Shown here: positions 1 to 64,000 of the stretch, piece after piece
How positions within the stretch are numbered: the first letter of the stretch is position 1
Layout: every line of letters starts with the position of its first letter
From: a virus
DNA: 64,000 nucleotides
IMG/VR virus record: IMGVR_UViG_3300010885_017808
Location: 1 to 64,000 of that record
Direction: 5' to 3' (one strand)
Notes under the pieces: generated by a model
What the model was told of the DNA's origin: nothing
Database searches by the model: none
What the model saw: only the letters and a program-made list of their open reading frames with translations
Program-made: the position numbers and the translations under genes

Positions 1-3
1 AAA

Positions 4-1011
4 ATGGCTACATTAGCAGAAATTCGTGCAAAACTTCAAGAAGCACAAGGCAAGTCCACAGGACAATCCACCGGCGGTGGAGACAACGCAATTTACCCAC
101 ATTGGAACATGGCTGAAGGCAAGGAAGCAGTAATTCGCTTACTACCCGACGGTAATCCAAACAACACATTCTTCTGGGTAGAACGTGCAATGATCAAATT
201 GCCGTTCGCAGGTATCAAAGGTGAATCAGATAGTCGTCCAGTTCAAGTGCAAGTTCCTTGCGTTGAAATGTACAATGACGGTACAGTTTGCCCAATTCTT
301 TCAGATGTACGTGGTTGGTTTAAAGATAAATCACTAGAAGAAATGGGTCGTAAGTATTGGAAGAAGCGTAGTTACATTTTCCAAGGCTTTGTAGTAGAAG
401 ATCCTATCGGTGAAGACAAGAAACCAGAAAATCCAATCCGTAGATTTATTATCGGCCCACAGATTTATCAAATTATCCGTTCAGCATTGATGGATCCAGA
501 ATTGGATGAGTTGCCAACAGATGCCCTAAAAGGTGTTGACTTCCGTATTGCTAAAACTAGCAAAGGTGGATTTGCTGACTACTCTACTAGTAAGTGGAGC
601 CGTCGTGAACGTGCTTTGAGCGAAGTAGAAACCGCAGCATTGGTTGCTCACCAGCCTTGGAACTTGTCAGACTTTCTTCCAAAGAAACCCACTGATGTAG
701 AATTAAAAGTAATGAAGGAAATGTTTGAAGCATCTGTCGACGGCGAGCCATATGACATGGAACGTTGGGGTCAATACTTCAAACCAGCTGGTATGGGCCA
801 GAATACCGGTGATCCTAACAAGGCTTATACGCCTCGTGTGAGTGCAAGTACTCCTGCTCCAGTAGCAGACGAAGACGATGCACCGTTTGATACCGCTCCT
901 ATAGCACCAGTTAAAGGTGTTAACCTAGCAGACGCCGCTTCTGCAGGCAGTGATGGTGCAAGTCGTGCGCAAGATATTCTTGCAATGATTCGTAATCGTC
1001 AAAAGCAATAA
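4..1011 (+). CDS. 32: Single-stranded DNA-binding protein, gp32-like
   Basis: T4 gp32 coats single-stranded DNA during replication and recombination and contacts UvsX, UvsY, the primase and the polymerase. The 335-aa product is close to the usual 300 aa. It has a basic/aromatic core with the RKYWKKRSY stretch and an acidic linker (residues about 285-300, DEDDAPFD) before a short C-terminal helix ending RNRQKQ, like the partner-binding acidic tail of gp32. In the part matching the T4 zinc loop only two cysteines are seen (VPC and TVC), so the zinc site may be lost. The neighbours uvsX and uvsY support the call. The start lies three bases into the window, so its promoter and ribosome site cannot be seen. 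Confidence 0.9.
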   Translation: MATLAEIRAKLQEAQGKSTGQSTGGGDNAIYPHWNMAEGKEAVIRLLPDGNPNNTFFWVERAMIKLPFAGIKGESDSRPVQVQVPCVEMYNDGTVCPILSDVRGWFKDKSLEEMGRKYWKKRSYIFQGFVVEDPIGEDKKPENPIRRFIIGPQIYQIIRSALMDPELDELPTDALKGVDFRIAKTSKGGFADYSTSKWSRRERALSEVETAALVAHQPWNLSDFLPKKPTDVELKVMKEMFEASVDGEPYDMERWGQYFKPAGMGQNTGDPNKAYTPRVSASTPAPVADEDDAPFDTAPIAPVKGVNLADAASAGSDGASRAQDILAMIRNRQKQ

Positions 1012-1020
1012 GTTGTCATA

Positions 1021-1048
1021 GAGAATAAGGGACTGTGCCCTTATTCTC
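1021..1048 (+). terminator. Perfect 11-bp hairpin after gene 32
   Basis: GAGAATAAGGG (1021-1031) and its exact complement (1038-1048) flank a 6-nt loop, 10 nt after the gp32 stop. There is no long T-run after it, so it may act as an attenuator or an mRNA-stabilising or processing hairpin rather than a strong terminator. The next gene's ribosome site lies 10 nt beyond. Confidence 0.5.
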
Positions 1049-1070
1049 TTACCACTATAGGAGAATAAAA

Positions 1071-1283
1071 ATGGCAAAAGTATTAAAAGTAAATGAGAAC
1101 TTTTCTCTAAGTTATAATAGTCGCGAAGATCAATCGGGCGACACAGTGGCAGATATTGATGTTAGATTTGATAATCCCAAGGATGATTCTGTTATAATTA
1201 AAAGACTAAACACTTGGCTGCAAGCAATTGGTCGTGACGACATTGTTGTAAGCCCAAAGAAACTACCAAAGGGTGAACTATAA
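1071..1283 (+). CDS. Small conserved protein between gp32 and UvsX
   Basis: This 70-aa protein is not recognised as a named family. The ATG at 1071 is chosen because TAGGAG stands 9-10 nt ahead of it; an in-frame GTG at 1035 lies inside the hairpin and lacks a ribosome site. The stop overlaps the start of uvsX (TAATG), so the two are translationally coupled. The sequence is mixed-charge with a predicted beta-rich N-terminus and ends KKLPKGEL. Its position suggests a role tied to recombination, but nothing in the sequence proves one. Confidence 0.75.
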   Translation: MAKVLKVNENFSLSYNSREDQSGDTVADIDVRFDNPKDDSVIIKRLNTWLQAIGRDDIVVSPKKLPKGEL

Positions 1284-2362
1284 TGGCAAAAGCATTTGAT
1301 ATTAGCAAATTTAGAAAATCGATCACTAAGTCTATTGACGGCTTGAGTATTGGCTTTAACGATCCAACTGATTGGGTCAGTACAAACAACTACGCATTAA
1401 ACTATCTTATCAGCGGAGACTTTAATCGAGGTATTCCGTTGGGTAAAGTTACTGTGTTTGCAGGTGAATCTGGTGCAGGTAAAAGTTTTATCTGTTCAGG
1501 TAACCTAGTTAAGAACGCACAAGCACAGGGCATTTACCCTATCTTAATCGATACAGAAAATGCGCTAGATGAAAAATGGTTACACGCTCTTGGTGTTGAT
1601 ACAAGCCCGGATAAGTTGTTAAAACTTAACATGGCTATGATTGACGATGTGGCTAAGACTATCACAGAATTTATTGCAGAATACAAAACAATGGATGAGG
1701 CAGACCGTCCCAAGATCTTGTTTATTATTGATTCATTGGGTATGTTGTTGACTCCCACAGATGTTAATCAATTCCAAGCAGGTGATATGAAAGGTGACAT
1801 GGGTCGTAAGCCTAAGGCACTGACCGCACTTGTTCGCAACTGCGTTAATATGTTCGGCGCATATAATATTGGTATGGTATGTACCAATCACACATATGCA
1901 AGTCAAGATATGTTTGATCCAGATGATAAAATTTCAGGTGGTCAAGGTTTTATCTATGCAAGTTCGATTGTTGTTGCCATGCGTAAACTCAAGTTGAAAC
2001 TTGATGCCGATGGCAATAAGACTTCAACTGTTCAAGGTATTCGTGCAGCCTGTAAGATTATGAAAACCCGTTATGCAAAGCCGTTTGAAAGTGTACAGGT
2101 TGAGATTCCTTACGAAACAGGTATGAGTCCATATAGTGGATTAGTCGACTTGTTTGAAGCCAAAGGGTTGCTCAAGAAAGAAGGTAACAGTCTTGTCTAC
2201 ACTACCAAGGATGGCGAGATTATCAAACAGTTCCGCAAGGCTTGGGAACGCAATGAGAAAGACGGTCTGGATATCACAATGGCAGACATTTCAAAACACG
2301 GCGAAATTTCCGCTTCGGAGATAACTACTAATGTTGAACCTGAAACGGAGATTACTGAATGA
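1283..2362 (+). CDS. uvsX: UvsX, RecA-like strand-exchange protein
   Basis: UvsX forms filaments on single-stranded DNA and drives homologous pairing for recombination-dependent replication. The 359-aa length is close to T4 UvsX. Walker A is GESGAGKS (residues 61-68) and the Walker B strand is ILFIIDSLG near residue 150. A glycine-rich DNA-binding loop (SGGQGF) lies near residue 218. The tail is acidic (EPETEITE). The gene overlaps the small gene before it by TAATG and the next one by ATGA. The order gp32-uvsX-uvsY fits the T4 recombination module. Confidence 0.95.
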   Translation: MAKAFDISKFRKSITKSIDGLSIGFNDPTDWVSTNNYALNYLISGDFNRGIPLGKVTVFAGESGAGKSFICSGNLVKNAQAQGIYPILIDTENALDEKWLHALGVDTSPDKLLKLNMAMIDDVAKTITEFIAEYKTMDEADRPKILFIIDSLGMLLTPTDVNQFQAGDMKGDMGRKPKALTALVRNCVNMFGAYNIGMVCTNHTYASQDMFDPDDKISGGQGFIYASSIVVAMRKLKLKLDADGNKTSTVQGIRAACKIMKTRYAKPFESVQVEIPYETGMSPYSGLVDLFEAKGLLKKEGNSLVYTTKDGEIIKQFRKAWERNEKDGLDITMADISKHGEISASEITTNVEPETEITE

Positions 2363-2595
2363 AAGAAGATTTAATTGCAGACATTTGGACATTGGTCATT
2401 GAACACATTCCAGAAAAACATCGAAAAGATTTAGCCGCAGACTTTGTTAATACATTGTTAGACTATGGTATTAAAGAAAGTGTGTTACAAAGTCTGCAAG
2501 GTGTTGATGGATATCTCGATGACGCTATTAACTATGCTATCGACGGTGAATCTATTGACGATGAAGATCCAGAATATTACGAAGATGAGGAATAA
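2359..2595 (+). CDS. Small acidic protein between UvsX and UvsY
   Basis: A 78-aa product with a strongly acidic C-terminus (DDEDPEYYEDEE) and a helical N-terminus. It starts within the uvsX stop (ATGA overlap) and ends directly before uvsY, so all three are probably translated from one message. The family is not recognised. Such acidic proteins can be DNA mimics or protein-binding adaptors, but that is only a guess from composition. Confidence 0.75.
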   Translation: MKEDLIADIWTLVIEHIPEKHRKDLAADFVNTLLDYGIKESVLQSLQGVDGYLDDAINYAIDGESIDDEDPEYYEDEE

Positions 2596-3051
2596 ATGAA
2601 TTGGTATGATCGGGTTTCTAAAGATATTTCAAACATACCTGATGCTGTGGCATATTATGAAGTTGAACTACTAGCAGCAAAGACTGATGTTCGCATAGCG
2701 GGAAACCTTGAAAGAGCTGCTGCTAATATGCCAGGTATTGTTGAAAACCGATTTAACCAACTTCAAGAGATTGAAGGTATTTTAGAATATTTAAATATTG
2801 AACTAAGACGCCTTCGTAGTCAACATTTTCGTAAGTATTTAGAAAGTTATCAACGTGCTTTGTCTTCTAGAGACTGTGAAAAGTTTGTAGAAGGCGAAGC
2901 AGACGTTGTAGACTTTGAAAAGATTATCAACGACTTTGCTCTGTTGCGTAACAAGTGGCTTGGAATTATTAAAGCTCTTGATATTAAACAATGGCAGGTA
3001 TCTAATATTGTTAAATTACGCACAGCAGGATTGGAAGACGCAACATTATGA
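2596..3051 (+). CDS. uvsY: UvsY-like recombination mediator
   Basis: UvsY loads UvsX onto gp32-coated DNA. The 151-aa length is near the T4 protein (137 aa). The C-terminal part (NKWLGIIKALDIKQWQVSNI) matches the pattern of T4 UvsY, where a W-G-I-x-x-x helix is followed by a short segment leading to an I-x-x-[LM]-R motif. The N-terminal half is helical and charged. The call rests on that C-terminal pattern and on the gene lying just after uvsX; overall identity to T4 is low. It overlaps the next gene by ATGA. Confidence 0.75.
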   Translation: MNWYDRVSKDISNIPDAVAYYEVELLAAKTDVRIAGNLERAAANMPGIVENRFNQLQEIEGILEYLNIELRRLRSQHFRKYLESYQRALSSRDCEKFVEGEADVVDFEKIINDFALLRNKWLGIIKALDIKQWQVSNIVKLRTAGLEDATL

Positions 3052-4013
3052 ACATTTTAGTAACAGGCGGTCTTGGATTAATAGGACATAATGTTGTTCA
3101 AAAGTTATCTAACTTAGGACACAAGGTTGTTATTTACGATAGTTGTACAAACTACGGAATCATCCCACAATCCGAACTAGATTATCTTATTAGCGAAAGA
3201 AAAAAGCTAGTAGGCAATCTTCCCTCATATGAAAGCGACATAGTCGAAAAGACTATGGTCGAACATGTCATTTCTCATAATAAGATTGATACTATTATTC
3301 ATCTAGCTAGCTTTCCTAGACAAAAAGTAGTTAATGCAGATCCTGTATTAGGTAGTACTGTAATGAGCACTGGATTGTTGGTTTTATTAGAAGCCGCAGT
3401 TAAACACGGAATTAAAAGATTTACCTATGCCAGTAGCAGTATGATCTATGGTGACTTTAAAGACTATGTTACCGAAGATGCAGCATGTAATCCAATTGGA
3501 CAATATGGTATTATGAAACTTGCAGGAGAATGGTTAGTTAAAGACTATTCACGAAAGCATGGTATTGAGTATACTATATTAAGACCCAGTGCTGTTTACG
3601 GGCCTTTAGATGTTGAAGATCGTGTTATATCAAAATTCTTGTTAACAGCAATGAGGGATCAAACTCTCAAAGTAAATGGCAGCAATGAAACTTTAGATTT
3701 TACCTATGTTGATGATGCTGCTGACGGCTTTGTTAATGCAACATTATCTCCCCTGGCTGCAAATAAGACATACAATATAACTAAAAGTCATAGTAAAACT
3801 TTATTAGCTGCTGCCAAATTAGCTGTTAAATTAGTAGGTAAAGGTTCAATCGAAGTTCGAGATAAAGATGCAGATTTCCCTAGTCGCGGAGCATTAGACA
3901 TTACAGCAGCACGTCAAGACTTTGGATTTAATCCTAAAATTGACATCGACGAAGGTTTTGAAATTTACCATAACTGGCTTAAAAATTCCAAATACTGGCA
4001 AAGTCAGTTATAA
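3048..4013 (+). CDS. NAD-dependent sugar epimerase/dehydratase (extended SDR)
   Basis: Extended short-chain dehydrogenases act on nucleotide sugars, usually as epimerases, dehydratases or reductases. The 321-aa protein begins with the Rossmann loop TGGLGLIG (residues 6-13). It carries the ASSSMIYGD strand and the catalytic pair YGIMK (Tyr-x-x-x-Lys) near residue 150, then RPSAVYGP, typical of NDP-sugar epimerases. It overlaps uvsY by ATGA yet opens the sugar block (fusion transferase and KpsC-like genes follow). The exact substrate cannot be read from the sequence. Confidence 0.85.
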   Translation: MNILVTGGLGLIGHNVVQKLSNLGHKVVIYDSCTNYGIIPQSELDYLISERKKLVGNLPSYESDIVEKTMVEHVISHNKIDTIIHLASFPRQKVVNADPVLGSTVMSTGLLVLLEAAVKHGIKRFTYASSSMIYGDFKDYVTEDAACNPIGQYGIMKLAGEWLVKDYSRKHGIEYTILRPSAVYGPLDVEDRVISKFLLTAMRDQTLKVNGSNETLDFTYVDDAADGFVNATLSPLAANKTYNITKSHSKTLLAAAKLAVKLVGKGSIEVRDKDADFPSRGALDITAARQDFGFNPKIDIDEGFEIYHNWLKNSKYWQSQL

Positions 4014-4030
4014 ATTTTGAAGTAATATGC

Positions 4031-4046
4031 GCAGATAAATATCTGC
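4031..4046 (+). promoter_or_regulatory. Late-promoter-like GATAAATA motif
   Basis: GATAAATA at 4034-4041 resembles the T4 late -10 element TATAAATA. It ends 5 nt before the ATG at 4047 and sits in the inverted repeat GCAGATA-AA-TATCTGC (4031-4046). There is no ribosome site between it and the start, so a transcript from here would be nearly leaderless. Confidence 0.45.
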
Positions 4047-6182
4047 ATGAAACGCATTGTACTAATCACAGGGGGTTTCGACCCCCTTCATTCTGGGCAT
4101 ATTGCCTACTTCAAAGCAGCAAAAGCCTTAGGCGATATGTTAATAGTAGGAATAAATTCCGACAATTGGCTACGTCGAAAAAAAGGTCGTGCATTTATGC
4201 CTCTTTTAGAACGACAAACAATCATAGAAAATATTGCCGGTGTTGACAAAGTCATTACATTTAATGATAGCAATAATAGTGCAATTGCGGCTATTATTAA
4301 AGTTCGAGATGAATTTCCAGAAGACAGAATAATTTTTGCTAATGGCGGTGATAGGACCAAAGATAATATTCCCGAAATGAGCGTCAATGATTTTAATTTA
4401 GAATTTGTATTCGGTGTAGGTGGTGAAGACAAAAAGAATTCCAGCAGCTGGATATTAGAAGATTGGAAATCACCAAAGACAATCAAACCTTGGGGCTATT
4501 ATCGTGTGTTACACGAAGTTCCGGGAATGAAAGTTAAAGAACTCACAGTGAATCCAGGCAAAAGTTTATCAATGCAACGTCATTCACAAAGATCAGAATA
4601 TTGGATTATTAGTGAAGGAAAAGCAGTAGTAAATCGTGCAATGGATAACGGCATCCCGATGCAGCAGATTACTATTAACAATCACGGCGAATATAAAGTT
4701 CCAGTCGGTGAATGGCATCAATTAACTAATCCGTTTGACGTTCCTGTTAAAGTCGTAGAAATACAATACGGTGATAAATGCGATGAACAAGATATTGTTA
4801 GAGAACAAGTACCTACAGTATATGTTGGATGGGATTCAAGAGAAGATATTGCCTACAAAGTGTGTGAATATAGTATTCACAATCATAATAAAGATGTAAA
4901 CGTCTTTCCTATTAAACAACACGAAGTTATTCAAAATAATTTATACTGGAGAGATCCGGATAAATTCTCCTCAACAGAATTTACCTTTACTCGATTCTTA
5001 GTTCCGTACCTATCAAACTATCAAGGTTGGGCAATTTTTACTGATTGTGATTTTTTATTTTTAGATGATGTAAAAAAAGTCTTTGATCAAGCAGACGAAC
5101 AATATGCTGTTATGGTAGTTAAGCATGATTATACTCCTGCAGAAATAGAAAAAATGGACGGAGCATTACAGAGAAACTATCCAAGAAAAAATTGGAGTTC
5201 TTTTATTCTATGGAACTGCGGTCATAGGCTAAATCGCGCATTAGATCTAAGAATGGTCAACGAAGAGCCAGGAAAATATCTGCACAGATTTGCCTGGTTA
5301 CCAGATGAAGCTATCGGAAGTTTGTCTCTAGAATGGAATTGGCTAACAGACTGGTATAAAGAACCAATAGATGGGTCTCCAAAAGCTCTACACTATACGT
5401 TAGGGGGTCCGTGGTTTAAAAATTATAAAACATGTGACTATTCAGAACATTGGATGAATGCGTACGATGCAGTAGTAGAGCGAGACGAAGGAAAAGAAAA
5501 AATGGATGCATTTATTATCCACTTGCCGTCTATACCAGCAAGTTTAAAAACAGCAGTAGATTTACAGAAATCTCTAAACGAATATGGTATCAATGCACAT
5601 TTAGCTGAAGGTGTGTTAGGCAATGAAGCTGTAGATGTTATGGAATTGGAAGGTAGAAAAGTACATCCATGGGGTATTAAAGGTCCAAATTCACCGCCTG
5701 CACCCGATGATACCTCTGTGCTTAAAGCAATGTCTCCGGGAGTACGAGGATGTTTCCTTGGACATTATAGACTATGGCAAAAATGCGTAGATTTGAATAA
5801 ACCCATTATGATTTTTGAAGACGATGTTGTATTAACCAGAGGATTTGAATCTGTTACTTGGGAAGATGTATTGATAGTAGCTATTGGACATCCTACTAAG
5901 AGTGCAGACTATTGGACCAATCTCAATAGTCCAAGTGGCCGCCCCTTTGCAGAACCGTGGACAAAGAGTTCTATGCCCGGAGCAATGGGATACGTAATCA
6001 AACCACATGCAGCAAAAAAACTTTTAGAAGTATATGAAAAAACATTCTTGCCTGCAGACAATGCTATAAATCAATACCATGTTAAAATTGAAATTTGTTC
6101 TCACCTAATGGGTCGTGCCTTAGTTGACGAAGACGGAAAGAAAAGTTTAACAAGAACAAAATTTTGGAATAATCCTAAATGA
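4047..6182 (+). CDS. Four-domain fusion: cytidylyltransferase, cupin, glycosyltransferase, GT25
   Basis: This 711-aa protein joins four recognisable parts. Residues 1-135 form a nucleotidyltransferase (GGFDPLHSGH), which activates sugar or polyol phosphates with CTP or ATP. Residues 140-250 are a cupin starting KPWGYY with PVGEWHQL, as in the mannose-6-phosphate isomerase type found with sugar nucleotide enzymes. Residues 257-480 look like a GT-A glycosyltransferase with a DCD metal motif (FTDCDFLFLDD). Residues 486-711 match family 25 LPS glycosyltransferases (IIHLPS at the start, FLGHYRLW, IFEDDVVL). No internal stop or frame change is present. One chain could make and transfer an activated sugar; the substrate and acceptor are unknown. 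Confidence 0.8.
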   Translation: MKRIVLITGGFDPLHSGHIAYFKAAKALGDMLIVGINSDNWLRRKKGRAFMPLLERQTIIENIAGVDKVITFNDSNNSAIAAIIKVRDEFPEDRIIFANGGDRTKDNIPEMSVNDFNLEFVFGVGGEDKKNSSSWILEDWKSPKTIKPWGYYRVLHEVPGMKVKELTVNPGKSLSMQRHSQRSEYWIISEGKAVVNRAMDNGIPMQQITINNHGEYKVPVGEWHQLTNPFDVPVKVVEIQYGDKCDEQDIVREQVPTVYVGWDSREDIAYKVCEYSIHNHNKDVNVFPIKQHEVIQNNLYWRDPDKFSSTEFTFTRFLVPYLSNYQGWAIFTDCDFLFLDDVKKVFDQADEQYAVMVVKHDYTPAEIEKMDGALQRNYPRKNWSSFILWNCGHRLNRALDLRMVNEEPGKYLHRFAWLPDEAIGSLSLEWNWLTDWYKEPIDGSPKALHYTLGGPWFKNYKTCDYSEHWMNAYDAVVERDEGKEKMDAFIIHLPSIPASLKTAVDLQKSLNEYGINAHLAEGVLGNEAVDVMELEGRKVHPWGIKGPNSPPAPDDTSVLKAMSPGVRGCFLGHYRLWQKCVDLNKPIMIFEDDVVLTRGFESVTWEDVLIVAIGHPTKSADYWTNLNSPSGRPFAEPWTKSSMPGAMGYVIKPHAAKKLLEVYEKTFLPADNAINQYHVKIEICSHLMGRALVDEDGKKSLTRTKFWNNPK

Positions 6183-6985
6183 ACAACTGGATATTTTTAA
6201 GCAAAGACGGCCAAGACGAATATATTAATATGTTTGCCATGGGCACCGGTGGAAGAGTTGTATCTACTAAAGAATTTAATTTTGAAGATTCAACCGATCC
6301 CATAGTTATACGAGGTATTCTTAAAAAGAAAACAATTCAGGAATGTTGGAAGTCTAACAGAGATTTCTATTTTATGGATACTGGTTATATGGGTAATCAA
6401 CAAAATCCCCTAAATCCGTTAGGTTGGAAATTGTATCATAGAATTGTTAAAAATGATTTACAACACAATAACGAAATCATTACAAGACCCGATGATAGAT
6501 TTAAAAGACTGTCAATACCGTTGTATGATTGGAAGAAAGGTGGCCGTAAAATCCTAATAGCAAAACCAGACGAAAAACCAATGAAGTTCTATGGTTTAGA
6601 TTTGGATCAATGGTTAGCAGAAACTATTAATATTATTAAGCAACACACAGATAGAGAAATTGTAGTTAGAGATCGTGTAAAAAGCAGAATCGACAGAGTT
6701 GTACACAATACCTTAAAAGAAGCCTTAGATGACGATGTACATGCATTAGTAACATTTAATAGTAATGCTGCTACCGAAGCTGTGATGTATGGTTATCCGG
6801 CCTTTACGTTATCTGCAACACATGCAGCTAGTCCAGTAACACTACAAGATTTAAGCAAAATAGAAACTCCTTATTATCCCGACAGAGATAAAAGATATGC
6901 ATGGGCTTGCCACTTAGCCTATGGACAATTTCATAATACTGAATTAAAAGACGGATCCGCATTTAGGATACTGAACGAAACATGA
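6179..6985 (+). CDS. KpsC/KpsS-like capsule glycosyltransferase-related protein (paralogue 1)
   Basis: This 268-aa protein shares a plan with the products at 6987-7919 and 10362-11195: a hydrophobic N-terminal domain, then W-[LV]-x-x-x-I-x-x-I-[KQ]-[RQ]-H-T-D-R, then [VI]VVR, then a loop VTFNSNAATEAVMYGYPAF and a conserved SKIETPYYPDR tail. That layout resembles the KpsC/KpsS capsule-linker Kdo transferases (GT-B type). Here the VVRDRVK segment lacks the HP dipeptide of the other two copies. It overlaps the fusion gene by ATGA. The activity is inferred from family resemblance only. Confidence 0.6.
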   Translation: MNNWIFLSKDGQDEYINMFAMGTGGRVVSTKEFNFEDSTDPIVIRGILKKKTIQECWKSNRDFYFMDTGYMGNQQNPLNPLGWKLYHRIVKNDLQHNNEIITRPDDRFKRLSIPLYDWKKGGRKILIAKPDEKPMKFYGLDLDQWLAETINIIKQHTDREIVVRDRVKSRIDRVVHNTLKEALDDDVHALVTFNSNAATEAVMYGYPAFTLSATHAASPVTLQDLSKIETPYYPDRDKRYAWACHLAYGQFHNTELKDGSAFRILNET

Positions 6986-6986
6986 T

Positions 6987-7919
6987 ATGACTATATTAGC
7001 TGTTTATCATGGGTCTGTACCAAATAAAAAAAGTCAAGAAAAAATTGATATTCTGTTAAACTTTTCCGAAGGGGCAAGAAAAGCAGGAACAATAGTGCAT
7101 GACTATCAAGATCATAATTATAGACCATCGGATATTGCTATCATACAAGGATGGGTTGCTCCGGGCATTCCATCTAGTAAACATTTGCAATTAAGAAATA
7201 CAGTAATACAACAACAATTAAAACTTAACAAGTATGTAGTAGCAGTCGACAGTAATTTATTCCTTTACAAAAATAAAGACAATCCACTACATTATCTACG
7301 ATATAGTTTTAACGGAATATTTCCTAATACCGGAATATATTGTGACAGTGAAATAGATCCAACTAGATGGGCAAAAATTAGCGCCAGATCTAATCTACAA
7401 TTAAAAGATTGGCGAACAAACGGTGACCACGTATTGCTCTGCTTACAACGTAACGGTGGTTGGTCAATGGGCGGATTGGATGTTCAAGATTGGGCAGTAA
7501 CGGCTATCGAAGAAATACAAAGACATACAGATAGACAAATTGTTGTTAGAGCACATCCGGGAGATAAACACAGTTTCGACTATCTCAATCCTAGATTAGG
7601 AAGATGCAAAATTAAATTTGGTAAACGTGTTGTTCTAAGTTACAATAAAAATCTAGAAGATGATTTAAAAGATTGCTGGGCCGCAGTAAATTATAATTCC
7701 AGTCCCGTAGTAGGTGCAGCAATAGAAGGTGTTCCTATTTTTGTAACAGATCCGTTACGTAGCCAATGTGCAGAAGTTGCTAATACAGACTTATCACAAA
7801 TAGAAAACCCACTACTGCCCGATAGACAACGATGGGTTGAACGATTAAGTATGTTCCATTGGAACTTTGACGAATTAAAGTCCGGAGAATGCTGGACACA
7901 TATGAAAAAATTTATTTAA
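6987..7919 (+). CDS. KpsC/KpsS-like capsule glycosyltransferase-related protein (paralogue 2)
   Basis: A 310-aa relative of the preceding gene. It contains HTDRQIVVRAHPGD, VNYNSSPVVGAAIEGVP and SQIENPLLPDR, the marks shared with KpsC/KpsS-type transferases, where the R-x-HP segment and the N-S-S loop line the nucleotide-sugar site. It starts 1 nt after the stop of paralogue 1 and ends overlapping the convergent gene at 7912-8571. The duplication of this fold three times in 5 kb suggests successive sugar additions, or one enzyme plus diverged copies. Confidence 0.65.
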   Translation: MTILAVYHGSVPNKKSQEKIDILLNFSEGARKAGTIVHDYQDHNYRPSDIAIIQGWVAPGIPSSKHLQLRNTVIQQQLKLNKYVVAVDSNLFLYKNKDNPLHYLRYSFNGIFPNTGIYCDSEIDPTRWAKISARSNLQLKDWRTNGDHVLLCLQRNGGWSMGGLDVQDWAVTAIEEIQRHTDRQIVVRAHPGDKHSFDYLNPRLGRCKIKFGKRVVLSYNKNLEDDLKDCWAAVNYNSSPVVGAAIEGVPIFVTDPLRSQCAEVANTDLSQIENPLLPDRQRWVERLSMFHWNFDELKSGECWTHMKKFI

Positions 7920-8571
7920 ACTTTTTAATAGCATCAACTAATGCTGCGTAATCAGCATCTCGGTGACGTTGCGTTTTACTCCACATCCAATCGTCTTTCT
8001 GCTTCATCCAAGAGGTATGATAGTCATTAGTTACCTTATCTTTTACTACTTCAATGGGAAGCTCAAATGCACGTATTAGATGATGTCTTTCTATTCGTTG
8101 AGCTATTTCTAAAATCCAAGTATCAACATACCAGTGATAAAAATGAGGAGGTAGAAAGTATCCCAGAGTATTGATCCAATTTTTATGTAGACAAAAATGC
8201 GGACTTTTATATTTGCTAACACTAGGTGCTCTAGGATAGACACACACTAGTTTATCTGGATATTGATCAAATGCATCAAGAACTAAAAAACTCCAATTTG
8301 GAGTTATGAATTCACAATCGTCTCCTACTAGAAATAATATATCATGTTTAGCCTTCTCTGCCATTAAATTCCAGCTGTATGATGTACTTTGGTTAGGACC
8401 AATGGTATATTGACTTGGATCGAATAATTGTTTATATTCTTCTAATAGCGGATCGTCATTGTTGAGATATAACATTATTTCAAGATTACAACCTGCTGTT
8501 TTAATAGCAGAAGTAACCATTCGATGTGCTAGTTGAGGTCTACTTCTACTAGGTGTTAAAATACTAATCAC
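7912..8571 (-). CDS. GT-A type glycosyltransferase (family 2-like)
   Basis: A 219-aa protein beginning MISILTPSRSRP, the usual first strand of family 2 glycosyltransferases. It has an SYSWN segment ahead of FLVGDDCEF, where GDD is the metal- and nucleotide-sugar-binding motif. The length covers one catalytic domain and there is no membrane segment. It is on the minus strand, overlaps the methyltransferase upstream (ATGA), and converges with the KpsC-like gene by 8 nt. The substrate is unknown. Confidence 0.7.
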   Translation of the reverse strand: MISILTPSRSRPQLAHRMVTSAIKTAGCNLEIMLYLNNDDPLLEEYKQLFDPSQYTIGPNQSTSYSWNLMAEKAKHDILFLVGDDCEFITPNWSFLVLDAFDQYPDKLVCVYPRAPSVSKYKSPHFCLHKNWINTLGYFLPPHFYHWYVDTWILEIAQRIERHHLIRAFELPIEVVKDKVTNDYHTSWMKQKDDWMWSKTQRHRDADYAALVDAIKKFK

Positions 8572-9104
8572 TTCTTTATGCCCCAGAAATATAAATCTTT
8601 AGACGAAGAGTTTGAAGAAAATTCAAAATTTGAAAACAACGAATTTAAATCTGCAATTCTTTCAAAATCTTCTTTTACTAAGTTTCTATAATAATCCCAT
8701 CCTTTGCCTATAGTGAGGGGAGAATCTGCAGGAGAAGTTCTAGTAGTTCCGTGTTCTTTTCTACCAGTAGTAGCACAGGTAAAAATTATAATGCCGCCAG
8801 ACCGACAAATTCTAAGCATGTTAAAGAATGTTTCGGCCCAAAAAGGATTGTGTTCGAAGCATTCACAACTTATAACAGTATCGGCAGAATTATCCAAGGC
8901 ATTGTATGTTTGTCCTTCACATACTATATCAACATCTTTACCAGGTCCAACATCTATTCCTGTATAGTTGCAATTATCAAAAAACTGTCTTATAGATCCA
9001 TTAATATTAAGACTTCCTATTTCGAGAACTGTTGAATTTTCAAAATTATTTTTAAATTTTTCTTTAATGCTGCTAATGTAGGTTAGTTGTTGTGTATGTG
9101 CCAT
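8568..9104 (-). CDS. SAM-dependent methyltransferase (class I)
   Basis: A 178-aa protein with the SAM-binding loop VLEIGSLNINGS, an acidic end of the second strand (YTGIDVGPG), the DTVISCECFEH motif of type 11 methyltransferases and the GGIIIFTCAT strand. It sits between two glycosyltransferase-like genes on the same strand, so a sugar or glycan methylation role is plausible. It is compact but the core fold looks complete. Confidence 0.8.
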   Translation of the reverse strand: MAHTQQLTYISSIKEKFKNNFENSTVLEIGSLNINGSIRQFFDNCNYTGIDVGPGKDVDIVCEGQTYNALDNSADTVISCECFEHNPFWAETFFNMLRICRSGGIIIFTCATTGRKEHGTTRTSPADSPLTIGKGWDYYRNLVKEDFERIADLNSLFSNFEFSSNSSSKDLYFWGIKK

Positions 9105-9105
9105 T

Positions 9106-9113
9106 TATTTAGA
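9106..9113 (-). promoter_or_regulatory. Late-promoter-like TCTAAATA motif
   Basis: Read leftward, TCTAAATA ends 1 nt before the methyltransferase ATG (9104). It resembles the TAAATA late elements seen before several other genes here. It is too close to the ATG for a normal leader, so this one is weak evidence. Confidence 0.3.
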
Positions 9114-9126
9114 TCCTAATCTATTA

Positions 9127-9933
9127 TTATTGCCAATATGCTTCTGTTCTTTTTACTTTGAGATCCTTGCTTTTGCTTCGCCCTGTACTTTTTCTATCAC
9201 CTTTAAGATGATCCAGGTATGCACCCCACTCGCTGTTAATCAACGGATGCCCTTCACCTGCAATTATGCCAGCACTCCAGTTATTTTCCTTTAATGCTAC
9301 TTGTTTTCTAACAGCATCAAATACAAAACTGTCATGCCATTCGTCTAAGGTAAAAATTCCACTTTCTGCATTGTCATAAAAGTATTGGAACTTTTTTAAA
9401 AATTCTTGTACTGCCGGACTTCGAAGATTTAACGAATATAAACCACATTCTGTATATTTTCCTTCTCTACCTAAAAATCCCAAGTCAATTTCAGGAGAAC
9501 AAAAACGTTCAATAGTCGATAACGGTATAGGACTATGACAAACAGTGTCGGCATCCATCCAGAATAAAATATCTGCATCGGTATTTTTAGCACAGTCAAA
9601 AATTGCATAGACTTTGTGAGCAAAACGCACAGCATCCCACTTAAATCCCTTGCCAGCGTCTTTTCTTTTTGAGCGAACTGGATCGTTTGTTACGTCACCG
9701 TTGGCTTTAGGGACATTTTTCCATTTTTCTTTGAATGCGGTTAGTGCTTCGACAGAATCTAAGTCAGTTAGCGTGATCCTAGAATGATCCGATACTCGAG
9801 GATTGCATTTTTCCGGATAAACATGTAGGGTAATTTCTGTTGGCCAGTTTTTGCAGAAGGTATCGATCATACGTTGACCGTATTGTCTTAATCCTGGTTC
9901 ATGAAACGTTGTTACAACCGCAATTTTCGTCAT
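9127..9933 (-). CDS. Nucleotide-diphospho-sugar transferase-like protein
   Basis: The start at 9933 is preferred because it overlaps the upstream stop as TAATG; an in-frame ATG at 9945 would lie inside the upstream gene. The 268-aa product has a GT-A-like N-terminus (IAVVTTFHEPG), a metal-binding DADILFWMDADTVC (D-x-D) near residue 130 and a conserved GLYSLNLRS segment. This layout is seen in family 8-like and related phage and bacterial transferases. The C-terminus is very basic. The donor sugar is unknown. Confidence 0.65.
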   Translation of the reverse strand: MTKIAVVTTFHEPGLRQYGQRMIDTFCKNWPTEITLHVYPEKCNPRVSDHSRITLTDLDSVEALTAFKEKWKNVPKANGDVTNDPVRSKRKDAGKGFKWDAVRFAHKVYAIFDCAKNTDADILFWMDADTVCHSPIPLSTIERFCSPEIDLGFLGREGKYTECGLYSLNLRSPAVQEFLKKFQYFYDNAESGIFTLDEWHDSFVFDAVRKQVALKENNWSAGIIAGEGHPLINSEWGAYLDHLKGDRKSTGRSKSKDLKVKRTEAYWQ

Positions 9934-10325
9934 TAATTTTTCCAAAGATGATAATGTTTGTGTATGTCTATTATTTTATAACAATTAGATTTTAAAAATT
10001 TGTAATGTTCTTGAGAATTTTTAATATCGCCTTCGATCATTATAAAAGGATAACATGCTCTCCATAAAGGTAACAATGTAGGTATCACATGAACCAGTTC
10101 TTTGTCGATAATGACAAAATCTACCTCTGGTATTGTGAATGTACTTTCAATATTTTCTCTATGAATTAAATTTTTACGTCTTAATGATTCGTCTTTAGGA
10201 TACAATACAAACACTGTCGGAGCATCGTCGAGTAACTCTTCTAAATTTCCAAAAGCAGCACCTACTACTAAAATATTTCGGAAATTCTTGTTAATTTTTC
10301 TCAATCGTTTTGTAAATTTTCCCAT
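9933..10325 (-). CDS. Small Rossmann-like protein in the glycan block
   Basis: A 130-aa protein not assigned to a family. It shows a strand-loop motif (NILVVGAAFGNLEELL) followed by VDFVIID, similar in rhythm to the nucleotide- or SAM-binding half of a methyltransferase, but too short for a full domain. It is coupled to the transferase downstream by TAATG. The start at 10325 is followed by a basic stretch (KFTKRLRKINKNFR). Confidence 0.6.
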   Translation of the reverse strand: MGKFTKRLRKINKNFRNILVVGAAFGNLEELLDDAPTVFVLYPKDESLRRKNLIHRENIESTFTIPEVDFVIIDKELVHVIPTLLPLWRACYPFIMIEGDIKNSQEHYKFLKSNCYKIIDIHKHYHLWKN

Positions 10326-10332
10326 AGATAAT

Positions 10333-10355
10333 CATTAAATACTCATATATTTATT
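10333..10355. promoter_or_regulatory. Divergent late-promoter-like motifs
   Basis: ATTAAATA (10334-10341) reads toward the plus gene at 10362. AATAAATA (complement of 10348-10355) reads toward the minus gene starting at 10325. Both fit the TAAATA pattern in a 36-bp divergent gap. Confidence 0.35.
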
Positions 10356-10361
10356 AACTAG

Positions 10362-11195
10362 ATGAAGTTCAGAATTTATAAAGAGTATGGAGCATTAAAC
10401 AGTGTACCTGTGTTCACTGCGCTAGAGCACGGGTTGAAAAATATTGGTTTTTCGGTGGTTGATAGTGGTCAAGACGTGGATGTTATATGGTCTGTTTTAT
10501 GGCAAGGCAGGATGGAGTTCAATCAACAAATATACGAAAGAGCCATAGCACTAGGACGACCTATCATGATTGTTGAAGTAGGTAATCTCATTCGTGGCAA
10601 GACATGGAGACTGTCTTTGACCAATGTGAATGGTCATGGAATTTTTGCAAATAGCGAAAATTTAGACCTTGACAGACCTGAAAAATTAGGCATCGAGCTG
10701 GCACCTGAAAAATTTAATAGACGTCCTGAAATACTAATTGCAGGGCAACATCAACAAAGTCTGCAATGGAAAGGACAACCTCCACTAGACGAATGGATGA
10801 GACGAAAAATCACAGAAATTCGTAAATTTTCGGCAAGACCTATAATCGTCAGACCTCATCCTCGAGCATTGTTTAATCTACGTGTTCCCGGAGTTACAAT
10901 AGATATTCCAAGACAGGTTCCCAAAACCTATGACGATTATAATTTTGATTGTAACTATCACTGCGTGGTAAATTTCAACAGTGGCCCAGCTATAAAAGCA
11001 GCAATTGATGGCGTTCCAATAATAACAGACTCTTCAAGCCTAGCATATGATATTAGTGATATTATAGAGAATATAGAAAATCCAATACTCAAGCCTAGAG
11101 AAGATTGGTTTATAAAATTAGCACATACTGAATGGACAATGCCCGAAATACTAACTGGAGCTCCCATGAAAAGTCTCATTGAAAAAATAAAATAA
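10362..11195 (+). CDS. KpsC/KpsS-like capsule glycosyltransferase-related protein (paralogue 3)
   Basis: A 277-aa protein with the same plan as the products at 6179 and 6987: SARPIIVRPHPRA, a VVNFNSGPAIKAAIDGVP loop and IENPILKPRE near the end. The R-P-H-P motif and the N-S-G loop match the GT-B C-terminal half of KpsC/KpsS proteins. No Shine-Dalgarno sequence precedes the ATG. It is separated from its paralogues by the minus-strand block, which points to rearrangement within the glycan locus. Confidence 0.65.
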   Translation: MKFRIYKEYGALNSVPVFTALEHGLKNIGFSVVDSGQDVDVIWSVLWQGRMEFNQQIYERAIALGRPIMIVEVGNLIRGKTWRLSLTNVNGHGIFANSENLDLDRPEKLGIELAPEKFNRRPEILIAGQHQQSLQWKGQPPLDEWMRRKITEIRKFSARPIIVRPHPRALFNLRVPGVTIDIPRQVPKTYDDYNFDCNYHCVVNFNSGPAIKAAIDGVPIITDSSSLAYDISDIIENIENPILKPREDWFIKLAHTEWTMPEILTGAPMKSLIEKIK

Positions 11196-11198
11196 CTG

Positions 11199-11227
11199 TT
11201 GACTCTCACAGTGTAACATGTTAAAAT
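11199..11227 (+). promoter_or_regulatory. Sigma-70-type promoter before the 395-aa gene
   Basis: TTGACT (11199-11204), a 17-bp spacer and TAAAAT (11222-11227). The ATG is at 11234, about where transcription would begin, so the message is predicted to be leaderless. Confidence 0.6.
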
Positions 11228-11233
11228 AGTTAG

Positions 11234-12421
11234 ATGTCAACCTCTGTATATATTGAAGATACCTTCGTAGAATTTTTTGTATTATGTGGAACTCATACGA
11301 CAATTCTACAAAAATCAGATTCAAGTGCATGCGATAGTTTTTATAATCAGATAGCTGCCGGAAAGAAACTAACTGCTAATCAGGGTGCATATCTTTTAAA
11401 AATTTTAGAAAAGTATAAACACTTTGCTAAAAAGTGCGGATTAGATTTTACTGATATATTACCTAATCTTGTTTGGAAAAATCCATTTAGAACTTTAGAT
11501 TTAACAAAATCTATATTTGTTGAACAGACAGAAACTGATATTAATGTTTGTTTAAAGTTTCCCTATTCCTTAAAGAAAGAGTTTGAAACTGAGATTGAAA
11601 ATTCCAAAGGAGAACTTGTTAGCCAATGGGATCATAATAGGCAGTTACGAGTAATGAATTTGTATAATCAGAATATTATACATCTACATGAATTTTGTCA
11701 AAAATATAACTTTGAAATAGATAATTCTTTTCTTGATGCTGTAAGTCAAGTAGAAGAAATTTGGCAGCATCAACACGATGTAATTTGCTATAGCACTGTT
11801 GAAAATGATACAGTTGTACTACACAATGCCGTAGAATCTTCGCAGACATACTGGGAAGAACATAAAACTGATTCAGTTAATCACAACATGTTTTTAGCAA
11901 AAGTTATGGGATATCCTGTTAGCATTGAAGGAGCTCCAAAAACAATAATTGATAAAATTTCATCAACAGACGAGAAATCTTTTTGGATTAAGTCAATAGA
12001 TAGTTTTTTTGAACTGTACAATGATATAGGTGGAATTGCCTGTGTGTTGTTAGACAGAAATACTAAAAATGTTGTAGAATGGTTAGAACATTTTGTAAGA
12101 GCAGCTGAGTTACATAATGCACGGAATTTAATTAAGGTGTGTTTTAGAGACGAAGCTGACAAAAATTCCAATCTAAATACCTGGATCAAAGAACAAGGTC
12201 TAGGTGGAAAAGTTGATGAGGGTCGTATTTTAATATTCAATCATAAACCGCCCAAGTGGTTGTTTACTAAGAATATAGATGTTAAAATCGTAGTAACAAA
12301 TAGTTATACTCCTCATAATGAACCCGTTGCGGCTTCGTGGTTAGCAAGCCACTCCTGTATATGTTATGTGGGAGAAATTACACCTACTCCCCCGAGGAAT
12401 AAAAAAATTGTCAGTTTGTAA
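11234..12421 (+). CDS. Protein of unknown function upstream of UvsW
   Basis: A 395-aa protein that I do not recognise. The N-terminal half is helical and charged. The C-terminal half alternates strands and helices (GGIACVLLD, NLIKVCFRD, IDVKIVVTNSYTP), like an alpha/beta ATPase or toprim-type fold, but no Walker motif is visible. It ends 14 nt beyond the proposed uvsW start. Its place between a promoter and uvsW suggests a DNA-metabolism role, by context only. Confidence 0.7.
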   Translation: MSTSVYIEDTFVEFFVLCGTHTTILQKSDSSACDSFYNQIAAGKKLTANQGAYLLKILEKYKHFAKKCGLDFTDILPNLVWKNPFRTLDLTKSIFVEQTETDINVCLKFPYSLKKEFETEIENSKGELVSQWDHNRQLRVMNLYNQNIIHLHEFCQKYNFEIDNSFLDAVSQVEEIWQHQHDVICYSTVENDTVVLHNAVESSQTYWEEHKTDSVNHNMFLAKVMGYPVSIEGAPKTIIDKISSTDEKSFWIKSIDSFFELYNDIGGIACVLLDRNTKNVVEWLEHFVRAAELHNARNLIKVCFRDEADKNSNLNTWIKEQGLGGKVDEGRILIFNHKPPKWLFTKNIDVKIVVTNSYTPHNEPVAASWLASHSCICYVGEITPTPPRNKKIVSL

Positions 12422-13862
12422 ATTAATAATAAAAGACGAAGTAAACATTAAGTGTGAAGGCTTAAGTGTTGAAACTAGGCGTAAAATTGTCAACAAACTA
12501 AAATTTGATTTGCCTTACGCTCGTCACATGCCTGCTTACAAATTGGGTCGTTGGGATGGCACTAAAACATATTTTGGTATTGGCGGAAACGGTTATCTTG
12601 CACACCTAGATGTTATTCTACCTATCATCCAAGACTCTGGATATGAAATAGATATTGAAGATTTACGTCATCATAGCAAAATAGAATTTACACACGTTAC
12701 TGAAAATTATTGGGCAGACAAAGGCAAGACTTGGCCCAAAGGTCACCCTAATGCTGGAGATCCGATTGTACTTCGTGATTATCAATACGATGTAGTCAAT
12801 AAATTTTGCGATAATCCTCAAGCATTACAAGAAGTTGCTACCGGTGCTGGCAAGACAATTACCACAGCTACACTGAGTCACCTTAGTGAAAAATACGGAC
12901 GAACAATGGTTATTGTTCCTAATAAAAGTCTAGTAGTACAAACTGAAGAAGATTATAAGAACCTAGGACTTGATGTTGGTGTATACTTCGGTGATCGTAA
13001 AGAACTAGGAAAAACCCATACTATCTGTACTTGGCAAAGTCTTAATGTACTAGACAAAAATAGTTATGACGGCGATGCCTTATCTTTAGCAGAATTTATA
13101 GAAGGTGTAGCAGCTATTATTGTTGACGAAGTACATCAAGCTAAAGCAGAAGTACTTACTAAACTATTAACTCAAAACTTTAAAAACTGTGCCATACGAT
13201 GGGGATTGACTGGAACTATACCTAAAGAAGCTTGGGAGTTTCAAGGCATTTTAGCTAGTATTGGTCCAGTTATTAATCAAGTTTCTGCACACGACCTACA
13301 AGAAAAAGGTGTGTTGGCACAGTTACAGATTAATATTTTACAAACAAATGAAGTACAGGCGTTTAGAAGTTTTGCAGACGAATATGCGTTCTTAGTCACC
13401 GACGACTCACGTGTTACTTGGTTGGCAAATAAAATTAAAGAATTGGCATTAACGGGAAACACATTGGTGTTAATTAATAGAATTGACACCGGCAATAAAT
13501 TAATAGAACGTATTCCTGAAGCTGTCTTTGTTAGTGGTGGAATGAAACTTGACGACAGGAAAGATGAATATGATGAAATTAAAACAAGCAATGACAAGAT
13601 TATTGTGGCGACTTATGGTGTGGCCGCTGTGGGTATTAATATTCCAAGGATTTTTAATTTGGTTCTTGTGGAACCCGGAAAGAGCTTTGTCAGAGTTATA
13701 CAGAGTATTGGGCGAGGCATTAGAAAAGCGCAGGACAAAGACCACGTTGAGATCTGGGATATCACGTCCGCCTGCAAATATTCCAAGAGACATCTTACTG
13801 AAAGAAAGAAGTACTATAAAGAGGCGAAGTACCCCTTTACAATAACAAAAGTGAACATATGA
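12408..13862 (+). CDS. uvsW: UvsW, recombination/repair helicase
   Basis: UvsW is a superfamily 2 helicase that unwinds R-loops and branched DNA and regresses forks. The sequence shows an N-terminal domain ending PAYKLGRWDGTKTYF, then motif I TGAGKT near residue 144, the DEVH box (IIVDEVHQA), motif III (LTGTI) and motif VI QSIGRGIRK. The start is placed at TTG 12408, because GAGG lies 10 nt before it and the protein then begins SVCKLIIKD, as in the family. An in-frame ATG at 12366 has no ribosome site and adds 14 unlike residues. The product is 484 aa and overlaps the next gene by ATGA. Confidence 0.9.
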   Translation: MSVCKLIIKDEVNIKCEGLSVETRRKIVNKLKFDLPYARHMPAYKLGRWDGTKTYFGIGGNGYLAHLDVILPIIQDSGYEIDIEDLRHHSKIEFTHVTENYWADKGKTWPKGHPNAGDPIVLRDYQYDVVNKFCDNPQALQEVATGAGKTITTATLSHLSEKYGRTMVIVPNKSLVVQTEEDYKNLGLDVGVYFGDRKELGKTHTICTWQSLNVLDKNSYDGDALSLAEFIEGVAAIIVDEVHQAKAEVLTKLLTQNFKNCAIRWGLTGTIPKEAWEFQGILASIGPVINQVSAHDLQEKGVLAQLQINILQTNEVQAFRSFADEYAFLVTDDSRVTWLANKIKELALTGNTLVLINRIDTGNKLIERIPEAVFVSGGMKLDDRKDEYDEIKTSNDKIIVATYGVAAVGINIPRIFNLVLVEPGKSFVRVIQSIGRGIRKAQDKDHVEIWDITSACKYSKRHLTERKKYYKEAKYPFTITKVNI

Positions 13863-14365
13863 AAATTTTAACATTAAACAATAGATCTTTTGATCTAAAT
13901 GATTTACCAGACGAAGTTGATGAAGATACTCGATTTTCAGTCCTTGATAACAGCAATCCCAGCGAACCGGATTTCTATTTTATGCCACTGATTTTTTTAG
14001 AATCATTTAATAGTCCGGCTATTTTATTAAACATCGGAGGCTACGAAGTACAGATGCCTTTGGATTGGTGTATGATAGTCGGAGATAAGGATTGTGGTCT
14101 AGATCCAGAAGTATTACCGTTAACTAGTTTAAACGAACGAGGATTTGATGCATTCTCTTTTAATCCTGTAAACGGATTTAAATGTGAATACTACCCTATC
14201 GAAATTGTAAATATCTATCAAGATGTTCGGTGGTACTTTCCTAAAATGAAAAATGGACAACTGTTAACAGTGCCATTACACGACGGCCCTAGTCCGCCGT
14301 GTGTATTTTTTGTCAAAGAAATAAGTAGACAGAGCGAAATCTTACAATTAGATAAGGTGATTTAA
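13859..14365 (+). CDS. Conserved T4-like phage protein of unknown function
   Basis: A 168-aa protein beginning MKILTLNNRSFDLNDLP, with GGYEVQMPLDWCMIVGD in the middle and NIYQDVRWYFPKMKNGQLL later. I recognise the pattern as a protein conserved in T4-like phages of cyanobacteria and other aquatic bacteria, but know no function. It is coupled to uvsW (ATGA overlap) and directly abuts the cupin gene. It has no signal peptide or membrane segment. Confidence 0.75.
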   Translation: MKILTLNNRSFDLNDLPDEVDEDTRFSVLDNSNPSEPDFYFMPLIFLESFNSPAILLNIGGYEVQMPLDWCMIVGDKDCGLDPEVLPLTSLNERGFDAFSFNPVNGFKCEYYPIEIVNIYQDVRWYFPKMKNGQLLTVPLHDGPSPPCVFFVKEISRQSEILQLDKVI

Positions 14366-14722
14366 ATGAAAGCAGGAAAAGTTTGGGGAGTTACCGAATT
14401 GCTAGAAGCAAACGGAGTATTAGAATTCCATCGATTAGAAGCAAGGGCCGGCGGCGTTTGTTCTAAACATAAACACAAATATAAGTGGAATGGATTCTTT
14501 GTAGAATCTGGAGAAATGATTGTTCGAGTATGGAAAAACAACTACGATCTAGTAGATGAAACAATACTAACAGCTGGACAATATACAAAAGTTGCTCCGG
14601 GCGAATATCATCAATTCGAAGCAGTAACTGATATTGTAGCATTTGAATTGTATTGGGCAGAGTTTGATCATGACGATATTGAGCGGGAAACTGTGGGGTT
14701 TAACAAACATGGGACAGCTTAA
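14366..14722 (+). CDS. Small cupin-domain protein
   Basis: A 118-aa single-domain cupin. The first conserved motif is SKHKHKYKWNGFFVESGE (metal-binding histidines and a glutamate) and the second is VAPGEYHQF. Cupins of this size bind metal and act as sugar isomerases, epimerases or sensors. It starts right after the preceding stop and overlaps the next gene. The substrate cannot be inferred. Confidence 0.75.
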   Translation: MKAGKVWGVTELLEANGVLEFHRLEARAGGVCSKHKHKYKWNGFFVESGEMIVRVWKNNYDLVDETILTAGQYTKVAPGEYHQFEAVTDIVAFELYWAEFDHDDIERETVGFNKHGTA

Positions 14723-14984
14723 AGAAAACACATCGTACATATACGAACGTGCCGACGGTATAGTCTACGCTAGAGAATTCGGCTCTGATCCAGCCACTCG
14801 TAAAGAAATTGGCTGGACTTACGATAACAGAACTAATGACGGACGACCGTTACAAGAACATATTAAAGAAGATCAGTTGTGGGGTGAAATCCGTCGAATG
14901 GCTAAAACTAATCCTACTTTACAAGAGGCTATAGATCGTGTTAAAATAATCTACTTACTGAGTAAAGACAATGGGAAAAAATAA
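14709..14984 (+). CDS. Conserved small phage protein
   Basis: A 91-aa protein starting MGQLKENTSYIYERADG and containing VYAREFGSDPATRKEIG, a pattern seen in T4-like cyanophages, with no known function. The ATG at 14709 is used although it overlaps the cupin gene by 14 nt, since the conserved sequence begins there. An earlier in-frame ATG at 14643 would add unrelated residues. It overlaps the next gene by 14 nt. Confidence 0.7.
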   Translation: MGQLKENTSYIYERADGIVYAREFGSDPATRKEIGWTYDNRTNDGRPLQEHIKEDQLWGEIRRMAKTNPTLQEAIDRVKIIYLLSKDNGKK

Positions 14985-15450
14985 ACACGTAGATCTTTTT
15001 AGCGACATGATCCCGGCAGTGGACATGGGCATGAAAGAATTGTGGGATGCTGTAACTGAAGAAGGCCGAAAAGAAATTAAAGGCGATTTTTGGAATCTTA
15101 ATCGATATATCAGCAATGTTAAAAGTAATAATAGAGAATTACAAGAACATTTTTTATTAACTACAAACGAATTTTATAATAAAAACTGGTCGCTGATACA
15201 GAAACATCCTAAGCTGGTTTGGCAGACATTGTGTTTGTGTAGTCACGATTCAAAGAAAACTTATTTTCACGAATGGCTTCCTCTTAAAAAACAAAAAGAT
15301 AAAAAAGTAGAATTTTTAGCAAACTTATTTCCAGATATGAAAATATCTGATATAGAAACGTTGGCTGCTATTACAACTGATAAAGAGATTAAAGAATATG
15401 CTAAGGACCTTGGTTGGGACAAAAAGCAAATTAATGAAATTAAATTATAA
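14971..15450 (+). CDS. Probable gp62-like clamp-loader small subunit
   Basis: gp62 joins gp44 in loading the gp45 sliding clamp. The 159-aa protein has an FWNLNRYISN segment, a run of helices, a basic KKTYFHEWLPLKKQK stretch like the K-R-[FY]-x-K-W motif of gp62, and a C-terminal helical part (VEFLANLFP onward) like the region after it in T4. Overall similarity is low and no gp44 gene is in the window, so this is tentative. It lies between two replication-linked genes. Confidence 0.45.
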   Translation: MGKNKHVDLFSDMIPAVDMGMKELWDAVTEEGRKEIKGDFWNLNRYISNVKSNNRELQEHFLLTTNEFYNKNWSLIQKHPKLVWQTLCLCSHDSKKTYFHEWLPLKKQKDKKVEFLANLFPDMKISDIETLAAITTDKEIKEYAKDLGWDKKQINEIKL

Positions 15451-16117
15451 GTGTGAATTCTGTGAAAAACTATTTGCTAAAGAAAAAACTTTAGTAATAC
15501 ACATCTGTGAGCAAAAACGCAGATACTTAGGAAAATCTGAAAAACACGTACAACTAGGTTTGTTAACTTTTCAACGATTCTATGAATTAACACAAAAGGC
15601 AGCTAAACCTAAAACGTTTGATGAATTTGCTACAAGTAGTTTTTACACAGCATTTGTAAAATTTGGCAGTTTCCTATCTAACACAAATCCGATATATCCG
15701 GAAAGATTTATTGACTTTGTTGTTAAGAGTGGGATTAAACTTGACCATTGGTGTCGAGATGAACTGTATGACAAATATATTAGTGAGCTTATTAAAATTG
15801 AGCCTGCTGATGGAGCAATACAAAGAACTATCAAAACCATGATAGATTGGAGTGATGCAAATAAAGCACCCTGGGAGCATTATTTTGCATATGTAAATTT
15901 AAACAGAGCCACACACGATATTAAAGAAGGATTGATAAGTCCTTGGGTAGTGTTAAATAGCAAGTCAGGAAAAGACATGTTAAAAAGAATGAACGACGAG
16001 CAATTAGACATTATTGGTGCAGTAATTGACCCGCAACACTGGGCTCGTAAATTTAAAACTATGCCTGCCGATGTAGAATTAGTAAAAGCAGTACTTAAGG
16101 AGGCGAAGATATTGTAA
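15434..16117 (+). CDS. Zinc-finger protein of unknown function
   Basis: A 227-aa protein with an N-terminal C-x2-C...H-x-C zinc finger (YKCEFCEKLFAKEKTLVIHI; Cys7, Cys10, His23, Cys25). The rest is helical with DWSDANKAPWEHYF and ends in IDPQHWARKFK. The ATG at 15434 places the finger at the N-terminus; the overlap with the preceding gene is 17 nt. A similar protein appears to be conserved in cyanophage genomes. DNA or RNA binding is plausible from the finger, but its role is unknown. Confidence 0.7.
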   Translation: MKLNYKCEFCEKLFAKEKTLVIHICEQKRRYLGKSEKHVQLGLLTFQRFYELTQKAAKPKTFDEFATSSFYTAFVKFGSFLSNTNPIYPERFIDFVVKSGIKLDHWCRDELYDKYISELIKIEPADGAIQRTIKTMIDWSDANKAPWEHYFAYVNLNRATHDIKEGLISPWVVLNSKSGKDMLKRMNDEQLDIIGAVIDPQHWARKFKTMPADVELVKAVLKEAKIL

Positions 16118-16335
16118 TGCCAAAAAGACCAGAACCACCCGAAGAAGAATTAAAACATAACGAAGAATTTATTTCTCGTGATGATATAGACATTGAAGTT
16201 GTTATAGGCGAAGAATCTCCGGATGTGTATGTTAAATTTAGCGGATTTGATGATGCTGAAGATGCCGAAGAGTATGCGCAATTTTTAGCAGAAACGCTGC
16301 CACTCTTATTGTTTGAAAGTACAAGGTTACAATAA
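16117..16335 (+). CDS. Small acidic conserved protein
   Basis: A 72-aa protein with an acidic N-terminus (PEPPEEEL) and the segment DVYVKFSGFDDAEDAEEYAQ, ending LPLLLFEST. It is joined to both neighbours by TAATG overlaps, so it belongs to one translational unit with the zinc-finger and DnaE-like genes. It seems conserved in T4-like aquatic phages. No function is known. Confidence 0.7.
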   Translation: MPKRPEPPEEELKHNEEFISRDDIDIEVVIGEESPDVYVKFSGFDDAEDAEEYAQFLAETLPLLLFESTRLQ

Positions 16336-16913
16336 TGCCCGATATTGACATAGACTTTTTAGATAGAGAAAAAGCATTGACACTTTTTAAACATACTGTA
16401 GCAAGTAGAAAGGAAGATGCTAAGTTAGTTAAACATAACACAGGAGTTTATCTTCACGAAGTTCCTGTTGATCCAATAACTGGTCTATGTTCTGTTCCCT
16501 ATGACGAAGCAGACGATAGCGGATATTTTAAAATAGATTTTTTAAACGTTGGAATTTATAAAGGTGTTCGCGACGAAGAACACCTAGTTCAATTAATGAA
16601 TCAGGAGCCACTATGGGATCTATTACTTCAGGACGAATTTGTAAATCTGTTATTTCATTTGAACGGGCATGGGGATATAATCCGGAAGACCCTGCCGACT
16701 TCCGTGGAACAATTATCTGCCGTCCTAGCAATGATCCGCCCTGCCAAACGTTATCTGATTGGGAAGCCATGGACGACGATTATGACGGAAGTTTGGACCA
16801 AGCCCGAGACTGGTGAGTACTACTTTAAGAAGAGTCATGCTACAGCTTATGCTGTGGCCATTGTAGTGCAGATGAATTTAATCTGTGAACAAATCAGCTA
16901 CGGATATACCTAA
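16335..16913 (+). CDS. Miniature DnaE-like (family C polymerase) protein
   Basis: This 192-aa protein keeps, in order, the short conserved blocks of bacterial DNA polymerase III alpha while dropping what lies between. PDIDIDF (residues 2-8) matches the PDFDVDF strand with two catalytic aspartates (Asp5, Asp7). KHNTGVY (33-39) matches KHAGGVV. KIDFL (66-70) matches KFDFL with the third aspartate (Asp68). AMIRPA (132-137) matches ALFRPG. KKSHATAYA (165-173) matches NKSHSAAYA. DnaE has about 1,160 residues. It may be a reduced catalytic palm, a regulator or a decoy for the host polymerase; activity is unproven. The T4-type gp43 polymerase is not in this window. Confidence 0.65.
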   Translation: MPDIDIDFLDREKALTLFKHTVASRKEDAKLVKHNTGVYLHEVPVDPITGLCSVPYDEADDSGYFKIDFLNVGIYKGVRDEEHLVQLMNQEPLWDLLLQDEFVNLLFHLNGHGDIIRKTLPTSVEQLSAVLAMIRPAKRYLIGKPWTTIMTEVWTKPETGEYYFKKSHATAYAVAIVVQMNLICEQISYGYT

Positions 16914-17479
16914 TGAACTTTGACGCATTTAGTTCTGCACAACTGCAAAGTAAATTGTGGATGGTAGAGAAATTAGAATTTACACTAAACGAAAATATAC
17001 CAACTGATAGTAGTAATGGTTTTAGAATTTGGATTTTAGCAGGGTGGTATGGATTAGCTAATTTATTAATAAGAACAAGAAATATCCTTCCTGTTTTAGA
17101 AGTTCGTAGTTTTGATATCGATCCCGAATGTGAATCTATAGCCGATGCTATTAATAACTTATGGGTTTGGCAAGCATGGCAATTTAAAGCACACACTGGC
17201 GATATTAATCAACTGACATATGAGCCTAGACCAGACGTAGTAATTAATACTGCGGTAGAGCATATGACATCAAATGAGTGGTGGGAGAACATTCCAAAAG
17301 GTACTGTAGTTTGTTTACAATCTAGTGATATGGATCACTCTGATCATGTAAATACATTTTCTAACTATCGATCATTACAGGAAAAATATCCAATGGAAGA
17401 ATGGTATTATGAAGGAACCAAACGTTTCCAATACGACGATTTTGCATTTAATCGAAGTATGGTTATTGGAGTTAAGTAG
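16913..17479 (+). CDS. Probable SAM-dependent methyltransferase-like protein
   Basis: A 188-aa protein with a loop-like motif (WILAGWYGLANLL), an acidic second-strand end (VRSFDIDPEC) and PDVVINTAVEHM, together matching the order of class I methyltransferase motifs I to IV. It is coupled to the DnaE-like gene by TAATG and converges with the gene at 17472. The target is unknown. Confidence 0.6.
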   Translation: MNFDAFSSAQLQSKLWMVEKLEFTLNENIPTDSSNGFRIWILAGWYGLANLLIRTRNILPVLEVRSFDIDPECESIADAINNLWVWQAWQFKAHTGDINQLTYEPRPDVVINTAVEHMTSNEWWENIPKGTVVCLQSSDMDHSDHVNTFSNYRSLQEKYPMEEWYYEGTKRFQYDDFAFNRSMVIGVK

Positions 17480-17843
17480 GTTTTCTAACTAATGTAATAG
17501 ATTTTCTTTTAATACGTTTAACAATAATATCGTTTAAACTAGTGCATGGCCCAAACATTATCTTAACATCTTTTGTAGAGAAAGTTCTAATAGAATATCT
17601 AAAATTTGATATTTCTCTCAATAAGAAAATATTAATAGGAATTTGACGATTTGATTCCCACCACCAAGTCTCCCCTAACGCTATAAATTTAGCCTTATCT
17701 GGGTCTGACTTGATTAGGCTATAGTCGTACATACTTGTGACTTGTGCGTCTTGATTGATGATAATTCCCACGTATTCCTGATCTACATGATTTAACACGC
17801 TGATAAATGGAAAGTTTTGTTGTAAGTTTTCTGTTATTCTCAT
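17472..17843 (-). CDS. Conserved phage protein of unknown function
   Basis: A 123-aa protein containing GIIINQDAQVTSMYDYS, GETWWWESNRQIPINIFL and FGPCTSLNDII, and a very basic C-terminal stretch (VKRIKRKSITLVRKPT). I recognise it as a conserved protein of T4-like cyanophages without a known role. It is alone on the minus strand among plus-strand genes, its 3' end overlapping the preceding gene by 8 nt. No ribosome site is obvious. Confidence 0.7.
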   Translation of the reverse strand: MRITENLQQNFPFISVLNHVDQEYVGIIINQDAQVTSMYDYSLIKSDPDKAKFIALGETWWWESNRQIPINIFLLREISNFRYSIRTFSTKDVKIMFGPCTSLNDIIVKRIKRKSITLVRKPT

Positions 17844-17844
17844 A

Positions 17845-17852
17845 GATAAATA
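17845..17852 (+). promoter_or_regulatory. Late-promoter-like GATAAATA motif
   Basis: GATAAATA 19 nt before the ATG at 17872, with AAAGG between them as a ribosome site. A late promoter fits the probable structural gene that follows. Confidence 0.5.
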
Positions 17853-17871
17853 GTGCTAAAGGTCCATATGT

Positions 17872-18687
17872 ATGCAAGCAATTTCAGTTTATTTATATCC
17901 AAACAAGCTCGACGTATTTACAAATTTGCCAACCGCTTGGACTACAGAGAGGTATCGAAAAGTGTATAATAGAAATATAAAAGTTTTTAGAGGAGTCGAT
18001 AATCGAGTAAATCTACAGGTTAAAAATCCCGATGAGAAAAAACAAGACATTACTGGATCTACTCTAGTATTTCATTTAGTTAGTCGAGAAACGCAGGAAT
18101 TGCTTATACAAAAGGATTGTGTAGTATCAGATGCTAGTAAAGGGCAAGTATATGTGATGATATCTGAAGCAGAAGTAAACTTACTTGAATCGGGATTCTA
18201 TCAGTATTCTATCATAAAAGAATTAAGAACACAATTAGATAATAATACACACACTGTAACCAACAGAACTCCGTTATATATCGATAGTCAGTATGGTACT
18301 ATTGCAACTATAGAAATTGGAGACGGCATTAAAGGAGAACCGGTTGATAGTGTTAGGGTAACTGCATTTAGCAAACACCAACCGTTTGGAGAAACATTTA
18401 CAACCCACTATTTTAGTAGTATTATAGATGCTAATCCAAAGGTTACTACTCCTCAGAGTTTACATACATTTCAGCTTAATACGACATCATATTTTGGTAA
18501 TATAGTATTTCAGGGAAGTATTAGCGATGGCGGTAATCCAAACGTATGGATTGATTTAGATACTATCACTGCTGTAGGTAATGCTATTCTATATAAGAAT
18601 ATCACAGGTAAGTATAATTGGTTTAGAGTAAAGCATACTCCTACAATTAGTAACACAGGAACTGTTGACAGCATTTTATACAGATAG
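17872..18687 (+). CDS. Probable virion/baseplate protein (BppU-like N-terminus)
   Basis: A 271-aa protein. Residues about 40-110 (FRGVDNRVNLQV..., DITGSTLVFHLV) match the pattern of the BppU-type N-terminal domain of baseplate upper proteins. The middle has beta-rich stretches and SKHQPFGETFTTHY. The C-terminal part (LHTFQLNTTSYFGNIVF and later) is beta-strand-rich. A late-promoter motif lies upstream. A tail or baseplate role is inferred from the domain resemblance and timing. Confidence 0.5.
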   Translation: MQAISVYLYPNKLDVFTNLPTAWTTERYRKVYNRNIKVFRGVDNRVNLQVKNPDEKKQDITGSTLVFHLVSRETQELLIQKDCVVSDASKGQVYVMISEAEVNLLESGFYQYSIIKELRTQLDNNTHTVTNRTPLYIDSQYGTIATIEIGDGIKGEPVDSVRVTAFSKHQPFGETFTTHYFSSIIDANPKVTTPQSLHTFQLNTTSYFGNIVFQGSISDGGNPNVWIDLDTITAVGNAILYKNITGKYNWFRVKHTPTISNTGTVDSILYR

Positions 18688-18693
18688 TATAAT
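18665..18693 (+). promoter_or_regulatory. Consensus sigma-70 promoter for the primase/helicase unit
   Basis: TTGACA (18665-18670), 17-bp spacer, TATAAT (18688-18693): a perfect match in both boxes. The -35 box lies inside the end of the preceding gene. The primase ATG at 18700 is where transcription should start, which predicts a leaderless message. Confidence 0.8.
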
Positions 18694-18699
18694 AAATGC

Positions 18700-19710
18700 A
18701 TGACTCTGGTTCTCGATAAGTTTCGCACACTATTACCTAAAACTAAAACTAGCCCAAGTGGCTGGACAAGTTTTAATGCTCCTTGCTGTCACAATCGAGG
18801 ACATGCTCGAGACACTAGAAAACGTGCTGGTGTGATGTTTAGTGACGGAGTTATCTACAACTGTTTTAATTGCAAATTTACAGCAAATTGGCAACCAGGC
18901 AGACAACTATCAGAAAAATTCAAGAGCCTATGTAAGTGGATGGGAGCAAGTGACGACGAAGTCAACACTATGATCTTTGAAGCTATGAAGACTGAGAGCC
19001 CAGAATACAAGCCCACTGAATACAAACCAAAAATAGAATTTCCTAATAGAGATCTACCCGACGGAGCATTGCCATTAGCCGAATGGATCGATGCTACTCT
19101 TACCTTTGATGAAGAACAACAGTTAATAAAAGTTGTAGAGTATGTTGTTAATCGAGGATTTGATCCTGTAAGTAAAGATTTTTATTGGACACCCGTACCT
19201 GGATTTATCGATAGGGTAATATTGCCATACTACTATGAAGGCAGAATTGTAGGGAATACCACACGTAAAATAACAGAAGGTAAACCTAAATATGTATCTG
19301 ATCAGCCGCCATTCTTTGTCTATAATAGTGACAATCAAGATGATGCTAACAAATATGTATTTGTTGTTGAGGGTCAGTTCGATGCTCTATCTGTAGGGGG
19401 TGTAGCGTTACTTACTAATGAAGTATCTGAGCAACAGGCTAGGATAATTAATAATATGGGTAAGACAGTTATTGTTATTCCGGATCAAGACAAAGCAGGT
19501 ACAATGTTAATGGAACAAGCAGTGGCATTAGATTGGCATGTGGCATTTCCTTCTTGGAGCAATGACATAAAAGATTGTGCAGATGCTGTGCAGAAGTACG
19601 GAAAATTATTTGTAGTAGTCGATGCCATAAAGACTGCAACTACAAACCCTGCTAAAATAGAAATTGAAAGATTAAAGTTATTAAAAAAATTGGAGTTGCG
19701 TAATGTTTAA
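18700..19710 (+). CDS. 61: DNA primase, gp61-like
   Basis: gp61 makes the RNA primers for lagging-strand synthesis and works with gp41. The 336-aa protein starts with a zinc ribbon: Cys28-Cys29-His30 and a later CFNC pair near residues 53-56. The TOPRIM domain has VVEGQFDALS near residue 222 (catalytic glutamate) and VIPDQDKAG near 258 (D-x-D). The length matches the T4 primase (342 aa). A perfect sigma-70 promoter ends 6 nt before the ATG and there is no ribosome site. The primase is followed by a tiny gene, the carbamoyltransferase-like gene and gp41. Confidence 0.9.
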   Translation: MTLVLDKFRTLLPKTKTSPSGWTSFNAPCCHNRGHARDTRKRAGVMFSDGVIYNCFNCKFTANWQPGRQLSEKFKSLCKWMGASDDEVNTMIFEAMKTESPEYKPTEYKPKIEFPNRDLPDGALPLAEWIDATLTFDEEQQLIKVVEYVVNRGFDPVSKDFYWTPVPGFIDRVILPYYYEGRIVGNTTRKITEGKPKYVSDQPPFFVYNSDNQDDANKYVFVVEGQFDALSVGGVALLTNEVSEQQARIINNMGKTVIVIPDQDKAGTMLMEQAVALDWHVAFPSWSNDIKDCADAVQKYGKLFVVVDAIKTATTNPAKIEIERLKLLKKLELRNV

Positions 19711-19819
19711 AAAAATATTATCTATCATCATATATCCTTATACAAAATATCAAGAACGTAAAGCATGGAAAAAACGTTTAGAAGAACTACGTAAACGTGA
19801 TCCCTTTATCTACAAATGA
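19703..19819 (+). CDS. Tiny conserved basic protein (38 aa)
   Basis: A 38-aa open frame, MFKKILSIII then PYTKYQERKAWKKRLEEL and ending KRDPFIYK. It overlaps the primase end and the next start (ATGA). The [RK]-x-x-E-[EK]-L-[RK]-K-R-D-P-F-I-Y-K ending is a pattern I recall from tiny genes of T4-like cyanophages beside the primase. A hydrophobic start and a charged helix suggest membrane attachment. No function is known. Confidence 0.6.
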   Translation: MFKKILSIIIYPYTKYQERKAWKKRLEELRKRDPFIYK

Positions 19820-20754
19820 TACACTGGGGAATCAATGCACTGAATCACGGCAGCAGTCTAGCGGTATTTAAGGACGGCTCGTTAGTTCAACAAACTTCAC
19901 ACAGTTCAGATCGTGTCAGCGATTTAGATACTGTAGGAGCATTACATTACGGTGCACCGGATCGTATCTTCTGGTATGAACGTCCGTGGATTAAAAAAGC
20001 CCGTCAGCTATATGCAGGACAATATTCTACAGCATTAGATATGTCAGTGTTGCCAAAAAAACATTTGAAACAATTTAAATATGCGCCAGTCACTTATACA
20101 CCGCATCATGCCAGCCATGCAGCCGCAGGCTACTATACCAGTCCTTTTAATCATTGCGCTGTTGTGGTACTCGACGCTATAGGCGAGTTTGAATGTGCAA
20201 CTATCTGGGAAGGTAAGCACGGAGAAATGCGTAAAGTGTGGAGCAGAAGTTATCCGCACAGTCTAGGATTGTTCTATAGTGCGTTTACTAAGTTAGTTGG
20301 CTTGACTCCTATTAAAGACGAATACCTGTTACAAAAAATGGCAGAGCAAGGTGATCCAGATCGTTACTATAGGACAATGTTGGATTATATGACAGGCTTA
20401 ATTGAATCAGGTTATAATATGCATCGTGGCATATTAAATTGGCCGCACGACATTGTCAATTTACAAGACCAATGCGACATTGCAGCCGCAGTACAAACTG
20501 TATTTGAAACTCAAATACAACGTGTTATGAGCAAGGCCAAAGAATTAACCAACGCAGATTCTCTAGTATACATGGGCGGCTGTGCTATGAATAGTAAGAC
20601 AAACCAAACAATAGTTGAACCTATGTGGAAGTATCGATGGAGTTTACCGCAACCTGGGGATCCTAGTAGTAGCATTGGCGCAGTATTGTATCACACCAAG
20701 AACCGAGTTCGTTGGGACGGATCTCTTGCAAAGCACCTAACAATTAATGTATAA
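19816..20754 (+). CDS. Carbamoyltransferase-like protein (NodU/TobZ family)
   Basis: NodU/TobZ enzymes use ATP and carbamoyl phosphate to carbamoylate sugars or other hydroxyls. The 312-aa protein keeps the Kae1-like domain: INALNHGSSLAVF at the N-terminus, the metal-binding HHASHAAAGYY near residue 96, VVVLDAIGEFE and the YMGGCAMNSK motif near the end. Full NodU proteins have about 550-600 residues; the C-terminal domain is absent, as in many T4-like phage homologues. It sits between primase and helicase, so the acceptor may be a nucleotide, but that is inference. Confidence 0.8.
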   Translation: MIHWGINALNHGSSLAVFKDGSLVQQTSHSSDRVSDLDTVGALHYGAPDRIFWYERPWIKKARQLYAGQYSTALDMSVLPKKHLKQFKYAPVTYTPHHASHAAAGYYTSPFNHCAVVVLDAIGEFECATIWEGKHGEMRKVWSRSYPHSLGLFYSAFTKLVGLTPIKDEYLLQKMAEQGDPDRYYRTMLDYMTGLIESGYNMHRGILNWPHDIVNLQDQCDIAAAVQTVFETQIQRVMSKAKELTNADSLVYMGGCAMNSKTNQTIVEPMWKYRWSLPQPGDPSSSIGAVLYHTKNRVRWDGSLAKHLTINV

Positions 20755-20762
20755 TAACTAAT

Positions 20763-22196
20763 ATGATTAAAGACTACGGAATAGAAGTACAGAAATTATA
20801 CCTTGAAATGATGTTGGCAGATGCAGAAGTATTTGTTCGTTGTCAAGGTATCTTTGATCACACGTTGTTTGATCGAAAACTGCAGGACGCTGCTGAGTTT
20901 ATCAACGAGTATGCCAAGGGCTATAATGTATTACCAGACTTTGAAATGGTCAATGCAAGTTGTCGAACGGATCTTAAACGACCAGACGATCTCAAAGACG
21001 GGCACATGGATTGGCTCATGGATGAGTTTGAAAGTTTTACTAGACACAAAGCTATTGAACGTGCAATTATTGCCAGTGCTGATTTATTGGAAAAACATAA
21101 TTATGGTGAAGTCGAAGCACTAATTAAAGAAGCTGTGCAAATTGGACTTGCTCGAGACATGGGCACAGATTACTTTTTAGATCCACGTGGACGCCTATTA
21201 GGCCTTAAAGATAAAAACGGTCAAGTATCTACTGGCTGGGCTACCATGGACAAGCGATTGTTCGGCGGATTCAATCGTGGTGAACTAAACATCTTTGCTG
21301 GCGGATCGGGTGCAGGTAAGAGTCTATTCCTGGCAAACTTAGGCGTTAACTTTGCACTCTCCGGTCTTAATGTAGTTTATCTAACACTAGAACTTAGTGA
21401 AGCACTAGTAGGTATGCGTATTGACAGTATGGTAACTGGAGTATCAACTAGAGAGATTTTTAAAGATCTTGACGCTGTTGAAATGAAAGTTAAGATGATT
21501 GGCAAGAAGTCTGGTATGTTACAGATCAAATACATGCCGTCGGGTAAGACAACTAATGATATTAGAGCCTATCTAAAAGAATACGAAATCAAATGTGGTA
21601 AGAAAGTAGACGTACTATTGGTAGACTACTTGGACTTGTTAATGCCTATTGGTAAGAAGATTTCAGCAGAAAACTTGTTTATCAAAGACAAATATGTATC
21701 AGAAGAACTTAGAAATCTAGCCATGGAAAAGAAATGTGTGTTCGTTACTGCGGCACAGTTGAATCGTGGTGCTGTTGAAGAAGTTGAGTTTGATCACAGT
21801 CACATTTCAGGCGGGCTTAGTAAGATTCAAACAGCGGATAATGTCTTTGGTATCTTTACCAGTCGTGCTATGCGTGAACGTGGCAAGTATCAACTTCAGC
21901 TGATGAAAACTCGTAGTTCGAGCGGAGTAGGTATGAAGATTGACCTAAACTTCGATATTGAAACTTTAAAAATTACAGACTGTCCTGAAGATGAGCAAGA
22001 CAGCAACGGAGCCACTAATAGAGGTAGTAGCAGTATCATTGAAAGTATCAAAGCACGTAGTACTATTAAAGCAGATGCAGACGGTGTTATACATGACGAT
22101 CCTACAAAAGGCATGCCCGTGGGAAAGATAAGAGCCACTGTAGAAAGCAGCAAGCTCAGAGAAATTTTAAATAATCAGTTTGGCGATGAAGACTAA
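20763..22196 (+). CDS. 41: Replicative DNA helicase, gp41-like (DnaB family)
   Basis: gp41 is the hexameric helicase that unwinds the fork and activates the primase. The 477-aa protein has the N-terminal helical domain, then GGFNRGELNIFAGGSGAGKS (Walker A at about residues 180-187), VLLVDYLDLL (Walker B), TAAQLNRG, and the L-[MK]-K-T-R-S-S arginine-finger area (LQLMKTRSSSG). The length matches T4 gp41 (475 aa). It forms one transcription unit with the primase. Confidence 0.95.
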   Translation: MIKDYGIEVQKLYLEMMLADAEVFVRCQGIFDHTLFDRKLQDAAEFINEYAKGYNVLPDFEMVNASCRTDLKRPDDLKDGHMDWLMDEFESFTRHKAIERAIIASADLLEKHNYGEVEALIKEAVQIGLARDMGTDYFLDPRGRLLGLKDKNGQVSTGWATMDKRLFGGFNRGELNIFAGGSGAGKSLFLANLGVNFALSGLNVVYLTLELSEALVGMRIDSMVTGVSTREIFKDLDAVEMKVKMIGKKSGMLQIKYMPSGKTTNDIRAYLKEYEIKCGKKVDVLLVDYLDLLMPIGKKISAENLFIKDKYVSEELRNLAMEKKCVFVTAAQLNRGAVEEVEFDHSHISGGLSKIQTADNVFGIFTSRAMRERGKYQLQLMKTRSSSGVGMKIDLNFDIETLKITDCPEDEQDSNGATNRGSSSIIESIKARSTIKADADGVIHDDPTKGMPVGKIRATVESSKLREILNNQFGDED

Positions 22197-22422
22197 CGTA
22201 GTAGAGATTTTAAAGTGGTTGCCCGAAGAAGGTGAAAACATAGAGATAGATTGGCCCAAGGTACATAAAACCATAGGCATAGATCACACTAACTGGTTAC
22301 TAAAACAACTACCCACAACGTGTCAGCTGATGTTGTATAGAAACGATATCTATTGCAGACTTGTAGCGGAATTTTATGACGACACACTGTTGTTACAATA
22401 TCGTTTAATGTGGGCTAAATAA
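22186..22422 (+). CDS. Small protein after the helicase
   Basis: A 78-aa protein starting MKTNVVEILKWLPEEGE, with IDHTNWLLKQLP and a YRNDIYCRLVAEFYDD strand. The ATG at 22186 is preferred over a TTG 6 nt earlier. It overlaps the helicase end by 11 nt. The family is not recognised. Confidence 0.65.
   Translation: MKTNVVEILKWLPEEGENIEIDWPKVHKTIGIDHTNWLLKQLPTTCQLMLYRNDIYCRLVAEFYDDTLLLQYRLMWAK
22414..22421 (+). promoter_or_regulatory. Late-promoter-like GCTAAATA motif
   Basis: GCTAAATA overlaps the preceding stop and ends 4 nt before the ATG at 22426. It fits late expression of the two candidate internal proteins that follow. Confidence 0.45.
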
Positions 22423-22425
22423 TGA

Positions 22426-22818
22426 ATGCGAGCAAAAGAATTTATTATTGAATATCGTGCAAAAACCAGCGGAAATGCCAAGGCAGTCAGTCTAGCCAAA
22501 GATGCTGCATTGCCCGGAGTTTTTGTACAGCGTCAGTTAAGAAATACCGATCCTTATATGCAATATCGCCTAGGCATGGCAGTTGCAGCAGCGAGAGCAA
22601 ATAAAGCAGGTGATGTAGAGTTTAGCCAAGAAAGTGCCTGGGCCGAAAATCTAACGCAGATAATGTATGCTCCCGAAGATGAAGAAACCATTATGCTGGC
22701 CAGTAAATTAATGGGTGTAAAACCAACAAGAATTACAGATAACGCCAGCCGCGAATCCAAGGGTACCGTTGTACATAGCCCTGTGGCCAACGTAAAAAAG
22801 AACAAGTACGGAGTCTAA
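22426..22818 (+). CDS. Candidate capsid-internal protein (N-terminal targeting peptide)
   Basis: A 130-aa basic protein whose N-terminus MRAKEFIIEYR resembles the T4 capsid-targeting sequence (MKTYQEFIAE) that sends internal proteins into the prohead. IIE fits the [LI]-x-E site cut by the gp21 protease. The rest has an ALPGVFVQRQLRNTDPYMQY stretch and a KPTRITDNASRESKGTVVHS segment, unassigned. A late-like motif stands just ahead. Packaging is an inference from the N-terminus and timing. Confidence 0.6.
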   Translation: MRAKEFIIEYRAKTSGNAKAVSLAKDAALPGVFVQRQLRNTDPYMQYRLGMAVAAARANKAGDVEFSQESAWAENLTQIMYAPEDEETIMLASKLMGVKPTRITDNASRESKGTVVHSPVANVKKNKYGV

Positions 22819-22819
22819 A

Positions 22820-23530
22820 GTGCGTCTTAGAGAACTACGAGAACAGTCAGACGCCATTACAATTAACCGGCGCCTTAACCCTAAAATATGGCAGGACGGC
22901 AATCTTGACCCACAGGTTGCAGATAAGTTAAAAGAAATTGCCGAGGCCTTTGTAGACTTTATAGCTATTGAGTTAGACATTGTAGATCTTACCATAACAG
23001 GAAGTAATGCCAACTACACCTGGACAGAATACAGCGATTTGGATCTACACGTTATTGTCTCAGGCATGCCCGATGAACGCAGTCGCGAACTATTCAATGC
23101 AAAAAAGACTCTATGGGCCGATCAACACGATATCACAGTCAAAGGCTTGCCTGTTGAGTGTTACGTACAGGGCGAGGAAGAAAAACATCACAGCACGGGT
23201 GTTTATAGCCTGTTAGACGCTGCGTGGGTAGTGGAACCTAAAAAGACCAAGCCCCAGGTAGATGATAGTGCTGTAGACGCTAAAAAAGACGCAGTATTGC
23301 ATGATATAGAAGTAGCCCTACTCAGCAAGGATCTAGATAAGATTCGCACAGTCAAGGACAAGATCACACAGATGCGCAAAGCGGGCCTGGCCCGTGCCGG
23401 AGAGTGGTCAACAGAAAACCTAGTTTTCAAAATAATTCGAAACCTAGGTTTGATTGATCAAATTGCGGAAAAGATTCGTGAACTAGAAGATCAAGAACTC
23501 AGCCTAGAACAGGCCCAGCAGTTGGTCTAA
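22820..23530 (+). CDS. Nucleotidyltransferase-fold protein, candidate internal protein
   Basis: A 236-aa protein. Residues 61-77 (GSNANYTWTEYSDLDLHV) match the G-S...D-x-D-x-H metal-binding signature of the polymerase-beta nucleotidyltransferase superfamily. The N-terminus MRLRELREQ fits a T4-like capsid-targeting peptide with an L-R-E cleavage site. The C-terminal third is helical and ends QELSLEQAQQLV. It starts at GTG 22820, with GGAG 6 nt before. It could modify RNA, protein or metabolites; that it enters the cell with the DNA is inference. Confidence 0.7.
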   Translation: MRLRELREQSDAITINRRLNPKIWQDGNLDPQVADKLKEIAEAFVDFIAIELDIVDLTITGSNANYTWTEYSDLDLHVIVSGMPDERSRELFNAKKTLWADQHDITVKGLPVECYVQGEEEKHHSTGVYSLLDAAWVVEPKKTKPQVDDSAVDAKKDAVLHDIEVALLSKDLDKIRTVKDKITQMRKAGLARAGEWSTENLVFKIIRNLGLIDQIAEKIRELEDQELSLEQAQQLV

Positions 23531-23640
23531 GCTAACTTATAAAACTCTCTAACGTTCCAACAGTTTATTCTATAGACCACAAATCTAGTGGCTTCTTTAA
23601 GAGAGGGAAACGTTTTTGATGTCAACGTTCCGCCCACCAT
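23527..23640 (-). CDS. Possible 37-aa protein
   Basis: A short minus-strand frame encoding MVGGTLTSKTFPSLKEA then TRFVVYRINCWNVREF. The pattern of a strand, a helix (FPSLKEATRF) and a second strand looks protein-like and is similar to tiny phage proteins. The ribosome site is weak (GTGAG). Its stop overlaps the convergent gene. It accounts for most of a 130-bp gap. Confidence 0.4.
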   Translation of the reverse strand: MVGGTLTSKTFPSLKEATRFVVYRINCWNVREFYKLA

Positions 23641-23660
23641 ATAATAACTCACATACCACA

Positions 23661-24353
23661 TTAATCTTTCTTGCCGCCAAACAACTGTAGAAGATTCAGG
23701 AACAGGTTGATAAAGTCCATGTATAGAGTTAGAGCACCCATGACTTCCAATCTGCCATCATTCTCCATGCTGATCATTTCACGAATCTGCTGTGTGTCAT
23801 AGGCAGTTAGTCCCAGGAAGATAATGATAGCAATGGCTGAAATAACCATCTGCATGACTGTGCTGCCAATAAAGATATTTACAATGCTGGCAATCACAAT
23901 GGCAATAAGTCCCACTATCATCAATTGCCCCATTGAGCTTAGATCCTTCTTGGTAAAGTAGCCATAGCCGCTCATGACCGCAAACAAAATAGCGGCACCC
24001 ATGAAAGCATTAATAATACTGCCCATTTGGTAAACAGCAAAGATTGTGGCAAAACTCAAGCCCATTAGAGCAGCAAATGCATGTAGCAGCAGTTGAGCAC
24101 CCTGCTTGCTGACCTTGTCCATGAAATAGCCCACGGCAAAAATAGCTGCCAAGGGAGCAAATATCACAATCCATTTCATAATGCCGGTAAAGAAAAATGC
24201 CAGCAATTCTGGTGTAGTGCCCACAAAGTAGCTGACCAGCATACTGGTGGTGACTGCCAGGCTCATCTGTGCATAGACACGCCCCATGGCTGAGTTTACA
24301 GCATCAGCGGAACGATAGGTGTCCGACGACATAAAATTATCAAGTGTATTCAT
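23661..24353 (-). CDS. Bax inhibitor-1/YccA-like membrane protein
   Basis: Members of this family (UPF0005, YccA, YbhL) are seven-helix inner-membrane proteins; YccA inhibits the FtsH protease. The 230-aa length matches bacterial members. After a soluble N-terminus (about 25 aa) come seven hydrophobic segments, with FLGLTAYDTQQIREM near residue 178 and ALTLYMDFINLFLNLLQL at the end, the family's signature region with conserved aspartates. SD AAGGAG precedes the start. It lies downstream of a small gene with its own early promoter. Protection of phage membrane proteins or delay of cell death would fit but is unproven. Confidence 0.9.
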   Translation of the reverse strand: MNTLDNFMSSDTYRSADAVNSAMGRVYAQMSLAVTTSMLVSYFVGTTPELLAFFFTGIMKWIVIFAPLAAIFAVGYFMDKVSKQGAQLLLHAFAALMGLSFATIFAVYQMGSIINAFMGAAILFAVMSGYGYFTKKDLSSMGQLMIVGLIAIVIASIVNIFIGSTVMQMVISAIAIIIFLGLTAYDTQQIREMISMENDGRLEVMGALTLYMDFINLFLNLLQLFGGKKD

Positions 24354-24376
24354 TGTATCTCCTTGTATGTGAATAT

Positions 24377-24538
24377 TTATTTACTGTTAATGACTTCTAA
24401 AATCTTTGTTTCAAAATGCTCTGAGTAGCGACGCTCATCCAACGAAGTCTCACTGTTGGGATACTCCAGGCATTTGCGTAGATTATCAGCAAGTTCCAGA
24501 ACTTCTTTGACCCGGGGATCGTTAATGAATGTATACAT
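24377..24538 (-). CDS. Small protein upstream of the Bax-inhibitor-like gene
   Basis: A 53-aa protein (MYTFINDPRVKEVLELADNL and a charged C-terminus). The ATG at 24538 is chosen because AAAGGAA lies just ahead; a frame opening at 24577 would start inside the promoter. It is not a recognised family. It is transcribed from the promoter at 24565-24593, probably together with the membrane protein. Confidence 0.6.
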   Translation of the reverse strand: MYTFINDPRVKEVLELADNLRKCLEYPNSETSLDERRYSEHFETKILEVINSK

Positions 24539-24564
24539 GGCAAATTCCTTTAGTGATAGTTTAC

Positions 24565-24593
24565 AGTATACACTCACAATCAGATCCAGTCAA
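24565..24593 (-). promoter_or_regulatory. Early sigma-70 promoter (minus)
   Basis: -35 TTGACT (24588-24593), 17 bp, -10 TATACT (24565-24570), reading left into 24377-24538 and the membrane protein. It lies 12 bp from a plus-strand promoter, forming a divergent pair. Confidence 0.65.
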
Positions 24594-24605
24594 ATACAAG
24601 GTTTC

Positions 24606-24634
24606 TTGACATTTTTGTTAAATACGCATATAAT
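24606..24634 (+). promoter_or_regulatory. Perfect sigma-70 promoter (plus)
   Basis: TTGACA (24606-24611), 17-bp spacer, TATAAT (24629-24634), both boxes exact. It drives the GNAT-like gene at 24675, with AGAGGA before the ATG. Confidence 0.8.
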
Positions 24635-24674
24635 GTAATATGTTATTACAACCATCCTAGAGGACACGACCAAA

Positions 24675-25109
24675 ATGTTGCAGGTATTCACAGAGATCAC
24701 AGACGAATTATTGAAGCTACTCAAGGACGATCCAGTTCGTCCCGAACTATCTGCAGAATTTAGAATCAACGACAACAGTCGTGTGTTTGTGTTAAAGAGT
24801 CCCGAAGGTGATACCTTGGCTGTGACCTGTGTCAAGTTCCTTAGCGATATTCCTGAATCAGTAGATGATCTGGCCAATGTCACTGTTAATACCAGTACAG
24901 CAGTGTTCTATACCATATGGAGTTATGCAGCGGGTGCGGGTCGTAGACTTATACAAGCAGCACAAGCAGATATCAAAGAAACAACTCCTCAAGTGGCTAC
25001 CTTTGTTACACTAAGCCCCAAGACAGAAATGGCTCGACGTTTTCACCATAAAAACGGTGCCAAAACCTACAGAGAAAACTCAGATACTGTTAACTATCTT
25101 TACGATTGA
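24675..25109 (+). CDS. GNAT-like acetyltransferase-fold protein
   Basis: A 144-aa protein. The stretch from FYTIWSYAAGAGRRLI to ATFVTLSPKTEMARRFHHKN resembles the acetyl-CoA-binding helix (G-R-R-L-I), the split strand (TLSP) and the final helix (F-x-x-x-G) of GNAT enzymes. The N-terminal strands fit as well. It is expressed from a perfect early promoter. No target can be named; some phage GNATs modify host RNA polymerase or toxins. Confidence 0.55.
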   Translation: MLQVFTEITDELLKLLKDDPVRPELSAEFRINDNSRVFVLKSPEGDTLAVTCVKFLSDIPESVDDLANVTVNTSTAVFYTIWSYAAGAGRRLIQAAQADIKETTPQVATFVTLSPKTEMARRFHHKNGAKTYRENSDTVNYLYD

Positions 25110-25121
25110 AAGCCTGCACTA

Positions 25122-25727
25122 ATGCAACCTCACCACTACAGTAACATTGGTTACGGACTGCACAAATTTACCAGTGAGGAACTCCGACCCATATGGGACG
25201 AAATCAACAGCCTGGGCCATGATCTAGAAACTGCTACGGGATTAGTCAATCATAAATGCAGTCTAGTACACAGCATGGCTCATGTTGAACAGTTGGTAGG
25301 TGAGCAAATTGCCGAGTTTAACTGGGCCAACAACTGGCCTAATCGAATGAAAATCTTAAAAGAACCAACTCCCTTAAAGCTGTCAGAGCTGTGGGTTAAT
25401 TGGATGAGCCGTCACGAGTTTAGCTCTATACACAAGCACGACGGTGTCATGAGTTTTGTCATATGGTTAACAGTGCCATATACTCTAGAATCAGAGCTGG
25501 CTGCTAGACCCTATGTTCCCGATTATATTAACTTTGGGGGCCAGTTTGCCCTGCACTATACAGACTCACTGGGACAGATATCTACAAAATTTCTACCTGT
25601 GTACAAAGACTGGGAGTCAACGTTGTGCTTGTTTCCAGCGGGCACGAGCCACAGTGTATTTCCCTACTACAGCAGCAACAAACTACGTGTCAGCGTTGCG
25701 GGTAATTTTACCTTCGACACCGATTAA
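25122..25727 (+). CDS. 2-oxoglutarate/Fe(II) oxygenase-like protein
   Basis: A 201-aa protein. The region WMSRHEFSSIHKHDGVMSFV has the histidine and acidic metal ligands, and the region from LFPAGTSHSVFPYY to RVSVAGNF the distal histidine and the arginine that holds 2-oxoglutarate. This order is that of the 2OG-FeII_5-like oxygenases common in aquatic T4-like phages. It lies 12 nt after the GNAT-like gene, so the two are probably co-transcribed. The hydroxylated substrate is unknown. Its end overlaps the convergent gene by 4 nt. Confidence 0.7.
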   Translation: MQPHHYSNIGYGLHKFTSEELRPIWDEINSLGHDLETATGLVNHKCSLVHSMAHVEQLVGEQIAEFNWANNWPNRMKILKEPTPLKLSELWVNWMSRHEFSSIHKHDGVMSFVIWLTVPYTLESELAARPYVPDYINFGGQFALHYTDSLGQISTKFLPVYKDWESTLCLFPAGTSHSVFPYYSSNKLRVSVAGNFTFDTD

Positions 25728-25918
25728 CGATCTGTCGTAGTAGTCCAAACTAGTCGAGCTGTCCACGAATCCCTACTGCGTATACTGAGTTTTTCAGCAA
25801 AGGCATGTGCCGCATCCCATGCGCGATCTTCATTGATTTCACGATAGCCTGATAGATCCTGGTGTTTGACAGTTTGTCCAGTACGTGTGTTTTGTGCTTG
25901 TATATTCCAATATTGCAT
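25724..25918 (-). CDS. Small conserved-looking protein
   Basis: A 64-aa protein with MQYWNIQAQNTRTGQTVK then AWDAAHAFAEKLSIRSRDSW and a C-terminal strand ending TTTTDR. The layout resembles small beta-alpha-beta proteins common in phages. A GGGAG ribosome site precedes the ATG. The nearest promoter is 430 bp upstream (26348). Confidence 0.6.
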   Translation of the reverse strand: MQYWNIQAQNTRTGQTVKHQDLSGYREINEDRAWDAAHAFAEKLSIRSRDSWTARLVWTTTTDR

Positions 25919-26347
25919 ATCATTCTCCCATAATATACTTATCGCAATTCAGCTAGATCGAGAGTCACGAAGCGCGAAGCGCACCGCGCAAAAAAAAGAT
26001 TTTTCAGATGGGGTTTTCAGAGTAGTTAATGATGATATTCACAGTGAGTCTAGTGTATAGTCTACAGTAGAGTTAGAGTCTAGGCCGTGGCTGGGCCTAG
26101 TGTGTGCAGAGTGAGAGAACTGTGAAAAAAGAGTCTGCAGGGTGAAAAAAATTGTGTGCAAATTTTCTCGTAATGAGAAAACAGTGGCGGCATGGTGATT
26201 TTCACTGTGTGCCCAAATGGGTCCTAGAGAGTGAAAAAAATTGCGCTGTAAAAAATTAGGGTGGAGTACTTTTCGTTTCATGGTGGTGATTTGCTACCCC
26301 TGTGGCGTTTTTACAACACTACTACACGCATACACCGGCCGGGGTTT
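25919..26347 (-). ncRNA. About 430 nt without a convincing gene: long leader or candidate ncRNA
   Basis: Transcription from the promoter at 26348 would cross this stretch before reaching the small gene at 25918. It holds the inverted repeats CTAGGCC/GGCCTAG (26080-26100) and TTTTCTC/GAGAAAA (26163-26181), and GTGAAAAAAATTG twice (near 26142 and 26231). A frame on the minus strand (26039-26281) encodes a His/Ser/Phe-rich string that does not look like a protein. It may be a structured leader, a small RNA or a replication region. Confidence 0.35.
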
Positions 26348-26377
26348 ATTATACTACCACCACCCCCCACCTGTCAA
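26348..26377 (-). promoter_or_regulatory. Early sigma-70 promoter (minus)
   Basis: TTGACA (26372-26377), 18 bp, TATAAT (26348-26353), reading left into the 430-nt leader. Confidence 0.7.
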
Positions 26378-26387
26378 CCAAAATGAA

Positions 26388-26591
26388 TCAACAACCGGTC
26401 GACCTCTCGCCTCGGACCTTCTCCCTCAGGTGACCACCACAGGTCCTTCTGGCCTTGTCGTCCCAGTTAGGAATCTGATCTAAGAGTGAATGACCCGGCT
26501 TAGGATCCCAGGGCGCATCCCTGCTATCGCGCATAGAACCACACGCAGCTAAGTTAGCGGCTAGCGCGAGCAATAGCAGCTTGTGCAGCAT
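26388..26591 (-). CDS. Small lipoprotein
   Basis: A 67-aa protein with a basic start, a hydrophobic signal (LLLLALAANLAACGS) and a lipobox LAAC with cysteine 17. After cleavage about 51 residues remain, with WDPKPGHSLLDQ. It would sit in the host envelope. It starts inside the gene upstream (38-nt overlap). It might be an outer-membrane spanin-like or exclusion lipoprotein; nothing beyond the lipobox decides this. Confidence 0.6.
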   Translation of the reverse strand: MLHKLLLLALAANLAACGSMRDSRDAPWDPKPGHSLLDQIPNWDDKARRTCGGHLREKVRGERSTGC

Positions 26592-26784
26592 CTGCGTAGT
26601 CCTCTAGTCTGTTATCTTCTTCTAGGCTAGCCTGTACTGCGATAGCTATAAGGCTAAGGCAATCCATACGATCCCTAGCTGGGAGAGTCTTAATGAATGC
26701 TTCTACCTGTGGCATCTCTTCCATGCTCCACATGACATCCATCAATGCCTTCTGCTTGGCTGTCAATCCCTCAATACTGATCAT
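26554..26784 (-). CDS. Small conserved early protein
   Basis: A 76-aa helical protein starting MISIEGLTAKQKALMDVMWS. That opening, with a short helix pair and an acidic middle, is a pattern I recall in small early genes of T4-like aquatic phages, with no known function. It overlaps both neighbours and has no promoter of its own; it belongs with 26771-26956. Confidence 0.65.
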   Translation of the reverse strand: MISIEGLTAKQKALMDVMWSMEEMPQVEAFIKTLPARDRMDCLSLIAIAVQASLEEDNRLEDYADAAQAAIARASR

Positions 26785-26956
26785 TGCGGATCCTTGTGCC
26801 CAAGTAGGCAGCGTAACAGGCTAACAGTCCCAGTAGACTAATCACTGCGCTGGACATCAGTTGCTCGTTAGTCTCTGACAGTTCAATGCCACCCACACCG
26901 CCCAGGACCAGTATGGCGCCTGCGATGGCTACGATGGTTGTTTGTACTTGGTTCAT
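26771..26956 (-). CDS. Small two-helix membrane protein
   Basis: A 61-aa protein with two hydrophobic segments (residues 7-24 and 36-54) and a basic C-terminus, thus probably an inner-membrane hairpin. The ATG at 26956 is preceded by AGGAG. It heads the unit 26388-26956. Confidence 0.65.
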   Translation of the reverse strand: MNQVQTTIVAIAGAILVLGGVGGIELSETNEQLMSSAVISLLGLLACYAAYLGTRIRNDQY

Positions 26957-26984
26957 GCTATGCTCCTGCGTTGTTGATGTGTCT

Positions 26985-27013
26985 AGTATAACAGGGGCGT
27001 GTGCCCCCGTCAA
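26985..27013 (-). promoter_or_regulatory. Early sigma-70 promoter (minus)
   Basis: TTGACG (27008-27013), 17 bp, TATACT (26985-26990). The spacer contains GGGGC/GCCCC as a small palindrome. Confidence 0.6.
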
Positions 27014-27016
27014 CCA

Positions 27017-27463
27017 TTATTTTACTGCCTGCAAACTGCCTACCTTAATGGTAAACACTTCGTTGTCTGTGTCCCCACGGAACTCGCTAGCCAGGCACAT
27101 GGCTTCTGCTTCGGCTCGCGTAATGGCCTGTCCCTGGCAGGTGTATTCTACCTGCGGGATAAAGCTATTGCGTACACGAGTGCAACGGTAGTAGTACTCG
27201 CCCTTGTGCTCGATAATGTGGGGATAATCGTACCACTCGCCCCAGGGCAGACCTGCGTTGACTGCAGGCAGTTCACCATTGGCTCGCTTGTCTTTCACTG
27301 CTTGGATGTTGTCGTACTCCACTCCCACACGGGCTTGGAAGGTGCTCAGCTTGAGGATTTGTTCCTGTCCCTTGCGGACCTTCATTGGACGCAAGGTTGT
27401 CAGGGTAGCGATAGTTCCACGCTTCTTGTTCAGCAGTTGCAGGATTTCGTTTGTAGCAATCAT
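27017..27463 (-). CDS. Early protein of unknown function (148 aa)
   Basis: A 148-aa soluble protein starting MIATNEILQLLNKKRGT, with GEWYDYPHIIEHKGEYYYR and a C-terminal beta strand. The family is not recognised, although the YYYRC...V pattern suggests a small beta-rich fold. AAAGGAG precedes the ATG. The promoter at 27493-27521 drives it alone. Confidence 0.7.
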   Translation of the reverse strand: MIATNEILQLLNKKRGTIATLTTLRPMKVRKGQEQILKLSTFQARVGVEYDNIQAVKDKRANGELPAVNAGLPWGEWYDYPHIIEHKGEYYYRCTRVRNSFIPQVEYTCQGQAITRAEAEAMCLASEFRGDTDNEVFTIKVGSLQAVK

Positions 27464-27492
27464 TTAAGACTCCTTTGTGTGTGTATGTGTAT

Positions 27493-27521
27493 ATTATACG
27501 GCACTCTGTCCAAACTGTCAA
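27493..27521 (-). promoter_or_regulatory. Perfect early promoter (minus)
   Basis: TTGACA (27516-27521), 17 bp, TATAAT (27493-27498). The stop of the gene at 27518-27658 lies inside the -35 box. Confidence 0.8.
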
Positions 27522-27658
27522 CCAATATTACGAATTATCTGCCGTTGTTTCTTTGCCACGTAAAAGCTGAATCCCAAGCGGAACAGGGTGATGAAGTGCA
27601 GTCCCCCTACTTTCTTGTAGGTAGCCACTGGCCGGTTGAAGAAGGTAAAAGTGGTCAT
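27518..27658 (-). CDS. 46-aa basic protein
   Basis: A short frame encoding MTTFTFFNRPVATYKKVGGL followed by a hydrophobic segment and a basic tail (AKKQRQIIRNIG). AAGGA lies before the ATG. It follows the 27-aa peptide gene from the promoter at 27778. It looks membrane-associated; its function is unknown. Confidence 0.55.
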   Translation of the reverse strand: MTTFTFFNRPVATYKKVGGLHFITLFRLGFSFYVAKKQRQIIRNIG

Positions 27659-27667
27659 TGCGTGTCC

Positions 27668-27751
27668 TTAGATCTTTGTGAGGATGTAAACTTTGGCAGC
27701 GAATATGACTGCTACCACTAGGCTTGTTACGAGAATCTCTGTACCTGTCAT
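27668..27751 (-). CDS. 27-aa single-pass membrane peptide
   Basis: MTGTEILVTSLVVAVIFAAK is almost wholly hydrophobic, ending in a basic tail. AAGGAG precedes the ATG and a perfect promoter lies 27 nt upstream. It is too short for most gene callers. Confidence 0.55.
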   Translation of the reverse strand: MTGTEILVTSLVVAVIFAAKVYILTKI

Positions 27752-27777
27752 CTTGTGCTCCTTGTTGCTATGTGTAG

Positions 27778-27806
27778 ATTATATGATCACTTAGCCAAAA
27801 TGTCAA
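27778..27806 (-). promoter_or_regulatory. Perfect early promoter (minus)
   Basis: TTGACA (27801-27806), 17 bp, TATAAT (27778-27783), followed by the recurring leader CATAGCAACAAGGAG. Confidence 0.8.
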
Positions 27807-27812
27807 CCAAAA

Positions 27813-28106
27813 TTAATAGTATTTGCATTCCTGAACATAGACAGGTCCCTGCCCTACCATAGGCCAAGCCTCTCGAAGATAGCAGTGAGGTTGCCGGCTA
27901 GGTCTAAGGTTGATAGCCTGGGATTGCTGCTGATAGACCGGCGGGTGGATCACACGGGGTTCTTCTCGCTGCTGCATGATGTGGTATCCTATGATGGCTC
28001 CCGCGACTATGCCAATGACTTCACGTGGCTGGAGTTCTTGACTCTGCGCTGGCAAGATGCTCAGGGCCACGAGGGCCGCCACTATCAACCTTTTGATTGC
28101 TGTCAT
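27813..28106 (-). CDS. Secreted small protein
   Basis: A 97-aa protein with an N-terminal signal peptide (KRLIVAALVALSILPAQS, cleavage likely after PAQS) and a second hydrophobic stretch (EVIGIVAGAIIGYHIM). The rest contains two cysteines and Pro/Gln-rich parts. Two adjacent ATGs are possible (28109, 28106); the second is better spaced from AAGGAG. It would act in the host periplasm or inner membrane. Confidence 0.65.
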   Translation of the reverse strand: MTAIKRLIVAALVALSILPAQSQELQPREVIGIVAGAIIGYHIMQQREEPRVIHPPVYQQQSQAINLRPSRQPHCYLREAWPMVGQGPVYVQECKYY

Positions 28107-28132
28107 CATCTACTCCTTGTTGCTATGTCTAG

Positions 28133-28161
28133 ATTATACTGCCGAATGCTCAAAATGTCAA
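28133..28161 (-). promoter_or_regulatory. Perfect early promoter (minus)
   Basis: TTGACA (28156-28161), 17 bp, TATAAT (28133-28138), driving 27813-28106. Confidence 0.8.
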
Positions 28162-28168
28162 CCAAAAT

Positions 28169-28195
28169 GAAAAAGACCCTAGTGCAAGTAGGGCC
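28169..28195 (-). terminator. Rho-independent terminator
   Basis: Read leftward: GGCCCTA, 7-nt loop, TAGGGTC, then TTTTTC. It ends the unit of the 42-aa gene. A near copy lies at 33162-33190. Confidence 0.75.
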
Positions 28196-28208
28196 TTTAT
28201 GTGTGTTG

Positions 28209-28337
28209 TTATGCTACAACGTCTTCGATTGTTTGTGCGAGTGCGCTAATAGCTTCTTGTACTGCGTCGTCGTCTAAGTCGGTTAACAGTTGCAGTTGTG
28301 CTAATTTTGCGTACAATGCGGCTTGTGCTGGTGACAT
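28209..28337 (-). CDS. 42-aa early protein
   Basis: A helical peptide beginning MSPAQAALYAKLAQLQLL, with an acidic middle (DLDDDAVQEA) and an IEDVVA end. It has its own promoter and terminator, which argues that it is real. AAAGGA is the ribosome site. Confidence 0.6.
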   Translation of the reverse strand: MSPAQAALYAKLAQLQLLTDLDDDAVQEAISALAQTIEDVVA

Positions 28338-28362
28338 AGTGGTCCTTTGTTGCTAAGTGTAT

Positions 28363-28392
28363 ATTGTAATGCACTTAGCCCCAAACTGTCAA
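28363..28392 (-). promoter_or_regulatory. Early promoter (minus)
   Basis: TTGACA (28387-28392), 18 bp, TACAAT (28363-28368), driving the 42-aa gene. Confidence 0.7.
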
Positions 28393-28401
28393 CCAAAATG
28401 T

Positions 28402-28428
28402 AAAGCCCCTAAGGGCGTTGTGGGCTTT
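28402..28428 (-). terminator. Probable terminator hairpin
   Basis: AAAGCCC pairs with GGGCTTT across 13 nt at the end of 28409-28705, followed leftward by a short T-rich run. Confidence 0.5.
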
Positions 28429-28705
28429 CTTGTCTCAACTGTTCTCTCTGCAGTTGCGCCTCTCCCATGGCATCGAACGCAGCATCATTGGCATTTAGCG
28501 TGTAGAGGATCGCAGCCAACCCCACGGTGCTCATGACAAGGTTAGTGACGATCAAGGGCCAGTCTCGGATACGGATTGCGACAATCAGCCACATGAATCC
28601 TCCCAGGACCAGCATGGCGGGACCTTCCGGATAGTAGCCTAGACCGTTGATCCCTGTGCCTACGATGAGGACCCCAGTGGCTAGCCATTTGATGATGTTG
28701 TTCAA
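28409..28705 (-). CDS. Small three-segment membrane protein
   Basis: A 98-aa protein with three hydrophobic segments (about residues 6-24, 29-44, 50-72) and a Gln-rich cytosolic tail (EAQLQREQLRQESPQRP). It overlaps the gene upstream by ATGA. An inner-membrane role is inferred from topology only. Confidence 0.6.
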   Translation of the reverse strand: MNNIIKWLATGVLIVGTGINGLGYYPEGPAMLVLGGFMWLIVAIRIRDWPLIVTNLVMSTVGLAAILYTLNANDAAFDAMGEAQLQREQLRQESPQRP

Positions 28706-28896
28706 ATCATCTCTCCTTCGCCCGATGTCATGCAGTCTAGGTCGTAGTTGGCCTCTAGGATGTCCACTTCAAAGGTGTTAAGCTCGTAGGCTACGCTGGT
28801 GCTGTAAACCGCATCAGGGAACTCTGCGCCTACTGCAATCAGGCCCTTGAGGTGTGCTAGGGCTTCTGTGAATCGTGTGCGGCGTTGCTTGGTCAT
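28702..28896 (-). CDS. Small soluble early protein
   Basis: A 64-aa protein (MTKQRRTRFTEALAHLKGL, then an acidic half ending DCMTSGEGEMI). It is the first gene of a two-gene unit under the promoter at 28928. The family is not recognised. Confidence 0.6.
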   Translation of the reverse strand: MTKQRRTRFTEALAHLKGLIAVGAEFPDAVYSTSVAYELNTFEVDILEANYDLDCMTSGEGEMI

Positions 28897-28927
28897 TTAG
28901 TTCTCCAGTTGCTGTGTGTATGTGTTT

Positions 28928-28956
28928 ATTATACAACCAAAATCGTCTGCTGTCAA
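28928..28956 (-). promoter_or_regulatory. Perfect early promoter (minus)
   Basis: TTGACA (28951-28956), 17 bp, TATAAT (28928-28933). A variant of the GCAGCGGGGCC repeat (28965-28975) lies 9 bp upstream. Confidence 0.8.
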
Positions 28957-28984
28957 CCTCTTAAGCAGCGGTGCCGGACCCCAA

Positions 28985-29191
28985 CTAGCATTCGATATCA
29001 ATGTTGCGGCCCTTGTCGAGATCTAAACGAAGATTCCTGCTGACTCTCTCTGCGATGATTCGGTCCAGTCTGCGTTCTTCGATCTGTTTGGCGTAGTCGT
29101 CAGTGCGTTGCTTTTCCATGCGAGCTGCGTCTAGACGATACTGTTCGAGGTTGTATTTTATACTGCTTTGTTCGGCTCTTGATATTTGCAT
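28985..29191 (-). CDS. Small charged helical protein
   Basis: A 68-aa protein, highly charged with long helix and coiled-coil character (EQYRLDAARMEKQRTDDYA, QIEERRLDRII). The ATG lies 9 nt beyond the -10 box without a ribosome site, so the message should be almost leaderless. The family is unknown. Confidence 0.6.
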   Translation of the reverse strand: MQISRAEQSSIKYNLEQYRLDAARMEKQRTDDYAKQIEERRLDRIIAERVSRNLRLDLDKGRNIDIEC

Positions 29192-29200
29192 GATGTGTCT

Positions 29201-29229
29201 ATTATACTGCCAAACTTGCCAGCAGTCAA
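29201..29229 (-). promoter_or_regulatory. Early promoter (minus)
   Basis: TTGACT (29224-29229), 17 bp, TATAAT (29201-29206). Confidence 0.7.
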
Positions 29230-29636
29230 CCTTTTGAAACTATCTTGCCGTCGTGGGTGACGTTGAAGTTGCCGCCGATGAGTTCAGCGCCATCATCCTC
29301 TGAGATCAGCAGCTTCTTACCCGTCATAGTTTCTCCCAGGCGAGTGATCAATAACTCTTTGGAGTTGCCTTGTCCGATAAACTCTTGATTGTCTTTACGG
29401 TAGGCGTAGAGATTCAAACCGTGTTGTTCTACTCTAATCTCAACGACTTCACGAAGATCCTCGTCCTCAACATCAAGTTCCTTCTTCCAGTGGCCCACAA
29501 ACTGGTCAAGATCCTTGTGTGTGATACCAGCCTTGGCAAACATATCTACCATGGTCATGAACATTAACTTCTCTTGAATCTTCCAGCCCACATAACAGCC
29601 AAGGACAAATACAATAATCAACTCTAGGTAATCCAT
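29226..29636 (-). CDS. Membrane-anchored small protein
   Basis: A 136-aa protein with a single N-terminal membrane segment (residues 2-18, LELIIVFVLGCYVGW), a helical KAGITHKDLDQFVGHWKKEL part and a C-terminal beta half (NLYAYRKDNQEFIGQG...). It overlaps the upstream gene by TAATG. The function is unknown. Confidence 0.65.
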   Translation of the reverse strand: MDYLELIIVFVLGCYVGWKIQEKLMFMTMVDMFAKAGITHKDLDQFVGHWKKELDVEDEDLREVVEIRVEQHGLNLYAYRKDNQEFIGQGNSKELLITRLGETMTGKKLLISEDDGAELIGGNFNVTHDGKIVSKG

Positions 29637-29962
29637 TAGATTCTCCGGGGACTGTGTAGCGCAGCCGCTTCCTTACGCATTGACCCTGCTCGCTTGTACA
29701 ATAAGTCTGCGGAGGTAGTCAGTGCTTGGCTTCGTTCCATTGCCAGTCGCCCGCCACCGAACTCACGATCGATGTAGTACTGGATCAAGGCGTTCTTGAT
29801 CATGCTGATCAAATCGCCGCCGGTATCGTCTGGGCAGATAAATCTAACAGGGCAACGACCCCAGGTTTTATTCTCTACAAATTCAGCGTAGTATCTACGA
29901 TGATCCTTGTTGTTAGCATCAAATGCTGTCAGCGGCCTTCCAAAATATTCTAGTCTGCTCAT
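29636..29962 (-). CDS. Small protein of unknown function
   Basis: A 108-aa protein starting MSRLEYFGRPLTAFDANNKD and containing FICPDDTGGDLISMIKNALI. The ATG at 29962 is chosen since the longer frame would begin inside a hairpin. An AGTAAATA late-type motif lies 5 nt upstream. Basic C-terminus. Confidence 0.65.
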   Translation of the reverse strand: MSRLEYFGRPLTAFDANNKDHRRYYAEFVENKTWGRCPVRFICPDDTGGDLISMIKNALIQYYIDREFGGGRLAMERSQALTTSADLLYKRAGSMRKEAAALHSPRRI

Positions 29963-29967
29963 ATGTG

Positions 29968-29975
29968 TATTTACT
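29968..29975 (-). promoter_or_regulatory. Late-promoter-like AGTAAATA motif
   Basis: Complement of 29968-29975, five bases ahead of the ATG at 29962. No TTGACA promoter is seen here, so this two-gene unit may be late. Confidence 0.4.
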
Positions 29976-29982
29976 GTTAGAT

Positions 29983-30020
29983 AATAAAGAAGCCCCCTAA
30001 GCAAGAGTGCAAAGAGGGCT
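29983..30020 (-). terminator. Probable terminator after 30050-30352
   Basis: AGCCCT and AGGGGGCT arms are separated by a loop and followed leftward by TCTTTATT. Confidence 0.45.
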
Positions 30021-30049
30021 GTTGTGTCATCGCCATCTAGCGAATCTAG

Positions 30050-30352
30050 TTAGGCTGCAACGGTTTCGGCCGCGGCTTGTGTGCGTGTAGCAGCGGGGCC
30101 TGCTGGGTTCTTCTTAGCCACATAGGCAATCGCTGCCTCAACGGCTGGGTTGCCTTTACCGTAGCTGGTATCAACCAAGAACTGAGCGATCTCTGCCTTA
30201 GTCATCTCGTTGGGCAAGGGGATCAAGTCCACGTCCTTGTGATCGTTCTTTGCAAGGATCTTGATACGCATTGTATCATTTGCAAAGCGAATCTTTGTCT
30301 TACCGTTCAGTGTCGAAACACCTGCTACTGCGAATTTTTTTGCTGTCGTCAT
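30050..30352 (-). CDS. Small early protein with Ala/Thr-rich tail
   Basis: A 100-aa protein: a beta-rich N-terminal half (KFAVAGVSTLNGKTKIRF), a helix (NEMTKAEIAQFLVDT) and a low-complexity end (ATRTQAAAETVAA). It contains a copy of GCAGCGGGGCC within its coding sequence (30090-30100). Ribosome site AAAGG. Unknown family. Confidence 0.65.
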   Translation of the reverse strand: MTTAKKFAVAGVSTLNGKTKIRFANDTMRIKILAKNDHKDVDLIPLPNEMTKAEIAQFLVDTSYGKGNPAVEAAIAYVAKKNPAGPAATRTQAAAETVAA

Positions 30353-30400
30353 AATAATTACCTTTGTGTGTGTTGTCTGCCAAAAGCGGCATTGTTACTA

Positions 30401-30429
30401 TATTAACTTCTATCCAATCCAATTGTCAA
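30401..30429 (-). promoter_or_regulatory. Early promoter with weak -10 (minus)
   Basis: TTGACA (30424-30429), 17 bp, TTAATA (30401-30406), for 30050-30352. Confidence 0.5.
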
Positions 30430-30433
30430 CCAT

Positions 30434-30613
30434 TTAATTAACCATTTTAACATTTATTGTCACGCTCTCCTTTTCATCTAATGCCGCGATGAACTCGTCG
30501 TCGAATACAAGATCCTGCATACTGAGATCGATCATGGATTCAACCTTGGCCAAGTCAGCATCGCCCTGCCCGGCACATTCGATAGTGAATGAGAATGTAA
30601 TAGTCCTAGTCAT
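30434..30613 (-). CDS. 59-aa conserved-looking protein
   Basis: A 59-aa protein with MTRTITFSFTIECAGQGDAD and a C-terminal DEKESVTINVKMVN. The strand-helix-strand layout with a Gly-Asp-Ala-Asp turn resembles small proteins of aquatic T4-like phages. It overlaps the upstream gene by ATGA. Confidence 0.6.
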   Translation of the reverse strand: MTRTITFSFTIECAGQGDADLAKVESMIDLSMQDLVFDDEFIAALDEKESVTINVKMVN

Positions 30614-31239
30614 TCTGTTACCAACCCTAGTTTCTCTTTACCATCCTTGATCCACTCTGTGAGATCCTCAGTGTCTGCGTTCTCTGCTTCGTATTCAGCC
30701 ATTGACTCTGAGATGCAGAACAGTTCGTCTAGTTCTGCGGGCAGGGTATCGGCTACCTCAACGGAATTCATCTCGCTATACTCATAGCAGTCATCACAGC
30801 CGTCTTCGTAGAGTCCTGCGTAGCACATGCCTGGTTCGTAGTAGCCTGCCTTAACCCCAAAGCCCAAGTCCATGAGTTTCTCGTAGGCTGCGATAGGTGG
30901 AGCCCACGCAGTATCGAAGCCCGTAGTCAGCATCTTGCCGTCCGGGTGGATGTCACTGTTGCCCGCTTCGCCTGTGTCCCACTTAGTGCCCCACTCGCCT
31001 ACGCAGTAGTCATACCAGTTGCCGTAGCCATACTTCTTGACGTTGGCTTTAGTCTGTGCTTCTAACTTCTTCTGTTCGTCCGGATCACCCATGTGTCCAC
31101 TGACGGTGTCTTTGAGTTCCTCAGGAACTGGAATGAACTCTTGCAGGAACTCTCCACGCTCCAGGGCATCGTATGCTCGCTGGATCATCGCTGGATCTTC
31201 GTGCGTGAGTGTAAGATGATTGTTGCACCAATTAGGCAT
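30610..31239 (-). CDS. DUF1281 / Api92-like protein
   Basis: A 209-aa protein starting MPNWCNNHLTLTHED, the hallmark of the DUF1281/Api92-like family carried by plasmids and phages. Members have a ferredoxin-like fold; some plasmid relatives (YubB-type) occur in anti-restriction regions. The middle (WYDYCVGEWGTKWDTGEA) is also typical. The role in phages is unknown. It is flanked by overlapping genes under the promoter at 31430. Confidence 0.75.
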   Translation of the reverse strand: MPNWCNNHLTLTHEDPAMIQRAYDALERGEFLQEFIPVPEELKDTVSGHMGDPDEQKKLEAQTKANVKKYGYGNWYDYCVGEWGTKWDTGEAGNSDIHPDGKMLTTGFDTAWAPPIAAYEKLMDLGFGVKAGYYEPGMCYAGLYEDGCDDCYEYSEMNSVEVADTLPAELDELFCISESMAEYEAENADTEDLTEWIKDGKEKLGLVTE

Positions 31240-31399
31240 TTGTGTTCCTTTCTAGTTCTATTGCCAACTCAATGTCAGAGGCCGCTTGTGCAGTCAGCTG
31301 ACTGATAACCTTTAGAATCTTTACTTGATCCTTCATGCTTGTCTCGCTGGTTAGTGCGATAACAGAGCGTTGTAGATATGCAATTACTTCTGGTGTCAT
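31232..31399 (-). CDS. 55-aa helical protein
   Basis: A peptide beginning MTPEVIAYLQRSVIALTSET with a long helix and IELAIELERN. It overlaps the DUF1281 start by 8 nt and is first in the unit from the promoter at 31430. AAAGGAG precedes the ATG. Confidence 0.6.
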   Translation of the reverse strand: MTPEVIAYLQRSVIALTSETSMKDQVKILKVISQLTAQAASDIELAIELERNTNA

Positions 31400-31429
31400 C
31401 ACTGCTCCTTTGTGTTAAACTATGCGTCT

Positions 31430-31458
31430 AGTATAACACCAAACGCATAGTCTGTCAA
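31430..31458 (-). promoter_or_regulatory. Early promoter (minus)
   Basis: TTGACA (31453-31458), 17 bp, TATACT (31430-31435). Confidence 0.75.
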
Positions 31459-31463
31459 CCAAA

Positions 31464-31799
31464 TTACAGTTCTACACTATCCCAACTGCCTACAGTTGCT
31501 TTCTTGATAGTTCCCTTCAGGGCATCCTGTACCAGCTGAATCGCTTGCTTGTTCTTGCCACCGATGTGCCATTGATACTGTCCCATGGGAGTCTCGTACT
31601 CTTTCCAGTCATAGACAGTTGCTACTGTGCCGTCTTCGCCTACGATGATCCACTCCTGTGTAGTCTTGTCACCGCCGCCCAAGCCTTCGCCGAATGTGGC
31701 AACCAGCGTTGCGTAATCAGTTGTGATGTAACCTTGCAGGCTAGTCATGTTGGCTGCTGAGAAGTCGTCTGCTACTGTGTAAGTTGCGTTGCGTTTCAT
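31464..31799 (-). CDS. Conserved-looking phage protein
   Basis: A 111-aa protein: MKRNATYTVADDFSAANMTS, GYITTDYATLVATFGEG, then a stretch with EWIIVGEDGTVATVYDWKEY, ending in a helix. The W-x-[IV]-x-x-x-D-G-x-[VI]-x-[TV]-I/V-Y-D-[WY]-K pattern is frequent in phage early proteins of unknown role. AGGAG precedes the ATG at 31799. Confidence 0.7.
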   Translation of the reverse strand: MKRNATYTVADDFSAANMTSLQGYITTDYATLVATFGEGLGGGDKTTQEWIIVGEDGTVATVYDWKEYETPMGQYQWHIGGKNKQAIQLVQDALKGTIKKATVGSWDSVEL

Positions 31800-31829
31800 A
31801 GTTGCTCCTATTGCGTTGTTGATGTGTCT

Positions 31830-31858
31830 ATTATACAACCAAAATGCCAAACTGTCAA
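31830..31858 (-). promoter_or_regulatory. Perfect early promoter (minus)
   Basis: TTGACA (31853-31858), 17 bp, TATAAT (31830-31835). Confidence 0.8.
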
Positions 31859-31914
31859 CCTACGAAGTGCCCAGGCGTGTTGCAGGGCCTAGTGGTAGGC
31901 TGACAGCTGACAAA

Positions 31915-32301
31915 TTAATCTATCCAGCTTTCTACCATTAACACGGGCTTCTTAAGCACACGCTTAACGAAGTCTTCTGGGGTATCGTCGGTGCGTACTA
32001 GCACAAAGCCCATGCTCTCTACCAAGTCTGTCTCGCACACTTGCAGGTCTAGTCCTGCGGCTTCAAATGCAATGTTCATCTTAGTAAGCGCATACTTGAC
32101 ACCGGCTTCAAATGCCATATACTCGCTGTCGGCAGTGTCTTCAAAGTCAAACTCTGTTTCCATAATGTTCACATAGTCTTGACCGTCTGCTACAATGAAC
32201 TTGCCGATCTTCTTCCAGTTGCTCTGCTTCTCACTGTCAAAGTGGTCACAGGCTTCGTTGAGGTCGAAGCTGGAGAAACTGTTATAATTTACTTTAGCCA
32301 T
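31915..32301 (-). CDS. Early protein of unknown function (128 aa)
   Basis: An acidic protein starting MAKVNYNSFSSFDLNEACDH, with GKFIVADGQDYVNIMETEFD and a C-terminal VKRVLKKPVLMVESWID. No family is recognised. GGGAG precedes the ATG; single-gene unit. Confidence 0.65.
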   Translation of the reverse strand: MAKVNYNSFSSFDLNEACDHFDSEKQSNWKKIGKFIVADGQDYVNIMETEFDFEDTADSEYMAFEAGVKYALTKMNIAFEAAGLDLQVCETDLVESMGFVLVRTDDTPEDFVKRVLKKPVLMVESWID

Positions 32302-32332
32302 GTTGCGCTCCCTGTTGTGTTACTATGTATCT

Positions 32333-32361
32333 ATTATACAACCAAACTACAGTTGTGTCAA
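32333..32361 (-). promoter_or_regulatory. Perfect early promoter (minus)
   Basis: TTGACA (32356-32361), 17 bp, TATAAT (32333-32338). Confidence 0.8.
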
Positions 32362-32588
32362 CCAATTACTACCACTCGGCGGATCTTTTCGTTGTCCTCT
32401 TCGTCGTAGTCGACTTCGACGAGCTTGTCCATACGATGGTATTCACTGTAGCGTACAGTTCCCTCGAAGACTTCGCTAATCTTAGGGGCAACCTGTGTGC
32501 GCCAGTGATCGCCGTAGCCGTAGCTAAAGTGAACATCCGAATCCTGGTTCTCACCCTCTAACATTGCTATAAGTGCTGCGACTTTCAT
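32358..32588 (-). CDS. Small acidic early protein
   Basis: A 76-aa protein: MKVAALIAMLEGENQDSDVH at the start, with a DEEDNEKIRR acidic/basic end. The motif L-x-x-[LM]-x-x-x-N-[QP]-D-[AS]-x-V is also seen in small phage proteins. Its 3' end overlaps the promoter of the downstream gene. AAAGGAG precedes the ATG. Confidence 0.6.
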   Translation of the reverse strand: MKVAALIAMLEGENQDSDVHFSYGYGDHWRTQVAPKISEVFEGTVRYSEYHRMDKLVEVDYDEEDNEKIRRVVVIG

Positions 32589-32615
32589 CTTGTGCTCCTT
32601 TGTTGCTATGTGTTT

Positions 32616-32644
32616 ATTATAGCACAGCCTTGCCCAAAATGCAA
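32616..32644 (-). promoter_or_regulatory. Early promoter inside an inverted repeat (minus)
   Basis: TTGCAT (32639-32644), 17 bp, TATAAT (32616-32621). AGCACAG (32621-32627) and CTGTGCT (32647-32653) form a perfect inverted repeat spanning spacer and -35, a possible operator. Confidence 0.55.
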
Positions 32645-32668
32645 GTGCTGTGCTAATAACCCTACAAG

Positions 32669-33070
32669 TTAGTCAACTTCTAGTTGCCCGTATTTTGCTT
32701 CCCATGCAGTAATAAAGTCCCCGTCTATGTCACAGCTAACATAGTTGTCCCCTTGCATGCCCTGCTCGCTGTACTCCGCAGTTGCAAGTCCCTGCGCAAT
32801 TAAATATTCGTTTAGTTGCTGTTTAAACAAGCTGTCTGTGTATATAAGCCCGTCTTTGTTAACACGCCAGTCGTCTGTGTTAAAGTATATGCAAAGCTCG
32901 CCAAAATCTTTGTCCTCACTACAGTATGTTACCTGCATATCTGTAATGCGTACAGCAGTTGCTTTGTCGCTCCACAAACTATCGCCCGCAGTATTAAAAA
33001 CAATTTTGCTGTCCCGTGTGTCGTTATCAGCATTGTCCCAATCCGTGTGCATGTCGTTTATAAGTTGCAT
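32669..33070 (-). CDS. Early protein of unknown function (133 aa)
   Basis: A 133-aa acidic protein starting MQLINDMHTDWDNADNDTRD and ending FITAWEAKYGQLEVD. Middle beta strands (AVRITDMQVTYCSEDKDFGE). The ATG at 33070 is preceded by GGAG; a longer frame would start in the promoter. Confidence 0.65.
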   Translation of the reverse strand: MQLINDMHTDWDNADNDTRDSKIVFNTAGDSLWSDKATAVRITDMQVTYCSEDKDFGELCIYFNTDDWRVNKDGLIYTDSLFKQQLNEYLIAQGLATAEYSEQGMQGDNYVSCDIDGDFITAWEAKYGQLEVD

Positions 33071-33125
33071 AGTGTGCTCCGTTTTGTTTACAAAGTATGC
33101 GCTGTTTTGTTTAGCGCATGTATGT

Positions 33126-33154
33126 ATTATATGGCCACTTGTCCAAAATGTCAA
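33126..33154 (-). promoter_or_regulatory. Perfect early promoter (minus)
   Basis: TTGACA (33149-33154), 17 bp, TATAAT (33126-33131). Confidence 0.8.
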
Positions 33155-33161
33155 CCAAAAT

Positions 33162-33190
33162 AAAAAAGACCCTAGTGTTAGTAGGGTCTT
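33162..33190 (-). terminator. Rho-independent terminator
   Basis: Leftward: AAGACCCTA, 7-nt loop, TAGGGTCTT, then T-run. It ends 33210-33569 just ahead of the next promoter. Confidence 0.8.
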
Positions 33191-33209
33191 TCTTGGAGTC
33201 AGTCCGTTA

Positions 33210-33569
33210 TTAGAAGACTTTCATCTTGCTGTAGCCAGTTGCCAACAGCGCCAGCGCATCTTCTGCTGTGCATGATACAGTGGCTACTCGCTTGCGGTCG
33301 ATGCTGCCGTTCTGTGGGTAGTAACGTCCACCGCCATTGCCATAGCCGCCTGGTGCGCCGCCAGCATTGAACTTCTGATTAGCGCCGACGATCCAACGGT
33401 TAAGGCGACCGCTTTTAGTTGGTACACGAAGGCGGTCCGAAGTCTCAAGTTGATTCATCAACTTGCTAGTATGCTCTGTGGTATGACCGATGTGGTAAGC
33501 CACGTCTTCGGTAAAACAGAGTGGATTCTTTGCGACGAATTCGCAAATAGTTTGATTAGTGCTTTTCAT
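33210..33569 (-). CDS. Possible winged-helix DNA-binding protein
   Basis: A 119-aa protein. Residues 5-60 (ICEFVAKNPLCFTEDVAYHI, KLMNQLETSDRLRVP, RLNRWIV) have the helix-turn-helix plus wing pattern of transcription regulators. A Gly-rich linker (AGGAPGGYGNGGGRYYP) follows. AGGAG precedes the ATG at 33569. Confidence 0.6.
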   Translation of the reverse strand: MKSTNQTICEFVAKNPLCFTEDVAYHIGHTTEHTSKLMNQLETSDRLRVPTKSGRLNRWIVGANQKFNAGGAPGGYGNGGGRYYPQNGSIDRKRVATVSCTAEDALALLATGYSKMKVF

Positions 33570-33616
33570 AATATGAGCTCCTGTGTGTGTGTTACTGTAT
33601 TGTTTACAGTGTGTTA

Positions 33617-33645
33617 ATAATAACTTCAAATCGCCGTTTTGTCAA
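33617..33645 (-). promoter_or_regulatory. Early promoter (minus)
   Basis: TTGACA (33640-33645), 17 bp, TATTAT (33617-33622). Confidence 0.6.
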
Positions 33646-33649
33646 CCAA

Positions 33650-34063
33650 TTACTTGACCAGTGCGTAGGGTTTATTCCACGATCCCACATTCACGTCGAT
33701 GTAGTAGGCAGTGTCAAAGTAGTCTGTCATCGCATCGCTGCGATCGTACCACTCAGTCCCTTTAGCTGCTGCAAAGAGTTCAATGAGGAAGTTCTTGCAG
33801 CTTCCGTCGAAGTGCTCGTGGAACCAATAGGGGTTAATGTCGAGGTAGTCTTTGATTTCCCGTCGAAGTGCTCCCTGCTGCTGCATTCTATCTGAACCGA
33901 CTCGGTTGCAGTTCTCGATGAAGTCCAGCTTGCCCTGCTTGATGTTAACAACCAGCGTTGAATGATTGCGTACGGCATAGCTGGCCTTGACGCCATACTT
34001 GTCGCAGACTGCTTTCATTGCGGGGACTAGCTTTGCCTTGCGTTCCTGATTCATCCATGCCAT
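33650..34063 (-). CDS. LPD29-like protein
   Basis: A 137-aa protein beginning MAWMNQERKAKLVPAMKAVC and continuing KYGVKASYAVRNHSTLVVNI, the pattern of the LPD29 domain (large polyvalent proteins of phages and plasmids). DYLDINPYWFHEHFDG is also typical. The biochemical role is unknown; such domains ride in early or ejected proteins. AAGGAG precedes the ATG. Confidence 0.7.
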   Translation of the reverse strand: MAWMNQERKAKLVPAMKAVCDKYGVKASYAVRNHSTLVVNIKQGKLDFIENCNRVGSDRMQQQGALRREIKDYLDINPYWFHEHFDGSCKNFLIELFAAAKGTEWYDRSDAMTDYFDTAYYIDVNVGSWNKPYALVK

Positions 34064-34089
34064 GATGCGCTCCTTGTTGTGATGTATTG

Positions 34090-34118
34090 ATTATACTGCC
34101 AATTGCCCAAAATGTCAA
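34090..34118 (-). promoter_or_regulatory. Perfect early promoter (minus)
   Basis: TTGACA (34113-34118), 17 bp, TATAAT (34090-34095). Confidence 0.8.
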
Positions 34119-34342
34119 CCGGATTGAGTGTTGCAAAATTGCCACATCTTTAACTCAGCGCCTTCCAGTCCCAAGAGCACTCCCTCGAAGTCTCTGTAGG
34201 TGCAGCAGGCATGGGCTCTGGGCCAACTCATATGCCCTTCAGCTACAGCCTTGTGATAGCGTGTTACAGAGGCCTTGGCGGGCCCGGCCTTCTTGTAGTA
34301 TTTTACAAAGTTGCCGCGATCGTCGTAGACTACCCAGCCCAT
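34115..34342 (-). CDS. Small early protein
   Basis: A 75-aa protein starting MGWVVYDDRGNFVKYYKKAG, with KASVTRYHKAV and two adjacent cysteines. The pattern of strand plus amphipathic helix is common in small phage proteins. It follows 34344-34655 by 1 nt and ends in the next promoter. Confidence 0.6.
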   Translation of the reverse strand: MGWVVYDDRGNFVKYYKKAGPAKASVTRYHKAVAEGHMSWPRAHACCTYRDFEGVLLGLEGAELKMWQFCNTQSG

Positions 34343-34343
34343 A

Positions 34344-34655
34344 TCACCACGCTATCTCTTTTGAAGCGAAGCGGATCACGCCTTCGTAGTCCAACTGACT
34401 CTGCTCGAACTCTGTAAGAGCGTTGTCAGCAACAATGGACCAATCGATGATGTGCTCGCGGAAGGCTTGATTGTCCTGCTCAATTTGGCTGCGAACACCC
34501 ATCACGGTCTCTGTTGCCTTGTTGGGGTTAACCTTCTTGACCACATAGTCTGAACCGCCCTTGGCTTTCCAGTACTGGGGGCACTCACCAACTCCGTCCC
34601 AATCGTGGGCTCCGTAGTTCTCATAAACCTGTGTAGTGATTAAGAGTTTTGCCAT
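34344..34655 (-). CDS. Conserved-looking early protein
   Basis: A 103-aa protein starting MAKLLITTQVYENYGAHDWD, with CPQYWKAKGGSDYVV. The I-x-T-Q-x-Y-E-N-Y-G-x-H-x-W-D-G opening is shared by many phage proteins of unknown function. GGAG precedes the ATG. Confidence 0.7.
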   Translation of the reverse strand: MAKLLITTQVYENYGAHDWDGVGECPQYWKAKGGSDYVVKKVNPNKATETVMGVRSQIEQDNQAFREHIIDWSIVADNALTEFEQSQLDYEGVIRFASKEIAW

Positions 34656-34690
34656 TTTGTGTTCTCCAGTGTGTTGCTGTCTATGTGTTT

Positions 34691-34719
34691 ATTATACCAT
34701 CACCTAGCCAAAATGTCAA
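34691..34719 (-). promoter_or_regulatory. Perfect early promoter (minus)
   Basis: TTGACA (34714-34719), 17 bp, TATAAT (34691-34696), for two genes. Confidence 0.8.
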
Positions 34720-34903
34720 CCAATTTCTGATTCAATTGGTCCATCTCACTCTGCTCCACGTAGAAGTCTGTGGTGGGATCCCAGTAGCTGCCCTCCTTGG
34801 GATCATAGTAGAGGACACGGTTCACAAACCAGAAAGGACCTTCGAGCCCCTTGCGGGGCTCCCACTTGGCATCGCGTGTTCCAAGTACTTTAAATCCCAT
34901 CAC
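34700..34903 (-). CDS. Small early protein
   Basis: A 67-aa protein: MMGFKVLGTRDAKWEPRKGL, with tryptophan/tyrosine-rich GPFWFVNRVLYYDPKEGSYW. It overlaps the upstream gene by ATGA and its end overlaps the promoter at 34691. Unknown. Confidence 0.55.
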   Translation of the reverse strand: MMGFKVLGTRDAKWEPRKGLEGPFWFVNRVLYYDPKEGSYWDPTTDFYVEQSEMDQLNQKLVDILAR

Positions 34904-35163
34904 ATGCTCCAGTAAGCTTCGGAACTTGGGGAGCAGTAACGCGGAGTGTCATAGCGTTCCTGATACTCCTTGCCGCCCATCATGTTATTGCGTGTTACCA
35001 TTGTCTCGTGTATCTCAACGCGATAGCCTTTGCTAGCTGGATACTTGACAGCGTAGACCTCTACGATAGCACTACGATCTGCTGTGCTGTGGTCTACTTT
35101 GCGGTCCAAACGCTCGCCGGACTTTTGACGTGCATCTTTTTTGTAAAGTTCTACGGTGTACAT
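34900..35163 (-). CDS. Small early protein
   Basis: An 87-aa protein starting MYTVELYKKDARQKSGERLD, strand-helix-strand, with GYRVEIHETMVTRNNMMGGK. The ATG at 35163 is preceded by AAGGAG. Unknown family. Confidence 0.65.
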   Translation of the reverse strand: MYTVELYKKDARQKSGERLDRKVDHSTADRSAIVEVYAVKYPASKGYRVEIHETMVTRNNMMGGKEYQERYDTPRYCSPSSEAYWSM

Positions 35164-35197
35164 AAGTTTCGCTCCTTGTGTGTTTGTGTAAGTCTTA

Positions 35198-35226
35198 ATT
35201 ATACTGCCAGCTGTCCAATCTGTCAA
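35198..35226 (-). promoter_or_regulatory. Perfect early promoter (minus)
   Basis: TTGACA (35221-35226), 17 bp, TATAAT (35198-35203). Confidence 0.8.
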
Positions 35227-35423
35227 CCCCACTGGCAATCACGTTCACGATCGCAAACCAATTCCCAATACTCTTTAAGATTCGCTTTAGCACGGGCAAC
35301 ATCCCCGCCTACTTCGTCCAGGATCTCTTGATAATCTGCAACATCGTAGCACTCGAATACCCAATGACCACCCGCTTCGTAATTCGCTGCGGCGTAATCT
35401 GATAATTCTTTGATAGCTGTCAT
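35223..35423 (-). CDS. Small acidic early protein
   Basis: A 66-aa protein: MTAIKELSDYAAANYEAGGH, then WVFECYDVADYQEIL, ending in a helix. It resembles short acidic phage proteins with a W-V-[FY]-E-C motif. Its stop lies in the next promoter. AGGAC precedes the ATG. Confidence 0.6.
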   Translation of the reverse strand: MTAIKELSDYAAANYEAGGHWVFECYDVADYQEILDEVGGDVARAKANLKEYWELVCDRERDCQWG

Positions 35424-35454
35424 CTGCTTGTCCTATTGCGTTGTTGATGTATCT

Positions 35455-35483
35455 ATTATATGTCCAATCCGGCAGGCTGTCAA
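35455..35483 (-). promoter_or_regulatory. Perfect early promoter (minus)
   Basis: TTGACA (35478-35483), 17 bp, TATAAT (35455-35460). Confidence 0.8.
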
Positions 35484-35496
35484 CCAAAAAGATTTG

Positions 35497-35525
35497 TTGA
35501 CATTTTGGATAGATGGCAGTATAAT
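35497..35525 (+). promoter_or_regulatory. Perfect early promoter on the plus strand
   Basis: TTGACA (35497-35502), 17 bp, TATAAT (35520-35525). It points away from all neighbouring genes and has the same TTGACATTTTGGAT start as the minus-strand promoters. Confidence 0.8.
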
Positions 35526-35562
35526 CTAGTCATAGGTTCGAACTACTACGTAGGGGGTGGAC

Positions 35563-35673
35563 ATGGAGAGCCACCGTGTTGACCTCGCGGTGAAGAAGGT
35601 AAAAAAAGGACCCCGAAGGGTCCTAAAGTCTACCAGGAGAAATCTTATGAGTTCACAGTCTCGAACGGACTGA
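35563..35673 (+). CDS. Possible 36-aa basic peptide or small RNA
   Basis: Downstream of the plus promoter an ATG at 35563 follows GGGGGTGG and opens a frame encoding MESHRVDLAVKKVKKGPRRV and more basic residues. It runs antisense to a terminator and the end of 35645-35821. The transcript (from about 35532) could act as a peptide message or as an antisense or small RNA; the sequence does not decide. Confidence 0.35.
   Translation: MESHRVDLAVKKVKKGPRRVLKSTRRNLMSSQSRTD
35600..35624 (-). terminator. Rho-independent terminator
   Basis: Leftward: AGGACCC-TTCG-GGGTCCT followed by seven T. The UUCG-loop hairpin ends the five-gene unit 35645-36510. Confidence 0.85.
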
Positions 35674-35821
35674 GTTCTTCACTGTCCGCAACACCCATGT
35701 CAGTGAGTGCAGCGAATACTAGTTCTATGTTACACTCAAGGATGCTGGCAATCATCTTTGCGCTATGTCCCTCGATGTAGAGTTCTTGAATGTCATATGA
35801 TAGTTCTGCGAGTTTGCTCAT
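35645..35821 (-). CDS. 58-aa helix-turn-helix-like protein
   Basis: MSKLAELSYDIQELYIEGHS then AKMIASILECNIELVFAAL looks like a small helix-turn-helix (a resolvase-type recognition motif). It overlaps the upstream gene (ATGA). Probably a DNA-binding regulator, by pattern only. Confidence 0.6.
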   Translation of the reverse strand: MSKLAELSYDIQELYIEGHSAKMIASILECNIELVFAALTDMGVADSEELSPFETVNS

Positions 35822-36042
35822 GTTGTTTCCTTTTGTGTGTGTTGTTTAATCATTAAGTATAATGGATCTATAATCTCTACGTCTTCTAGTTCAAAGTCTC
35901 GTGTGGCCCAGTCCATCCACTCTTCGGAGAACACTTCCACTTCTCCGTTCATCAACATGGTTCGGGCCTGTTCCTCTGTCTCACATTCAACCACGTAGGT
36001 TTCAGCGACTATGGAATTACGCCAAAAGGTAAACTTCTTCAT
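35818..36042 (-). CDS. Small acidic early protein
   Basis: A 74-aa protein (MKKFTFWRNSIVAETYVVEC, then ETEEQARTMLMNG). This strand-then-helix layout is common in phage proteins of unknown role. It overlaps its downstream neighbour by ATGA and abuts the upstream gene. Confidence 0.6.
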   Translation of the reverse strand: MKKFTFWRNSIVAETYVVECETEEQARTMLMNGEVEVFSEEWMDWATRDFELEDVEIIDPLYLMIKQHTQKETT

Positions 36043-36239
36043 CAGTCAATCCAGCAGTCACTGGCCTGTTGTACAGTTGTTTCCTGCCTACCAATGTAGC
36101 CGCCTTCGAAGCCATCAGGCCCTGCACGTAGGAACAAGCGATCACCTTCTATCTTGTAGATGACTCCGCCCTGCTCCACATCGCACTTGAAGCCCACGTA
36201 GTCACCTACCTTAACAGTCTTGCCTTCAACAGTTGTCAT
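36042..36239 (-). CDS. Small beta-barrel-like protein
   Basis: A 65-aa protein (MTTVEGKTVKVGDYVGFKCD then EQGGVIYKIEGDRLFLRAG). The repeated short strands with V-G-D-x-V-G-F and GG-x-I look like an SH3-type barrel, as in small nucleic-acid-binding proteins. Third gene of the unit from the promoter at 36539. Confidence 0.6.
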   Translation of the reverse strand: MTTVEGKTVKVGDYVGFKCDVEQGGVIYKIEGDRLFLRAGPDGFEGGYIGRQETTVQQASDCWID

Positions 36240-36364
36240 TTAGCCAACTCCTGTGACTGTTGCTTGACAGTGTCAACGCCCTTGTCTAGCATACGAGCAA
36301 TGCCCTGGAAGCCTACAGTTGCTAAGATAAGTCCGAAGACTGCCCCAAGAATAAAGTTTCTCAT
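36236..36364 (-). CDS. 42-aa single-pass membrane protein
   Basis: MRNFILGAVFGLILATVGFQ then a helical, Gln-rich tail (VDTVKQQSQELAK). The ATG at 36364 overlaps the upstream stop (ATGA). Inner-membrane location is likely. Confidence 0.6.
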   Translation of the reverse strand: MRNFILGAVFGLILATVGFQGIARMLDKGVDTVKQQSQELAK

Positions 36365-36510
36365 ACTTCTTCTCCTTCGTAGTTGTAAACGGGTTTGGGA
36401 TCGTTGCGATGTTTCCAGCGATAGTACAAGGCCTGCGGGATGCCTAGCTTGAAGGCCCACATAACGTCCATTACTATCATACCTACTGCGAATGCTAAGA
36501 TAAGTTCCAT
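36361..36510 (-). CDS. 49-aa membrane protein
   Basis: MELILAFAVGMIVMDVMWAF followed by a basic cytosolic tail. AAAGGAG precedes the ATG at 36510; it is the first gene under the promoter at 36539. Confidence 0.6.
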   Translation of the reverse strand: MELILAFAVGMIVMDVMWAFKLGIPQALYYRWKHRNDPKPVYNYEGEEV

Positions 36511-36538
36511 GTCAGCTCCTTTGTGTGTGTATGCGTGT

Positions 36539-36567
36539 ATTATATGCTCGCTATGCGGAATTGTCAA
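36539..36567 (-). promoter_or_regulatory. Perfect early promoter (minus)
   Basis: TTGACA (36562-36567), 17 bp, TATAAT (36539-36544), driving five overlapping small genes. A GCAGCGGGGCC copy lies 8 bp upstream. Confidence 0.8.
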
Positions 36568-36603
36568 CCACTTTAGCAGCGGGGCCTATAGCCCCATACT
36601 ACT

Positions 36604-37812
36604 TTATGCCGCGTCCTTTTCGTAGATCACAGTCTGTCCAAAGGGTGCTTCGGCTTCTGTGTTACCTTTAACAATAAAGACTGTATCAACTTGATCGTCA
36701 GGTCCCCAACTACCGCAGGGGAAGCCATCTGTGAACATAATGAACTTCTTAGCCTCGATGCCCTGCTCAAGCATATAGGTAAAGTTAATATCGAAGTCTG
36801 TACCACCACCACCCTGTGGCTCATACTCTTCTAGTTCGTGACTGTTGTCTTGTGTGATCTTAACATAGTTATAGATGTCAGTATCGAAGCACCACAAGTG
36901 AATACTGAAGTCTTCGTATTGATCCATAATGCCTTTGACTTCGCTAAGGAATACAGTAGCATCTTCTACTCCGATACTGCCACTCATGTCAATTGCAATA
37001 GCCACGTCAATAGTTGTGTCCTGACGCATCCCTGGAAGGATTGCACCTGAGTGCATTGACTTACGGTTAGGACGAGTAAAGGAATAGTCGTTGCGGATAA
37101 TGCTTTGGATCTCTTGACGGATCAACTGGCGCCAGCTAATCTTAGGCTCAGTCATGTCCTTGATCAAACGCTGGATACCTGCGGGCACTTTGCCAGCGCC
37201 AGCGGCACTTGCACTCTGGATCATTGCTTCTTTGATCTCATCGCGGATCTGTTGTGCTTCTTCCTTAGTCATGCCGGGTATGCCTTTACCCTTGCCTTCT
37301 TTGTCGCTTTCTTTGCCCGGGCCTGTGCCGTCTTCGTTAATGTGCTCGTCGAGCAGTTCGCCTAATTGCTTGAGCAAGTCTGGCATGGAGATCTTTTCTG
37401 CTTTCTCGTAGAGCTCATCATAGATCTCTTCCCAAGCCATGCCGCGATACTTTTGATCGTAGCAGATCTTAACTTCAGTAATCTTCTCACCAATGCGTTC
37501 GTCTACAAGGATCTGATTGACAGCGTAGTCTTGTGCGATGTTTGACAACTGGCGATCACGTGATCCAACTCGCCCGAAGTGATCAAAGACGCAATGACAA
37601 ATCTCGTGTCCAAACAAGAACTCTAGTTTCTTAACACTGAGCTTCTCAATGAACTTCTTGTTATAGTAGAAGTTGCGACCGTTAGTAGCCGCTGTTGGGC
37701 ACCATTCGCTAGCGTCAATCAACAGCATACGAGTTGCCATGTTACCGAAGAAGGGTGCTTTGAGTAGTAAGCCTACTCGGGCTGTTGTTAGTTTCTCTAC
37801 GATGGGATCCAT
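36604..37812 (-). CDS. VWA-domain protein with a metallopeptidase-like domain (DUF2201 type)
   Basis: A 402-aa protein. The N-terminal domain has the zinc-binding HEICH motif (residues 69-73), followed by an acidic, low-complexity linker (about 155-185). The C-terminal VWA domain has the metal-ion adhesion site D-M-S-G-S (275-279), GGTDF (336-340) and FTDGFP. Such proteins pair with MoxR-type AAA+ ATPases to remodel or proteolyse targets; the MoxR gene lies just upstream (37921). It has its own promoter at 37838 and AAGGAG. The target is unknown. Confidence 0.8.
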   Translation of the reverse strand: MDPIVEKLTTARVGLLLKAPFFGNMATRMLLIDASEWCPTAATNGRNFYYNKKFIEKLSVKKLEFLFGHEICHCVFDHFGRVGSRDRQLSNIAQDYAVNQILVDERIGEKITEVKICYDQKYRGMAWEEIYDELYEKAEKISMPDLLKQLGELLDEHINEDGTGPGKESDKEGKGKGIPGMTKEEAQQIRDEIKEAMIQSASAAGAGKVPAGIQRLIKDMTEPKISWRQLIRQEIQSIIRNDYSFTRPNRKSMHSGAILPGMRQDTTIDVAIAIDMSGSIGVEDATVFLSEVKGIMDQYEDFSIHLWCFDTDIYNYVKITQDNSHELEEYEPQGGGGTDFDINFTYMLEQGIEAKKFIMFTDGFPCGSWGPDDQVDTVFIVKGNTEAEAPFGQTVIYEKDAA

Positions 37813-37837
37813 TAGTCGCTCTCCTTAGTATATGTAT

Positions 37838-37866
37838 AGTATATACTCAATCTATCCATTTGTCAA
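37838..37866 (-). promoter_or_regulatory. Early promoter (minus)
   Basis: TTGACA (37861-37866), 17 bp, TATACT (37838-37843), for the VWA gene. Confidence 0.75.
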
Positions 37867-37870
37867 CAAA

Positions 37871-37902
37871 TAAAAAAAGGGTGTTGCGTTTCCACAACAC
37901 CC
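37871..37902 (-). terminator. Rho-independent terminator
   Basis: Leftward: GGGTGTTG, 8-nt loop, CAACACCC, then TTTTTTT. It separates the MoxR-like gene from the VWA gene, so each has its own dose. Confidence 0.85.
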
Positions 37903-37920
37903 CCAGCAATGGGCGAGGTC

Positions 37921-39006
37921 TTAATTCTCCATTGCTGACAAAACATACTTACCAAAACGCTTGTGGAACTCATCGAAGCTCTTCATCTTCGTAGCGTCGA
38001 AGGGCAAGTTATAGTTAGTGAGGCCCGTCTTAGCACCCATCACTACCAACTCTGTTGGGAAGTTATCCATCATGTAGCGGAAGAAGCAGTCAGCCTGTGC
38101 GTCAAAGTCTTTAGCCTTCTTCTCTGCTTGATCCTTCAACTCGTAGCACAATGACACCGTCAATGAATACATCGCTGAGACTTCTTTGATGCTCAAGTCT
38201 TTGACCTTGCCCTTGAGGATGTCTTCTGCCTTAGGCAAGCGTCCCGCAATCTTACGGTGTGCCATAAACTTAACAGCCAAGCCATCACCTACAGCACCTG
38301 CGATCAAGTTGTGCAGGGTGTCGATATCGCAATCGTCGTCCTTCAACAAGTCGCTGACGAACACCCACGAGCGTGGAGTTGCGAATGCCTTGCTAGGGCT
38401 CTTAGGATCAAAGTCATACAAGTCCTGCTTGGCAAAGCCTACATAACCTAACACCTCAGGGTGAACAGCGTTGTTCACAGCCCACTCTTGGAAGTCGTCG
38501 AAGTCAATCTTCATTTCCAAGTGGATGAAACGATTAGCCAACGGTGCTGGCATACGATATGTCACGCCACGATCGCCTTCACGGTTACCAGCGGCAACCA
38601 CGTCAACACCTTTAGGCAGTTCGTATGTACCTACACGACGATTCAGAATCAATTGGTAGGCAGCGGCCTGTACAGCAGGAGGAGCGGAGTTCAGCTCGTC
38701 CAGGAAGATAATTGCTGTGGACTCTGGGTCCGTAGGAAGCTCACTAGGAGGAGCCCAAACCATCTTGCCTTGATCTGCGTTGTAATAAGGGATACCTTTG
38801 ATGTCTGTAGGTTCCCACAGGGCTAGTCGAACGTCAACGACTTCGCGTCCTGCGTCTTCGCCAATCTGCTTGACAATGTCCGACTTACCAATGCCCGGGG
38901 GTCCCCATAGGAACACTGGACGACGTGTTTGAATTGCTTTACGAATAGAACGCTTTGCGGACTTTGGACCGACTTGGCGAACTGACATATCTGATGATTT
39001 TGCCAT
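37921..39006 (-). CDS. MoxR-type AAA+ ATPase
   Basis: A 361-aa protein with Walker A GPPGIGKS (35-42), Walker B FLDELNSAP (Asp103-Glu104) and a sensor-1-like VVAAGNREGD (near 138), followed by PAPLANRF, the arginine-finger region of MoxR proteins. MoxR ATPases act as chaperones that open or load VWA-domain partners, here the neighbouring 36604-37812. GAGG precedes the ATG. It is a rare gene pair for a phage. Confidence 0.85.
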   Translation of the reverse strand: MAKSSDMSVRQVGPKSAKRSIRKAIQTRRPVFLWGPPGIGKSDIVKQIGEDAGREVVDVRLALWEPTDIKGIPYYNADQGKMVWAPPSELPTDPESTAIIFLDELNSAPPAVQAAAYQLILNRRVGTYELPKGVDVVAAGNREGDRGVTYRMPAPLANRFIHLEMKIDFDDFQEWAVNNAVHPEVLGYVGFAKQDLYDFDPKSPSKAFATPRSWVFVSDLLKDDDCDIDTLHNLIAGAVGDGLAVKFMAHRKIAGRLPKAEDILKGKVKDLSIKEVSAMYSLTVSLCYELKDQAEKKAKDFDAQADCFFRYMMDNFPTELVVMGAKTGLTNYNLPFDATKMKSFDEFHKRFGKYVLSAMEN

Positions 39007-39057
39007 TTAAGACCTCGCTTTAAGAAAATTAAAATTACTGTGTTTCTCAGTGTTTAA

Positions 39058-39086
39058 AGTATAACGCCGAACTGTGATCCTGTCAA
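39058..39086 (-). promoter_or_regulatory. Early promoter (minus)
   Basis: TTGACA (39081-39086), 17 bp, TATACT (39058-39063), for the MoxR gene. Confidence 0.75.
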
Positions 39087-39823
39087 CCTATTTTCTTCAC
39101 ATAATGAAATTGCGTTGTCTTGTCATCTCGGTGTGCTTTAATCTTAGCCTTGATGCGATAGCTGGCATCCTTGTTCATGTTAGTGCCAAACCAGAAGTCT
39201 ACAATAGACTCGCCCATCCTTGCTGTGATACGATACTTCTCGTATTGCTGCGAGTAGCGGCTGTCCATGACTGTGATGTCACCGATGACTGTTTCTCCCA
39301 CGTTGCCTGCCAGCTGCTCGCTAGCAAAGACTTCCCGTTTGATCTCTTGACGCTGCGAGTCTCGACGGGCTATACTAGGCAAGCAGCTTACGATAGCAAA
39401 CTCTAACAGGTTGCGTCCTGTAAAGGATTCTGTGCAGGCAACCTTGTATGCCTGCTGCTGGAAGTCATTGAGTCCACCAGCCATGGCTAACATGGTATAG
39501 CCTGTGAAGTGTCTGCGGTATGCTGCACCATTAACACGATCAGCATCAGTGACAATGCTGAAGTCGTTGGTACGAAGATGTTCACGAACAACTGCCTTGT
39601 TGGCAGTCTTGTCCAAGCCGGCGTCTGTGTAGACGTTCTCTTTGAAGTAGCCACCATTGAGACGATCCACTGCTGTTGCCAATGCCCAGACATCGTCTGC
39701 TGCGAATTGCTGCTGTTGTGGGATTTTATATGCAGGCTTACTGGCTTCTTCACAGTCGTCTGCATGCCCAAGGCGCCGAATAGCATTTGGGCTCCAACCT
39801 GTTACATCTACAAATCCTGACAT
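39083..39823 (-). CDS. Early protein of unknown function (246 aa)
   Basis: A 246-aa soluble protein. The N-terminus (MSGFVDVTGWSPNAIRRLGH) is followed by a helical middle (VWALATAVDRLNGGYFKE) and a beta-rich end (GETVIGDITVMDSRY, SIVDFWFGTNM, YRIKAKIKAH). The last part has the rhythm of an OB-like barrel, which might bind nucleic acid. The ATG at 39823 is preceded by AAGGAG. The family is not recognised. Confidence 0.65.
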   Translation of the reverse strand: MSGFVDVTGWSPNAIRRLGHADDCEEASKPAYKIPQQQQFAADDVWALATAVDRLNGGYFKENVYTDAGLDKTANKAVVREHLRTNDFSIVTDADRVNGAAYRRHFTGYTMLAMAGGLNDFQQQAYKVACTESFTGRNLLEFAIVSCLPSIARRDSQRQEIKREVFASEQLAGNVGETVIGDITVMDSRYSQQYEKYRITARMGESIVDFWFGTNMNKDASYRIKAKIKAHRDDKTTQFHYVKKIG

Positions 39824-39853
39824 AGTTCGCTCCTTGCGTTTAACAATAGCTCT

Positions 39854-39882
39854 ATTATATAGTCTCGTTCCTGATGTGTCAA
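39854..39882 (-). promoter_or_regulatory. Perfect early promoter (minus)
   Basis: TTGACA (39877-39882), 17 bp, TATAAT (39854-39859). Confidence 0.8.
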
Positions 39883-39884
39883 CC

Positions 39885-39911
39885 AAAAAGAAAGGACCCC
39901 TAAGGATCCTT
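39885..39911 (-). terminator. Probable terminator
   Basis: AGGATCC, short loop, GGGGTCCT, then TTTCTTTTT leftward; it follows the 39960-40232 gene. Confidence 0.6.
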
Positions 39912-39959
39912 CCTCAAACCCGCCCCGGGAGCGAATCGGTATAGGTTTGAAACTTGCTA

Positions 39960-40232
39960 TTAAAGCGTGATGCCCATAGCCTGTGCTTTGTAACCCAAAG
40001 CAACAATCTTACGTGATGGCTTGCCCATTTCGTATTCAGTAACCACAACACCGTTGCCGGCTGTACGTGACTTGCTGTAGACTGCATAACCATTCTGACG
40101 AATGCGTGATGCCTCAGCGGACAAGTTCTTAACACCGAAACGCTTTGCGGCGTCTGATGCTGTCAACTTCTCACCGTTGTACAATGCGGTGAATACCTTG
40201 AATGTTTTAGTGTCTTTAGAGATAAATTTCAT
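39960..40232 (-). CDS. Small helix-turn-helix protein
   Basis: A 90-aa protein. KLTASDAAKRFGVKNLSAEA then SRIRQNGYAVYSK fits a winged helix-turn-helix, and GVVVTEYEMGKPSRKIVALG the wing. The same pattern (A-S-R-I-R-Q-N-G-[YF]-A-V-Y) is widespread in phages. It may be a DNA-binding regulator or a nucleoid-associated protein. AAAGGAA precedes the ATG. Confidence 0.75.
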   Translation of the reverse strand: MKFISKDTKTFKVFTALYNGEKLTASDAAKRFGVKNLSAEASRIRQNGYAVYSKSRTAGNGVVVTEYEMGKPSRKIVALGYKAQAMGITL

Positions 40233-40279
40233 TTTAGTTTCCTTTGTTGGGCTGATAATAAGTTGTTCAGCGTGTTACT

Positions 40280-40308
40280 AGTATAGCAGGGTGATCATTA
40301 TTAATCAA
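40280..40308 (-). promoter_or_regulatory. Early promoter with altered -35 (minus)
   Basis: TTGATT (40303-40308), 17 bp, TATACT (40280-40285). Confidence 0.5.
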
Positions 40309-40325
40309 CCCCGCATTTTACCAAT

Positions 40326-40517
40326 TTACTTCTTGTAGCTTACCGAACCCTTAAGGAATGCACCTAACAGCACAACCGAGGCCCAGGTCTCAAGGGTTAA
40401 TGGGATAGCCAATACGGGGAACAAGGTGTTCAATGCCCAAATGGTTAGTATGGGCCCAATGGCAACCAAAAACACAATCAATGCAATAATCAGTACCAAT
40501 TTAATAACATCACTCAT
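40326..40517 (-). CDS. Small membrane protein
   Basis: A 63-aa protein with two hydrophobic segments (about residues 6-24 and 28-58), ending KGSVSYKK. It overlaps the upstream gene by 8 nt and is last in the unit from the promoter at 41859. Confidence 0.6.
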   Translation of the reverse strand: MSDVIKLVLIIALIVFLVAIGPILTIWALNTLFPVLAIPLTLETWASVVLLGAFLKGSVSYKK

Positions 40518-40758
40518 TTTCTAACTCCTGTATGTCTCGCTGACGTTCTAGTTCAGCAATCTCGGCATCAATTTCTTTAGCCTTACGTTTACCAGCTACC
40601 GCAGTCCCTTTGTTATAGACTTGCCAGTAGTGCTCACCACAGTATGCCTTCTTATTAAGAGTTTTGCAACCACACATCTTAATGGGCCAGTTTCGCCAAG
40701 GGTCTTGATCAGCGCCAATGAATTGACAGCTATCAAACAGCATAGTATCTGCTGACAT
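40510..40758 (-). CDS. GcrA-like zinc-binding small protein
   Basis: An 82-aa protein. SCQFIGADQDPWRNWPIKMC, a Gly-Cys and then KAYCGEHYWQVY follow the C...C...C-x2-H pattern of the C-terminal zinc domain of GcrA, a sigma-70-binding cell-cycle regulator of alphaproteobacteria, also present in phages. The C-terminus is a charged helix. A role in redirecting host RNA polymerase is conceivable but not shown. Confidence 0.55.
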   Translation of the reverse strand: MSADTMLFDSCQFIGADQDPWRNWPIKMCGCKTLNKKAYCGEHYWQVYNKGTAVAGKRKAKEIDAEIAELERQRDIQELENE

Positions 40759-40759
40759 A

Positions 40760-41824
40760 TTAAGCCCTTCGCATCACTGTAACTTCTGCCATGTCTTTCC
40801 ACTGCACTGGGAAGCTCTTACGCAAGTCCGCAATCTTAAGAACTGTACGCAGGCTCAACTCTCGCAGACGCTCACGGTTAGTGTCCATGAACTCGATGAT
40901 CTCATCTTTGGCGATGGGTTCGAATTCGTAGCTGTCCAGCATGCCATCTGCTGTGATCTGTTTGATACGCAGAACCTTCTCACGGTCCGTGTCCATCTGC
41001 AGATCAATATAGTGACAGCGTGACTCTAGTGCCGCCAAGTGATCCTGTAGCTTCTTACTGCGAACATTCTCGAACTTGATGTTGGTAATAAAGATAGCAC
41101 CACCTTTGAACTCAAACTTGTCTGGGATGCCTTCTGAGCGCAGGAGTCTGCTGTCAGTGTTCCAGCTGATAGTGCGCTTCTTGCTACTATCTAATGCCGC
41201 TTTGAGAATGTTCAGTGACACATCGTCTAGCAGTACACTATCGCAGTCATCAAACACCACAACACTCTTGCTGTCGCTGAACTTGTATAGCTTGGCATAC
41301 AAGCCCAATGCTGACATAGCACCCTTGACTACTTCATAGCGTGGCTTACGCTCGCCTAGTGTATTAAACAAGTCGTCACGTGTTAGTACTTCCTCAACAC
41401 CAAAGCTCTTGCCTACGCCTGGGGGTCCGCTGACAATCATAGCACGTACATCACCAGACTTAACAGCCTTGGTCATGTCAGTGAGGATTTGGAAGCGAGC
41501 CCTAGTCTTCTCGATGAGCTCTTCGTCTGTATACTGTGATACTACAGCGTCTGCTACTTTGATCTGTTCCAAGCTCTTGTCTGTGACAGTAGACTGGGGC
41601 ATGTTGCCGCTGACTACCACATAGCTTTCAGGGCTAGCGCATTTGATGCGAATGTTGCGTTCCGGGACGCCGTTGTTAGCAGGCTGACAGGTGCCGCCGT
41701 CTACAACCACATAGCCCGAGTCCGGACGGTATGCTTCTACAAGCATGAAACGGTAGCCTGCAAGACTAGTGTCTTTGCCGCGAATCTTGTAAGTACCTTC
41801 TCTAACTTCAATTAATGCTGTCAT
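40760..41824 (-). CDS. AAA+ ATPase of unknown role
   Basis: A 354-aa protein. After a beta-rich N-terminal part (about 95 aa) comes an AAA+ domain: Walker A GPPGVGKS (133-140), Walker B VVFDDCD (Asp192-Asp193) and the sensor-like AIFITNIKF near 245. Similar phage ATPases are annotated only as AAA proteins. GGAG lies before the ATG. It is the first gene in a three-gene unit with a GcrA-like and a membrane protein. Confidence 0.75.
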   Translation of the reverse strand: MTALIEVREGTYKIRGKDTSLAGYRFMLVEAYRPDSGYVVVDGGTCQPANNGVPERNIRIKCASPESYVVVSGNMPQSTVTDKSLEQIKVADAVVSQYTDEELIEKTRARFQILTDMTKAVKSGDVRAMIVSGPPGVGKSFGVEEVLTRDDLFNTLGERKPRYEVVKGAMSALGLYAKLYKFSDSKSVVVFDDCDSVLLDDVSLNILKAALDSSKKRTISWNTDSRLLRSEGIPDKFEFKGGAIFITNIKFENVRSKKLQDHLAALESRCHYIDLQMDTDREKVLRIKQITADGMLDSYEFEPIAKDEIIEFMDTNRERLRELSLRTVLKIADLRKSFPVQWKDMAEVTVMRRA

Positions 41825-41858
41825 TTCTCGCTCTCCAAAGTTGTTTAACTAAGCCTCT

Positions 41859-41887
41859 ATTGTATGACAAATCCCAGGACCTGTCAA
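41859..41887 (-). promoter_or_regulatory. Early promoter (minus)
   Basis: TTGACA (41882-41887), 17 bp, TACAAT (41859-41864). Confidence 0.75.
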
Positions 41888-41892
41888 CCTCT

Positions 41893-42351
41893 TTATGCAT
41901 CTTCTTCTTCCAAATGGCTAATACGAAGTTCTTCCGCAATGGCATCTGAAAGCAAGATGTAGTCTTCACCATTCATGCAGACATACCACAGTCCATCGCT
42001 GCGAAGAATGTATTCAAATTCCTCGTACTGGGGATTAGCACGGTAGTCATTGAAGTTGGTAAACATGAGATAACCGCTGTCCTCTTCGCCACGATCACGT
42101 CCGTAGAAGGTGGTCCACTTGCTGCGAGCATCTGTATCATCGAACCTCTCATTGAAGTCGTGCTGCTCTCCTGTGGTCTCACGTAGGCTGCTGATGCTGC
42201 CCTGTGTGATTAACTCTTCTGCTACTATGGGATCCGTATAGTGAGCCAGCAAGAGCTTGCCGTTGTTAGCTAGATACCCGTCCCAGTGGCAGTAGACCTG
42301 CTTGATGACACCGTCGTCTAGTTCTATTGAGATAGTGCTACGTGTTGCCAT
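41893..42351 (-). CDS. Conserved early protein (MATRSTI family)
   Basis: A 152-aa protein starting MATRSTISIELDDGVIKQVY and then CHWDGYLANNGKLL, the opening of a family spread through phages and plasmids with no known function. The end is acidic (HLEEEDA). AGGAG precedes the ATG. Confidence 0.75.
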   Translation of the reverse strand: MATRSTISIELDDGVIKQVYCHWDGYLANNGKLLLAHYTDPIVAEELITQGSISSLRETTGEQHDFNERFDDTDARSKWTTFYGRDRGEEDSGYLMFTNFNDYRANPQYEEFEYILRSDGLWYVCMNGEDYILLSDAIAEELRISHLEEEDA

Positions 42352-42379
42352 TTGCGCTCCTGTGTGTTACTATGACTAG

Positions 42380-42408
42380 AGTATACGCTCAAGCATAGAG
42401 ATTGTCAA
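42380..42408 (-). promoter_or_regulatory. Early promoter (minus)
   Basis: TTGACA (42403-42408), 17 bp, TATACT (42380-42385). Confidence 0.75.
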
Positions 42409-42766
42409 CAGCATTTTCATCTAGATCAGCAAATCGTTTCTTCATGTCTGCTGCTGTGGCCTGTGCCTGCTGCAGAGCCTGGTAGATGATGTCTTCTGCT
42501 GTACCGTCTAGCATGACTTCGCGAGCATCTGCATACAAGCAACCGCCCAAGTACTCTGCAGCCAGCTCTACGTCCTGAAACAGTACACGTACCCTAAGCA
42601 TGAACCACTCCAGCTTGCCGCTGTCGATGTCCTCGCAGAGCTGCTGTATATCAGTCACTGAGTCGTCAAAGCAATCACGTGGATGCATGTCTTCCCAGCT
42701 ACGATCCACAATGACTGTGAACGGACCGCGTTGTGTGTCAGCAATTGTTTCGTAGTGTCGTTGCAT
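42389..42766 (-). CDS. Early protein of unknown function (125 aa)
   Basis: A 125-aa acidic, mostly helical protein (MQRHYETIADTQRGPFTVIV; LEWFMLRVRVLFQDVELAAE). The pattern F-x-x-R-V-x-[VA]-x-x-[QD]-[GD]-x-E-L-[AG]-x-[DE]-[YH]-L-G-G-C-x-Y recurs in phages. It follows 42775-43035 by 8 nt and shares its promoter. Confidence 0.65.
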   Translation of the reverse strand: MQRHYETIADTQRGPFTVIVDRSWEDMHPRDCFDDSVTDIQQLCEDIDSGKLEWFMLRVRVLFQDVELAAEYLGGCLYADAREVMLDGTAEDIIYQALQQAQATAADMKKRFADLDENAVDNLYA

Positions 42767-42774
42767 ATTAATCC

Positions 42775-43035
42775 TTAGATCTCTGAGAACTCAATTTTGG
42801 GATCCAGGCTGCGCAATTGATTCGCTACAGTGACTAGTTCTTTATAGCGTCTACGGGTCTCTGCAATAGGCAGCTCACCGTCGCAACTTAAGTTCTCTGG
42901 ACTCAGTGCAGAGTCAATGATGTCAGCTAGCCTAGCACGATCAACGTAGAGTGTCATGTCTAGTGGCTTGGCTGTCTTGTCAAAGCATAGATCCCAACGA
43001 TGTTTACGATCTATGTATGCCTGCAATGCTTTCAT
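42775..43035 (-). CDS. Small early protein
   Basis: An 86-aa protein: MKALQAYIDRKHRWDLCFDK, a YVDRARLADIIDSALS helix and an ELVTVANQLRS end. AAGGAG precedes the ATG; first gene under the promoter at 43074. Confidence 0.6.
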   Translation of the reverse strand: MKALQAYIDRKHRWDLCFDKTAKPLDMTLYVDRARLADIIDSALSPENLSCDGELPIAETRRRYKELVTVANQLRSLDPKIEFSEI

Positions 43036-43073
43036 GTTCGCTCCTTAGTGTGTGTAAGCCTAGAGTATACATG

Positions 43074-43102
43074 AAAAGGGGGTCTGTGTCAACCCCTAGT
43101 GG
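43074..43102 (-). promoter_or_regulatory. Early promoter (minus)
   Basis: TTGACA (43097-43102), 17 bp, TATACT (43074-43079). Confidence 0.75.
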
Positions 43103-43103
43103 A

Positions 43104-43337
43104 TTAAAAGATCCAGCCGCCGAAGTTCTCGTAGTCGTAGACTGCTACTGGAACACCTTCTTTTAGATAGACAATAATGCCCCCAAGATCGTGACTGATA
43201 CAGGCCTGCAGCACCTGCTCATGATCTTTCTCGAACTTATCGGTGTATTCAACAACGCTGCTGTCGTCGTCGCCTGCTGCTGCACTGTAGTCCACAGTCT
43301 TGGGCATGGTGTTGATTATGCTGATGTCATAGCTCAT
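43104..43337 (-). CDS. Small early protein
   Basis: A 77-aa protein with DYSAAAGDDDSSVVEYTDKF and a C-terminal strand pair (GGIIVYLKEGVPVAVYDYEN), ending WIF. The AVYDYE ending occurs in other small phage proteins. Single-gene unit. Confidence 0.6.
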   Translation of the reverse strand: MSYDISIINTMPKTVDYSAAAGDDDSSVVEYTDKFEKDHEQVLQACISHDLGGIIVYLKEGVPVAVYDYENFGGWIF

Positions 43338-43368
43338 TGTGTTGTCCTCTCGGTGTGTCTAAGTCACT

Positions 43369-43397
43369 AGTATACGATCATCTATCCAAAATGTCAA
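43369..43397 (-). promoter_or_regulatory. Early promoter (minus)
   Basis: TTGACA (43392-43397), 17 bp, TATACT (43369-43374). Confidence 0.75.
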
Positions 43398-43687
43398 GCG
43401 AATTCGTGTTCGTCAGCAATGATCTGCAGCATGTTAGCGGGAACTCTCCACATGCCGTGAGCAGTGTTCACAGTCACGTACTTGACGGCAATCTTTGTGA
43501 CTACCCCCGTAACGTTGCGTCCCAGCTTGGCGCTGTCAAAGTTGACATTGCTGCCTATACGTAGCTGCTGCTTGGCCTGTCTAGTCAGCTGCGCTCGATT
43601 CCACTTGATAGCTTCTATCACAGTATTCAGTTCCGCGTTCGTGAACTCGCCCTGCATGATAGCTGCGTTGATTTGCTTGATGTTCAT
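43394..43687 (-). CDS. Small protein with SH3/KOW-like end
   Basis: A 97-aa protein: an N-terminal helical part (IKQINAAIMQGEFTNAELNT), a basic RAQLTRQAKQQL stretch and a beta part (RIGSNVNFDSAKLGRNVTGV, then AHGMWRVP) typical of small barrels that contact nucleic acid. The F-[TS]-N-[AE]-E-L-[ND] motif is common in phages. AGGAG precedes the ATG. Confidence 0.65.
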   Translation of the reverse strand: MNIKQINAAIMQGEFTNAELNTVIEAIKWNRAQLTRQAKQQLRIGSNVNFDSAKLGRNVTGVVTKIAVKYVTVNTAHGMWRVPANMLQIIADEHEFA

Positions 43688-43715
43688 AATGGCTCCTGTG
43701 TGTAAGTATGCATTG

Positions 43716-43744
43716 ATTATATATGGAAACTGCTGCTGTGTCAA
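43716..43744 (-). promoter_or_regulatory. Perfect early promoter (minus)
   Basis: TTGACA (43739-43744), 17 bp, TATAAT (43716-43721). Confidence 0.8.
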
Positions 43745-43768
43745 CTAGTACTTGCAGCATCTAACTAG

Positions 43769-43845
43769 TGGCCTGCCCTGAGGGATTCGAACCCCCGACC
43801 GACGCCTTAGAAGGGCGTTGCTCTATCCAACTGAGCTAAGGACAG
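43769..43845 (-). tRNA. tRNA-Arg (UCU)
   Basis: Seven-bp acceptor (CTGTCCT with AGGGCAG), D arm GCTCAGTTGGATAGAGC, anticodon stem ACGCC/GGCGT with loop CTTCTAA (anticodon TCT), T loop TTCGAAT and an encoded CCA end. It reads AGA codons, frequent in this phage's AT-rich genes. Confidence 0.95.
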
Positions 43846-43849
43846 ATTC

Positions 43850-43926
43850 TGGTGGGCCGTGAGTGATTCGAACACTCCACCAATGGATTATGAGTCCACT
43901 GCTCTAACCTAATGAGCTAACGGCCC
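43850..43926 (-). tRNA. tRNA with CAU anticodon (Met or Ile2)
   Basis: Acceptor GGGCCGT with ACGGCCC, loop CTCATAA (anticodon CAT), T loop TTCGAAT, encoded CCA. The body and the TTGGT variable region resemble tRNA-Ile2, whose C34 is modified to lysidine to read AUA, but elongator Met cannot be excluded from the sequence. Confidence 0.9.
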
Positions 43927-43931
43927 TTGTA

Positions 43932-44019
43932 TGGTGCTCGAGCCCGGAATCGAACCGGGACGCCCTTTACGAGCGAGAGATTTTAAGTCTCTTGTGTCTA
44001 CCTATTTCACCACTCGAGC
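43932..44019 (-). tRNA. tRNA-Leu (UAA)
   Basis: Acceptor GCTCGAG with CTCGAGC, anticodon stem with loop CTTAAAA (anticodon TAA), a long variable arm (class II, 88 nt), T loop TTCGATT and encoded CCA. It reads UUA, common in the AT-rich phage genes. Confidence 0.95.
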
Positions 44020-44028
44020 CTAGCTGTA

Positions 44029-44057
44029 ATTATACAGTCATTTATCGGTAGTGTCAA
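44029..44057 (-). promoter_or_regulatory. Early promoter of the tRNA cluster (minus)
   Basis: TTGACA (44052-44057), 17 bp, TATAAT (44029-44034), ten bases from the tRNA-Leu 5' end. It overlaps the end of the 44038-44322 gene. Confidence 0.8.
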
Positions 44058-44322
44058 GTCCCATGTCTTCTGCAATGTCATCTTGCAGCTTCTTGCTCAG
44101 CACCATCTTATATAGAGGTTCCATCTCACGAGCGAACACGTCCGGGCTACGTGCTGCACAGCGATCTAGATCATATGTACTAGGGAAGTGTCGAAGAATG
44201 CTCATAGCTTCTCGTCTCACAGCAGCACCCACTCTAGGATACTTCTTGCGATCCGTGGCTAGTTCGCGGAGGAACTGTTCAGCGTATTTCACACTGCGAT
44301 ATCTTTCATCTGGTAATGTCAT
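44038..44322 (-). CDS. BPSL0761-like small protein
   Basis: A 94-aa protein starting MTLPDERYRSVKYAEQFLRE, with VGAAVRREAMSILRHFPSTY. The M-T-[LM]-P-D-E-R opening and the R-[RE]-x-A-x-x-[IL]-[LR]-R-H-[FY]-P end match the BPSL0761 family of small bacterial and phage proteins of unknown role. The ATG at 44322 has AGGAG 10 nt before it; an upstream in-frame start at 44361 lacks one. Confidence 0.65.
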   Translation of the reverse strand: MTLPDERYRSVKYAEQFLRELATDRKKYPRVGAAVRREAMSILRHFPSTYDLDRCAARSPDVFAREMEPLYKMVLSKKLQDDIAEDMGLDTTDK

Positions 44323-44367
44323 TGATTCTCTGCTCCTGGATAAGAGACGTTTCTTCTGCATGTATAT

Positions 44368-44396
44368 ATTATACAGCTAGAGCAAGTTGTAGTCAA
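44368..44396 (-). promoter_or_regulatory. Early promoter (minus)
   Basis: TTGACT (44391-44396), 17 bp, TATAAT (44368-44373). Confidence 0.7.
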
Positions 44397-44565
44397 CCTG
44401 AAACACAGGGTCTAGCAGCGGGGCCTCTCTAGTGAACACACGAGTCTGTGGATGCAATAAGGGATCGGCCGCGAACAGTCTCGTTGTAGTAGAGTATGAC
44501 TGTATAGTATAAGGTTTCTGATTATCTTTATATAGTAATAGAATCCCGTCGGGAGTAGCTTGCAT
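44377..44565 (-). CDS. Possible small protein
   Basis: A 62-aa frame (MQATPDGILLLYKDNQKPYT, and RVFTREAPLLDPVFQV). It has no clear ribosome site and its end overlaps a promoter, while one GCAGCGGGGCC copy lies inside it. It could be real or chance. Confidence 0.35.
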   Translation of the reverse strand: MQATPDGILLLYKDNQKPYTIQSYSTTTRLFAADPLLHPQTRVFTREAPLLDPVFQVDYNLL

Positions 44566-45269
44566 AAGAGTATTTACATAGTATATACGTATACGTATAC
44601 AGTAACATAGTCATCGACACAGTATACGTAACGCCTAGCAGCGGGGCCTATGTATAGATACTAGTATAAGCGTGTGACTTTCAGTGGCTCCGCAGTGGGA
44701 GAGCTGTCAAGAGGCAGTGGGAGAACTGTGGCTTATTGGCAACTATGGTAGAGTCACAGTCTGGCTGCTGTAGAACCACCATGATTTTATAGTGATAAAT
44801 ACTGGCGACGCCATCATCTCCATGGTGAGAAACCCTGAAACCGCACCGTTCGGCCATATTTTGATACCGTTCTAATAGGGTTAGAGAATCTTTTGGCCGG
44901 TGGTTTGACTGGCTATGCTAGAATGGTTGCACTTCTTTGCACTTTATTGCACTTCCCCACACAGATCCACCATAATTTCACCATAAATCCACGGCCACCC
45001 CCACTATATCTACGTATACACACAGTCACGGCCATCATGCGCAGCGGGGCCTAGTACTTGAACCTACTCTACTTCAGCGTTTTTACAGCTCCCTTACTGT
45101 GGTCAACGCAAGGAAGAAGCTTGCGCTTCCTCTTAGACTATTATGTCTACGTATACGTTAATGTTATCACTACATGTATTCATAGTGTGTACGTTACTAT
45201 ACGTATATACATTATCTATGTTACTACTAGTGTTGTTGTACTTGTAGTCAATACACTCGCAGCGGGGCC
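44415..45269. repeat. GCAGCGGGGCC repeat cluster
   Basis: The 11-mer GCAGCGGGGCC occurs at 44415-44425, 44638-44648, 45041-45051 and 45259-45269, and again at 30090-30100 and 36576-36586, with a one-base variant at 28965. Six exact copies of a GC-rich 11-mer in AT-rich DNA, all on the same strand, are far beyond chance. Confidence 0.7.
44927..44954 (+). repeat. Three TTGCACTT iterons, 10-bp period
   Basis: TTGCACTT at 44927, 44937 and 44947, one per helical turn on one face of the DNA, as for protein-binding iterons at origins or operators. Confidence 0.55.
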
Positions 45270-45290
45270 ACTAGCCTTTTGAGTTTTTTA

Positions 45291-45298
45291 TCTAAATA
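45291..45298 (+). promoter_or_regulatory. Late-promoter-like TCTAAATA motif
   Basis: TCTAAATA ends 4 nt before the ATG at 45303, after a run of T. It matches the TAAATA late elements elsewhere. Confidence 0.4.
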
Positions 45299-45302
45299 CA
45301 CA

Positions 45303-45479
45303 ATGATATACACCATGGAACTCTCATTTGAAGAACTAGATCGTGTTCAAGATTATTGTTTGGGACACAACCAAGATCTACTACGTATTATACATATATT
45401 ATACGACGACTGTGAGGATTACTATGTTACCATAGTAGAAACTGATCCAATAACTGCTACGTTATTATACCTATTATGA
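45303..45479 (+). CDS. Small protein
   Basis: A 58-aa acidic protein (MIYTMELSFEELDRVQDYCL then ILYDDCEDYYVTIVETDP). The ATG at 45303 follows a late-like motif; a second ATG at 45315 is possible. It overlaps the next gene by ATGA. Confidence 0.6.
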   Translation: MIYTMELSFEELDRVQDYCLGHNQDLLRIIHILYDDCEDYYVTIVETDPITATLLYLL

Positions 45480-45691
45480 CACATCCATTGGCCAACAGTA
45501 TATGCTATCGTTATCAAGCATGGGCACATGACTATGATGAGGAATTGGTATGGCAGTTTGTACAGCGACATGGGGGACATATCAGTGTGCGTCAGGATTC
45601 GATAGACTTCTTTATACCCGTGGATTATCGCTGCTTGTTTGAATTGGCTTGGCCTGATCTATCGAGACAGCCCGGGTTAGATTTGATATAA
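45476..45691 (+). CDS. Small protein
   Basis: A 71-aa protein (MTHPLANSICYRYQAWAHDY, GGHISVRQDSIDFFIP). The strand with D-F-F-I-P and the aromatic content suggest a folded domain, but the family is unknown. It overlaps its upstream neighbour. Confidence 0.6.
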   Translation: MTHPLANSICYRYQAWAHDYDEELVWQFVQRHGGHISVRQDSIDFFIPVDYRCLFELAWPDLSRQPGLDLI

Positions 45692-45752
45692 AAAATTTTT
45701 ACCCGGGCCCTTTACAGGGCTATTCTAAAAGCATCGAGTTGAGGATTCTTTG

Positions 45753-45760
45753 AGTAAATA
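45753..45760 (+). promoter_or_regulatory. Late-promoter-like AGTAAATA motif
   Basis: AGTAAATA ends 4 nt before the lipoprotein ATG at 45765; no ribosome site lies between. Confidence 0.4.
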
Positions 45761-45764
45761 CAGT

Positions 45765-46157
45765 ATGAAAATACTCATCGCTACCTTGACCTTATTACTC
45801 GCTGGTTGTGCCAACATCACCAGCCTTGTACCCAGCTTTTGGGACGATAATCAAAGCTATAAAATCATAGATGTTAGACTCAGCGTGGACAAACTCAACT
45901 GCGCACAAGCTCAGGCACCACAGGTTGATCGCATACGTGATAATCTACGTTGGTTCCACTTGTACAGTGCCAGCAAAGGCTCACGTCAAACTGATGTGAT
46001 TAAACTACTAGCACCCATGGAAGAAACTGTGGAAGACTTCTATCGTCGTGTTACCAGTGTAGATCACAAGGACAATGTCATATATTGTAACCTTAAAAAA
46101 CAAGTCATGACTGAACAGGCGGCACGAGCTGCCACTGCCATACTAGGGAGATTTTAA
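45765..46157 (+). CDS. Lipoprotein
   Basis: A 130-aa protein with signal MKILIATLTLLLAGC and a LAGC lipobox (Cys15), so it is predicted to be lipidated in the host envelope. The mature part is mixed-charge, with a C-terminal helix (TEQAARAATAILGRF). The ATG at 45765 is used; an in-frame TTG at 45750 would add five residues across the late motif. The family is not recognised. Confidence 0.75.
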   Translation: MKILIATLTLLLAGCANITSLVPSFWDDNQSYKIIDVRLSVDKLNCAQAQAPQVDRIRDNLRWFHLYSASKGSRQTDVIKLLAPMEETVEDFYRRVTSVDHKDNVIYCNLKKQVMTEQAARAATAILGRF

Positions 46158-46394
46158 ATGAGCATGCAGATGTTATACGAAATAGCGGGCTGTCCTCGTG
46201 GCTGGGCCGCACAAAGAGCCGCAATGGTCATAGCCATTACAGAGCAGCTACAGGCCAATAATATCACCCGCGAAGAAGCCCTGGAGCTCATGCAGGATCT
46301 AGTACGCATGGATGTCTTAGACAGTGAAGCTGATGACATCGAATTAAAGACAGCATTGGTTTCAGCTGTCTATGCTGTTGCCAAGGTTATATAA
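46158..46394 (+). CDS. Small helical protein
   Basis: A 78-aa helical protein (CPRGWAAQRAAMVIAITEQL, then REEALELMQDLVRMDVLDSE). It begins directly after the lipoprotein stop. No family or membrane segment is evident. Confidence 0.6.
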   Translation: MSMQMLYEIAGCPRGWAAQRAAMVIAITEQLQANNITREEALELMQDLVRMDVLDSEADDIELKTALVSAVYAVAKVI

Positions 46395-46395
46395 T

Positions 46396-46920
46396 ATGAA
46401 AATCACTGAAATTATCACGGAAAACATCTTTACCACAGACTACCACAAGGTCATGCAGGCCGTGGCAGAACTCTACAACAATCACTACGATATCAACGTA
46501 TGGGAAAATGCCGACGCACATGATGAAGCTGCCAAGGTCTTGTTAAAGGTACACCCCACAGCAGAAGAGCTGGACTACATCATTGATACAGCCCAACTAC
46601 CCGAGCGTTTTATGGATCTAGACTTTCCCATCAACGATGATCTCATGTTCAATGGATCGGGTGCTAACACAGATGATGTTGTCGAGGGTGACCTAGACGA
46701 GGACGCAGATCTAGATGAAGAGCCCGCAAGTCGCGCACTGTGTACCAGCGGTAAGCCAGACTCAGCTCTGGGTGCTAGTCAATTGAGTAGTTGCAAGAGC
46801 CAGGGCTATCGCAGCCGTGAGGGTGCCAAGAGTCACAAGGTGGGCTCAGAGCGTGTCAAAGTCAGAGGCAAGAAAATCAAGGGCAAAAAGTACGGCGGCC
46901 CCCTTCCAGACTGGAGTTAA
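46396..46920 (+). CDS. Candidate capsid-internal protein (acidic/basic)
   Basis: A 174-aa protein whose N-terminus MKITEIITENIF fits a T4-like capsid-targeting peptide with an I-T-E cleavage site. The middle is acidic (DDVVEGDLDEDADLDEEPAS). The C-terminus carries ALCTSGKPDSALGASQLSSC, then KSHKVG and KIKGKKYGGPLPDWS, a Ser/Lys/Gly-rich motif seen in other aquatic phage proteins. The basic tail could bind packaged DNA. Start at ATG 46396. Confidence 0.65.
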   Translation: MKITEIITENIFTTDYHKVMQAVAELYNNHYDINVWENADAHDEAAKVLLKVHPTAEELDYIIDTAQLPERFMDLDFPINDDLMFNGSGANTDDVVEGDLDEDADLDEEPASRALCTSGKPDSALGASQLSSCKSQGYRSREGAKSHKVGSERVKVRGKKIKGKKYGGPLPDWS

Positions 46921-46926
46921 CATCTT

Positions 46927-47487
46927 ATGGCGTGTCTAATCAGCACGGGTGATATACTAGTGTCTCCGCCCACTATGCCGGACCCTAGATTCACCAACAC
47001 AGTACTATTAGTTACTCATCATGGTGCCAGGGCCAGTCAAGCACTGTGTCTAAACAAGCCCAGTGAGTATACCCTAAATGAAATAATCAAGCCCTTGAAT
47101 CTACGTCTAGATAGGGACCCTAGACTCTACTGGGGTGGACCCATTAGCCCCAACACTGTTTGGATGCTGCATGACCCTAATTGGCTAACCGAGGGCACGG
47201 TCATGATCAACGATGAATGGGCCATGACCAGTCACATGCAGATGTTTAACAAGATAGTCAATCACAGCTGGCCTACCCGATATCGTATTATGTTTGGGCA
47301 CAGCACGTGGGGGCCCGGGCAATTAGAAAGCGAACTAGACGGTGCCGATGCTTTTCCTTTAGAGGGCAGTTGGTTGGTAGTTCACAAGCCCAACCCAGAC
47401 TGGTTAGTCAACAGCAGTGTAGATCATCTATGGAGCAGCAGTTGTGGCCTATGTGGGCAACAGGCTGTAGATTCATGGATGTCCTAA
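46927..47487 (+). CDS. YqgE/AlgH-family protein (UPF0301)
   Basis: A 186-aa protein matching the YqgE/AlgH family: ILVSPPTMPDPRFTNTVLLV at the start, YWGGPISPNTVWMLH in the middle and the near-invariant GHSTWGPGQLESEL later. Bacterial relatives are small cytosolic proteins, some tied to alginate or general regulation; the mechanism is not known. It lies between a candidate internal protein and a radical SAM gene. Confidence 0.85.
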   Translation: MACLISTGDILVSPPTMPDPRFTNTVLLVTHHGARASQALCLNKPSEYTLNEIIKPLNLRLDRDPRLYWGGPISPNTVWMLHDPNWLTEGTVMINDEWAMTSHMQMFNKIVNHSWPTRYRIMFGHSTWGPGQLESELDGADAFPLEGSWLVVHKPNPDWLVNSSVDHLWSSSCGLCGQQAVDSWMS

Positions 47488-48372
47488 ATGCAGCTACACA
47501 GTACCCGCAACCCCAATAAGTTTTACGTAGATTGGTGGTTAATGAACCACTGCACCTGGCACTGTGATTACTGTCACGATGTCCTACGCAGTGGTAACAT
47601 AGCACTTCCCTATCTACGTGATTGCCTGCGTTTTATAGACACTGCACAGCTTTGGGCACAGGCCCAGGGCAAGACCACACGCATCAAGTTCACAGGGGGT
47701 GAAGTCACCGAGTGGGCTGACTTTGAGCAACTATTAAAATACGCACACAGTCAGGGCTGTGAAACAGAGTTCCGTACCAATGCCAATGTAGAACGCCATC
47801 GTTGGCTGGCATTAATGGCCCACACAGATCTAGTCAGTATAGGCTACCACCCCAAGCATACATCCAAGACCCAGTTCTTGCTGGCCATAGATGGCGCTGT
47901 GCGTTTGGGTGTAAACCCCATGATAGACGTTAACATGCTGCCCGATGAGTTTGACGAACTAGAAGCTCTAGTTGAATACCTACAACACCGTTGGCCCATG
48001 ATTAGAGTCAATAAGACTATGCGTTTCAACAACCCTATAGATAATACCCAGCCCTTGGATTACACCCCCATGCAAGAGCTCAAACTCAAAAGACAGTATG
48101 GGGATCTACAATGGGATAATGGGGACTATACAGACTATCAGGAAATGATTCTAGACAATACCAACAAGTTCAAAGGATGGGCCTGCGCCGCGGGTATGGA
48201 ACAATGTGTAGTTGATGCCTGGGGCAGGGTCTATCGTGGACACTGTCGTATGAACGGATTTATGGGCAATATTGCAGAACAAATAACATGGCCAGAAGCA
48301 CTGACAGTCTGCAATGTTGATAGTTGCGTTAACGCCTTTGACATACAAGCAACCAAGACATCAGCGCCTTAG
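47488..48372 (+). CDS. Radical SAM protein with SPASM-like C-terminal cysteines
   Basis: A 294-aa protein. The cluster motif is C-x3-C-x2-C (Cys22, Cys26, Cys29 in NHCTWHCDYCH) and IKFTGGEVTEW supplies the GGE SAM-binding motif (70-72). Five further cysteines near the C-terminus (233, 240, 253, 275, 280) in WACAAGMEQC and VCNVDSC recall a SPASM/twitch domain binding a second Fe-S cluster, used to modify peptides or proteins. It directly follows the YqgE-like gene. The substrate is unknown; no obvious small precursor peptide lies next to it. Confidence 0.8.
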   Translation: MQLHSTRNPNKFYVDWWLMNHCTWHCDYCHDVLRSGNIALPYLRDCLRFIDTAQLWAQAQGKTTRIKFTGGEVTEWADFEQLLKYAHSQGCETEFRTNANVERHRWLALMAHTDLVSIGYHPKHTSKTQFLLAIDGAVRLGVNPMIDVNMLPDEFDELEALVEYLQHRWPMIRVNKTMRFNNPIDNTQPLDYTPMQELKLKRQYGDLQWDNGDYTDYQEMILDNTNKFKGWACAAGMEQCVVDAWGRVYRGHCRMNGFMGNIAEQITWPEALTVCNVDSCVNAFDIQATKTSAP

Positions 48373-49137
48373 TTCGGTGTATACTGTTCGTTCTACAATC
48401 TTTGTACGATGTTCTTTATTCGTGGCACCCAAGACAATTAAGGCATAGCTTTTATTGTGTTCTTCTAGGGCTAGGGCAACACACCATCCTGCAGGATTTG
48501 TCAGTCCTGTTTTGCTGAAGATAATACTGCTAAATTCTTCCAACAAGGTTATATTAGTATTTTGTACTATGACCTTTACGGGTTTCTTTTTACCTTCTAC
48601 CTGAAGTTCTGTACGTTGAATAACAGCTAGATTGCGTAGAGTTTCGTAGGTCAACGCTGCTTTTAGCATGACCATAATATCTAGGGCTGTTGATGTATTC
48701 AACTTACTAAGTCCACTGGGATCGTCAAAATGTGTATTATACATGCCTAGTTGTTGAGCCTTGGAATTCATCAATCGCATAAATGATTCACGCCCATAGG
48801 GATGATCCCTAGCCAGAGTTTCAGCAGCTGAATTGTCACTGCGAACAATCATTGCTGTTAGTATCTCGTGACGTGTGAACTCTTTCTTTGGAAGAATACC
48901 ACCGAGACCTTTGTAGACTGCAAGTTTGCCCTGCGGATCATGCTTTAACTCTAGAGCCACTATGGCTGTCATGACCTTGGTTATACTGGCCATAGGTCTA
49001 ACTACCTGTGTGTGCTCTGCGTAAACTACAGCATTGTCTGTTAAATTATATAAAAGAACACTGGGCTCAAGTCTATCAGGTGCAGGTTTGGCCCAGGCCG
49101 TATTCACTACCAATAACAGTAGTAACAACAATCTCAT
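48361..49137 (-). CDS. D-alanyl-D-alanine carboxypeptidase/endopeptidase-like protein
   Basis: A 258-aa serine peptidase of the penicillin-binding S11 type: SxxK (Ser51-Lys54, SITK), SxN (100-102, SDN) and KTG (209-211). A Sec signal peptide (MRLLLLLLLVVNTAWA) exports it. Family members trim or cross-cut peptidoglycan stem peptides in the periplasm. The length (about 240 mature residues) is that of a bare catalytic domain without the C-terminal beta domain and membrane anchor of PBP5. A role in lysis, wall remodelling or superinfection control is inferred. Confidence 0.85.
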   Translation of the reverse strand: MRLLLLLLLVVNTAWAKPAPDRLEPSVLLYNLTDNAVVYAEHTQVVRPMASITKVMTAIVALELKHDPQGKLAVYKGLGGILPKKEFTRHEILTAMIVRSDNSAAETLARDHPYGRESFMRLMNSKAQQLGMYNTHFDDPSGLSKLNTSTALDIMVMLKAALTYETLRNLAVIQRTELQVEGKKKPVKVIVQNTNITLLEEFSSIIFSKTGLTNPAGWCVALALEEHNKSYALIVLGATNKEHRTKIVERTVYTELRR

Positions 49138-49149
49138 CGTTCTTAATAA

Positions 49150-49680
49150 TTAAGGAACTGATGGAACAAGTGCATGATCTTCCACTGCTCGCCGCAGCAG
49201 ATTCTCTACCAATTGATTAAGAGTAAGATCCTGTGCGTGTGCCATTTTCATGAGCTCGTACATCTCATTGTCTTCTAGAGTCAAGGGTACTTGAACACGA
49301 GTATCGTATTCTTGACCTTCAATCATAGCTAGAGCTTTTTCCAATAGATCATCGGCTAGTTCTAAATCAATATAGTTATCTGAATCAATGGCATTTGCAA
49401 AATCAAGTCCTCGATTTTTGTATTCATCTTTAACCGCATCAATGTAGTCGGGATTGATCCAACGATAATATCGAGTGGTGGCATAGTCCCAAGCTTCTAA
49501 TTGATAAACAGTTTGATCGTGTTTATCGAAAGTACAATTAATAGTGTAGCCACCGTCGTCATGTAGACCATTCCAACTATCTAATTGATAAGCATTGGGT
49601 CCGTAACAATCCCAACAGTAGTCCGATCCTTCGGTTATTTTGTATTCAATTGTTTCTAAAAAATCTTTAATATCAGTCAT
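49150..49680 (-). CDS. Conserved phage protein with ribbon-helix-helix-like end
   Basis: A 176-aa acidic protein starting MTDIKDFLETIEYKITEGSD with WDYATTRYYRWINPDYIDAV. Its C-terminus (VPLTLEDNEMYELMKMAHAQ, then LNQLVENLL) looks like a ribbon-helix-helix. The first part recalls a family in T4-like cyanophages. The ATG at 49680 is used since the longer frame would begin inside the preceding gene. Confidence 0.7.
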   Translation of the reverse strand: MTDIKDFLETIEYKITEGSDYCWDCYGPNAYQLDSWNGLHDDGGYTINCTFDKHDQTVYQLEAWDYATTRYYRWINPDYIDAVKDEYKNRGLDFANAIDSDNYIDLELADDLLEKALAMIEGQEYDTRVQVPLTLEDNEMYELMKMAHAQDLTLNQLVENLLRRAVEDHALVPSVP

Positions 49681-50452
49681 TGCTATCTTCCTTGGGGTTT
49701 GTGGGTAATTCAACATCGTGTGCATCTACACTATATGACTTTTTCTCTCGCATGTATTTCATCCAACCACTAAAAGCCATGTCGTGCAGATAAGATAGAC
49801 CGAAATATCTCTTTCGAGTAACATCATTCGGTGCGCCCGTGTAGGCAGTAATTGCCTCACGTTTAAAAGGAACAACCTGTACAAGAGGTTCTCCCATTTT
49901 AATCATAGTTTGTTTTGGCTCTTTAAGCATGATATTAATAGGGCTTTGTATCGCTCCAATATCGTGATCAATAATGCCCGGCAATGCTTCCCAATTATTT
50001 GTATCATTATAATAGTACATTGGAAAGTACATCAAACTATAACCTTCAGCGGCCCACATGTACCACGGGTTATCTAATTTAACGCTCATCCTAACATTAA
50101 ATTTAGTGGACATAAAGTCTTGTATCACAGCAGGCGGATGATTCCCTGGTTTAAATTTAGGATGACTATAACGAACTGATACATTCTGTCCGTCAGGTGA
50201 TGGATTAATTTCCATATCGCACCAAGCTGGAATTACAAATCCCGAACTACAAAAATCTACAATACCAGGACATGACTTGATAGTTTTAACACTGTCGAGT
50301 ACATGCTCTTTTTTTAGAAGATACGTTTCCATATCCTTAAATGACAACGGCAGAAATTTCTTTGCTGGTTGAATAGGTGCATACTTTCTAATAGCCCATT
50401 CATCACAGGTAAAATAAATCTGATGTTGCTCTTTCTTTTTAAACGGCCACAT
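49673..50452 (-). CDS. Conserved phage protein of unknown function (259 aa)
   Basis: A soluble protein starting MWPFKKKEQHQIYF, with GFVIPAWCDMEINPSPDG, WAAEGYSLMYFPMYYYND and KRYFGLSYLHDMAFSGWMKY. It seems related to a conserved marine phage protein without assigned function. The ATG at 50452 is chosen since GGAG stands 6 nt ahead; a GTG at 50464 overlaps that site. It overlaps the downstream gene by 8 nt. Confidence 0.7.
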   Translation of the reverse strand: MWPFKKKEQHQIYFTCDEWAIRKYAPIQPAKKFLPLSFKDMETYLLKKEHVLDSVKTIKSCPGIVDFCSSGFVIPAWCDMEINPSPDGQNVSVRYSHPKFKPGNHPPAVIQDFMSTKFNVRMSVKLDNPWYMWAAEGYSLMYFPMYYYNDTNNWEALPGIIDHDIGAIQSPINIMLKEPKQTMIKMGEPLVQVVPFKREAITAYTGAPNDVTRKRYFGLSYLHDMAFSGWMKYMREKKSYSVDAHDVELPTNPKEDSND

Positions 50453-50473
50453 TTTTAACTCCACAATATTCTT

Positions 50474-50869
50474 TTAGTATAACACAGGTTCAACCGTAGT
50501 CTCGCCTTGTAGGGTCATCCACACTTCTTTTTCTTCTGTATAAATCAAGCCGTGTTCTTCTAGTACAGTTCTACGAGCCTGTGGTTGCATCTTCAACCAA
50601 CGGGCAACTACATCATAACTACCTTGACTTTCACGAGGAGCACAGTCTAAAATCCACCCTCCTAGATTCTTCAATGCTTCTATGGTATTACTAGGATGAC
50701 TGCGACTAATAGCACTGTGGAAGTCGTTGGCTAGCACACTAGTAAAGAAGCTGCCGGGTTCATATCCATACACAAGATAGTAGTACATGGGATCAGCAAA
50801 GTCTTTGGACACGGCCCACTTGGCAAAAGTAGCCAACAGTAGATTGCGACTGTAGTCTGTTAGTTTCAT
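50474..50869 (-). CDS. Protein of unknown function (131 aa)
   Basis: A helical protein starting MKLTDYSRNLLLATFAKWAV with MYYYLVYGYEPGSFF and a C-terminal beta part. It follows 50873-51103 by 3 nt, so it shares a message. Unknown family. Confidence 0.65.
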   Translation of the reverse strand: MKLTDYSRNLLLATFAKWAVSKDFADPMYYYLVYGYEPGSFFTSVLANDFHSAISRSHPSNTIEALKNLGGWILDCAPRESQGSYDVVARWLKMQPQARRTVLEEHGLIYTEEKEVWMTLQGETTVEPVLY

Positions 50870-50872
50870 TCT

Positions 50873-51103
50873 TCAACTCTCAAAGTGCTTGATGATTAAG
50901 TTAAGGGCATTGATAGCCACAGTGTTACCTGTTACGTCTTCGGGATGTAGCCATACACCATCTGGATTATCTTCTGTACGGGGGTTCTTACGCCACGCAG
51001 TCAATTCTTTTGTGAGATAACTCTTGTACTCTTTCAAGTTCAGCAGGGTAATACGATCTGCTGTTTCACCGTCTAAGGTAATGGGTCCAATACGTTTGCT
51101 CAT
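50873..51103 (-). CDS. Small protein
   Basis: A 76-aa protein (MSKRIGPITLDGETADRITL, then YKSYLTKELTAWRKN and WLHPEDVTGN). The pattern resembles a small helical protein common in phages. It overlaps the upstream gene by ATGA. Confidence 0.6.
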   Translation of the reverse strand: MSKRIGPITLDGETADRITLLNLKEYKSYLTKELTAWRKNPRTEDNPDGVWLHPEDVTGNTVAINALNLIIKHFES

Positions 51104-51306
51104 TCTTCAACTCCGAAATGTGCCATAATCTGATTACGAACCTCATACTCGCCACCCTCATACAGATGACCAATGTCAGCGCATTCCCGCACAATCAACT
51201 CAGCGAAACAACTAAGTCTTGTCTTTTCTGCAAATTCAGAAAACGATTCTTCGCCATCAACATTAAGCCCTGACATACGAGCAAGTTCTTTAATTCGTTC
51301 GTTCAT
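51100..51306 (-). CDS. Small paralogous protein (MNERI family, copy 1)
   Basis: A 68-aa protein sharing MNERI[KR]ELA, FAELIVREC and the HFGVEE end with 51507-51758. Conserved in aquatic T4-like phages; unknown function. The repeat unit points to local duplication. Confidence 0.65.
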   Translation of the reverse strand: MNERIKELARMSGLNVDGEESFSEFAEKTRLSCFAELIVRECADIGHLYEGGEYEVRNQIMAHFGVEE

Positions 51307-51309
51307 CGG

Positions 51310-51510
51310 TCAGCCTCCCCAAGGACAATGGTTTGCTTTCAGTGTAATCTTCCATCCGGCAGTTGCTTTTCTAATCTCTTTATTTTCATGGGGATATTCA
51401 TCTATCACTTCAACAGGATACCCAGCATCACGTAATGCTCGTTCAATGATTAGCATTTCATTACCAATACATTCGCCAGGTCCCGTGACCTGCACAGTGA
51501 CGTTAATCAT
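51310..51510 (-). CDS. Small protein between the MNERI paralogues
   Basis: A 66-aa protein: MINVTVQVTGPGECIGNEML, RALRDAGYPVEVIDEYP, TAGWKITLKANHCPWGG. The strand-helix-strand is neat and includes two cysteines. It overlaps the upstream gene by ATGA. Confidence 0.6.
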   Translation of the reverse strand: MINVTVQVTGPGECIGNEMLIIERALRDAGYPVEVIDEYPHENKEIRKATAGWKITLKANHCPWGG

Positions 51511-51758
51511 TCTTCAACTCCGAAATGTTCTTTAACATAACGCTCCACTTGAACAGTAATATCTTCATTGCTGTTCACATCCAAATACCGCCTGTAGAAG
51601 TCAACAATACATTCCCTAACAATCAGCTCGGCGAACTTTTCTAATGTAATCCATTCATCCTTGCTATCAGTTTCGACAGTTTTACACTCGTGTGTTTCTG
51701 TTAAGTCATACAAGTAATAACCAGCCTGTTCAGCAAGTTCTCGAATTCGTTCGTTCAT
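51507..51758 (-). CDS. Small paralogous protein (MNERI family, copy 2)
   Basis: An 83-aa protein; MNERIRELAEQA, KFAELIVRECI and VKEHFGVEE match copy 1 (51100), with a longer acidic middle. The ATG at 51758 is the conserved start. First gene under the promoter at 51784. Confidence 0.65.
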   Translation of the reverse strand: MNERIRELAEQAGYYLYDLTETHECKTVETDSKDEWITLEKFAELIVRECIVDFYRRYLDVNSNEDITVQVERYVKEHFGVEE

Positions 51759-51783
51759 AATAACTTTCGGTGTAAGTCTAACT

Positions 51784-51812
51784 AGTATACATTCATACCT
51801 GTTGTATGTCAA
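51784..51812 (-). promoter_or_regulatory. Early promoter (minus)
   Basis: TTGACA (51807-51812), 17 bp, TATACT (51784-51789), for the 49150-51758 group. It lies next to a plus-strand late motif. Confidence 0.75.
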
Positions 51813-51820
51813 CATAAATA
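51813..51820 (+). promoter_or_regulatory. Late-promoter-like CATAAATA motif
   Basis: CATAAATA ends 6 nt before the ATG at 51827, directly abutting the -35 box of the divergent early promoter. Confidence 0.45.
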
Positions 51821-51826
51821 AATTAT

Positions 51827-52513
51827 ATGACGCCGTATCTAACTATTCCGTTTTCCTTTAGCAACAGTTCATTAGCATGGGTTAAAAATAAAATGGCACC
51901 CATTTTTGAAAACTATCAAAAAAATGCACCAGAAGATGCATCACTGATCGAATTGCCGCATGAGGAAACACAAGATTGGTACAATTCGAGTGTTTACAAC
52001 GAAGTATTGGACCATCTAAAATTATTTGGCATTACAGAAAAACCAATAATACAATTTTTTGTATATAAAAAACTAGAACAGCCATTGCCACTTCCTTGGT
52101 TGGGTAATCCTCATTTTGACACATTTAAAGGAATTGATAATATTGTAACATATCGACTTAACATCTTAATTGAAGGAGATGATGATACTGAAATGGTATG
52201 GTGGAACATTCACGATAGACAAAACGATCCTCGTTTACATAATGTTAAATTTCCTTGGCATAAAGATAAAACTCAGTTTCTTGTTAGATGTCAACCACAT
52301 GGGGAAACAAACGAAGAAAAATGGGAAACTGTTGGAAAGCCTGATTGGTCTAAAACAGATCTACTAAAACAAAACACTTATGCTAGTTTTGTTAGAACAG
52401 ACTATCTCCATGCATTAAATTGGAGTGGAAAGAATCCTCGTGTAGTTCTAACTCTTAGATTTTTAGAGCCTTGGGATACTACTATAGAAATACTTAGAAA
52501 CCAGATTGAGTAG
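51827..52513 (+). CDS. Jelly-roll, possible 2OG-oxygenase-like protein
   Basis: A 228-aa protein. LPWLGNPHFDTFKGIDNIVT has an H-x-D pair and the end (ALNWSGKNPRVVLTLRF) an R-x-[VS]-L-x-[LV] strand, the order of metal and 2-oxoglutarate ligands in this fold. MVWWNIHDRQNDP stands between. The second histidine (LHALNW) is in the expected place. The assignment is tentative. It lies alone on the plus strand behind a late-like motif. Confidence 0.5.
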   Translation: MTPYLTIPFSFSNSSLAWVKNKMAPIFENYQKNAPEDASLIELPHEETQDWYNSSVYNEVLDHLKLFGITEKPIIQFFVYKKLEQPLPLPWLGNPHFDTFKGIDNIVTYRLNILIEGDDDTEMVWWNIHDRQNDPRLHNVKFPWHKDKTQFLVRCQPHGETNEEKWETVGKPDWSKTDLLKQNTYASFVRTDYLHALNWSGKNPRVVLTLRFLEPWDTTIEILRNQIE

Positions 52514-52787
52514 GAGTTGGTTGTGCAGGCTTGGCTGCAGATCTTGCCTGGGGTTTAGGAGCAAACTTGCCGCGAACATCACGTATCTTAGGACGACGGA
52601 CAACACCCGTTTTTTGTTGATCAGCTGCTATTTCACAGCCTTTATTAAAGCTAGGATTTGATGAGTTACATGCCGATGTGCCTTTGTTTTGCATTGCATA
52701 TGCATAACCGGCACTGTGTCCACCACAGTCTTTGGTACACTTACTGCCGTGAAATGATAGTTCATTAAGTAATTCGTTTAATCGCAT
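52494..52787 (-). CDS. Candidate capsid-internal protein (cysteine motif)
   Basis: A 97-aa protein with N-terminus MRLNELLNELSFHGS, fitting the T4-type capsid-targeting peptide (Alt begins MELITELFDE) with an L-N-E cleavage site. It has a conserved SKCTKDCGGHSAGYAYAMQN motif and later SSNPSFNKGC, and ends in an Ala/Pro-rich basic tail. A late motif stands 5 nt before the ATG. Similar Cys/Gly-rich motifs occur in other aquatic phages. Confidence 0.65.
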   Translation of the reverse strand: MRLNELLNELSFHGSKCTKDCGGHSAGYAYAMQNKGTSACNSSNPSFNKGCEIAADQQKTGVVRRPKIRDVRGKFAPKPQARSAAKPAQPTPTQSGF

Positions 52788-52792
52788 GTAGA

Positions 52793-52800
52793 TATTTATC
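52793..52800 (-). promoter_or_regulatory. Late-promoter-like GATAAATA motif
   Basis: The complement of 52793-52800 reads GATAAATA, followed by TCTAC and the ATG at 52787, nearly the same as the element before 4047. It suggests late, nearly leaderless expression. Confidence 0.45.
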
Positions 52801-52987
52801 CGCAGTCAATTCTCCAAGGACATCTCATCAATGTGTCGGTTGAACAGTCATCTTCGCCCCAACATACAGGTGCATCTGTTCCGCGAAGCTGTTTGATTTC
52901 GGCATGTATAATCCAACGGAAGTCGTTATTCTGTCCGCGATTAGACAGTTCAGCTTCTTTGTCTAATAACTCCTGAATGTGCGACAT
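52796..52987 (-). CDS. Small cysteine-rich protein
   Basis: A 63-aa protein with a helical N-terminus (MSHIQELLDKEAELSNRGQN) and a C-terminal four-cysteine segment (PVCWGEDDCSTDTLMRCPW...C) that could bind zinc. It overlaps the upstream gene by 1 nt; last of the ligase unit. Confidence 0.6.
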   Translation of the reverse strand: MSHIQELLDKEAELSNRGQNNDFRWIIHAEIKQLRGTDAPVCWGEDDCSTDTLMRCPWRIDCG

Positions 52988-53229
52988 TATGATTTATGCA
53001 GTTCTTGCCACATTAAAAACTGTTTAAAAGCATTGTATACTGTTTCAGCTTCTTTATCGTCTTGAGTGATTTGTACACCTCGTACCCAAAAACCTTCATC
53101 AGTAATCTTTATCATCTCAGCGTCACCTGATGTTAATACGATGTTATCAGGAATAGGATCTTTAAGAGTAACAGTTGCCCATGATCCTACAATTTTATCT
53201 AATGTATTTAGATTGCTGTTATACGCCAT
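52987..53229 (-). CDS. Small protein
   Basis: An 80-aa protein (MAYNSNLNTLDKIVGSWATV, then ITDEGFWVRGVQITQDDKEA). Strands and a final helix are visible. It overlaps its upstream neighbour by 1 nt (TAATG-type) within the ligase operon. Confidence 0.6.
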   Translation of the reverse strand: MAYNSNLNTLDKIVGSWATVTLKDPIPDNIVLTSGDAEMIKITDEGFWVRGVQITQDDKEAETVYNAFKQFLMWQELHKS

Positions 53230-53465
53230 TATTTGAATTCTTTTATATTGTTAGGATTGATGATAATAAAACTGTGAATCTTATCTTGATATTTAATAGG
53301 CAAATCTAGATGTACACTTACTCGCGGACCTTCGATTTCATTAATCAATGTATCGTTGCCCACAGTACCAACAAAGGGAATCTTATTCCATTTACCGGTA
53401 ACACGATCGCCAATTTGCCATTTTCCTTGATATCTATTCTTGGCAAAGTATTCTGCTAGATTCAT
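53229..53465 (-). CDS. Small barrel-like protein
   Basis: A 78-aa protein: QGKWQIGDRVTGKWNKIPFV, GTVGNDTLINE, SVHLDLPIKY. The G-D-R-V-x-G-x-W/F and G-T-V motifs fit a small SH3-like barrel. It overlaps the upstream gene by ATGA. Confidence 0.6.
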   Translation of the reverse strand: MNLAEYFAKNRYQGKWQIGDRVTGKWNKIPFVGTVGNDTLINEIEGPRVSVHLDLPIKYQDKIHSFIIINPNNIKEFK

Positions 53466-53725
53466 TCGTGACTATCTTTAATAGTTGTAAACAGTTCTTG
53501 TTTTTCTGTTTTATACTTAGTCCACTGTTCTTTAGCACCATCCCATACCCACCATTTAAAAGTGAACATAAAAACTACACCCATAGGTATCATACCTAAA
53601 AACTGAGAGTATGGTGGAGGTGCAACAATGCTAGCACCAATGAATGAACATGAGCAGATAAAACATTTTTGCCAAAACTCCCACTTATTCCATTGCCATG
53701 TAATAAAATCTAATAGTTCTTTCAT
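53462..53725 (-). CDS. Membrane protein
   Basis: An 87-aa protein with two hydrophobic segments (about 20-36, 41-58) flanked by tryptophan-rich ends. It begins one base after the ligase stop and probably is co-expressed with it. Confidence 0.6.
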   Translation of the reverse strand: MKELLDFITWQWNKWEFWQKCFICSCSFIGASIVAPPPYSQFLGMIPMGVVFMFTFKWWVWDGAKEQWTKYKTEKQELFTTIKDSHE

Positions 53726-55033
53726 TTAGATCTTCTCCCCAGCCTTGAAGCCACGGAATCGCAGGAAGCGTGGAAAACGCAGACTATATGTGCCGTCTTG
53801 ATTTTGTGTTATAGCATCAGCACGGACTTCGACTACCTGCCCGTCTACCCTGCACTCCCAAAACTCGTCACGGTCTTTGTCCGAGAAGCCCGAACCCACA
53901 TTCACTTTAATAGTCTTGCCATCCTCTACACCCTCACATACTAGGGCACCCATCTTGCCTGCATTACGGCCTGTACCTTCTTCTGTTTCAATTACAGTAA
54001 GACTAACTTCAATAAAGGGCTTTTGCTTGAGCCAAGATGTAGATCGTTTGCATTCATATTTAGAATCTGGATCTTTGATCATAATACCTTCAAAGCCTTC
54101 AGCAACCATCTTCTTGTTGTAGTCTCGATATTCAATGTCGCCCAAGAACTCGTCTAGGTTAACTTCAATCTGCGGAATGATTTCAAGACAGCCGCTATCC
54201 CCAAAGAGCTTGCTGAAATTCTCTTTAAGGAACTTAGAACGTCGACGCTGTCCCATCACACTCTTGCCAGCTTTGAACTCTACAAGTGGAACAACATCGA
54301 ACAAACATAGACGTGCATCTTGTGCCTGCACATCTGATTTACGATGGACCTGCTTCATAAGGTCCTGGAATGAATGACTAACAACTTCGCCGTCGAATAC
54401 AGTACTACGACCAATCTCTTCAATATGATCTTGTAGGTATTGAGTAATGTGACTAAAGTTTTCAAGTACCTTGCCGTTACGTGTATACATTGTAACAGTA
54501 CGACTCTCATAGTCCACTACAGTGATAGCACGAACACCATCCAACTTAGGCTCGAGTAGTTTCTTGCCTGTAATCTTCTTTTCGTGATTAGCACCATCAT
54601 GTGCCAACATACATTCAAACACAGGCACAGGTGCAATGTCTGTACCTTTGAGTACTTTGTTTACAGTCTTTTCACTAACTCCACAACGTAAATCTTTTAT
54701 AAGAATTCTACGATAGAAGTCGTTCCACTGTTGTTTAGAAGCCACACTCATTGCCAATTGGATAGCATCGCGAGCAGCATGCCCTGTTAGTTGTCGACGA
54801 TATAAGCTGTCGGCTAGTTCTTTAAAATTGTCCCAGCTGAGTCCTTGCCCGTCTACTTCACTGACAGGAACTTCTTTAACACCAAAGGTATAAAGATTAT
54901 CAAGAGCCATTCGAACACCTTCGAAGAACTCCGGCAAGCCTTCTTTGGCTGCTTCGGCTAGGATAGCTTCTTTAGCAAGACGACTGTTGTCTGCTTCTAG
55001 CTTTTGAATAATAACTTGAGGTTGGGTACGCAC
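53726..55033 (-). CDS. 30: ATP-dependent DNA ligase (gp30-like)
   Basis: The ligase seals nicks during replication and repair. The AMP-accepting motif I is KLDGVRA (lysine at about residue 163); motif III-like TVFDGEVV, motif IV GFEGIMIKDP and motif V SWLKQKPF are in place, followed by an OB-fold end. The GTG at 55033 is taken as start: GGAG is 5 nt ahead, whereas an in-frame TTG at 55048 overlaps the ribosome site. The product is 435 aa, near T4 gp30 (487 aa). Confidence 0.9.
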   Translation of the reverse strand: MRTQPQVIIQKLEADNSRLAKEAILAEAAKEGLPEFFEGVRMALDNLYTFGVKEVPVSEVDGQGLSWDNFKELADSLYRRQLTGHAARDAIQLAMSVASKQQWNDFYRRILIKDLRCGVSEKTVNKVLKGTDIAPVPVFECMLAHDGANHEKKITGKKLLEPKLDGVRAITVVDYESRTVTMYTRNGKVLENFSHITQYLQDHIEEIGRSTVFDGEVVSHSFQDLMKQVHRKSDVQAQDARLCLFDVVPLVEFKAGKSVMGQRRRSKFLKENFSKLFGDSGCLEIIPQIEVNLDEFLGDIEYRDYNKKMVAEGFEGIMIKDPDSKYECKRSTSWLKQKPFIEVSLTVIETEEGTGRNAGKMGALVCEGVEDGKTIKVNVGSGFSDKDRDEFWECRVDGQVVEVRADAITQNQDGTYSLRFPRFLRFRGFKAGEKI

Positions 55034-55037
55034 GTTT

Positions 55038-55084
55038 TCTCCTAACAATTTAAACTATACGCATAGTATAGCATCGTTAGGAGA
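55038..55084. repeat. Nested inverted repeats over the ligase promoter
   Basis: TCTCCTAAC (55038-55046) pairs with GTTAGGAGA (55076-55084), and inside it CTATAC (55055-55060) with GTATAG (55066-55071). Both flank the -10 box; one outer arm carries the ligase ribosome site. Possible operator. Confidence 0.6.
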
Positions 55085-55093
55085 AACTGTCAA
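55065..55093 (-). promoter_or_regulatory. Early promoter for the ligase unit (minus)
   Basis: TTGACA (55088-55093), 17 bp, TATACT (55065-55070). Confidence 0.75.
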
Positions 55094-55096
55094 TCG

Positions 55097-55972
55097 TTAT
55101 TCTTCGACAAAAAAGTTTAGGATAACTTTATCGGGATTGTATAAGTCTGTACGCTCTGCAGGAATCATAAATCGATCCATCATCTTCTTAACGTAACACC
55201 ACTCAGGTCCGCGAATGATACCGTCCGCTGTTGTGATAATATAATTGCGACTATTAAAATAATCAAACAAGTCTTGAATCTTAGAACCAAATGCTCTAGG
55301 CTGTGTCTCTACACATTCAACTTGTACAATTGGACGATTAGTTGCAATTGTTTGATCCGCACCTTTAAGAACTTCTAGCTCGTAACCTTCTACATCAATT
55401 TTAATAATGTCTACGTTCTCGAAGTGGTAGCTGTCTAGTGTATGTTGGGGAACACTAACACGTTGGTAGCCTGTATTTGCTTTAACTGTTTTACCTGTAG
55501 GTGTAGAGTAGCCGTCATTAGATACACGATTGTGTCCGTCGTTCTTTTTAATGTGCATTTCTACAGTACCAGGCACTGGTCCTAGAGCAACGTTCTCTGT
55601 TTGTATCTGTCCTGTTGGCAATAAACTTGCCCAACCGTTACCATCATTGAACCAACCTTTAGTTGGATCTTGATGTTGTATGTTTAATGCAATATTGTCT
55701 ATAGCAATTTGATATGTAGTAGGTACTGGTTCGAACCCTACAACCTTCTCTGCAAATGTTGCATACTCAAGTGTGTTCATACCTATGTTCATACCAATGT
55801 CAAGTACTGTCCTAGGCCTGGGACATAGATGGCGAAGATGTAATAGATTTTGCTTTTGATAAGGGCCTGCTTGTAGTCGTTGTGTATAGAAGCTATCGCT
55901 ATCCCACAACCAGTATTGTCTGCCTATCTTGTTTGTAATTAGAATTTTTTGTGTTTGTGCCTGTACAGTCAT
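55097..55972 (-). CDS. FkbM-family methyltransferase
   Basis: A 291-aa SAM-dependent methyltransferase of the FkbM type, which usually methylates sugar hydroxyls. LDIGMNIGMNTLEYA (motif I), VVGFEPVPTTYQIA (motif II) and VDIIKIDVEGYELEVLKG (the family's D-V-E-G-x-E motif) are all present. A linker with TGKTVKANTGYQRVSVPQ lies between. It could decorate the phage-made glycan. Promoter-like boxes stand upstream. Confidence 0.85.
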   Translation of the reverse strand: MTVQAQTQKILITNKIGRQYWLWDSDSFYTQRLQAGPYQKQNLLHLRHLCPRPRTVLDIGMNIGMNTLEYATFAEKVVGFEPVPTTYQIAIDNIALNIQHQDPTKGWFNDGNGWASLLPTGQIQTENVALGPVPGTVEMHIKKNDGHNRVSNDGYSTPTGKTVKANTGYQRVSVPQHTLDSYHFENVDIIKIDVEGYELEVLKGADQTIATNRPIVQVECVETQPRAFGSKIQDLFDYFNSRNYIITTADGIIRGPEWCYVKKMMDRFMIPAERTDLYNPDKVILNFFVEE

Positions 55973-55989
55973 AAGTTCTCCTTGTGTGT

Positions 55990-56018
55990 ATTATATATGG
56001 TCGCAGGAGAAAAGCCAA
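55990..56018 (-). promoter_or_regulatory. Weak promoter (minus)
   Basis: TTGGCT (56013-56018), 17 bp, TATAAT (55990-55995), for the FkbM gene. Confidence 0.45.
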
Positions 56019-56031
56019 GGCAAAACTGGCC

Positions 56032-56577
56032 TTAGATATCCCATACTTGGAATAGACTTTCTTCGGTATTATTACAGAATGGAATCATTCCGTACTTGGC
56101 TTCATAGGCGCCCATAAGCTGATCTTCGAGCGCATCAAACTTGTCAGTGAACCAAAAAGCAACTTCAACGTCATCAAAGTTAGTTAAACCTTTTTCCAAT
56201 CGAAGTTCACGATACTTGGCAAAGTATTCTGTAGTACCCACACCCTTGTTCCATTTGTCTGTGCCATCTAACTTAACACCATGCTTCCAGATGCGATCGC
56301 TAATGTCTTTGCCCTTACCAATATAGAATCCATTTGGAAAGATACTATCGCGCAGAATGTAGATACCCGGCTTGCCTTCTTGTAGTGGGCAAGAACGAGT
56401 ATCTAGACTTTCAGTTAGTGCAGTTTTGGCAAAGGTAGCTGTACCGCCGTACTTTTTATTACGCAGCCGCCAACCGCAATCAGTATGAGTGCGTTCTTTG
56501 CTGTTGCGATCTTGTTCGTAGAGTTCGTAAACATCTCCAACAAACTTATAAAACTTAGTGCGATTTACCTTTGCCAT
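56032..56577 (-). CDS. GIY-YIG-type nuclease-like protein
   Basis: A 181-aa protein. GIYILRDSIFPNGFYIGKGK and DISDRIWKH match the first strands and the arginine helix of the GIY-YIG fold (GIY...YIG reads here GIY...YIG). The glutamate of the catalytic set may be the E in AYEAKYGMIPFCNN. The N-terminal 60 residues are basic. Such genes are often homing or free-standing endonucleases. The ATG at 56577 is used. Confidence 0.7.
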   Translation of the reverse strand: MAKVNRTKFYKFVGDVYELYEQDRNSKERTHTDCGWRLRNKKYGGTATFAKTALTESLDTRSCPLQEGKPGIYILRDSIFPNGFYIGKGKDISDRIWKHGVKLDGTDKWNKGVGTTEYFAKYRELRLEKGLTNFDDVEVAFWFTDKFDALEDQLMGAYEAKYGMIPFCNNTEESLFQVWDI

Positions 56578-56605
56578 CACGAGCCTTTGCTATTAATATG
56601 TTAGC

Positions 56606-56634
56606 AGTATAACATCAATGATGTAGTTTGTCAA
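56606..56634 (-). promoter_or_regulatory. Early promoter (minus)
   Basis: TTGACA (56629-56634), 17 bp, TATACT (56606-56611), for the GIY-YIG gene. Confidence 0.75.
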
Positions 56635-57095
56635 CCAATGATAGATTTTCTGCCATCATTATTGATAACAGTTTTAACCCAATGACAGAATGAACAATAA
56701 GCATTAGTATTCTCGGCACTGTTATCACCACCGTCGGCTTTTCGAAAGTCGTGATCTCCGTGATTGTATCTACGTTTAACTTCATGCTTCTGTTGTTCAT
56801 TTAGACTAGTGTTAAAGAACTTTTCCGCTTTCTCCCAACGAGGATCATCGTTAATATCTTGTCCGCAACACGCACAAGTATCTGCTCGATGAAACGTATG
56901 CGGACGATCAAGTCTTCCGTATCCGCCATATTCTCTTTGTTGTAGCTGATGCTCTCTACACAACGCTTCTGAACCTGGTCCTAACATTGTAGTTAAAGTT
57001 TGCCCGCATCCAGGAATAGCGCAAACAGTGCCTAATTCTAATTCTTTCCTTATCTGTTTAAAGGGTTTTGGTTGATCCCATTGTCCATCCCTCAT
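56631..57095 (-). CDS. HNH-type endonuclease-like protein
   Basis: A 154-aa protein with three Cys pairs: CAIPGC near the start, CACCGQ in the middle and CSFCHW at the end. RYNHGDHDFRKADGGDNSAE between the last two fits the H-N-H metal site. A structural zinc knot and the catalytic His are thus in place. It overlaps the ParB-like gene by ATGA, suggesting a functional pair. Confidence 0.7.
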   Translation of the reverse strand: MRDGQWDQPKPFKQIRKELELGTVCAIPGCGQTLTTMLGPGSEALCREHQLQQREYGGYGRLDRPHTFHRADTCACCGQDINDDPRWEKAEKFFNTSLNEQQKHEVKRRYNHGDHDFRKADGGDNSAENTNAYCSFCHWVKTVINNDGRKSIIG

Positions 57096-58297
57096 AGAAA
57101 CAGATCTCCAGAATCGGGTCTAAATTCTGATCCTGACCGAGCATCTGGGAACAAGTGATGTGGAAGATCCTTTTTCAATTGTTCTACTAAGAACGGATAA
57201 CCGTGATTAGGTTCTTTATAGAAATGTGGTGTAGTACCGTTTCCTACAGTAAGATTATGCCATCCGATGTAGGCCATGTTACATTGCACCCAGAAATTGC
57301 TCATAGGACTAAAGTCTGCATTCCAATGACGTTTGGCTACTGATGCAATATCATATATAAATGTAGTATCTACTTTAATTTTGTCCCGACGGCACTTGTC
57401 AAAGAAATAACACATCATAACCATTTCTTTTTCTTCCACTGGGCGACCGGTTGCTCCAACGGCTACAAGGTATTCACACAGCCAGTTCAACGACTCTACT
57501 GACATTTTGTTAACTTCTTGCATACGACTAATAGCACCGTCTTCTTGATCGTCTCCAAACTTCTTGCTAGTCAAAAACAAACCATGTGACTCGACAACAG
57601 CTTGCTTCATTTCTGCCCAAACCCATTCTGGATTAGTGTTTTTATCAATACGTACACCATAGACCATTTGTTCAAATAAGTCAAACTGATCTAGTTGTCG
57701 ACTACCGTCGTTGCTGTTCAAAGATACAAAACCGCTACGCATCTCTGATTTATAGTGGCTGTCATATATGTTAACAGGGATAGTAACATTCTCTGGGTCT
57801 TCTCCAAACACTTGAGTTGCAATCAACCAAAGTAATACTATAGTATGCTGGCCATCCCATGCTAGATATTCTTCAATAGAGGAATCAGGTTGATATACTT
57901 GGATAGGAACAACGCGAGTAGTAGTGAACTTGTTAAACAGTTCCAACACCCATTCGATGTTTAGTAGTCTCTGCATAGTTGCATCGATCTTAACCGTAAC
58001 CATTCCTGTATTGTGTGCTTTAGCTAGGCGTCTCTCAACGTCCTTCCATGTGAGCAAAGACGGATTGCGTCGACGAAACTCTGCAATTGCAGCAGACAAC
58101 ATGTGCAGAATTACCTTTTGTTGTCTAGTGGGAAGATTATTGTAAGTCTCGTCCCAACGCTCTTTAATTGTAAGAACTTGACTACTGCTATTATTAAATC
58201 TAGCATTTTTGATATCGGCATATGATTGCTGAGTTTGCGGAATTGCAACTACAGCCGTAGGCGTGCCGAAAGCGCCATTGGTACTTGTTACTAACAT
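57092..58297 (-). CDS. ParB-like/DGQH-motif protein
   Basis: A 401-aa protein. The segment VVPIQVYQPDSSIEEYLAWD-GQHTIVLLWLIA shows the D-G-Q-H motif of ParB-like and DGQHR-type domains, which bind nucleotides or DNA. FVSLNSNDGSRQLDQFDLFE follows. The C-terminal half is helical and unassigned. The ATG at 58297 is preceded by GGAG (8 nt). Its pairing with an HNH nuclease suggests a DNA-targeting role, by context. Confidence 0.65.
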   Translation of the reverse strand: MLVTSTNGAFGTPTAVVAIPQTQQSYADIKNARFNNSSSQVLTIKERWDETYNNLPTRQQKVILHMLSAAIAEFRRRNPSLLTWKDVERRLAKAHNTGMVTVKIDATMQRLLNIEWVLELFNKFTTTRVVPIQVYQPDSSIEEYLAWDGQHTIVLLWLIATQVFGEDPENVTIPVNIYDSHYKSEMRSGFVSLNSNDGSRQLDQFDLFEQMVYGVRIDKNTNPEWVWAEMKQAVVESHGLFLTSKKFGDDQEDGAISRMQEVNKMSVESLNWLCEYLVAVGATGRPVEEKEMVMMCYFFDKCRRDKIKVDTTFIYDIASVAKRHWNADFSPMSNFWVQCNMAYIGWHNLTVGNGTTPHFYKEPNHGYPFLVEQLKKDLPHHLFPDARSGSEFRPDSGDLFL

Positions 58298-58324
58298 TTT
58301 GGTATCTCCAGTTTTGTATAGTAC

Positions 58325-58344
58325 CAGATGCAATGGAACATCTG
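58325..58344. repeat. Short inverted repeat
   Basis: CAGATG, 8-nt loop, CATCTG, upstream of the ParB-like gene; possible operator. Confidence 0.35.
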
Positions 58345-58397
58345 ATAATCTATTTTAGCAAAACTGAAGATACATTTGCAATAGTAATGATTACCAA

Positions 58398-58910
58398 TTA
58401 TTCTAGATACGTTGCCCAACTTGGATGTTGGTAATGGAAACCACGCTTCTTGCGTTTTTCTGCAAGGTCCCAAAAGTGAGGCTTGTATGGTGTTAACTTA
58501 GGTTTAAATTTACCTACATGAGCAGCCTTGCGATAGTTGCAGGGTTTGCATGCCGTAGTGGAGTTTTCCCAGGTAGTCTTTCCGCCTTTGCTCACGGGCA
58601 ATACATGATCCAATGTTGCAGATTGATCTGTAACAGCAGTGCCACAGTACTGACATAGATACTCGTCTCGCAAGAATATATTACGCTTGCTCATGCGCAT
58701 TGTGTGTTTGGGTTTCTGATAGTCCTTAAGCATTACTACAGCAGGCACACGAGTTTGCCAATTGGCAGAATGAACTATCCAATCGTCGTGCCACTCTACT
58801 ACCTCAATCTTATCCAGAACGAGATATCGAATGGCTTCTTGCCAATCTACAATAGATAATGGTAGAATGCTAACAGGTTGCATGTCTGCATTCAATAATA
58901 GTGTGCTCAT
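58398..58910 (-). CDS. HNH endonuclease
   Basis: A 170-aa protein. LCQYCGT, LDHVLPVSKGGKTTWENSTT and ACKPCNYRKAA form the HNH metal finger with its two Cys-x2-Cys pairs. The N-terminal part (LLLNADMQPVSILPLSIVDW) is typical of the HNH proteins of T4-like aquatic phages. Possibly a homing endonuclease or a DNA-processing enzyme. Confidence 0.85.
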   Translation of the reverse strand: MSTLLLNADMQPVSILPLSIVDWQEAIRYLVLDKIEVVEWHDDWIVHSANWQTRVPAVVMLKDYQKPKHTMRMSKRNIFLRDEYLCQYCGTAVTDQSATLDHVLPVSKGGKTTWENSTTACKPCNYRKAAHVGKFKPKLTPYKPHFWDLAEKRKKRGFHYQHPSWATYLE

Positions 58911-58954
58911 TTTATTTTAAATTGTCCGTGGACAAGTATTTAACTCCAGTGTTC

Positions 58955-58983
58955 ATTATATAGTCAGATTACTTGCAAATCAA
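58955..58983 (-). promoter_or_regulatory. Promoter for the HNH gene (minus)
   Basis: TTGATT (58978-58983), 17 bp, TATAAT (58955-58960). Confidence 0.55.
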
Positions 58984-59039
58984 GGACTTTTTGTATAAAC
59001 TATACAACACACTGAAATTTTTCTTAAAAGGACTCACGA

Positions 59040-59636
59040 ATGACATTAGTACCGATGGTAGTTGAAAGCACAAGCAAAGGCGAACGTGCCTATGACATCT
59101 ATAGCCGCTTGCTTAAAGAGCGTATTGTAATGCTAAATGGACCAGTAGAAGACAACATGTCCAATATCATTGTAGCTCAACTATTATTTTTAGAATCCGA
59201 AAATCCGGACAAAGAAATCAGCATGTTTATCAACAGCCCCGGAGGCGTTATTACATCAGGTATGGCTATCTATGATACAATGCAGTTTATTCGTTGCCCT
59301 GTATCTACCTATGTAATGGGACAGGCCTGTTCAATGGGTTCCTTTCTAGCACAGGCAGGCACAGCAGGTAAGCGTTATATGTTGCCTTATGCACGTCACA
59401 TGATTCATCAGCCCAGCGGCGGTGCTCGAGGTATGCAAAGCGATATTGAAATCCAATACAAAGAGATTACCAAGATGAAAACAATCTTAACTGAACTCTA
59501 TGTTAAACATAACACAGCAGGAAAGACCTATGCTGACTTTGAACGTGACATGGATCGTGACACCTTCATGAGTGCGCAAGAAGCACTCGAATACGGATTA
59601 GTAGATAAAATTATTACCAAACGAGACCAACAATGA
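59040..59636 (+). CDS. clpP: ClpP-like protease
   Basis: ClpP is the peptidase barrel of AAA+ proteases. The 198-aa product keeps the catalytic triad: Ser98 (GQACSMG), His123 (MIHQPSGG) and Asp170 (FERDMDR), and the substrate strand INSPGG. The N-terminus lacks a long propeptide. AAAAGGA lies before the ATG. It overlaps the cupin gene by ATGA. With a host ClpX or ClpA it could redirect degradation; it might also be used in capsid maturation. Confidence 0.9.
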
Positions 59637-60040
59637 CACAATTAACAGGTAAAATAGACAAGGGGTGGGGATATGAAATCATATGGGCCACTAACGACAA
59701 GTACTGTGGCAAGATTATGGTATTTGAAAAGGTAGGCGCTAAATTTAGTATGCACTTCCATAAAGAAAAAGATGAGTCGTGGTTTGTTAACGCTGGCGAA
59801 TTTAAATTAGTTTGGTGCGATACCGCAACTGCGACCTACAAAGAAGAAATTCTAAGAGAAGGCGATACCCGCCACGTACCCCCAATGGTACCACATCAGC
59901 TCATTGCATTAAAACCTAACTCAATGATATTTGAAGTCAGTACACCAGACTCAGTAGAAGATAATTACAGAATCATACCAGGAGATAGCCAAAGTGTGGG
60001 AACAACCGCAGCCGCAGCCGCAACAGTCAACCCAACCTAA
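59633..60040 (+). CDS. Cupin protein (mannose-6-phosphate isomerase type)
   Basis: A 135-aa cupin beginning with KGWGYEIIW, with metal-binding [15 protein letters not shown] and [13 protein letters not shown]. This K-x-W-G-[YH]-E opening is that of the cupin half of GDP-mannose pyrophosphorylase/isomerase enzymes. The C-terminus ([12 protein letters not shown]) is low complexity and overlaps the next gene by 47 nt in another frame. It leads into the heptose genes. Confidence 0.75.
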
Positions 60041-60623
60041 GATAATATGGTCCGGGGGATTATTTAGAACCAAGTGTGTTATTGGTTTAGATAGAGACGG
60101 TGTAATTAATCGAGACTTGGGCACATATTGTTTTAGCCCTGCCACCTTTGATCCTATCCCAGGAAGCATTGATGCCATCGCTGAACTTAGAAGCAAGGGA
60201 TATAAAATTGCAATAATTACAGATCAAGGTGGCATCGAAAAAGGATTGTACACTCAAGAAGATGTAGATCTAACACATGAATATCTGCTAAAACTCCTAG
60301 GAGAAGCAGGCTGTACTAGTATCGACGGAATTTATTACAGTGCCAGCAGTCGCAAAGAAGATATATATGCAAAGCCAAACACTGGAATGTTCAAACGATG
60401 TGAAAAAGAAATACCAGACATAAAATTCAAAGAAGGATATTATGTTGGTGACAAAATGAAAGATCTCAAAGCTGCAATAAATGTAGGTGCCAGACCTGTG
60501 TTAGTACGAACAGGGTATGGTGAAGAAACCGAAAAAGAGTTAGAGAAGTTCACTTATAGAAAAATTAAACAACAAACTATTATATTCGATAACCTAGCAC
60601 AGTTTGTGGAGTCGCTTGAATGA
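59994..60623 (+). CDS. gmhB: D-glycero-D-manno-heptose 1,7-bisphosphate phosphatase-like (GmhB)
   Basis: GmhB removes the 7-phosphate during ADP-heptose synthesis. The 209-aa HAD-family protein has the nucleophile motif GLDRDGVIN, motif II ITDQGG, and YAKPNTGMF then YYVGDKMKDLKAAINVG (motifs III and IV). After an extra Gln/Pro-rich N-terminus (about 20 aa) the length fits. It is followed by the HldE-like gene (ATGA overlap). The specificity (GmhB or HisB-type) rests on the neighbours. Confidence 0.8.
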   Translation: MWEQPQPQPQQSTQPKIIWSGGLFRTKCVIGLDRDGVINRDLGTYCFSPATFDPIPGSIDAIAELRSKGYKIAIITDQGGIEKGLYTQEDVDLTHEYLLKLLGEAGCTSIDGIYYSASSRKEDIYAKPNTGMFKRCEKEIPDIKFKEGYYVGDKMKDLKAAINVGARPVLVRTGYGEETEKELEKFTYRKIKQQTIIFDNLAQFVESLE

Positions 60624-61024
60624 CCCGAGTTGTTGTTAACGGAACCTTTGATATTATACATCTAGGACATTTAAAGTTACTAGAGTATGCAAGGAGTTTC
60701 CCTAACAGCTATGTTTTAGTATTAACTGACAGCGATCAGAGAATAACAGAATTGAAAGGATCTGATCGTCCAATCAACAATGAATATGAACGATGCAGTA
60801 TGCTATCTGCAATGAAATATGTAGATCGTATAGAAACATTTAACAGTGATCAAGAACTGATAGATTTAATCAAAGACTTTAAGCCCGACATTATGGTTAA
60901 AGGTAGCGATTATCAAGACAAGACAATAATAGGTGCAGAGTATTGTAAAGATATAAAATTTTATGACAGATTTAAACACTACTCAACAACTGACACTATT
61001 CAACGTATTAATAAAAGAGAATAA
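60620..61024 (+). CDS. HldE C-terminal-type nucleotidyltransferase
   Basis: A 134-aa cytidylyltransferase-fold protein with GTFDIIHLGHLKLLEYA and MVKGSDYQDKTIIGAEYC. It equals the adenylyltransferase half of HldE (RfaE), which turns heptose-1-phosphate into ADP-heptose. Here it is a separate gene, as is the kinase half (62400). It overlaps gmhB by ATGA. Confidence 0.75.
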   Translation: MTRVVVNGTFDIIHLGHLKLLEYARSFPNSYVLVLTDSDQRITELKGSDRPINNEYERCSMLSAMKYVDRIETFNSDQELIDLIKDFKPDIMVKGSDYQDKTIIGAEYCKDIKFYDRFKHYSTTDTIQRINKRE

Positions 61025-61029
61025 AAATT

Positions 61030-61689
61030 ATGCCCTTAATGACTATTAAAAGTATGTATCCCACAAATGAATTTGCTCCTTCGTGGACAATACCTATTCA
61101 TTTGTCCGAATGGAACGACTATGAAAAAATTGATAAAATTAGAAATTTTTTAATCGATAAAGAACCTAAATTGTTAAACAATCCTCCAAGTGTTGTTTAT
61201 TCTGCACACCACGATCGAGATAGTTTATTTAATTATGTAGATGTATTGCCCGAGCTGAATGAGCTATTAAGATTCTTAAGAATTAGTTTTGTAAATTGTA
61301 TACACGATACGCATAGCGAGTTACGAGATTGTCATATTGTATCTTGGTGGAACGTTGTATATAAAGGTCAAGAACTAACTAAGCATTTACATGATGCAGG
61401 GCCTACCGGTTACCTAAGTGGAAACATGCATTTAGATAATTATGAAACAACAACTGATTATCATGTTCCATTCGATCGTACAAATATAAATCCTTTTCCT
61501 AATCGAAAAGGAGGTCTAACAATTTTTCCAAGTTACCTGCCTCATAGTGTAGGTGTGTATAACGGTGATAGTCCAAGAGTTAGTCTTGGTTTTGATTTCA
61601 CTTTATCAAAGCCAAATGAACACGATAACATTCCATTTATGAGTAAAGAAATTTTAGATTCATTGAGAATAGTAAGACCTAACAGTTAA
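61030..61689 (+). CDS. 2OG-oxygenase-like protein (copy 1)
   Basis: A 219-aa protein. IVSWWNVVYKGQELTKHLHD and GNMHLDNYETTTDYHVPFD hold the metal-binding histidine/aspartate and IFPSYLPHSVGVYNGDSPRV the distal histidine and 2OG-binding arginine, as in 2OG-FeII_5 enzymes. It forms a tandem pair with 61707-62393 inside the heptose block, so an oxidation of the sugar or of a protein is possible. Confidence 0.7.
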   Translation: MPLMTIKSMYPTNEFAPSWTIPIHLSEWNDYEKIDKIRNFLIDKEPKLLNNPPSVVYSAHHDRDSLFNYVDVLPELNELLRFLRISFVNCIHDTHSELRDCHIVSWWNVVYKGQELTKHLHDAGPTGYLSGNMHLDNYETTTDYHVPFDRTNINPFPNRKGGLTIFPSYLPHSVGVYNGDSPRVSLGFDFTLSKPNEHDNIPFMSKEILDSLRIVRPNS

Positions 61690-61706
61690 TTGCTATAGGA
61701 AAAATT

Positions 61707-62393
61707 ATGAATATAATTAGATTTAAAAGTTTACATCCTAAAACTGAATTTTCTCCTGAGTGGGATATTCCTCTATATGTATCACAATGGAAAGAATCCG
61801 ATAAGATTAATAAAATTAAAAATTTTTTAATTAATAAAGAAGAAGAAGTAAAATCTTTACCGATGGGAACTAGTGCAGCATACGGTGACGGTCGAACAGG
61901 GTTAGGTCTAAACAGTGTAACTTCAAAATCGGGAACATATAGTTTATTTGACTTTAGAAATGAATTACCCGAGTTTGATGAGCTGTTAAATTTTTTAAGA
62001 TGCAGCTATGTAGATTTTGTTTTACAAAATCAGTCAGAAATTCGTAATTTACACATTGTATGTTGGTACAATATTGTTAGGACAGGGCAAGAAATACAAA
62101 AACATTTCCACGGTGCTAATCATAACATGTATCTAAGTGGCAACATGCATCTTGATGACTATCCAACATCAACAGATTATCATATACCTCACGATGATAG
62201 CATAGTCCATAAAATTGAAAATATAATTGGTGGAATAACAATGTTTCCAAGTTACTTGCCTCATAAAGTAGGAGTGTATACTGGAGAGGAACTTAGAGTA
62301 AGTGTTGCATTTGATTTACATATACAAGAACCCAAAGAGCTTGTATCAATTCCATTTATGAACGAAGAAATTTTAAATTCATTAGGATTTTAA
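61707..62393 (+). CDS. 2OG-oxygenase-like protein (copy 2)
   Basis: A 228-aa paralogue of the preceding gene: both begin with a K-S-[ML]-[YH]-P-[TK]-[NT]-E-F segment and share [VI]-[SC]-W-[WY]-N-[VI]-V, GNMHLD, [DN]-Y-H-[VI]-P, FPSYLPH and the R-V-S strand. The copy has a Gly/Thr-rich insert near residue 60. The duplication is old, judging from the many differences. Confidence 0.7.
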   Translation: MNIIRFKSLHPKTEFSPEWDIPLYVSQWKESDKINKIKNFLINKEEEVKSLPMGTSAAYGDGRTGLGLNSVTSKSGTYSLFDFRNELPEFDELLNFLRCSYVDFVLQNQSEIRNLHIVCWYNIVRTGQEIQKHFHGANHNMYLSGNMHLDDYPTSTDYHIPHDDSIVHKIENIIGGITMFPSYLPHKVGVYTGEELRVSVAFDLHIQEPKELVSIPFMNEEILNSLGF

Positions 62394-62399
62394 TACTTT

Positions 62400-63137
62400 A
62401 TGACTACCCAACCAAAATTCAAAATATTGTTAATAGGCGATGACTGTGTTGATGTATATCAATATGGAACAGTAGATCGTATTAGTCCAGAAGCCCCTGT
62501 GCCGATATTCAAATACATTGACGAAGTATCTAAGCCCGGCATGGCTGCAAATGTCAAGGCTAACCTAGAAGCACTGGGCTGTGATGTTTCTTACATGCAC
62601 GGTGAAACTAGCACAAAGACTAGACTAATAGATATTCGTAGCAAACAACACATTGTAAGAATTGATAACGATGTACAATCAAAACCCATTGACTTTACTA
62701 ATATTTCTGAATCATACGATGCTGTGGTAATCAGCGACTACAACAAAGGAACAGTTAGCTATGAGCTAATTGAAGGTATACGAAAGAACTATCGAGGCCC
62801 AATCTTTGTTGATACAAAGAAAACTGATCTTGCTAGACTAGAAGGATGCATTGTAAAAATTAACAGTTTAGAAAATAGCCTAATCAAAACTACCTGCACT
62901 GATTTAATTGTTACTTTGGGCAAGCATGGTGCAGTATATAAAAACGAAACGTATCCTGCACAAGCCGTCGAAGTTGCAGATGTATGCGGCGCCGGCGATA
63001 CATTCTTAGCAGCATTGACCTATCAGTATATTGACACTGACAATATCGAACAATCAATACGATTTGCCATACAGGCCAGTGCAGTGACAGTACAGCATTT
63101 AGGAGTCTATGCTCCGACATTAAAGGAAATGGGATGA
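62400..63137 (+). CDS. Heptose-7-phosphate kinase-like (HldE N-terminal type, PfkB family)
   Basis: A 245-aa PfkB-family kinase. ILLIGDDCVDVYQYGTVDRI, then SPEAPVPIFKY, KPGMAANVKANLEALG, VVISDYNKGTVS and the catalytic CGAGDTFLAAL match the kinase half of HldE, which phosphorylates D-glycero-D-manno-heptose-7-phosphate. It is shorter than bacterial HldE-N (about 320 aa), with a trimmed lid. It overlaps the epimerase by ATGA. Confidence 0.8.
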   Translation: MTTQPKFKILLIGDDCVDVYQYGTVDRISPEAPVPIFKYIDEVSKPGMAANVKANLEALGCDVSYMHGETSTKTRLIDIRSKQHIVRIDNDVQSKPIDFTNISESYDAVVISDYNKGTVSYELIEGIRKNYRGPIFVDTKKTDLARLEGCIVKINSLENSLIKTTCTDLIVTLGKHGAVYKNETYPAQAVEVADVCGAGDTFLAALTYQYIDTDNIEQSIRFAIQASAVTVQHLGVYAPTLKEMG

Positions 63138-64000
63138 TAGTAGTAACAGGTGCCGGAGGCTTCATAGGCAGTGTTGTAGTTGGGTATTTGAATTCTCAAG
63201 GTATAACTGACCTAATATTGTTCGACGACTTGCCAACTGGCAATCAGTATAAAAATTTAATAGGTAAACAATATATTAGTTTGCACAGCGCAGATGAGAT
63301 GTTGACAGATGCAGAAGACATAGAATATGTTATTCATCTAGGTGCAAACTCTAATACACTAGAGCGTGACTGGGCCAGTTTATACAAAACTAATGTTTGC
63401 AGTACTCGCAGATGGAACCAGTTTTGTGCAGAAAATAATATTCCGTTTATCTTTGCCAGCAGTGCCGCAGTTTATGGAAATGGGCAAGGACCGATGAATC
63501 ATTATGCATTTAGTAAAGCAGTAAGTGAGAATGAAATCAACGGAGTTGTACTTAGATTGTTTAATGTCTACGGACCCAACGAATACCATAAAGGTCGTAT
63601 GGCCAGTACTATAATGCACTGGTACAATCAAATACAAGAAACTGGACAGTACAAAATATTTGAAGGTAGTAGACAACTACGTAGAGATTTAATTCACGTA
63701 GAAGATGTTGCAAAAACAATCTATCATTTTGTGTTAAACTATCAACCAGGTACTTACGATCTAGGCACAGGTGTTAGTGTAGACTTTGAAACAGTAGCAG
63801 ACACCGTAGCAGCAACTATGTGTAAAGGTAATAAAAATTTTATAATAATGCCCGAGGATCTTAAAGCACAATATCAAAAAGATACAAAGGCAGATACAAC
63901 AGCATTACGTAATTTTGGCGTTGATGTTAGCGAATTTCTAACAATTAAAAACGGCATTGAAAACTACGTTGAATATTTAAATTCTAATACGTTCTACTAA
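63134..64000 (+). CDS. hldD: ADP-glyceromanno-heptose 6-epimerase-like (HldD)
   Basis: An extended SDR of 288 aa. The Rossmann loop is TGAGGFIG; IHLGANSNTLERDW and FASSAAVYG follow. NHYAFSKAVSE has the catalytic Tyr-x-x-x-Lys. LFNVYGPNEYHKGRMAST and KIFEGSRQLRRDLIHVEDV are typical of HldD, which converts ADP-D- to ADP-L-glycero-manno-heptose. The stop (63998-64000) is the end of the window, so downstream partners such as GmhA may lie beyond. Confidence 0.85.
   Translation: MIVVTGAGGFIGSVVVGYLNSQGITDLILFDDLPTGNQYKNLIGKQYISLHSADEMLTDAEDIEYVIHLGANSNTLERDWASLYKTNVCSTRRWNQFCAENNIPFIFASSAAVYGNGQGPMNHYAFSKAVSENEINGVVLRLFNVYGPNEYHKGRMASTIMHWYNQIQETGQYKIFEGSRQLRRDLIHVEDVAKTIYHFVLNYQPGTYDLGTGVSVDFETVADTVAATMCKGNKNFIIMPEDLKAQYQKDTKADTTALRNFGVDVSEFLTIKNGIENYVEYLNSNTFY

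What the first reader, a model, noticed from the sequence alone, without database searches (positions are those of the whole stretch)
4047..6182. One polypeptide joining a cytidylyltransferase, a cupin and two glycosyltransferases
Four sugar-metabolism domains are fused in a 711-residue chain without an internal stop. Activation, a cupin step and two transfers could be channelled. The cupin resembles the 59633 protein and the nucleotidyltransferase is of the same superfamily as the 60620 protein of the heptose block, so the two loci may share a pathway.
Basis: partly seen in the sequence, partly recalled or inferred. Interest (0 to 1): 0.75.

Follow-up and report, generated by a model that had tools for sequence, protein, structure and literature searches.

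The report
Phage GDP-mannose maker fused to glycosyltransferases
A large bacterial virus encodes, in one 711-residue chain, what looks like a previously unrecognised type of enzyme for making the activated sugar GDP-mannose, joined to two sugar-transferring domains; the two-domain front half recurs in hundreds of viral contigs and in abundant marine bacteria, where it appears to stand in for the usual enzyme.

Summary
The 711-residue ORF at 4047-6182 is real. It holds four domains with intact motifs: an HldC/TagD-like cytidylyltransferase-fold domain (CT), a type II phosphomannose isomerase (PMI) cupin, a GT8/GT24-fold glycosyltransferase and a GT25 glycosyltransferase. The four-way fusion is seen only in this virus (three identical contigs). 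In relatives the CT-cupin is a stable two-domain protein and the GTs are separate genes of the same uvsXY-linked cassette, so this is a local fusion of neighbours.

The heptose link is not supported. Comparative evidence points to GDP-mannose. In bacteria, CT sits in operons with HAD phosphomannomutase, PMI cupin, GDP-mannose dehydratase (GMD) and fucose synthase, and once CT-cupin is fused to GMD. Of 34 CT-bearing bacterial genomes, none has ManC over its cut-off while 19 have GMD; CT-lacking GMD genomes had ManC in 7 of 10 (Fisher p 8e-5). Three CT-bearing phages also carry the rare HAD phosphomannomutase.

Best explanation: CT-cupin is a non-orthologous ManC (PMI plus a HIGH-superfamily mannose-1-phosphate guanylyltransferase), here tethered to two transferases. 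Activity, nucleotide specificity and GT donors are inferred, not shown. I found no earlier description in the papers searched.

The parts
4047..6182 (+). 711-aa four-domain ORF, stop included
   Evidence: two further identical contigs
4047..4466 (+). CT domain (aa 1-140), HIGH-superfamily nucleotidyltransferase; proposed mannose-1-phosphate guanylyltransferase
   Evidence: Pfam CTP_transf_like; invariant motifs; operon partners and co-occurrence
4464..4808 (+). Cupin domain (about aa 140-254); proposed phosphomannose isomerase
   Evidence: MannoseP_isomer 7.8e-23; TIGR01479 C-terminal part; Foldseek match to Thermococcus phosphomannose isomerase 7zvy, TMt 0.84
4815..5501 (+). GT8/GT24-like glycosyltransferase domain (about aa 257-485), no start codon of its own
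   Evidence: PHROG 28018; GlyE, LgtC and UGGT folds; DxD and HYT-GxP invariant; junction
5502..6179 (+). GT25 glycosyltransferase domain (aa 486-711); an ATG at 5502-5504 matches the start of free-standing relatives
   Evidence: PF01755; EDD invariant; sequence
3048..4013 (+). Upstream SDR sugar epimerase/dehydratase gene of the same cassette
   Evidence: Pfam Epimerase 2.1e-42; homologues in 9 loci
6179..6985 (+). Downstream gene, start overlapping the stop of the fusion ORF; its homologue is fused to the GT8/24-like domain in L062
6987..7919 (+). Downstream cassette gene, no Pfam or PHROG match
7912..8571 (-). Cassette GT2 glycosyltransferase gene
   Evidence: Pfam Glycos_transf_2, 6.1e-6
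8568..9104 (-). Cassette methyltransferase-like gene
   Evidence: Pfam Methyltransf_11, 6.1e-5

Best explanation
Residues 1-254 are a bifunctional enzyme that works like ManC/AlgA but is built differently. The cupin interconverts fructose-6-phosphate and mannose-6-phosphate. A separate phosphomannomutase, from the host or elsewhere in the phage, makes mannose-1-phosphate. The HldC/TagD-like domain then joins mannose-1-phosphate to GTP, giving GDP-mannose and pyrophosphate. In this jumbo phage the neighbouring GT8/24-like and GT25 genes have fused in frame to it, so GDP-mannose synthesis is tethered to two transferases that decorate a phage or host glycan. Shown here: domain content, conserved motifs, operon partners, co-occurrence with GMD and HAD phosphomannomutase, and absence of ManC over cut-off. 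Inferred: the reactions, the use of GTP, and the donors and acceptors of the GTs.
For: CT-cupin-GMD in one ORF in L152 and operons HAD-phosphomannomutase, CT, (cupin), GT2, GMD, Fcl in L148 and L174; cupin, CT, GMD in L173; CT, GMD, Fcl in L162; cupin, CT, GMD, Fcl in G183. GMDs are equivalogs, 553-613 bits over a cut-off of 415. ManC over cut-off in 0 of 34 CT genomes, GMD in 19; CT-lacking genomes with GMD have ManC in 7 of 10 (Fisher p 7.7e-5). G005 has cupin-CT-GMD and no PF00483 match at all. The rare HAD phosphomannomutase is adjacent to CT in four genomes and present in CT-bearing S-SSM7, P-TIM68 and contig G185; all five close phosphomannomutase homologues in 50,697 phage records are in CT-bearing records. 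The cupin is PF01050 and resembles a solved phosphomannose isomerase.
Against: No biochemistry. The CT operons with GMD and phosphomannomutase come from bacterial members 40-57% identical to the phage CT, and substrate could have shifted. Most CT-cupin phages show no GMD, and most tested no HAD phosphomannomutase, though many are fragments. Genomes are mostly MAGs or single cells of unknown completeness and are related, so the counts are not independent. A small NTP_transferase of unknown specificity remains in some of these genomes. The second His of the cupin HxH is not conserved. Known GT8/24 and GT25 enzymes mostly use UDP-sugars (general knowledge).
Confidence: 0.65

Rival explanations
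1. The CT is a heptose-1-phosphate nucleotidyltransferase and the protein belongs to the phage's ADP-heptose pathway.
For: The closest NCBIfam model for the CT alone is rfaE domain II (5.7e-19) and PHROG 7878 carries the heptose label; the phage has an ADP-heptose gene block.
Against: 68 bits against a cut-off of 181.5; the block has its own HldC (60620), only 30% identical over 76 aa to the fused CT and with different motifs; the fused cupin is a mannose isomerase family; bacterial partners are GMD, Fcl and phosphomannomutase, not heptose genes.
Confidence: 0.1
2. The CT activates mannose-1-phosphate or a related sugar phosphate with a nucleotide other than GTP, or the CT-cupin makes another GDP-sugar such as a GDP-heptose, used by GMD-like enzymes.
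For: Other members of the superfamily use ATP or CTP; GMD homologues acting on GDP-heptose are known (general knowledge); specificity cannot be read from sequence here.
Against: Partner GMDs pass the GMD equivalog cut-off, and Fcl, PMI cupin and phosphomannomutase fit mannose and GDP.
Confidence: 0.18
3. The fusion of four domains is an assembly or sequencing artefact.
For: In all other relatives examined the GTs are separate from the CT-cupin; the three identical contigs may share a site or reads.
Against: Identity over kilobases in three contigs; the first GT has no start codon of its own, which a single indel at a stop/start overlap would not produce; the second junction is in frame with uniform composition.
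Confidence: 0.04
4. The GT domains do not use the product of the CT-cupin; the fusion is a neutral joining of operon neighbours without a channel.
For: The GT8/24-like domain is also fused to other partners in L009 and L062; GT8/24 and GT25 enzymes mostly use UDP-sugars (general knowledge).
Against: The GT8/24-like gene follows the CT-cupin gene in many phages.
Confidence: 0.5

Closest known systems
ManC/AlgA/XanB, bifunctional mannose-1-phosphate guanylyltransferase/phosphomannose isomerase (TIGR01479)
   Same: C-terminal PMI cupin; proposed pair of activities; operon company of GMD, Fcl and phosphomannomutase
   Different: The nucleotidyltransferase domain is of the HIGH/cytidylyltransferase superfamily instead of PF00483; order NTase then cupin is the same; 77 bits against a cut-off of 373
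HldC / HldE domain II, heptose-1-phosphate adenylyltransferase (TIGR02199)
   Same: Nearest nucleotidyltransferase model; same fold family and HxGH motif
   Different: Below cut-off; FANGGDR and SSSW signatures; mannose-type neighbours; fused to a cupin
TagD/GCT, glycerol-3-phosphate cytidylyltransferase (TIGR01518; PDB 1coz)
   Same: Superfamily, HxGH motif
   Different: 46.7 bits against a cut-off of 165.4; different C-terminal motif and context
Cyanophage S-SCSM1 type II PMI (PMC9602691)
   Same: Phage-encoded PMI cupin of the same Pfam family, in a GDP-mannose gene cluster
   Different: Stand-alone cupin; no CT reported or found
GT25 and GT8/GT24 glycosyltransferases
   Same: Pfam match and EDD motif for GT25; fold and DxD motif for the GT8/24-like domain
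   Different: Joined to each other and to a nucleotide-sugar synthase; donors unknown

Membership tests
ManC/AlgA (TIGR01479) | Whole-protein score over the curated cut-off of 372.95 | tested here: not met
   77.1 bits, C-terminal part only
ManC/AlgA (TIGR01479) | N-terminal PF00483-type guanylyltransferase domain | tested here: not met
   CTP_transf_like in its place
ManC/AlgA (TIGR01479) | C-terminal PMI cupin PF01050 | tested here: met
   81.3 bits against 23.6
ManC/AlgA (TIGR01479) | GDP-mannose pyrophosphorylase and PMI activities | not testable with these tools
   Needs enzyme assays; inferred from context only
HldC/HldE domain II (TIGR02199) | Score over the cut-off of 181.5 | tested here: not met
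   68.4 bits
HldC/HldE domain II (TIGR02199) | Operon with heptose genes | tested here: not met
   Neighbours of the CT family are mannose/fucose genes where informative; the phage heptose block has a separate HldC
TagD/GCT (TIGR01518) | Score over the cut-off of 165.4 | tested here: not met
   46.7 bits
Cytidylyltransferase-like superfamily (PF01467) | Gathering score and HxGH motif | tested here: met
   47.8 bits against 21; H15 and H18 invariant
GT25 (PF01755) | Gathering score and EDD motif | tested here: met
   69.4 bits against 24; EDD invariant
GT8/GT24 | Sequence match to a GT8 or GT24 family model | tested here: not met
   No Pfam hit in this region; only PHROG 28018
GT8/GT24 | GT-A fold of this group with DxD | tested here: met
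   Foldseek to GlyE, LgtC, UGGT, E 1e-9 to 1e-6; DxD invariant; model pLDDT 77.5

The most novel reading that the evidence does not exclude
A second, unrelated fold for GDP-mannose pyrophosphorylase exists: a HIGH-superfamily domain, usually fused to a PMI cupin, replaces ManC in SAR11, SAR86, Patescibacteria, gut Alphaproteobacteria and many phages, and in this jumbo phage it has become part of a single-chain GDP-mannose synthase and glycosyltransferase.
Probability: 0.6. Interest if true: 0.75.

Novelty: new variant of a known kind. Interest (0 to 1): 0.62.

Why it matters
If true, a large set of genes now labelled heptose-1-phosphate adenylyltransferase, glycerol-3-phosphate cytidylyltransferase or hypothetical in phages makes GDP-mannose. 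That would fill a missing step in GDP-fucose pathways of bacteria without ManC, add a case of non-orthologous displacement in a central sugar-nucleotide step, and show that many T4-like and jumbo phages keep this gene near their recombination core. The four-domain fusion is a natural tethered synthase and transferase that can be assayed directly.

Tried and rejected
Heptose link: rejected on cut-offs, motifs and operon partners. Similarity of the cupin to the 59633 protein: weak (25% over 51 aa); the 14366 cupin is nearer (28% over 112 aa) but matches WbuC-type cupins weakly. Collagen-like repeats as a target for GT25 plus the 2OG oxygenases: no run of six or more Gxx repeats in the window. 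A full-length alignment of all four domains misaligned the partial sequences, so the CT-cupin and the GT8/24-like domain were folded apart. GMD in CT-cupin phages: only G200, 406 bits, below cut-off; S-SCSM1 has GMD but no CT was found there. The SAR11 neighbourhood (polA, MFS, PEPCK) is uninformative about substrate. The careful tree did not finish; the quick tree groups nearly all viral CT-cupins together, with the window's near L007 and L012. Literature searches found no description of this family as a guanylyltransferase, but only openly licensed papers were searchable.

Full report
OBSERVATION. The ORF 4047-6182 (+) is 711 aa with no internal stop. Pfam gives a cytidylyltransferase-like domain (7-78), a mannose-6-phosphate isomerase cupin (144-252) and a GT25 domain (552-603), all over gathering scores. 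The third quarter matches only PHROG 28018, but its AlphaFold model (pLDDT 77.5) matches GT8/GT24 enzymes. The window lies in a 64.5 kb viral record whose UvsX is 58-68% identical to those of Atu_ph07, CBB and GAP32-type jumbo phages.

FUSION. Searching IMG/VR with the protein gave 480 stretches encoding relatives, of which 80 were kept. In nearly all of these the first 252 residues are a separate protein of about 250-300 aa. The GT8/24-like gene follows it in many phages, often with overlapping stop and start. GT25 is a separate gene of the neighbourhood in 15 loci. Only two contigs carry the four-way fusion, and they are identical to the window over 5.9 and 12.2 kb. The GT8/24-like domain is joined to other partners elsewhere: a 481-aa protein in L009 and, in L062, a homologue of the window's 6179 gene. 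So the fusion joins cassette neighbours, and the CT-cupin is the old, stable unit. In the window the cassette lies between uvsX/uvsY and a helicase gene at 12366, and uvsX or uvsY homologues occur in about half of the 94 loci compared.

CONSERVATION. Across 59 distinct viral CT-cupins the CT motifs (GGFDPxHSGH, NSDxWLxRKKG, FANGGDRTKDNIPEM, SSSW) and cupin residues Q177, H179, R182, E184, W186, H224, E238 and R252 are invariant or nearly so. The core of these is kept in bacteria. The second His of the cupin HxH (Q181 here) varies. None of the four domains looks degenerate.

WHAT THE CT-CUPIN MAKES. In bacteria the CT domain occurs fused to the cupin, next to a separate cupin, or alone. Where the neighbours are informative they are mannose and fucose enzymes. 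L174: HAD phosphomannomutase, CT, GT2, GMD, Fcl. L148: HAD phosphomannomutase, CT, cupin, GT2, GMD, Fcl. L173: cupin, CT, GMD. G183: cupin, CT, GMD, Fcl. L162: CT, GMD, Fcl. L152: CT, cupin and GMD in a single 665-aa ORF. The GMDs score 553-613 bits against a 415 cut-off. In L148 every step from fructose-6-phosphate to GDP-fucose has a gene except the guanylyltransferase, and CT sits in that gap.

CO-OCCURRENCE. Of 28 genomes behind CT loci none has ManC over its cut-off; the matches are almost all the C-terminal cupin part, while 14 have GMD over cut-off. In a separate Alphaproteobacteria sample, 6 further CT genomes gave ManC 0 of 6 and GMD 5 of 6. Nine CT-lacking members of one order had neither. 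CT-lacking genomes with GMD had ManC in 7 of 10. Pooled, 0 of 19 against 7 of 10, Fisher p 7.7e-5; related genomes are not independent and completeness is unknown. G005 has cupin-CT-GMD but no PF00483 match at all; those PF00483 proteins that I read in the others look like RmlA, GlgC, GalU, GlmU or MurU types by eye, with a few small ones of unknown specificity. The HAD phosphomannomutase family PF03332, seen in 1 of 14 control genomes, lies within about 30 bp of CT in G006, G105 and G183 and in the same operon in G013. It is also present in the CT-bearing phages S-SSM7, P-TIM68 and contig G185, but not in S-SCSM2R, which has CT, nor in most viral fragments tested. In 50,697 phage records all five close phosphomannomutase homologues are in CT-bearing records, and five of eight CT records have one; these five records are only two or three distinct viruses.

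MECHANISM. The simplest reading is a ManC-like bifunctional enzyme with a different guanylyltransferase fold: the cupin for fructose-6-phosphate to mannose-6-phosphate, a separate mutase, then CT with GTP. The two GTs would use this product or another activated sugar. The reactions and the nucleotide are inferred. The GT donors are the weakest part, since known relatives mostly use UDP-sugars (general knowledge). The GT25 domain keeps an in-frame ATG at 5502 with AAGGA nine bases upstream, so a shorter GT25 product is possible.

KNOWN FAMILIES. By their cut-offs it is not a member of TIGR01479, TIGR02199 or TIGR01518. By context it works like ManC. RefSeq labels the cyanophage CTs as bifunctional heptose 7-phosphate kinase/heptose 1-phosphate adenyltransferase. 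The S-SCSM1 paper reports a phage PMI with GMD and fucose synthase and does not mention a guanylyltransferase (PMC9602691). I found no earlier statement of this function in the open papers searched.

VERDICT. The wider CT-cupin family is more interesting than the fusion itself.

Noticed in passing
window 59994-64000: Apparently complete ADP-heptose gene block in a phage: GmhB-like phosphatase, HldC, HldA-like kinase and HldD-like epimerase, with two 2OG-Fe(II) oxygenase genes between.
   Followed up: partly
window 14366-14722: A third, stand-alone cupin, 28% identical over 112 aa to the fused cupin.
   Followed up: partly
window 5488-5504: Shine-Dalgarno-like AAGGA nine bases before an in-frame ATG at the start of the GT25 domain; possible internal start.
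   Followed up: no
L104 (contig PBPT01000016.1, 335 kb): A contig binned as Neomarinimicrobiota carries the phage-type order with CT-cupin and the GT8/24-like gene; it looks like a jumbo phage in a MAG.
   Followed up: partly
L129 and L151: Contigs binned to Rhodobacteraceae and Bacteroidetes share the same gene order around CT-cupin, with a protein of about 414 aa separate in one and fused in front of the CT in the other; probably viral contigs.
   Followed up: no
L028, L040, L050: A second group of CT-cupin viral contigs carries GTP cyclohydrolase I and 6-pyruvoyl tetrahydropterin synthase-type genes, as in 7-deazaguanine pathways.
   Followed up: no
L112 and other Pelagibacteraceae loci: In SAR11 the CT-cupin gene lies between polA and an MFS transporter in a strongly conserved order, although two of four SAR11 genomes tested show no GMD-like protein of high score.
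   Followed up: partly
L009:7546-8988 and L062:3267-4958: The GT8/24-like domain is fused to different C-terminal partners in other phages.
   Followed up: partly

What the first reader, a model, noticed from the sequence alone, without database searches (positions are those of the whole stretch)
16335..16913. A 192-residue miniature of bacterial DNA polymerase III alpha
The protein keeps the short conserved blocks of DnaE in the right order: PDIDIDF, KHNTGV, KIDFL, AMIRPA and KKSHATAYA, including all three catalytic aspartates. The roughly 1,000 residues around and between them are lost, including the PHP, fingers and beta-binding parts. It sits in a translationally coupled T4-like replication cluster. 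It might be a minimal polymerase or nucleotidyltransferase, a structural remnant, or a decoy for the host replisome. I am not aware of a described function for it.
Basis: partly seen in the sequence, partly recalled or inferred. Interest (0 to 1): 0.85.

Follow-up and report, generated by a model that had tools for sequence, protein, structure and literature searches.

The report
Half of a split phage polymerase
This small phage protein is one half of the catalytic core of a bacterial-type replicative DNA polymerase; in related phages a separate, distant gene encodes the other half, so the two probably join into a tiny two-part enzyme, an arrangement predicted in 2021 for which I found no experimental test.

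Summary
The ORF is real (192 aa). It matches the known phage family PHROG 11778 at 2.8e-67, with at least 556 loci in IMG/VR and 63 phage genomes. The AlphaFold model (pLDDT 92) aligns over its whole length to E. coli Pol III alpha 401-784, and all three catalytic aspartates plus K553 are invariant in relatives down to about 37% identity.

Two points change the story. First, the other half of the palm is not lost. Related phages carry it as a separate ~155-175 aa gene (PHROG 11127), whose model aligns to E. coli alpha 272-395, ending where ours begins. Both halves and a family B polymerase occur in 13 of 13 complete phage genomes tested. Second, Iyer et al. 2021 already described this split "minimal Pol III alpha" in silico.

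Most likely the two halves pair without a covalent link and rebuild a two-metal nucleotidyltransferase site serving the T4-like replisome. This is inferred and untested. Thumb and inner fingers are missing, so ordinary processive polymerisation is doubtful. A decoy is unlikely, because the PHP, clamp-binding and tau-binding regions are absent. The partner gene is not on this 64.5-kb fragment. A new member of a known but uncharacterised kind.

The parts
16335..16913 (+). C-unit: Mg2+-binding C-terminal half of a split Pol III alpha palm plus two fingers pieces (192 aa)
   Evidence: phrog_11778 2.8e-67; AF2 pLDDT 92, pTM 0.84; structure aligns to E. coli alpha 401-784, Z 8.8
16341..16355 (+). 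D3-I-D5-I-D7 = E. coli D401/D403/D405, first catalytic block; each Asp present in all 120 unique homologues that reach it
16434..16445 (+). H34-N-T-G37 = E. coli KHAGG block (H511); H and G invariant
16530..16538 (+). K66-I-D68 = E. coli K553/D555, third catalytic Asp; invariant in 122/122
16734..16748 (+). I134-R135-P136-A-K138 = E. coli FRPGP (638-642) block at the palm/fingers border
16830..16850 (+). K166-S-H168-A-T-A-Y172 = E. coli NKSH (757-760) block; H168 invariant
15398..16117 (+). conserved upstream neighbour (phrog_11058, weak C2H2-finger-like), in 152/156 loci
16117..16335 (+). 72-aa acidic ORF, stop overlaps the C-unit start (TAATG); in 59/147 loci only
16913..17479 (+). 188-aa ORF coupled downstream; found in only 9/144 loci, a local insertion
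17472..17843 (-). conserved opposite-strand gene just downstream (phrog_11637), in 136/140 loci
18700..19710 (+). T4 gp61-like primase (phrog_47), conserved in the cassette
20763..22196 (+). T4 gp41-like DnaB helicase (phrog_19), conserved in the cassette
12366..13862 (+). UvsW-like helicase, conserved upstream

Best explanation
The protein is the C-terminal, metal-binding half of a split and pared-down family C (Pol III alpha/DnaE) catalytic core. It pairs without a covalent link with a separately encoded N-terminal half that carries the GRGS triphosphate-binding motif. Together (about 155-175 plus 192 aa) they rebuild a Pol-beta-like palm with D401/D403/D555-equivalent aspartates that catalyses two-metal nucleotidyl transfer on DNA. 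The pair works inside a T4-like replisome (gp61 primase, gp41 helicase, gp44 clamp loader) next to the phage's own family B polymerase, most likely as a short-range accessory synthesis or end-processing enzyme rather than the main replicase. Shown here: homology, fold, conservation, the breakpoint, co-occurrence and gene context. Inferred: pairing, catalysis and role.
For: Fold and collinearity: the C-unit model 1-190 aligns to E. coli alpha 401-784 (Z 8.8, 183 aligned, rmsd 4.7; next unrelated chain Z 3.5). The N-unit model 52-155 aligns to 272-395 (Z 10.4, 101 aligned, rmsd 3.1), and its profile matches 317-393 (E 2.5e-5). The two ranges abut. Active site: D3, D5, D7, K66 and D68 are invariant, and GRGS is invariant in 95/95 N-units. 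Selection: median dN/dS 0.11. Co-occurrence of N-unit, C-unit and family B polymerase in 13/13 complete phages, the halves 11-224 kb apart. N-unit also on contigs of close relatives, near gp44. Conserved replisome cassette. The same reading was published on independent grounds (PMC7824862).
Against: The thumb (about E. coli 433-510) and the inner fingers with YQEQVM (686) and LRRAMGKK (708) are absent, and the fingers normally help bind the incoming dNTP (own knowledge). No activity or N-C contact has been measured, and no complex could be predicted here. The partner is not on the window's 64.5-kb contig. One 280-kb contig shows a C-unit and a family B polymerase but no N-unit, though it may be incomplete.
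Confidence: 0.68

Rival explanations
1. A catalytically dead palm used as a scaffold: the split palm halves form a non-catalytic replisome subunit that bridges primase-helicase, clamp loader and the family B polymerase.
For: Thumb and dNTP-contacting fingers are missing; a family B polymerase was present in every complete genome tested; the gene sits in a helicase-primase cassette.
Against: All three catalytic Asp, the third DxDxD Asp and Lys553 are invariant in about 120 unique sequences and GRGS in 95/95 partners; scaffolds usually lose such residues.
Confidence: 0.17
2. The C-unit works alone as a minimal nucleotidyltransferase; the N-unit is an independent relic with a separate role.
For: The two genes are usually unlinked, 11-224 kb apart; some contigs show only one of them.
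Against: N-unit and C-unit co-occur in every complete genome tested; each half is an incomplete palm, and their structural ranges abut at E. coli 395/401.
Confidence: 0.1
3. A decoy or inhibitor that mimics DnaE to poison the host replisome.
For: It resembles DnaE in sequence and fold.
Against: It lacks the PHP (epsilon-binding), clamp-binding, OB and tau-binding regions by which alpha joins the replisome (matches stop at E. coli 784); active-site conservation is unnecessary for a decoy; it sits among phage replication genes rather than early host-takeover genes.
Confidence: 0.04

Closest known systems
Split minimal DNA polymerase III alpha of group 2.2 jumbo phages (Iyer et al. 2021, PMC7824862); PHROG 11778 (C-unit) and 11127 (N-unit)
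   Same: Same phage group (RaK2, GAP32, CBB, Atu_ph07, XacN1), same two-protein split into an NTP-binding N part and a Mg2+/template-binding C part, same coexistence with a family B polymerase, distant genes.
   Different: No difference in kind. The window protein is a further member (39-55% identical to the named phages, up to 87% to IMG/VR relatives). This report adds the exact breakpoint, structural ranges and occurrence in a 141-kb, non-jumbo phage.
Bacterial DnaE / PolC (family C polymerases)
   Same: Palm fold, DxDxD and KxD catalytic blocks, RP and KSHA blocks in order.
   Different: No PHP, no GRGS in this polypeptide, no thumb, shortened fingers, no clamp-, OB- or tau-binding parts.
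Split-intein DnaE (cyanobacteria, own knowledge; apparently Bacteroides phage BS-TP1)
   Same: Alpha subunit in two genes; in BS-TP1 the break lies at the same place, between FLLPER and PDxDxD.
   Different: BS-TP1 carries intein-like ends and full PHP and fingers; the units here carry no intein, so no covalent rejoining is expected.

Membership tests
Split minimal Pol III alpha, C-unit (PHROG 11778) | Full-length profile match | tested here: met
   2.8e-67 over 3-186 of 197 positions
Split minimal Pol III alpha, C-unit (PHROG 11778) | Protein begins within a few residues of DxDxD, no N-terminal palm half | tested here: met
   Starts MPDIDIDF; in nearly all of 168 relatives the first in-frame start lies 0-7 codons before the motif
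Split minimal Pol III alpha, C-unit (PHROG 11778) | Catalytic Asp/Lys kept | tested here: met
Split minimal Pol III alpha, C-unit (PHROG 11778) | N-unit (PHROG 11127) elsewhere in the same genome | tested here: inconclusive
   Absent from the 64.5-kb fragment; present in 13/13 complete relatives and on contigs of relatives with 67-73% identical C-units (G003, G004, G007)
Split minimal Pol III alpha, C-unit (PHROG 11778) | Coexisting family B polymerase | not tested
   Not searched in the window fragment itself; present in 13/13 complete relatives
DnaE / Pol III alpha proper | PHP domain, clamp-, OB- and tau-binding regions | tested here: not met
   Model and profile cover only E. coli 399-784; protein is 192 aa
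DnaE / Pol III alpha proper | GRGS triphosphate-binding motif in the same chain | tested here: not met
   Motif lies before the start of this protein; found in the N-unit
DnaE / Pol III alpha proper | Catalytic DxDxD and KxD | tested here: met
DnaE / Pol III alpha proper | Nucleotide polymerisation | not testable with these tools
   needs purified protein
Split-intein DnaE | Intein halves at the break | tested here: not met
   No intein domain in either unit; N-units end right after the E. coli FLN393 equivalent

The most novel reading that the evidence does not exclude
The N-unit and C-unit form an active heterodimer of about 350 residues: the smallest known family C polymerase core, working without PHP, thumb or full fingers beside a family B replicase, with the halves supplied by unlinked genes.
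Probability: 0.42. Interest if true: 0.75.

Novelty: new member of a known kind. Interest (0 to 1): 0.45.

Why it matters
Family C polymerases are known as large proteins of about 1,000 residues or more. A conserved two-piece core near 350 residues would show what is minimally needed for that chemistry and would explain why phages with a family B replicase keep a second polymerase type. The pair is present in cultured phages that grow on laboratory hosts, so the question can be tested directly. I found no experiment on it in the open-access papers searched.

Tried and rejected
Single-sequence Pfam gave only a meaningless HEAT hit; the DnaE link appears clearly only with the family. A scan of 84,980 prokaryote species genomes with the C-unit alignment found no cellular relative, but that scan relies on two short peptide patterns. 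The N-unit was sought on the window contig and not found, and not found on eight further fragments with a 15-row profile. I looked for fused N+C ORFs; none had more than 55 residues upstream of the motif. QMNLI near the C-terminus resembles a clamp-binding peptide, but it lies in a predicted helix and corresponds to DnaE YQTLW, so I rejected it as a clamp motif. Trans-splicing was rejected because there are no intein parts. A tRNA hydroxylase hit in the PDB sequence search is not supported by structure.

Full report
**What is there.** The ORF at 16335-16913 (+) encodes 192 residues. It is joined to its neighbours by TAATG overlaps at both ends. The window is part of a 64,523-base virus record with a T4-like replication region: UvsX, UvsW, gp61-like primase and gp41-like helicase.

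**It belongs to a known family.** PHROG 11778, labelled 'DNA polymerase', matches at 2.8e-67 over almost the whole length. A protein search of 50,697 phage records found full-length relatives in 63. They include RaK2, GAP32, CBB, 121Q, PBECO4, BF, PA5oct-like phages, XacN1, SCTP-2, Atu_ph07 and Phosso, plus two 141-kb Alishewanella phages. IMG/VR holds at least 556; further scans with distant members brought the loci examined to 170. Some records already call it 'DnaE-like DNA polymerase III alpha'.

**The DnaE reading holds.** One sequence alone gives little, but the family does. Eighteen of 27 members match Pfam DNA_pol3_finger, and 25 match the full-length phage DnaE family phrog_405. The family profile's best PDB chain is a Pol III alpha, although at weak E-values (0.011-0.016). 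hhalign against a small DnaE alignment (E. coli and three phage DnaE, two of them joined from two ORFs) gives collinear matches from E. coli 399 to 774, the first block only weakly. The AlphaFold model is confident (pLDDT 92.1, pTM 0.84). Foldseek ranks 1-14 are DnaE/PolC-type or unnamed DNA polymerase entries (best E 2.6e-3, probability 1.0). VIA-align places model residues 1-190 on E. coli alpha 401-784 (Z 8.8, 183 aligned, rmsd 4.7), with unrelated chains at Z 3.5 or less. The middling Z and rmsd fit a conserved core with large deletions.

**What is kept and what is missing.** Numbering from E. coli dnaE: D3/D5/D7 = D401/D403/D405, H34 = H511, K66 = K553, D68 = D555, R135-P136 = R639-P640, H168 = H760. 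All of these are invariant in 67 diverse members. In 122 unique sequences, those that reach the DxDxD block all keep its three Asp. That all five active-site residues named in advance fall among 12 invariant columns of 192 has a chance probability of 4e-7. Pairwise dN/dS is about 0.1. Missing relative to E. coli: the PHP domain; the stretch from about 415 to 493, which holds most of the thumb; about 643-735, the inner fingers with YQEQVM (686) and LRRAMGKK (708); and everything after about 784.

**The missing N-terminal half exists as another gene.** Iyer et al. 2021 (PMC7824862) state that group 2.2 jumbo phages carry, beside a family B polymerase, a minimal Pol III alpha split into two distant genes: an N-terminal NTP-binding unit and a C-terminal Mg2+- and template-binding unit. 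The figure accessions are not held, so matching the window protein to their C unit rests on their description and phage group. The CBB paper had noted a truncated 172-aa alpha, CBB_328 (PMC5259590). I found that gene: PHROG 11127, Pfam DNA_pol3_alpha at 2e-8. IMG/VR holds at least 594 N-units. GRGS is invariant in 95 of 95 examined, and the protein always stops 29-37 residues after it. Its profile matches E. coli alpha 317-393 (E 2.5e-5), and its model (pLDDT 91) aligns to 272-395 (Z 10.4, rmsd 3.1). So the N-unit ends at 393-395 and the C-unit begins at 400-401: two abutting halves of one palm.

**Co-occurrence and context.** In 13 of 13 complete phage genomes tested, the C-unit, the N-unit and a family B polymerase occur together, with the two halves 11-224 kb apart. 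The 13 include the 141-kb Slicko01, so the pair is not confined to jumbo phages. A 109-kb unverified record lacks the N-unit. Among contigs that carry a C-unit, the N-unit was found on some, including relatives of the window with 67-73% identical C-units, and not on others, including one of 280 kb; contigs may be incomplete. The window's own fragment has none. The C-unit lies in a conserved cassette: UvsW, phrog_11279, phrog_11058, C-unit, opposite-strand phrog_11637, primase, helicase, each found in most loci that span the place. The N-unit lies near the gp44 clamp loader both in CBB and in an IMG/VR contig whose N-unit is like those of the window's nearest relatives.

**Mechanism.** Shown: a split palm, complementary halves, invariant active site, purifying selection, replisome context. 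Inferred: non-covalent pairing, two-metal nucleotidyl transfer, and a role as an accessory synthesis or repair enzyme beside the family B replicase. Neither half carries an intein, so no trans-splicing is expected. Without thumb and inner fingers, processive replication is unlikely. A dead scaffold remains the main rival. A decoy is disfavoured because the known host-contact regions are absent and the catalytic residues are kept.

**A hint about origin.** In Bacteroides phage BS-TP1 the alpha subunit is broken at the same place, between FLLPER and PDVDND. The N-part ends in, and the C-part begins with, sequence that looks like split-intein halves. No intein model matched the N-part, so this is a reading by eye. 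It suggests that this junction tolerates splitting and that intein loss is one possible route to the RaK2-type pair. This is conjecture.

**Novelty.** The kind was described in silico in 2021, and I found no experimental study in the papers searched. This protein is a new member of it. Added here: the exact breakpoint and structural ranges of both halves, the invariant residues of each, the missing fingers blocks, co-occurrence in 13 of 13 genomes, and occurrence outside jumbo phages.

Noticed in passing
L294:2825-4555 and the ORF from L294:5795 (Bacteroides phage BS-TP1, PQ571274.1): DnaE split at the same palm junction (FLLPERAGL / PDVDNDF) with intein-like sequence on both halves and a Dda-like helicase gene between; looks like a split-intein DnaE. 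Judged by eye; no intein profile matched the N-part.
   Followed up: partly
L293:2798-7168 (Bacillus phage KLEB27-3); L295:3047-7672 (Thomasclavelia phage TR-TP2): Phage DnaE genes interrupted by an HNH endonuclease gene, leaving two separate ORFs, at sites other than the RaK2-type break.
   Followed up: partly
window 4047-6182: 711-aa protein joining a cytidylyltransferase-like domain, a mannose-6-phosphate isomerase C-terminal cupin and family 25 glycosyltransferase parts.
   Followed up: no
window 19816-20754: Carbamoyltransferase (NodU/Nol-like) gene inserted between the primase and helicase genes; a homologue lies in 51 of 119 related loci.
   Followed up: no
window 22820-23530: Protein with an NTP_transf_2 nucleotidyltransferase domain (phrog_36119, unknown function) just downstream of the helicase gene.
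   Followed up: no
window 23661-24353 (minus strand): Bax1-I (BI-1-like) membrane protein family match at 2e-53 in a phage genome.
   Followed up: no
window 17472-17843 (minus strand): Small opposite-strand gene (phrog_11637, unknown) beside the C-unit in 136 of 140 loci; a candidate functional partner.
   Followed up: partly
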